A program made the position numbers and the translations under genes. A stretch of 5,819 nt of DNA from Methanospirillum sp. (GTDB lineage Archaea > Halobacteriota > Methanomicrobia > Methanomicrobiales > Methanospirillaceae): assembly GCA_028695895.1 (NCBI GenBank), contig JAQVIE010000092.1, positions 1-5,819 of the forward strand, given 5' to 3'. The notes beneath the pieces were generated by a model, which was not told where the DNA came from, searched no databases, and worked only from the letters and a program-made list of their open reading frames with translations. Below are positions 1-5,819 of the stretch, in pieces (the stretch's first letter is position 1; the number at the start of each line of letters is the position of its first letter).

Positions 1-1
1 T

Positions 2-118
2 TATTGCCTGGACCGGAATATTTTGAATAATCTGATAAGGATAGTTGTGAGATCTTATTTATGTGGTAACTGGCATGGGAGATCGGTTGAAAAATTTTAC
101 CCTCCTATGAATCATTAG
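2..118 (+). other. Open frame entering from the left edge, unassigned
   Basis: One frame is open from base 2 to a TAG at 116-118 and would encode a 38-residue C-terminal tail ending in VEKFYPPMNH. The other two + frames stop within the first 30 bases. The peptide matches no Cas protein or other family I recognise, and an open stretch this short in AT-rich DNA can arise by chance. It may be the 3' end of a neighbouring gene or simply non-coding. No terminator-like T-run or CRISPR repeat is visible in this stretch. Confidence 0.15.
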
Positions 119-160
119 CCACAAAAAATGATTTCGACATATTTAAAATAGCAAATCACC
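109..160. promoter_or_regulatory. Cluster of AAATCA-like half-sites around the regulator promoter
   Basis: Three related half-sites surround the TATA box of the regulator gene. AATCATT (110-116) and AATGATT (127-133) form a perfect 7-base inverted repeat with a 10-base spacer. TGATTT (129-134) and AAATCA (153-158) form a second, 6-base inverted repeat that brackets the TATA element. A winged-helix protein acting as a dimer commonly binds such dyads at its own promoter, so autoregulation by the downstream CARF-HTH protein is plausible. Function is inferred; the short arms and AT-rich background mean chance is a real alternative. Confidence 0.35.
142..150 (+). promoter_or_regulatory. Archaeal TATA box of the CARF-HTH gene (leaderless)
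   Basis: TTTAAAATA resembles the archaeal TATA consensus (TTTAWATA). Its centre lies about 26 bases upstream of the ATG at 172, the usual distance from TATA box to transcription start. No GGAG/GGTG-type ribosome binding site precedes the ATG. Together these suggest a leaderless transcript beginning at or next to the start codon. A BRE element just upstream is not convincing. Confidence 0.55.
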
Positions 161-171
161 TTCTTACATCT

Positions 172-975
172 ATGCTGAATGCGGTATGTGCGAGGCAAGT
201 TCACATTATCCCATTGGGCTATGAATTTGACAGAGCTGTTCGCCCTTTTGATGAACGGCATGCTGATCGTATTCATTTAATCACAATGGATGAAATGGAT
301 AAATATTCGTCTCCTAATGAACAGGCACTAACAAAAAAACAACGTCATTTCGATCAATTAGTCAAAAATTATATAGATAGCCTTGGAATTGAGATAGTGC
401 TTCACCATGCAGATATGTTTGACATACTATCCATGATGTCATTAATGTCACAAATAATAAAAGATGAAAAGGAAAAACACAGTGAAATTTTTGTAAACAT
501 GTCTGCTTGTGGCAGGTTTACTTCTTTTGCAGTTACACAGGCAGCAATGGCCCACCAGGTAAAACTCTACTATGTCAGGGCAGACCGGTATTCACAAAAT
601 AAGAAAGAAACTGAAGAACATGGCCTTTCAATATGCAATTCATGTAATATCTGGAATTTGGATAATTTCATGTTTGATCTGCCATCCGGTCTTGATCGAA
701 TGATACTATTGAAAATTTTTCAAAAACCTGATGGCCTTTTTGGAGAGGAGCTACTTCATTCAATTATCAATGAAGGAGTAAAAGGTTATGAAATAAAATT
801 TTGGGAGCTGCCAGTTATTGAAAGGAGAAGATATCAATCAAATTACCTGACAAAACTGAGGAAAGGGCCTATTGAACGACTGGTGAAATCCGGTTATATC
901 ACGAAAAAACAGGCCGGAAGAAGGATGGTACTACATATTACATCATCAGGCAGGTATGTAGCCAGTGTTTGTTAA
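172..975 (+). CDS. CARF-domain winged-helix transcriptional regulator (HFX_2341/DUF6293-like)
   Basis: A 267-residue predicted cytoplasmic DNA-binding regulator. The N-terminal half looks like a CARF-type Rossmann domain. It has a first strand VHIIPLGYEFDR (10-21), a second strand RIHLIT (33-38), the loop and helix VNMSACGRFTSFAVTQAAMAH (108-128, the usual ligand-binding region of the fold), and strand KLYYVRADRY (131-140). The C-terminal part (about 174-264) reads as a winged helix: helices at 176-200, a basic probable recognition segment around 218-240, and the wing RRMVLHITSSGRY (250-262). A CxxC at 155-158 has no obvious partner pair. ATG 172 is the only ATG in the open frame upstream of the conserved first strand, and it fits a leaderless start after the TATA box. 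The gene lies just upstream of the type I-C operon with its own promoter, so it probably controls cas expression in response to a nucleotide ligand. That role is inferred from family and position. The fold assignment is more secure than the ligand, which cannot be told from sequence. Confidence 0.8.
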   Translation: MLNAVCARQVHIIPLGYEFDRAVRPFDERHADRIHLITMDEMDKYSSPNEQALTKKQRHFDQLVKNYIDSLGIEIVLHHADMFDILSMMSLMSQIIKDEKEKHSEIFVNMSACGRFTSFAVTQAAMAHQVKLYYVRADRYSQNKKETEEHGLSICNSCNIWNLDNFMFDLPSGLDRMILLKIFQKPDGLFGEELLHSIINEGVKGYEIKFWELPVIERRRYQSNYLTKLRKGPIERLVKSGYITKKQAGRRMVLHITSSGRYVASVC

Positions 976-994
976 AAAAGATGGATCAGAAAAT

Positions 995-1023
995 GCTAAA
1001 CCCAAAGACCTTATGGGTTTTGC
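995..1023 (+). repeat. Inverted repeat (hairpin) between regulator and cas3
   Basis: GCTAAACCCA (995-1004) pairs with TGGGTTTTGC (1014-1023) with a single mismatch around a 9-base loop; the inner 7 base pairs are perfect. It begins 20 bases after the regulator stop codon. No T-run follows, so it is not a standard terminator. It could be a 3' hairpin of the regulator mRNA or an operator for the cas operon. The rest of the 976-1080 spacer holds no other clear element apart from the cas3 ribosome binding site and a weak TGATTT site (1052-1057). Confidence 0.4.
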
Positions 1024-1067
1024 TATGTAAGATTCTCATCCTACAAGAATATGATTTGAGTTGTTTT

Positions 1068-1073
1068 AAGGTG
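1068..1073 (+). promoter_or_regulatory. Ribosome binding site of cas3
   Basis: AAGGTG matches the archaeal anti-Shine-Dalgarno (CACCU) and ends 7 bases before the ATG at 1081. It supports that start and shows that the cas transcript has a leader, unlike the regulator gene. A TATA box for a separate cas promoter is not obvious; TATGTAA (1024-1030) is only a weak candidate. Confidence 0.6.
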
Positions 1074-1080
1074 TGATGTT

Positions 1081-3264
1081 ATGTATTATGCTCATACTAC
1101 AGATAAATCTGACAAATCCGACTGGCAACTTCTTATTAATCATTTAACTGAGGTTGCTTCTCTCTCTTCCTCTTTTGCTGCAGAATTTAACGCAGGAGAA
1201 CTGGCATTCATTGCCGGTATTTTTCACGATATTGGTAAATATTCGGAAAAGTTTCAAAAAAGACTTGAAGGTTCGCCAATAAAGGTGGATCATTCAACTG
1301 CGGGTGCGGTTGAAGTCTCAAAACTATATCCTTTAGCCCAGAGTATATTATTACAATACATCATTGCCGGTCATCATACAGGACTATTAAATTATGGAAA
1401 TCCGGAGTGCGGACTTTGCAGACGGTTAAATAATCCTGTTCTGGAAGATTATTCAAAATATAAGGATGAGGTGACAGTCCCTGAGATAGTTATTTCCAGG
1501 CTTCCAATCCGTCCATTGTCAGGTATGAACGGATTTTCCATCTCATTTTTTATTCGTATGCTATTTTCCTGTCTTGTTGATGCAGATTCGCTTAATACTG
1601 AAGCATTTATGAATCCAAAACTGGCTTCGATGAGAAAAGGATATGATTCACGTGAATACCTCTCTTCGGTTTTTTCAGACAATATTGCAAAAATTACAGC
1701 AGGGGCAAGTGATTCGGCTATCAATCAAAACAGGAAGAAGATTCTTGATCAATGTCTGAATAAAGCTGAACTGCCACCTGGATTCTTTTCTCTGACTGTT
1801 CCGACCGGAGGAGGAAAAACTCTCTCCTCGATGGCTTTTTCATTAAAGCATCTTTCAGTTAACAATCTCAACAGGATTTTTTATATTATCCCATATACCA
1901 GTATTATCGAGCAGAATGCAAAAATTTTCAGGGGTATATTCGGAGAGAAAAATGTCCTTGAACACCATAGTAATTATGATCCCGTAAAGGAGGATAATGA
2001 TGATTTTGAGGAAAAACAGGATCGGTATAAAGTATCCTCGGAAAACTGGGATATTCCAATAACTGTTACAACCAATGTGCAATTCTTCGAGTCCCTTTTC
2101 GCTCATAAACGATCACGATGCAGAAAATTGCATAATCTCACTAATAGTATCATAATCCTTGATGAAGCCCAAATGCTTCCAACAGAATTTTTAAAACCTT
2201 CATTGCAGGCATTGTCTGAATTAGTGGTAAATTATGGGTCAACGGTTGTGTTATGCACTGCTACTCAACCTAAAATTGGCGATCTCATTGATAAAAGTCT
2301 TCACATAACTGAGATAATGTCAGACCCACAGGAATTGTACAAGCAGTTCAAACGTGTTCAGGTGAAACAACTTGGAAGACTTTCAGATAAAGAACTGGTA
2401 GACTGTCTCATGCAGCATTACCAGATGCTTTGTATTGTCAATACCAGGAAGCATGCCCAGGTATTATTTGATGAATTGTCCGAATACGGCAATGTGTATC
2501 ACCTTAGTGCAAAGATGTGCCCTGTTCACAGGAGAAAAATTCTTACTGAAATCAGAGAAAATTTAGCAAATGGCCATGAATGTCGTGTCATCTCAACCCA
2601 GTTGATTGAGGCTGGGGTTGATGTGGATTTCCCTGTTGTATACCGGGCAATGACAGGTATTGACTCAATTGCCCAGGCAGCAGGGAGATGTAACCGTGAA
2701 GGAAAACATCAGATTGGAGAGGTGTTCATTTTTTCATCTACTGAAAAACATGGAAAACCTACAAGCGGCTGGCAGAGCAGACTGGCAGAAATTGGAGAGA
2801 TGGTATTAGAATCTCATGAAGATCCTCTCTCCCTTCAGGCTATTGATGAATATTTTTCCAGGTTGTATTTTTATGAGGGAGATGACGGGCTTGATCAGAA
2901 AAATATTTTGAATTTGCTTAAAGGGGGAAATAATGGACTTGATTTTCCATTTGAGGATATAAGTTATGCTTTCAGGTATATTGAGGGAGGTACCCGCGAT
3001 GTGATTGTTCCATATGACAAAGATGCAGAAAAGGTGATTGACAAGCTAAGAAAAATCGGTTTTCCTGGGAATTTTGTAAGAAAATTACAGGGATACACAG
3101 TTAATATTTATGCTCATGAGTTTCGTGAATTGGAACAGTCAGGAGCTCTTGAGACAGTTGGTGAACGGTTTCACATACTTGTGAATCCGGGATTGTATAG
3201 TGAGCATACCGGCCTTGTCCGTGTTTCTGGAGATGGTTATGATGGAAGGTTATTAATTACGTAG
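1081..3264 (+). CDS. cas3: CRISPR-associated helicase/nuclease Cas3, type I-C
   Basis: A 727-residue HD nuclease fused to a superfamily 2 helicase, recruited by the type I effector complex to unwind and degrade target DNA. HD domain: H21, HDIGKYS (49-55, with H49 and D50), VDHSTAG (69-75), AGHHTG (96-101) and the metal-site aspartate in LVDADSLNTE (165-174). Helicase: Walker A TVPTGGGKT (239-247), DEAQ box (361-364), motif III CTATQP (392-397), the motif V region STQLIEAGVDVDFP (505-518) and motif VI QAAGRCNREG (532-541). All expected catalytic motifs are intact, and the length is in the usual range for I-C Cas3. The stretch after the HHT motif has a CxxC (110-113) without a partner pair. The start is supported by AAGGTG 7 bases upstream, and an in-frame TGA at 1057-1059 excludes a longer N-terminus. 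It ends in TAG, 8 bases before the preferred cas5 start. Order and neighbours (cas5c, cas8c) place it in subtype I-C. Confidence 0.96.
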   Translation: MYYAHTTDKSDKSDWQLLINHLTEVASLSSSFAAEFNAGELAFIAGIFHDIGKYSEKFQKRLEGSPIKVDHSTAGAVEVSKLYPLAQSILLQYIIAGHHTGLLNYGNPECGLCRRLNNPVLEDYSKYKDEVTVPEIVISRLPIRPLSGMNGFSISFFIRMLFSCLVDADSLNTEAFMNPKLASMRKGYDSREYLSSVFSDNIAKITAGASDSAINQNRKKILDQCLNKAELPPGFFSLTVPTGGGKTLSSMAFSLKHLSVNNLNRIFYIIPYTSIIEQNAKIFRGIFGEKNVLEHHSNYDPVKEDNDDFEEKQDRYKVSSENWDIPITVTTNVQFFESLFAHKRSRCRKLHNLTNSIIILDEAQMLPTEFLKPSLQALSELVVNYGSTVVLCTATQPKIGDLIDKSLHITEIMSDPQELYKQFKRVQVKQLGRLSDKELVDCLMQHYQMLCIVNTRKHAQVLFDELSEYGNVYHLSAKMCPVHRRKILTEIRENLANGHECRVISTQLIEAGVDVDFPVVYRAMTGIDSIAQAAGRCNREGKHQIGEVFIFSSTEKHGKPTSGWQSRLAEIGEMVLESHEDPLSLQAIDEYFSRLYFYEGDDGLDQKNILNLLKGGNNGLDFPFEDISYAFRYIEGGTRDVIVPYDKDAEKVIDKLRKIGFPGNFVRKLQGYTVNIYAHEFRELEQSGALETVGERFHILVNPGLYSEHTGLVRVSGDGYDGRLLIT

Positions 3265-3267
3265 GTG
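3263..3267 (+). promoter_or_regulatory. Ribosome binding site that decides the cas5c start
   Basis: AGGTG overlaps the cas3 stop codon and lies 5 bases before ATG 3273. The alternative GTG at 3267 would overlap this site and has no well-spaced site of its own (GGAAGG at 3244-3249 is 17 bases away). This favours the ATG. Confidence 0.6.
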
Positions 3268-3272
3268 TGGAT

Positions 3273-3935
3273 ATGGGATTTGGAATAAAACTTAAGGTCT
3301 GGGGGGACTATGCTTGTTTTTCCAGACCGGAAATGAAGGTTGAACGGGTGAGTTATGATGTCATGACTCCTTCAGCAGCAAGAGGGATTCTTGATGCTAT
3401 TTACTGGAAACCCGCAATCAGATGGATAATTGATCGCATTCATGTTATCAACCCGATTCAGTTTGATAATATCCGACGAAATGAGGTTGAAGGGACAATT
3501 TCGGCTAATAAAGTAAAAAGTGCCTTAAAGGGTTCTGACGTTGCTTTGTTTCAGGATTCGAATGCAGACAGGCAGCAACGTGCCTCATATGTCCTTCGCA
3601 ATGTCTGTTATTGCATTGATGCTCATTTTGAAATAACAGATAAAGCTGGATCAAGCGATACCGTTGAAAAACATTACAATGTTGCTATTAGGAGAATGAG
3701 AAAAGGTCAGTTCTTTCATCAGCCATATTTTGGTTGCAGGGAGTTTCCGGTTAAGTTTAGTTTTGTTGAGGATTCTTTTCCTGAATCGTGTTATGCAGGA
3801 AAATCACAGGATCTTGGATTTATTCTTTATGATATTGATTTTGACAATGATATGAAGGCGGTTTTCTTCAGGGCAGAGATGGAGGATGGAGTGATTGATA
3901 TTGACAGATGCCTTAAAAGTGGAGGAGTTTCGTGA
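3273..3935 (+). CDS. cas5c: Cas5c (Cas5d/Csd-type) pre-crRNA endoribonuclease, type I-C
   Basis: A 220-residue RAMP protein. In type I-C, which lacks Cas6, Cas5c cleaves the repeat in pre-crRNA and stays on the 5' handle of the guide in Cascade. Family blocks are clear: a first RRM strand with KLKVWGDYACFSRPEMK, GILDAIYWKP (38-47), RRNEV (68-72), VEKHYN (131-136), and KGQFFHQPYFGCREF (144-158). By comparison with characterised Cas5c/Cas5d enzymes, the probable catalytic set is Y44, K133 and H134 (a Tyr-Lys-His triad in Bacillus halodurans Cas5d); all are present. ATG 3273 is preferred over GTG 3267, which would add two residues, because of the spacing of AGGTG. The gene follows cas3 closely and its TGA stop overlaps the GTG start of cas8c by 4 bases, which indicates translational coupling. 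Confidence 0.94.
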   Translation: MGFGIKLKVWGDYACFSRPEMKVERVSYDVMTPSAARGILDAIYWKPAIRWIIDRIHVINPIQFDNIRRNEVEGTISANKVKSALKGSDVALFQDSNADRQQRASYVLRNVCYCIDAHFEITDKAGSSDTVEKHYNVAIRRMRKGQFFHQPYFGCREFPVKFSFVEDSFPESCYAGKSQDLGFILYDIDFDNDMKAVFFRAEMEDGVIDIDRCLKSGGVS

Positions 3936-5755
3936 TTATTCAGGCTCTTAATCAATATTATGATATCTTATCAAATGATGAAGAGTGTTCGATTCCAAGG
4001 AAAGGTTTTAGCACTGCAAAAGTATCTTTTGCCATTAATCTCTCTCCGGAAGGTCAGCTGAAACATATTATTGATATCCGAACCAAAGAGAAGAATCCAA
4101 GGCCAAAGGAGGTTATAGTTCCTAAACAGGCCAGTCGTTCAGGAGCAGGATGCAATCCGTATTTTTTGTGTGATAATGAAAAAAACATATTTGGAATTGA
4201 GTATGTAAAAAAGAAAGATAGGAATAAAATTCTGAACGATTCTTCTAAATTACAGGTAATTCTTGAAGATACCGGAGAGGATGCTGTTGTTGTAACAAAA
4301 CGTTCAAAAAAATGTTTTGAAGCGTTTCGATCACTCCATATCGAAATTCTTGAAAATGTAGATGGTGTGGAAGCTAAAGCATTGTTATCATTTTTAAAGA
4401 GCTGGAATCCGGAAGATTTTCTTTCCCATCCCAAAATACTTGAAAATAAAGTAGATATTTTAAAAGGAGCTTTTTTCGTATTTGAAGTCTCTGGATCCTA
4501 TCTCCATAAATTACCTGAATTGAAAAAGGTCTGGGAGATTAGTTCAGAGGTTCAAAACGCGGAGAAAATAAATTCAGCACAATGTCTGGTAACCGGAAAG
4601 GTTGAGCCCATATCTCGGATTCATCAGAAGATTAAAAGCGTTTCAGGGGCGCAAAGTGCAGGGGCGTCACTTATCAGTTTTGATAAACAGGCATTTTGTT
4701 CTTATGGTAAAGAGCAGAGTTTTAACGCACCAATCGGAGTGACGGCAGAATTCAAGTACACAACAATATTGAATTATCTTCTTGCAAAGCCTAAAAATCG
4801 GTTACTGGTAGCAGACAGTACTGTCGTTTTCTGGGCAGAAGCCTCTGATGACACATATGAAAATCTTGCTTTATCTCTTTTAAACCCTCCTTCTCTTGCA
4901 GATAATTCTGATAAAGGGAGTTTAGAAACAGATGAAAAACGGGTTAATGATGAAAGAACCATCCAGCTGATAGGTGATATCCTAACAAAGGTTCGAAATG
5001 CAAACCCTCTTGATTCAAAAACGATTGGGGCTGATCCAAAGACGCAATTTTATATTCTTGGTCTTTCTCCCAACAATGCACGACTGGCGGTAAGGTTTTG
5101 GTACAGGAACTCTTATGGAAATTTTATTGAAAGGATTGCCAGGCATCATCTGGATCTCGAGGTCGTTAAGGCAGATTTTGATCCGCCTTTCCTTTCTATT
5201 TTCCGTCTGTTGAAAGAGACGGTTCCAAAAACCGTTGAAAGGGGGGAGGCTTCTCCTATTTTAGGTGGGCTTATGTTGAATGCCGTTTTAAACGGGACTC
5301 AATACCCTATTCAGATGTATTATGCAATTTTAAATCGTGTACGGGTTGAAGGCATTATTAATTTCGCTCGTGCAGGGTTTATCAAGGCATATTTATTGAG
5401 ATTATCCAGGGCAGGAATAACATCAGTACAAGAGAGTATGATTACCATGAGTCTGAATGAGAAAAATACAAATGTTCCGTACCGGCTTGGCCGGTTATTT
5501 GCAGTTCTTGAAAAGGTGCAGAGTGAGACGAACAAAGAGATGGGCAGTACTATTACAAGTAAATATTTTAGTAGTGCATCTGCCACTCCGGCGGTCGTGT
5601 TTCCGGTGCTGTTAAAACTTGCCCAGCATCATATCGCAAAATCGGACTGGGGTTTTAAGACCAACCAGGCGATTGAGGAAATTTTATCTGGAGTAGATGT
5701 TTTTCCAGCGTTTTTAAATCTTGAAGATCAGGGAATGTTTATGCTGGGATTTTAG
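3932..5755 (+). CDS. cas8c: Cas8c (Csd1) large subunit of type I-C Cascade, ending at a suspect TAG
   Basis: A 607-residue large subunit that recognises the PAM and supports Cas3 recruitment. Csd1 family blocks appear in order: NPYFLCDN (75-82), CLVTG (218-222), SGAQSAGASLISF (238-250), AFCSYGKEQ (254-262), NAPIG (265-269), FKYTTILNYLLA (274-285), then a helical C-terminal part with LGRLFAVLEK (519-528) and KYFSSASATPAVVFP (544-558). The GTG start is supported by GGAGGA (3921-3926) 5 bases upstream and by the 4-base overlap with cas5c. The C-terminus is odd: the frame stops at TAG directly after MFMLGF, whereas Cas8c proteins typically read LGYYHQ there, and the same frame continues with a family-like tail to TAA 5804-5806. 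The full-length ancestral protein would be 624 residues, so the annotated form may lack its last 17. Loss of that tail may be tolerated; this is not known. The family call is very secure, the true end is not. Confidence 0.95.
   Translation: MIIQALNQYYDILSNDEECSIPRKGFSTAKVSFAINLSPEGQLKHIIDIRTKEKNPRPKEVIVPKQASRSGAGCNPYFLCDNEKNIFGIEYVKKKDRNKILNDSSKLQVILEDTGEDAVVVTKRSKKCFEAFRSLHIEILENVDGVEAKALLSFLKSWNPEDFLSHPKILENKVDILKGAFFVFEVSGSYLHKLPELKKVWEISSEVQNAEKINSAQCLVTGKVEPISRIHQKIKSVSGAQSAGASLISFDKQAFCSYGKEQSFNAPIGVTAEFKYTTILNYLLAKPKNRLLVADSTVVFWAEASDDTYENLALSLLNPPSLADNSDKGSLETDEKRVNDERTIQLIGDILTKVRNANPLDSKTIGADPKTQFYILGLSPNNARLAVRFWYRNSYGNFIERIARHHLDLEVVKADFDPPFLSIFRLLKETVPKTVERGEASPILGGLMLNAVLNGTQYPIQMYYAILNRVRVEGIINFARAGFIKAYLLRLSRAGITSVQESMITMSLNEKNTNVPYRLGRLFAVLEKVQSETNKEMGSTITSKYFSSASATPAVVFPVLLKLAQHHIAKSDWGFKTNQAIEEILSGVDVFPAFLNLEDQGMFMLGF
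5263..5267 (+). promoter_or_regulatory. Internal ribosome binding site within cas8c
   Basis: AGGTG lies 5 bases before the in-frame ATG at 5273 (Met448 of Cas8c), exactly the motif and spacing used for cas5c (AGGTG, 5 bases, ATG). A purine tract, GGGGGGAGG (5241-5249), sits further upstream and could pair with CTCC (5253-5256) in a small hairpin. This is the best-placed site I found among the in-frame start codons of the last third of cas8c. Confidence 0.45.
5273..5755 (+). CDS. cas11c: Candidate internally started small subunit Cas11c
   Basis: In type I-C systems the small subunit Cas11c is made by internal translation from the 3' part of cas8c, in the same frame. Here ATG 5273 has a well-spaced AGGTG and would give a 160-residue mainly helical protein (177 if the TAG at 5753 is read through), identical to Cas8c 448-607. 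As I recall, studied Cas11c proteins are nearer 120-130 residues, so a later start is also possible: Met462 (5315, no site), Leu489 TTG (5396, weak AAGG 8 bases upstream), Met503 (5438) or Met506 (5447, weak AGAGAG 10 bases upstream). Existence of a Cas11c is expected from the subtype; this exact start is an inference. It would carry the same doubtful C-terminus as Cas8c. Confidence 0.4.
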   Translation: MLNAVLNGTQYPIQMYYAILNRVRVEGIINFARAGFIKAYLLRLSRAGITSVQESMITMSLNEKNTNVPYRLGRLFAVLEKVQSETNKEMGSTITSKYFSSASATPAVVFPVLLKLAQHHIAKSDWGFKTNQAIEEILSGVDVFPAFLNLEDQGMFMLGF

Positions 5756-5806
5756 CATCAGAAACAGGCGTTTTTTGTAAAAAAATCTGACTCAAAGGAG
5801 GAGTAA
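5753..5806 (+). other. Family-like cas8c tail after an in-frame TAG
   Basis: Past the TAG at 5753-5755 the cas8c frame reads HQKQAFFVKKSDSKEE and ends with TAA at 5804-5806. With the residues before the stop this gives LGF-stop-HQKQAFF, which lines up with the LGYYHQRQ-type ending known from Cas8c/Csd1; the stop takes the place of the second tyrosine. One base change (TAT or TAC to TAG) explains it. The restored end lies 3 bases before the cas7 ATG and contains the cas7 ribosome binding site, matching the tight packing of the other genes. The function of the tail is not known to me. Nonsense mutation, sequence error or UAG read-through cannot be told apart from this window. Confidence 0.75.
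5797..5801 (+). promoter_or_regulatory. Ribosome binding site of the next gene (cas7c)
   Basis: GGAGG, within AAAGGAGGAG (5794-5803 region), lies 8 bases before the ATG at 5810. It is the longest match to the anti-Shine-Dalgarno in the window, fitting a subunit needed in many copies per complex. Confidence 0.65.
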
Positions 5807-5809
5807 ATT

Positions 5810-5819
5810 ATGAGTGAAG
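5810..5819 (+). CDS. cas7c: Start of the next gene, by position cas7c (Csd2); truncated by the window edge
   Basis: Only ATG-AGT-GAA and one further base are present (Met-Ser-Glu). The call rests on the strong ribosome binding site and on the standard type I-C order cas3-cas5c-cas8c-cas7c. Cas7c forms the backbone that coats the crRNA spacer. No family residue can be seen in the fragment itself. Confidence 0.6.

What the first reader, a model, noticed from the sequence alone, without database searches (positions are those of the whole stretch)
5735..5806. cas8c is interrupted by an in-frame TAG in place of a conserved C-terminal tyrosine
Seen: the cas8c frame stops at TAG 5753-5755 after MFMLGF, then continues with HQKQAFFVKKSDSKEE to TAA 5804-5806, 3 bases before the cas7 ATG. 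From family knowledge: Cas8c/Csd1 proteins typically end with a GYYHQ-type motif followed by a polar/aromatic tail, so the TAG replaces the second tyrosine. Inference: a one-base nonsense mutation, an assembly error, or a UAG that is decoded (suppressor tRNA, or pyrrolysine if the host has pyl genes). The tail still looks coding, so the change is recent or the codon is read. cas3 in the same operon also ends in TAG, apparently as a true stop, which argues against general UAG reassignment.
Basis: partly seen in the sequence, partly recalled or inferred. Interest (0 to 1): 0.85.

Follow-up and report, generated by a model that had tools for sequence, protein, structure and literature searches.

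The report
Contig-end stop contradicted by sister contig
A stop codon near the end of a CRISPR gene in a draft genome, likely of a methane-making archaeon, is contradicted by a second contig of the same draft that reads the usual tyrosine there, so it is likely a base error (or, less likely, a rare strain's broken copy) and not a new way of reading the genetic code.

Summary
In detail: the cas8c frame (3932-5755) stops at TAG 5753-5755 and stays open beyond it to TAA 5804-5806. The stop does not hold up. The window is a whole contig (C171) of a fragmented draft genome, and its last 139 bases also form the end of contig C311 of the same assembly. The two copies differ at one base, window 5755, where C311 reads TAT (Tyr). 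C311 continues the operon with cas7-cas4-cas1-cas2 and the start of a CRISPR array. Tyr is at this position in 120 of 120 listed homologues and in 16 of 16 related genomes whose match covers the C-terminus. Conflicting contig ends are common in this assembly: 13 of 15 end overlaps among 122 of 319 contigs are inexact, and one other creates a stop. No pyrrolysyl-tRNA synthetase was found in 100 family genomes, and no amber tRNA among 26 tRNAs of this 76%-complete genome. Most likely a base error at the contig end; a real nonsense allele in a minority strain is the live rival; decoded UAG is very unlikely. Ordinary type I-C locus, low interest.

The parts
3932..5755 (+). cas8c/csd1 as read in this contig, 607 aa, GTG start, closed by TAG 5753-5755
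   Evidence: ORF; TIGR01863 401.3 bits, best stretch profile 98-573 of 588; with the TAG read through 427.6 bits, 98-587 of 588
5753..5755 (+). the TAG; contig C311 of the same assembly reads TAT here, the only mismatch of the 139-base overlap
5756..5806 (+). open continuation HQKQAFFVKKSDSKEE to TAA; identical in C311; last codons overlap the putative cas7 ribosome-binding site
5681..5819 (+). stretch present twice in the assembly: end of this contig (C171) and end of C311, 138 of 139 bases identical
5447..5755 (+). region equivalent to the small subunit Cas11c (candidate internal start ATG 5447, codon 506); the TAG would shorten it too
   Evidence: Cas11 chains 7kha_K and 8g9s_H align to residues 507-619 and 510-618 of the query; ATG at 5447; the start is inferred from the alignment
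1081..3264 (+). cas3, ends in TAG, apparently an ordinary stop
3267..3935 (+). cas5c
5810..5819 (+). first ten bases of cas7c, which continues in C311

Best explanation
The TAG in this contig is contradicted by contig C311 of the same assembly, which reads TAT (Tyr) at the site, and is likely a base error near the end of this contig. Shown: the two contig ends share 139 bases and differ only at the third base of this codon, and Tyr is found at the site in every homologue listed. Inferred: reads were too few here to outvote one wrong base. The conflicting base then kept the assembler from joining two contigs that belong together, which is why the window ends just after cas8c. Cas8c would then be an ordinary 624-residue protein with an intact C-terminal helix, and nothing needs to decode the UAG.
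For: C311 overlap with one mismatch, at 5755. The variant lies 64 bases from the end of this contig and 74 bases from the end of C311 (from the coordinates). C311 continues with cas7, cas4, cas1, cas2 and repeats, so the two contigs fit together as one operon. Tyr in 120 of 120 listed homologues (2565 passed the threshold, 120 were listed). TAT or TAC in 16 of 16 related genomes whose match covers the C-terminus (of 60 others searched; codons) and in 8 of 8 named loci (two of the eight are from one isolate, and one may be the same genome as a row). Homologue P0001 (96% identical) differs at 26 of 624 positions; one is this stop and one is the start codon, and none of the others lies beyond residue 394. 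Among 122 of 319 contigs, 15 end overlaps were found and 13 of them are inexact. One (C178/C294) carries a second contig-end stop; its five mismatches are all T>G or C>A, and one changes the D of a CCDSR motif. The change here is T>G as well. The longest exact end overlap is 127 bases, which suggests an assembler word of 127, so that a matching 139-base overlap would have been joined (inference from one case).
Against: No reads or coverage are held, so neither the error nor the low coverage is shown directly. Most scored mismatches in the other end overlaps look like real strain differences: 37 of 55 coding mismatches are synonymous (20 of 36 without the most divergent pair), and 32 of 56 mismatches are transitions. 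Real polymorphism is therefore likely common in this assembly, and a real minority-strain nonsense allele is not excluded. The T>G or C>A class is not a general mark of these contig ends: it makes up 9 of 56 mismatches, 5 of them in the one pair C178/C294, so the shared class is weak support. No other assembly of the same strain was found; P0001 is 96% identical and its source is not given.
Confidence: 0.62

Rival explanations
1. Real nonsense allele: a minority strain of the sampled population carries TAG, while another strain carries TAT. Cas8c and the small subunit Cas11c made from the same gene would both lose their last 17 residues, including about half of the predicted terminal helix, so interference would probably be weakened or lost in that strain.
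For: Strain-type variation is plentiful at contig ends of this assembly (37 of 55 scored coding mismatches synonymous). The overlap is otherwise identical in both contigs, as expected for a recent change. Residue 608 lies inside the predicted last helix, 597-615.
Against: Nonsense changes at a conserved residue are rare among segregating variants (general knowledge), and the site sits at a contig end, with another error-like contig-end stop in the same assembly.
Confidence: 0.33
2. The UAG is decoded (pyrrolysine, or an amber suppressor tRNA), so the full 624-residue protein is made from the TAG allele.
For: The frame stays open to a second stop just before cas7 and the tail matches relatives.
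Against: PylS: 0 of 100 genomes drawn from the family at E<=1e-20, with M. acetivorans found as control; the own genome has only four weak hits of 20-33 bits against a cut-off of 178. No CTA anticodon among 26 tRNAs. TAG closes 35 of 428 ORFs of at least 150 aa in 122 contigs, with no longer open stretch behind TAG (median 9.5 codons) than behind TAA (12) or TGA (13). The other contig has a sense codon. Limits: the genome is 76% complete, and the tRNA list has no tRNA for Tyr, Trp, Phe, His, Cys or Ile, so a missed tRNA is possible.
Confidence: 0.02
3. A normal, functional short form: Cas8c of this lineage simply ends at LGF.
For: The truncated protein still passes the Csd1 cut-off (401.3 against 218.65 bits).
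Against: Of 120 listed homologues, none ends before the Tyr: the shortest tail has 12 residues after it. In the same genome C311 carries the long form.
Confidence: 0.01

Closest known systems
Type I-C Cas8c/Csd1 (TIGR01863, PF09709), e.g. the solved chains 8dej_I and 7kha_I (Desulfovibrio vulgaris; species recalled)
   Same: Match over the curated cut-off; same GYYHQ-type terminal motif once the TAG is passed (GFYHQ); same C-terminal domain as the small subunit
   Different: This contig alone has a stop in place of the second aromatic residue of the motif; the sister contig does not
Cas8c of Methanospirillum (P0004, 79%; P0009, 66%)
   Same: Same length class (624-625 aa), Tyr at the site, same KEE ending
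   Different: No stop
UAG decoding as pyrrolysine (methanogens with pylTSBCD; recalled)
   Same: An in-frame TAG in a gene whose relatives are from methanogens
   Different: No PylS in the 100 family genomes searched, no amber tRNA found, and the site is a sense codon in the sister contig

Membership tests
Type I-C Cas8c/Csd1 | Match to TIGR01863 above its curated cut-off | tested here: met
   401.3 bits (427.6 with the TAG read through) against 218.65
Type I-C Cas8c/Csd1 | Locus order cas3-cas5-cas8-cas7-cas4-cas1-cas2 with an array | tested here: met
   Window has cas3, cas5c, cas8c; C311 has cas7, cas4, cas1c, cas2 and two 37-nt repeats. The link between the contigs rests on the 139-base overlap.
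Type I-C Cas8c/Csd1 | Terminal G[YF]YHQ motif | tested here: inconclusive
   Not met in the window as written (stop at the Y), met in C311; Tyr in 120 of 120 listed homologues
Pyrrolysine-decoding organism | Pyrrolysyl-tRNA synthetase (TIGR02367) | tested here: not met
   0 of 100 genomes drawn from the family, the own one included, at E<=1e-20 (58 of them at least 90% complete); control M. acetivorans positive. Own genome 76% complete; its four weak hits are far below the cut-off.
Pyrrolysine-decoding organism or amber suppression | tRNA with CUA anticodon | tested here: inconclusive
   None among 26 tRNAs found, but tRNAs for six amino acids are also missing from the list
Contig-end conflict of an assembly | Second copy of the stretch in the same assembly with a different base, both at contig ends | tested here: met

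The most novel reading that the evidence does not exclude
The population carries a true on/off polymorphism of its CRISPR immunity: one strain with an amber codon at a conserved tyrosine that shortens Cas8c and every Cas11c copy at once, living beside a strain with the intact gene, so that one base switches the whole type I-C effector off and could be switched back by reversion or suppression.
Probability: 0.3. Interest if true: 0.25.

Novelty: not a real feature. Interest (0 to 1): 0.06.

Why it matters
It matters mainly as a caution. In fragmented draft genomes, an in-frame stop close to a contig end should first be checked against the ends of the other contigs of the same assembly before recoding or gene decay is invoked. 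If the allele were real, it would be a natural single-base loss-of-function variant that would hit the large and the small Cascade subunit together, because both are made from one gene in type I-C systems (PMC7684278, passages).

Tried and rejected
Decoded UAG: rejected on absence of PylS in the family genomes searched, no amber tRNA found, ordinary use of TAG as stop and the sense codon in C311. Naturally short Cas8c: rejected, 120 of 120 listed homologues continue past the site. Overlap at the other end of the window: none. Close relatives at DNA level: of 12 genus genomes (own included) only G008 besides the own one has the region, at 82%, so no second assembly of the same species was available there. 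A viral-contig scan for the exact site with either base found nothing. Papers: searches on assembly breaks by strain variation, Illumina substitution bias and errors at contig ends (no paper) gave nothing that I used; only listings were seen. The searches on type I-C small subunits and on pyrrolysine with Methanospirillum were seen as listings. PMC7684278 was seen as five passages. No other paper was opened.

Limits of the counts. One search covered the 120 listed of 2565 homologues. One search covered 61 genomes including the own one; 44 of the other 60 have no match and say nothing about the site. In one search a motif pattern was used on 27 relatives' loci plus one duplicate (L059, same place as L006); among L006-L024 and L025-L032 four did not match the pattern. 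L019 and L021 were then read separately and have TAT; L022 and L024 hold N-terminal pieces of the match and gave no reading of the site; L023 is C311 itself. In one search an overlap counted as an end overlap if it began or ended within 30 bases of both contig ends; the 30-base exact one may be chance. The window/C311 pair and the one overlap with a gap (C178/C223) got no codon scoring; the 55 scored mismatches come from the other 11 inexact overlaps, and 19 of them are from one divergent pair (C285/C289). The counts 37, 17 and 1, and 9 of 56 for T>G or C>A, were tallied by hand from the printed rows. One search left out the overlap with a gap.

Full report
What is there. The window is a complete contig, C171, of a draft genome (G000: 1,698,346 bases, 319 contigs, 75.85% complete). 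It carries a regulator-like gene (172-975), cas3 (1081-3264), cas5c (3267-3935) and cas8c (3932-5755), and ends ten bases into cas7. The closest named homologues of its Cas8c are from Methanospirillum (79% and 66%); that the host is a relative of that genus is an inference from this.

The second copy. Searching the last 520 bases of the window in its own genome finds contig C311 (3388 b), whose end overlaps window 5681-5819 on the reverse strand, 139 bases long, 138 identical. The one difference is at window 5755, the third base of the TAG: C311 reads TAT, tyrosine. C311 then continues the operon with cas7/csd2, cas4, cas1c and cas2, and at its other end begins a CRISPR array of which two 37-nt repeats are visible. 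So the two contigs fit together as one ordinary type I-C locus, and the assembly holds two conflicting readings of this codon.

Which reading fits. Tyr is at this position in 120 of the 120 homologues listed (of 2565 above threshold). In the DNA of relatives the codon is TAT or TAC in 16 of the 16 genomes whose match covers the C-terminus (60 other genomes were searched, 44 without a match), and in 8 of the 8 named loci. Two of those eight are from one isolate, and one may be the same genome as a row. Y608-H609-Q610 are invariant in an alignment of 42 of the homologues with the window, whose TAG was read as Y by choice. The closest homologue, P0001 (96%), differs from the window at 26 positions, of which the last before the stop is residue 394. 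With the TAG the match to the Csd1 family ends at profile position 573 of 588; read through, it reaches 587. A predicted model (mean pLDDT 80.8) puts residue 608 inside the last helix, 597-615, with block means of 91 for residues 601-610 and 64 for 611-620. In the solved type I-C complex the small subunit is the C-terminal domain of Cas8c, residues 489-612 of the D. vulgaris protein (PMC7684278, passages read), and a solved Cas11 chain (7kha_K) aligns to residues 507-619 here. A real stop would therefore shorten both subunits.

Is the conflict unusual in this assembly? No. I compared 122 of the 319 contigs with each other. Fifteen pairs overlap at their ends; 13 of these overlaps are inexact, with 1 to 19 mismatches. 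Two are exact, one of 127 bases and one of 30. In the 11 inexact overlaps that could be scored by codon (the window's own and one with a gap were not), 37 of 55 mismatches are synonymous, 17 missense and 1 nonsense (20 of 36 synonymous without the most divergent pair). So strain variation is likely common. The nonsense case, the end of C178 against C294, looks like error: five mismatches, all T>G or C>A, changing a D in a CCDSR motif (known to me as a carbonic anhydrase motif, recalled) and creating a TGA. The change in the window is of the same class, T>G, 64 bases from the contig end. This class makes up only 9 of the 56 mismatches, five of them in that one pair, so the likeness is weak support. 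The exact overlap of 127 bases suggests an assembler word length of 127. If so, a matching 139-base overlap would have been joined, and the one-base conflict itself explains why the window stops here. This is inference.

Decoding of UAG. The pyrrolysyl-tRNA synthetase model finds nothing in 100 genomes drawn from the family, the own one and 11 others of its genus included, at E<=1e-20, while the control Methanosarcina acetivorans is found. In the own genome only four weak hits far below the cut-off appear. Of 26 tRNAs found, none has a CTA anticodon; the list is incomplete, with no tRNA for Tyr, Trp, Phe, His, Cys or Ile. TAG closes 35 of 428 ORFs of 150 aa or more in the 122 contigs, and the open stretch behind TAG is no longer than behind TAA or TGA. 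cas3 in the same operon ends in TAG.

Verdict. The stop is in the letters of this contig but is contradicted by its own assembly. A base error at a contig end is the likeliest cause (0.62) and a real nonsense allele in a minority strain is second (0.33). Recoding is very unlikely (0.02). Only the reads can separate the first two, and they are not held here. Confidences are my judgement, not computed.

Noticed in passing
window 172-975 (+): Gene upstream of cas3 matches HFX_2341_N (PF19810, 112.6 bits) and the DUF6293 C-terminal winged helix (PF22665, 38.5 bits): a likely transcriptional regulator beside the type I-C operon.
   Followed up: no
L003 (contig C311) 1-3388: Continuation of the operon: cas7, cas4, cas1c, cas2 and the start of a CRISPR array with two 37-nt repeats at 24-60 and 90-126, spacing 66.
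   Followed up: yes
L122 (contig C178) 5400-5624 against L101 (contig C294) 1-225: A second contig-end conflict that creates a stop (TGA in C178, TGC in C294) in a gene with a CCDSR motif; all five mismatches are T>G or C>A, which looks like sequencing error.
   Followed up: partly
L039 (contig C301) 1406-1532 and 1633-1759: Exact direct repeat of 127 bases, the same length as the longest exact contig-end overlap (C198/C219): possibly an assembler word-length artefact.
   Followed up: no
window 5447 (+): ATG at codon 506 of cas8c, in the place where solved Cas11c chains begin in the alignment: candidate internal start of the small subunit.
   Followed up: partly
window 5795-5803 (+): AAGGAGGAG, the last codons of the cas8c tail (KEE), looks like the ribosome-binding site of cas7, so conservation there may not be for protein alone.
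   Followed up: no
L092 (contig C285) against L096 (contig C289): Contig-end overlap of 249 bases with 19 mismatches (92.4% identity), 17 of them synonymous: a sign of a second, more distant strain in this assembly.
   Followed up: no
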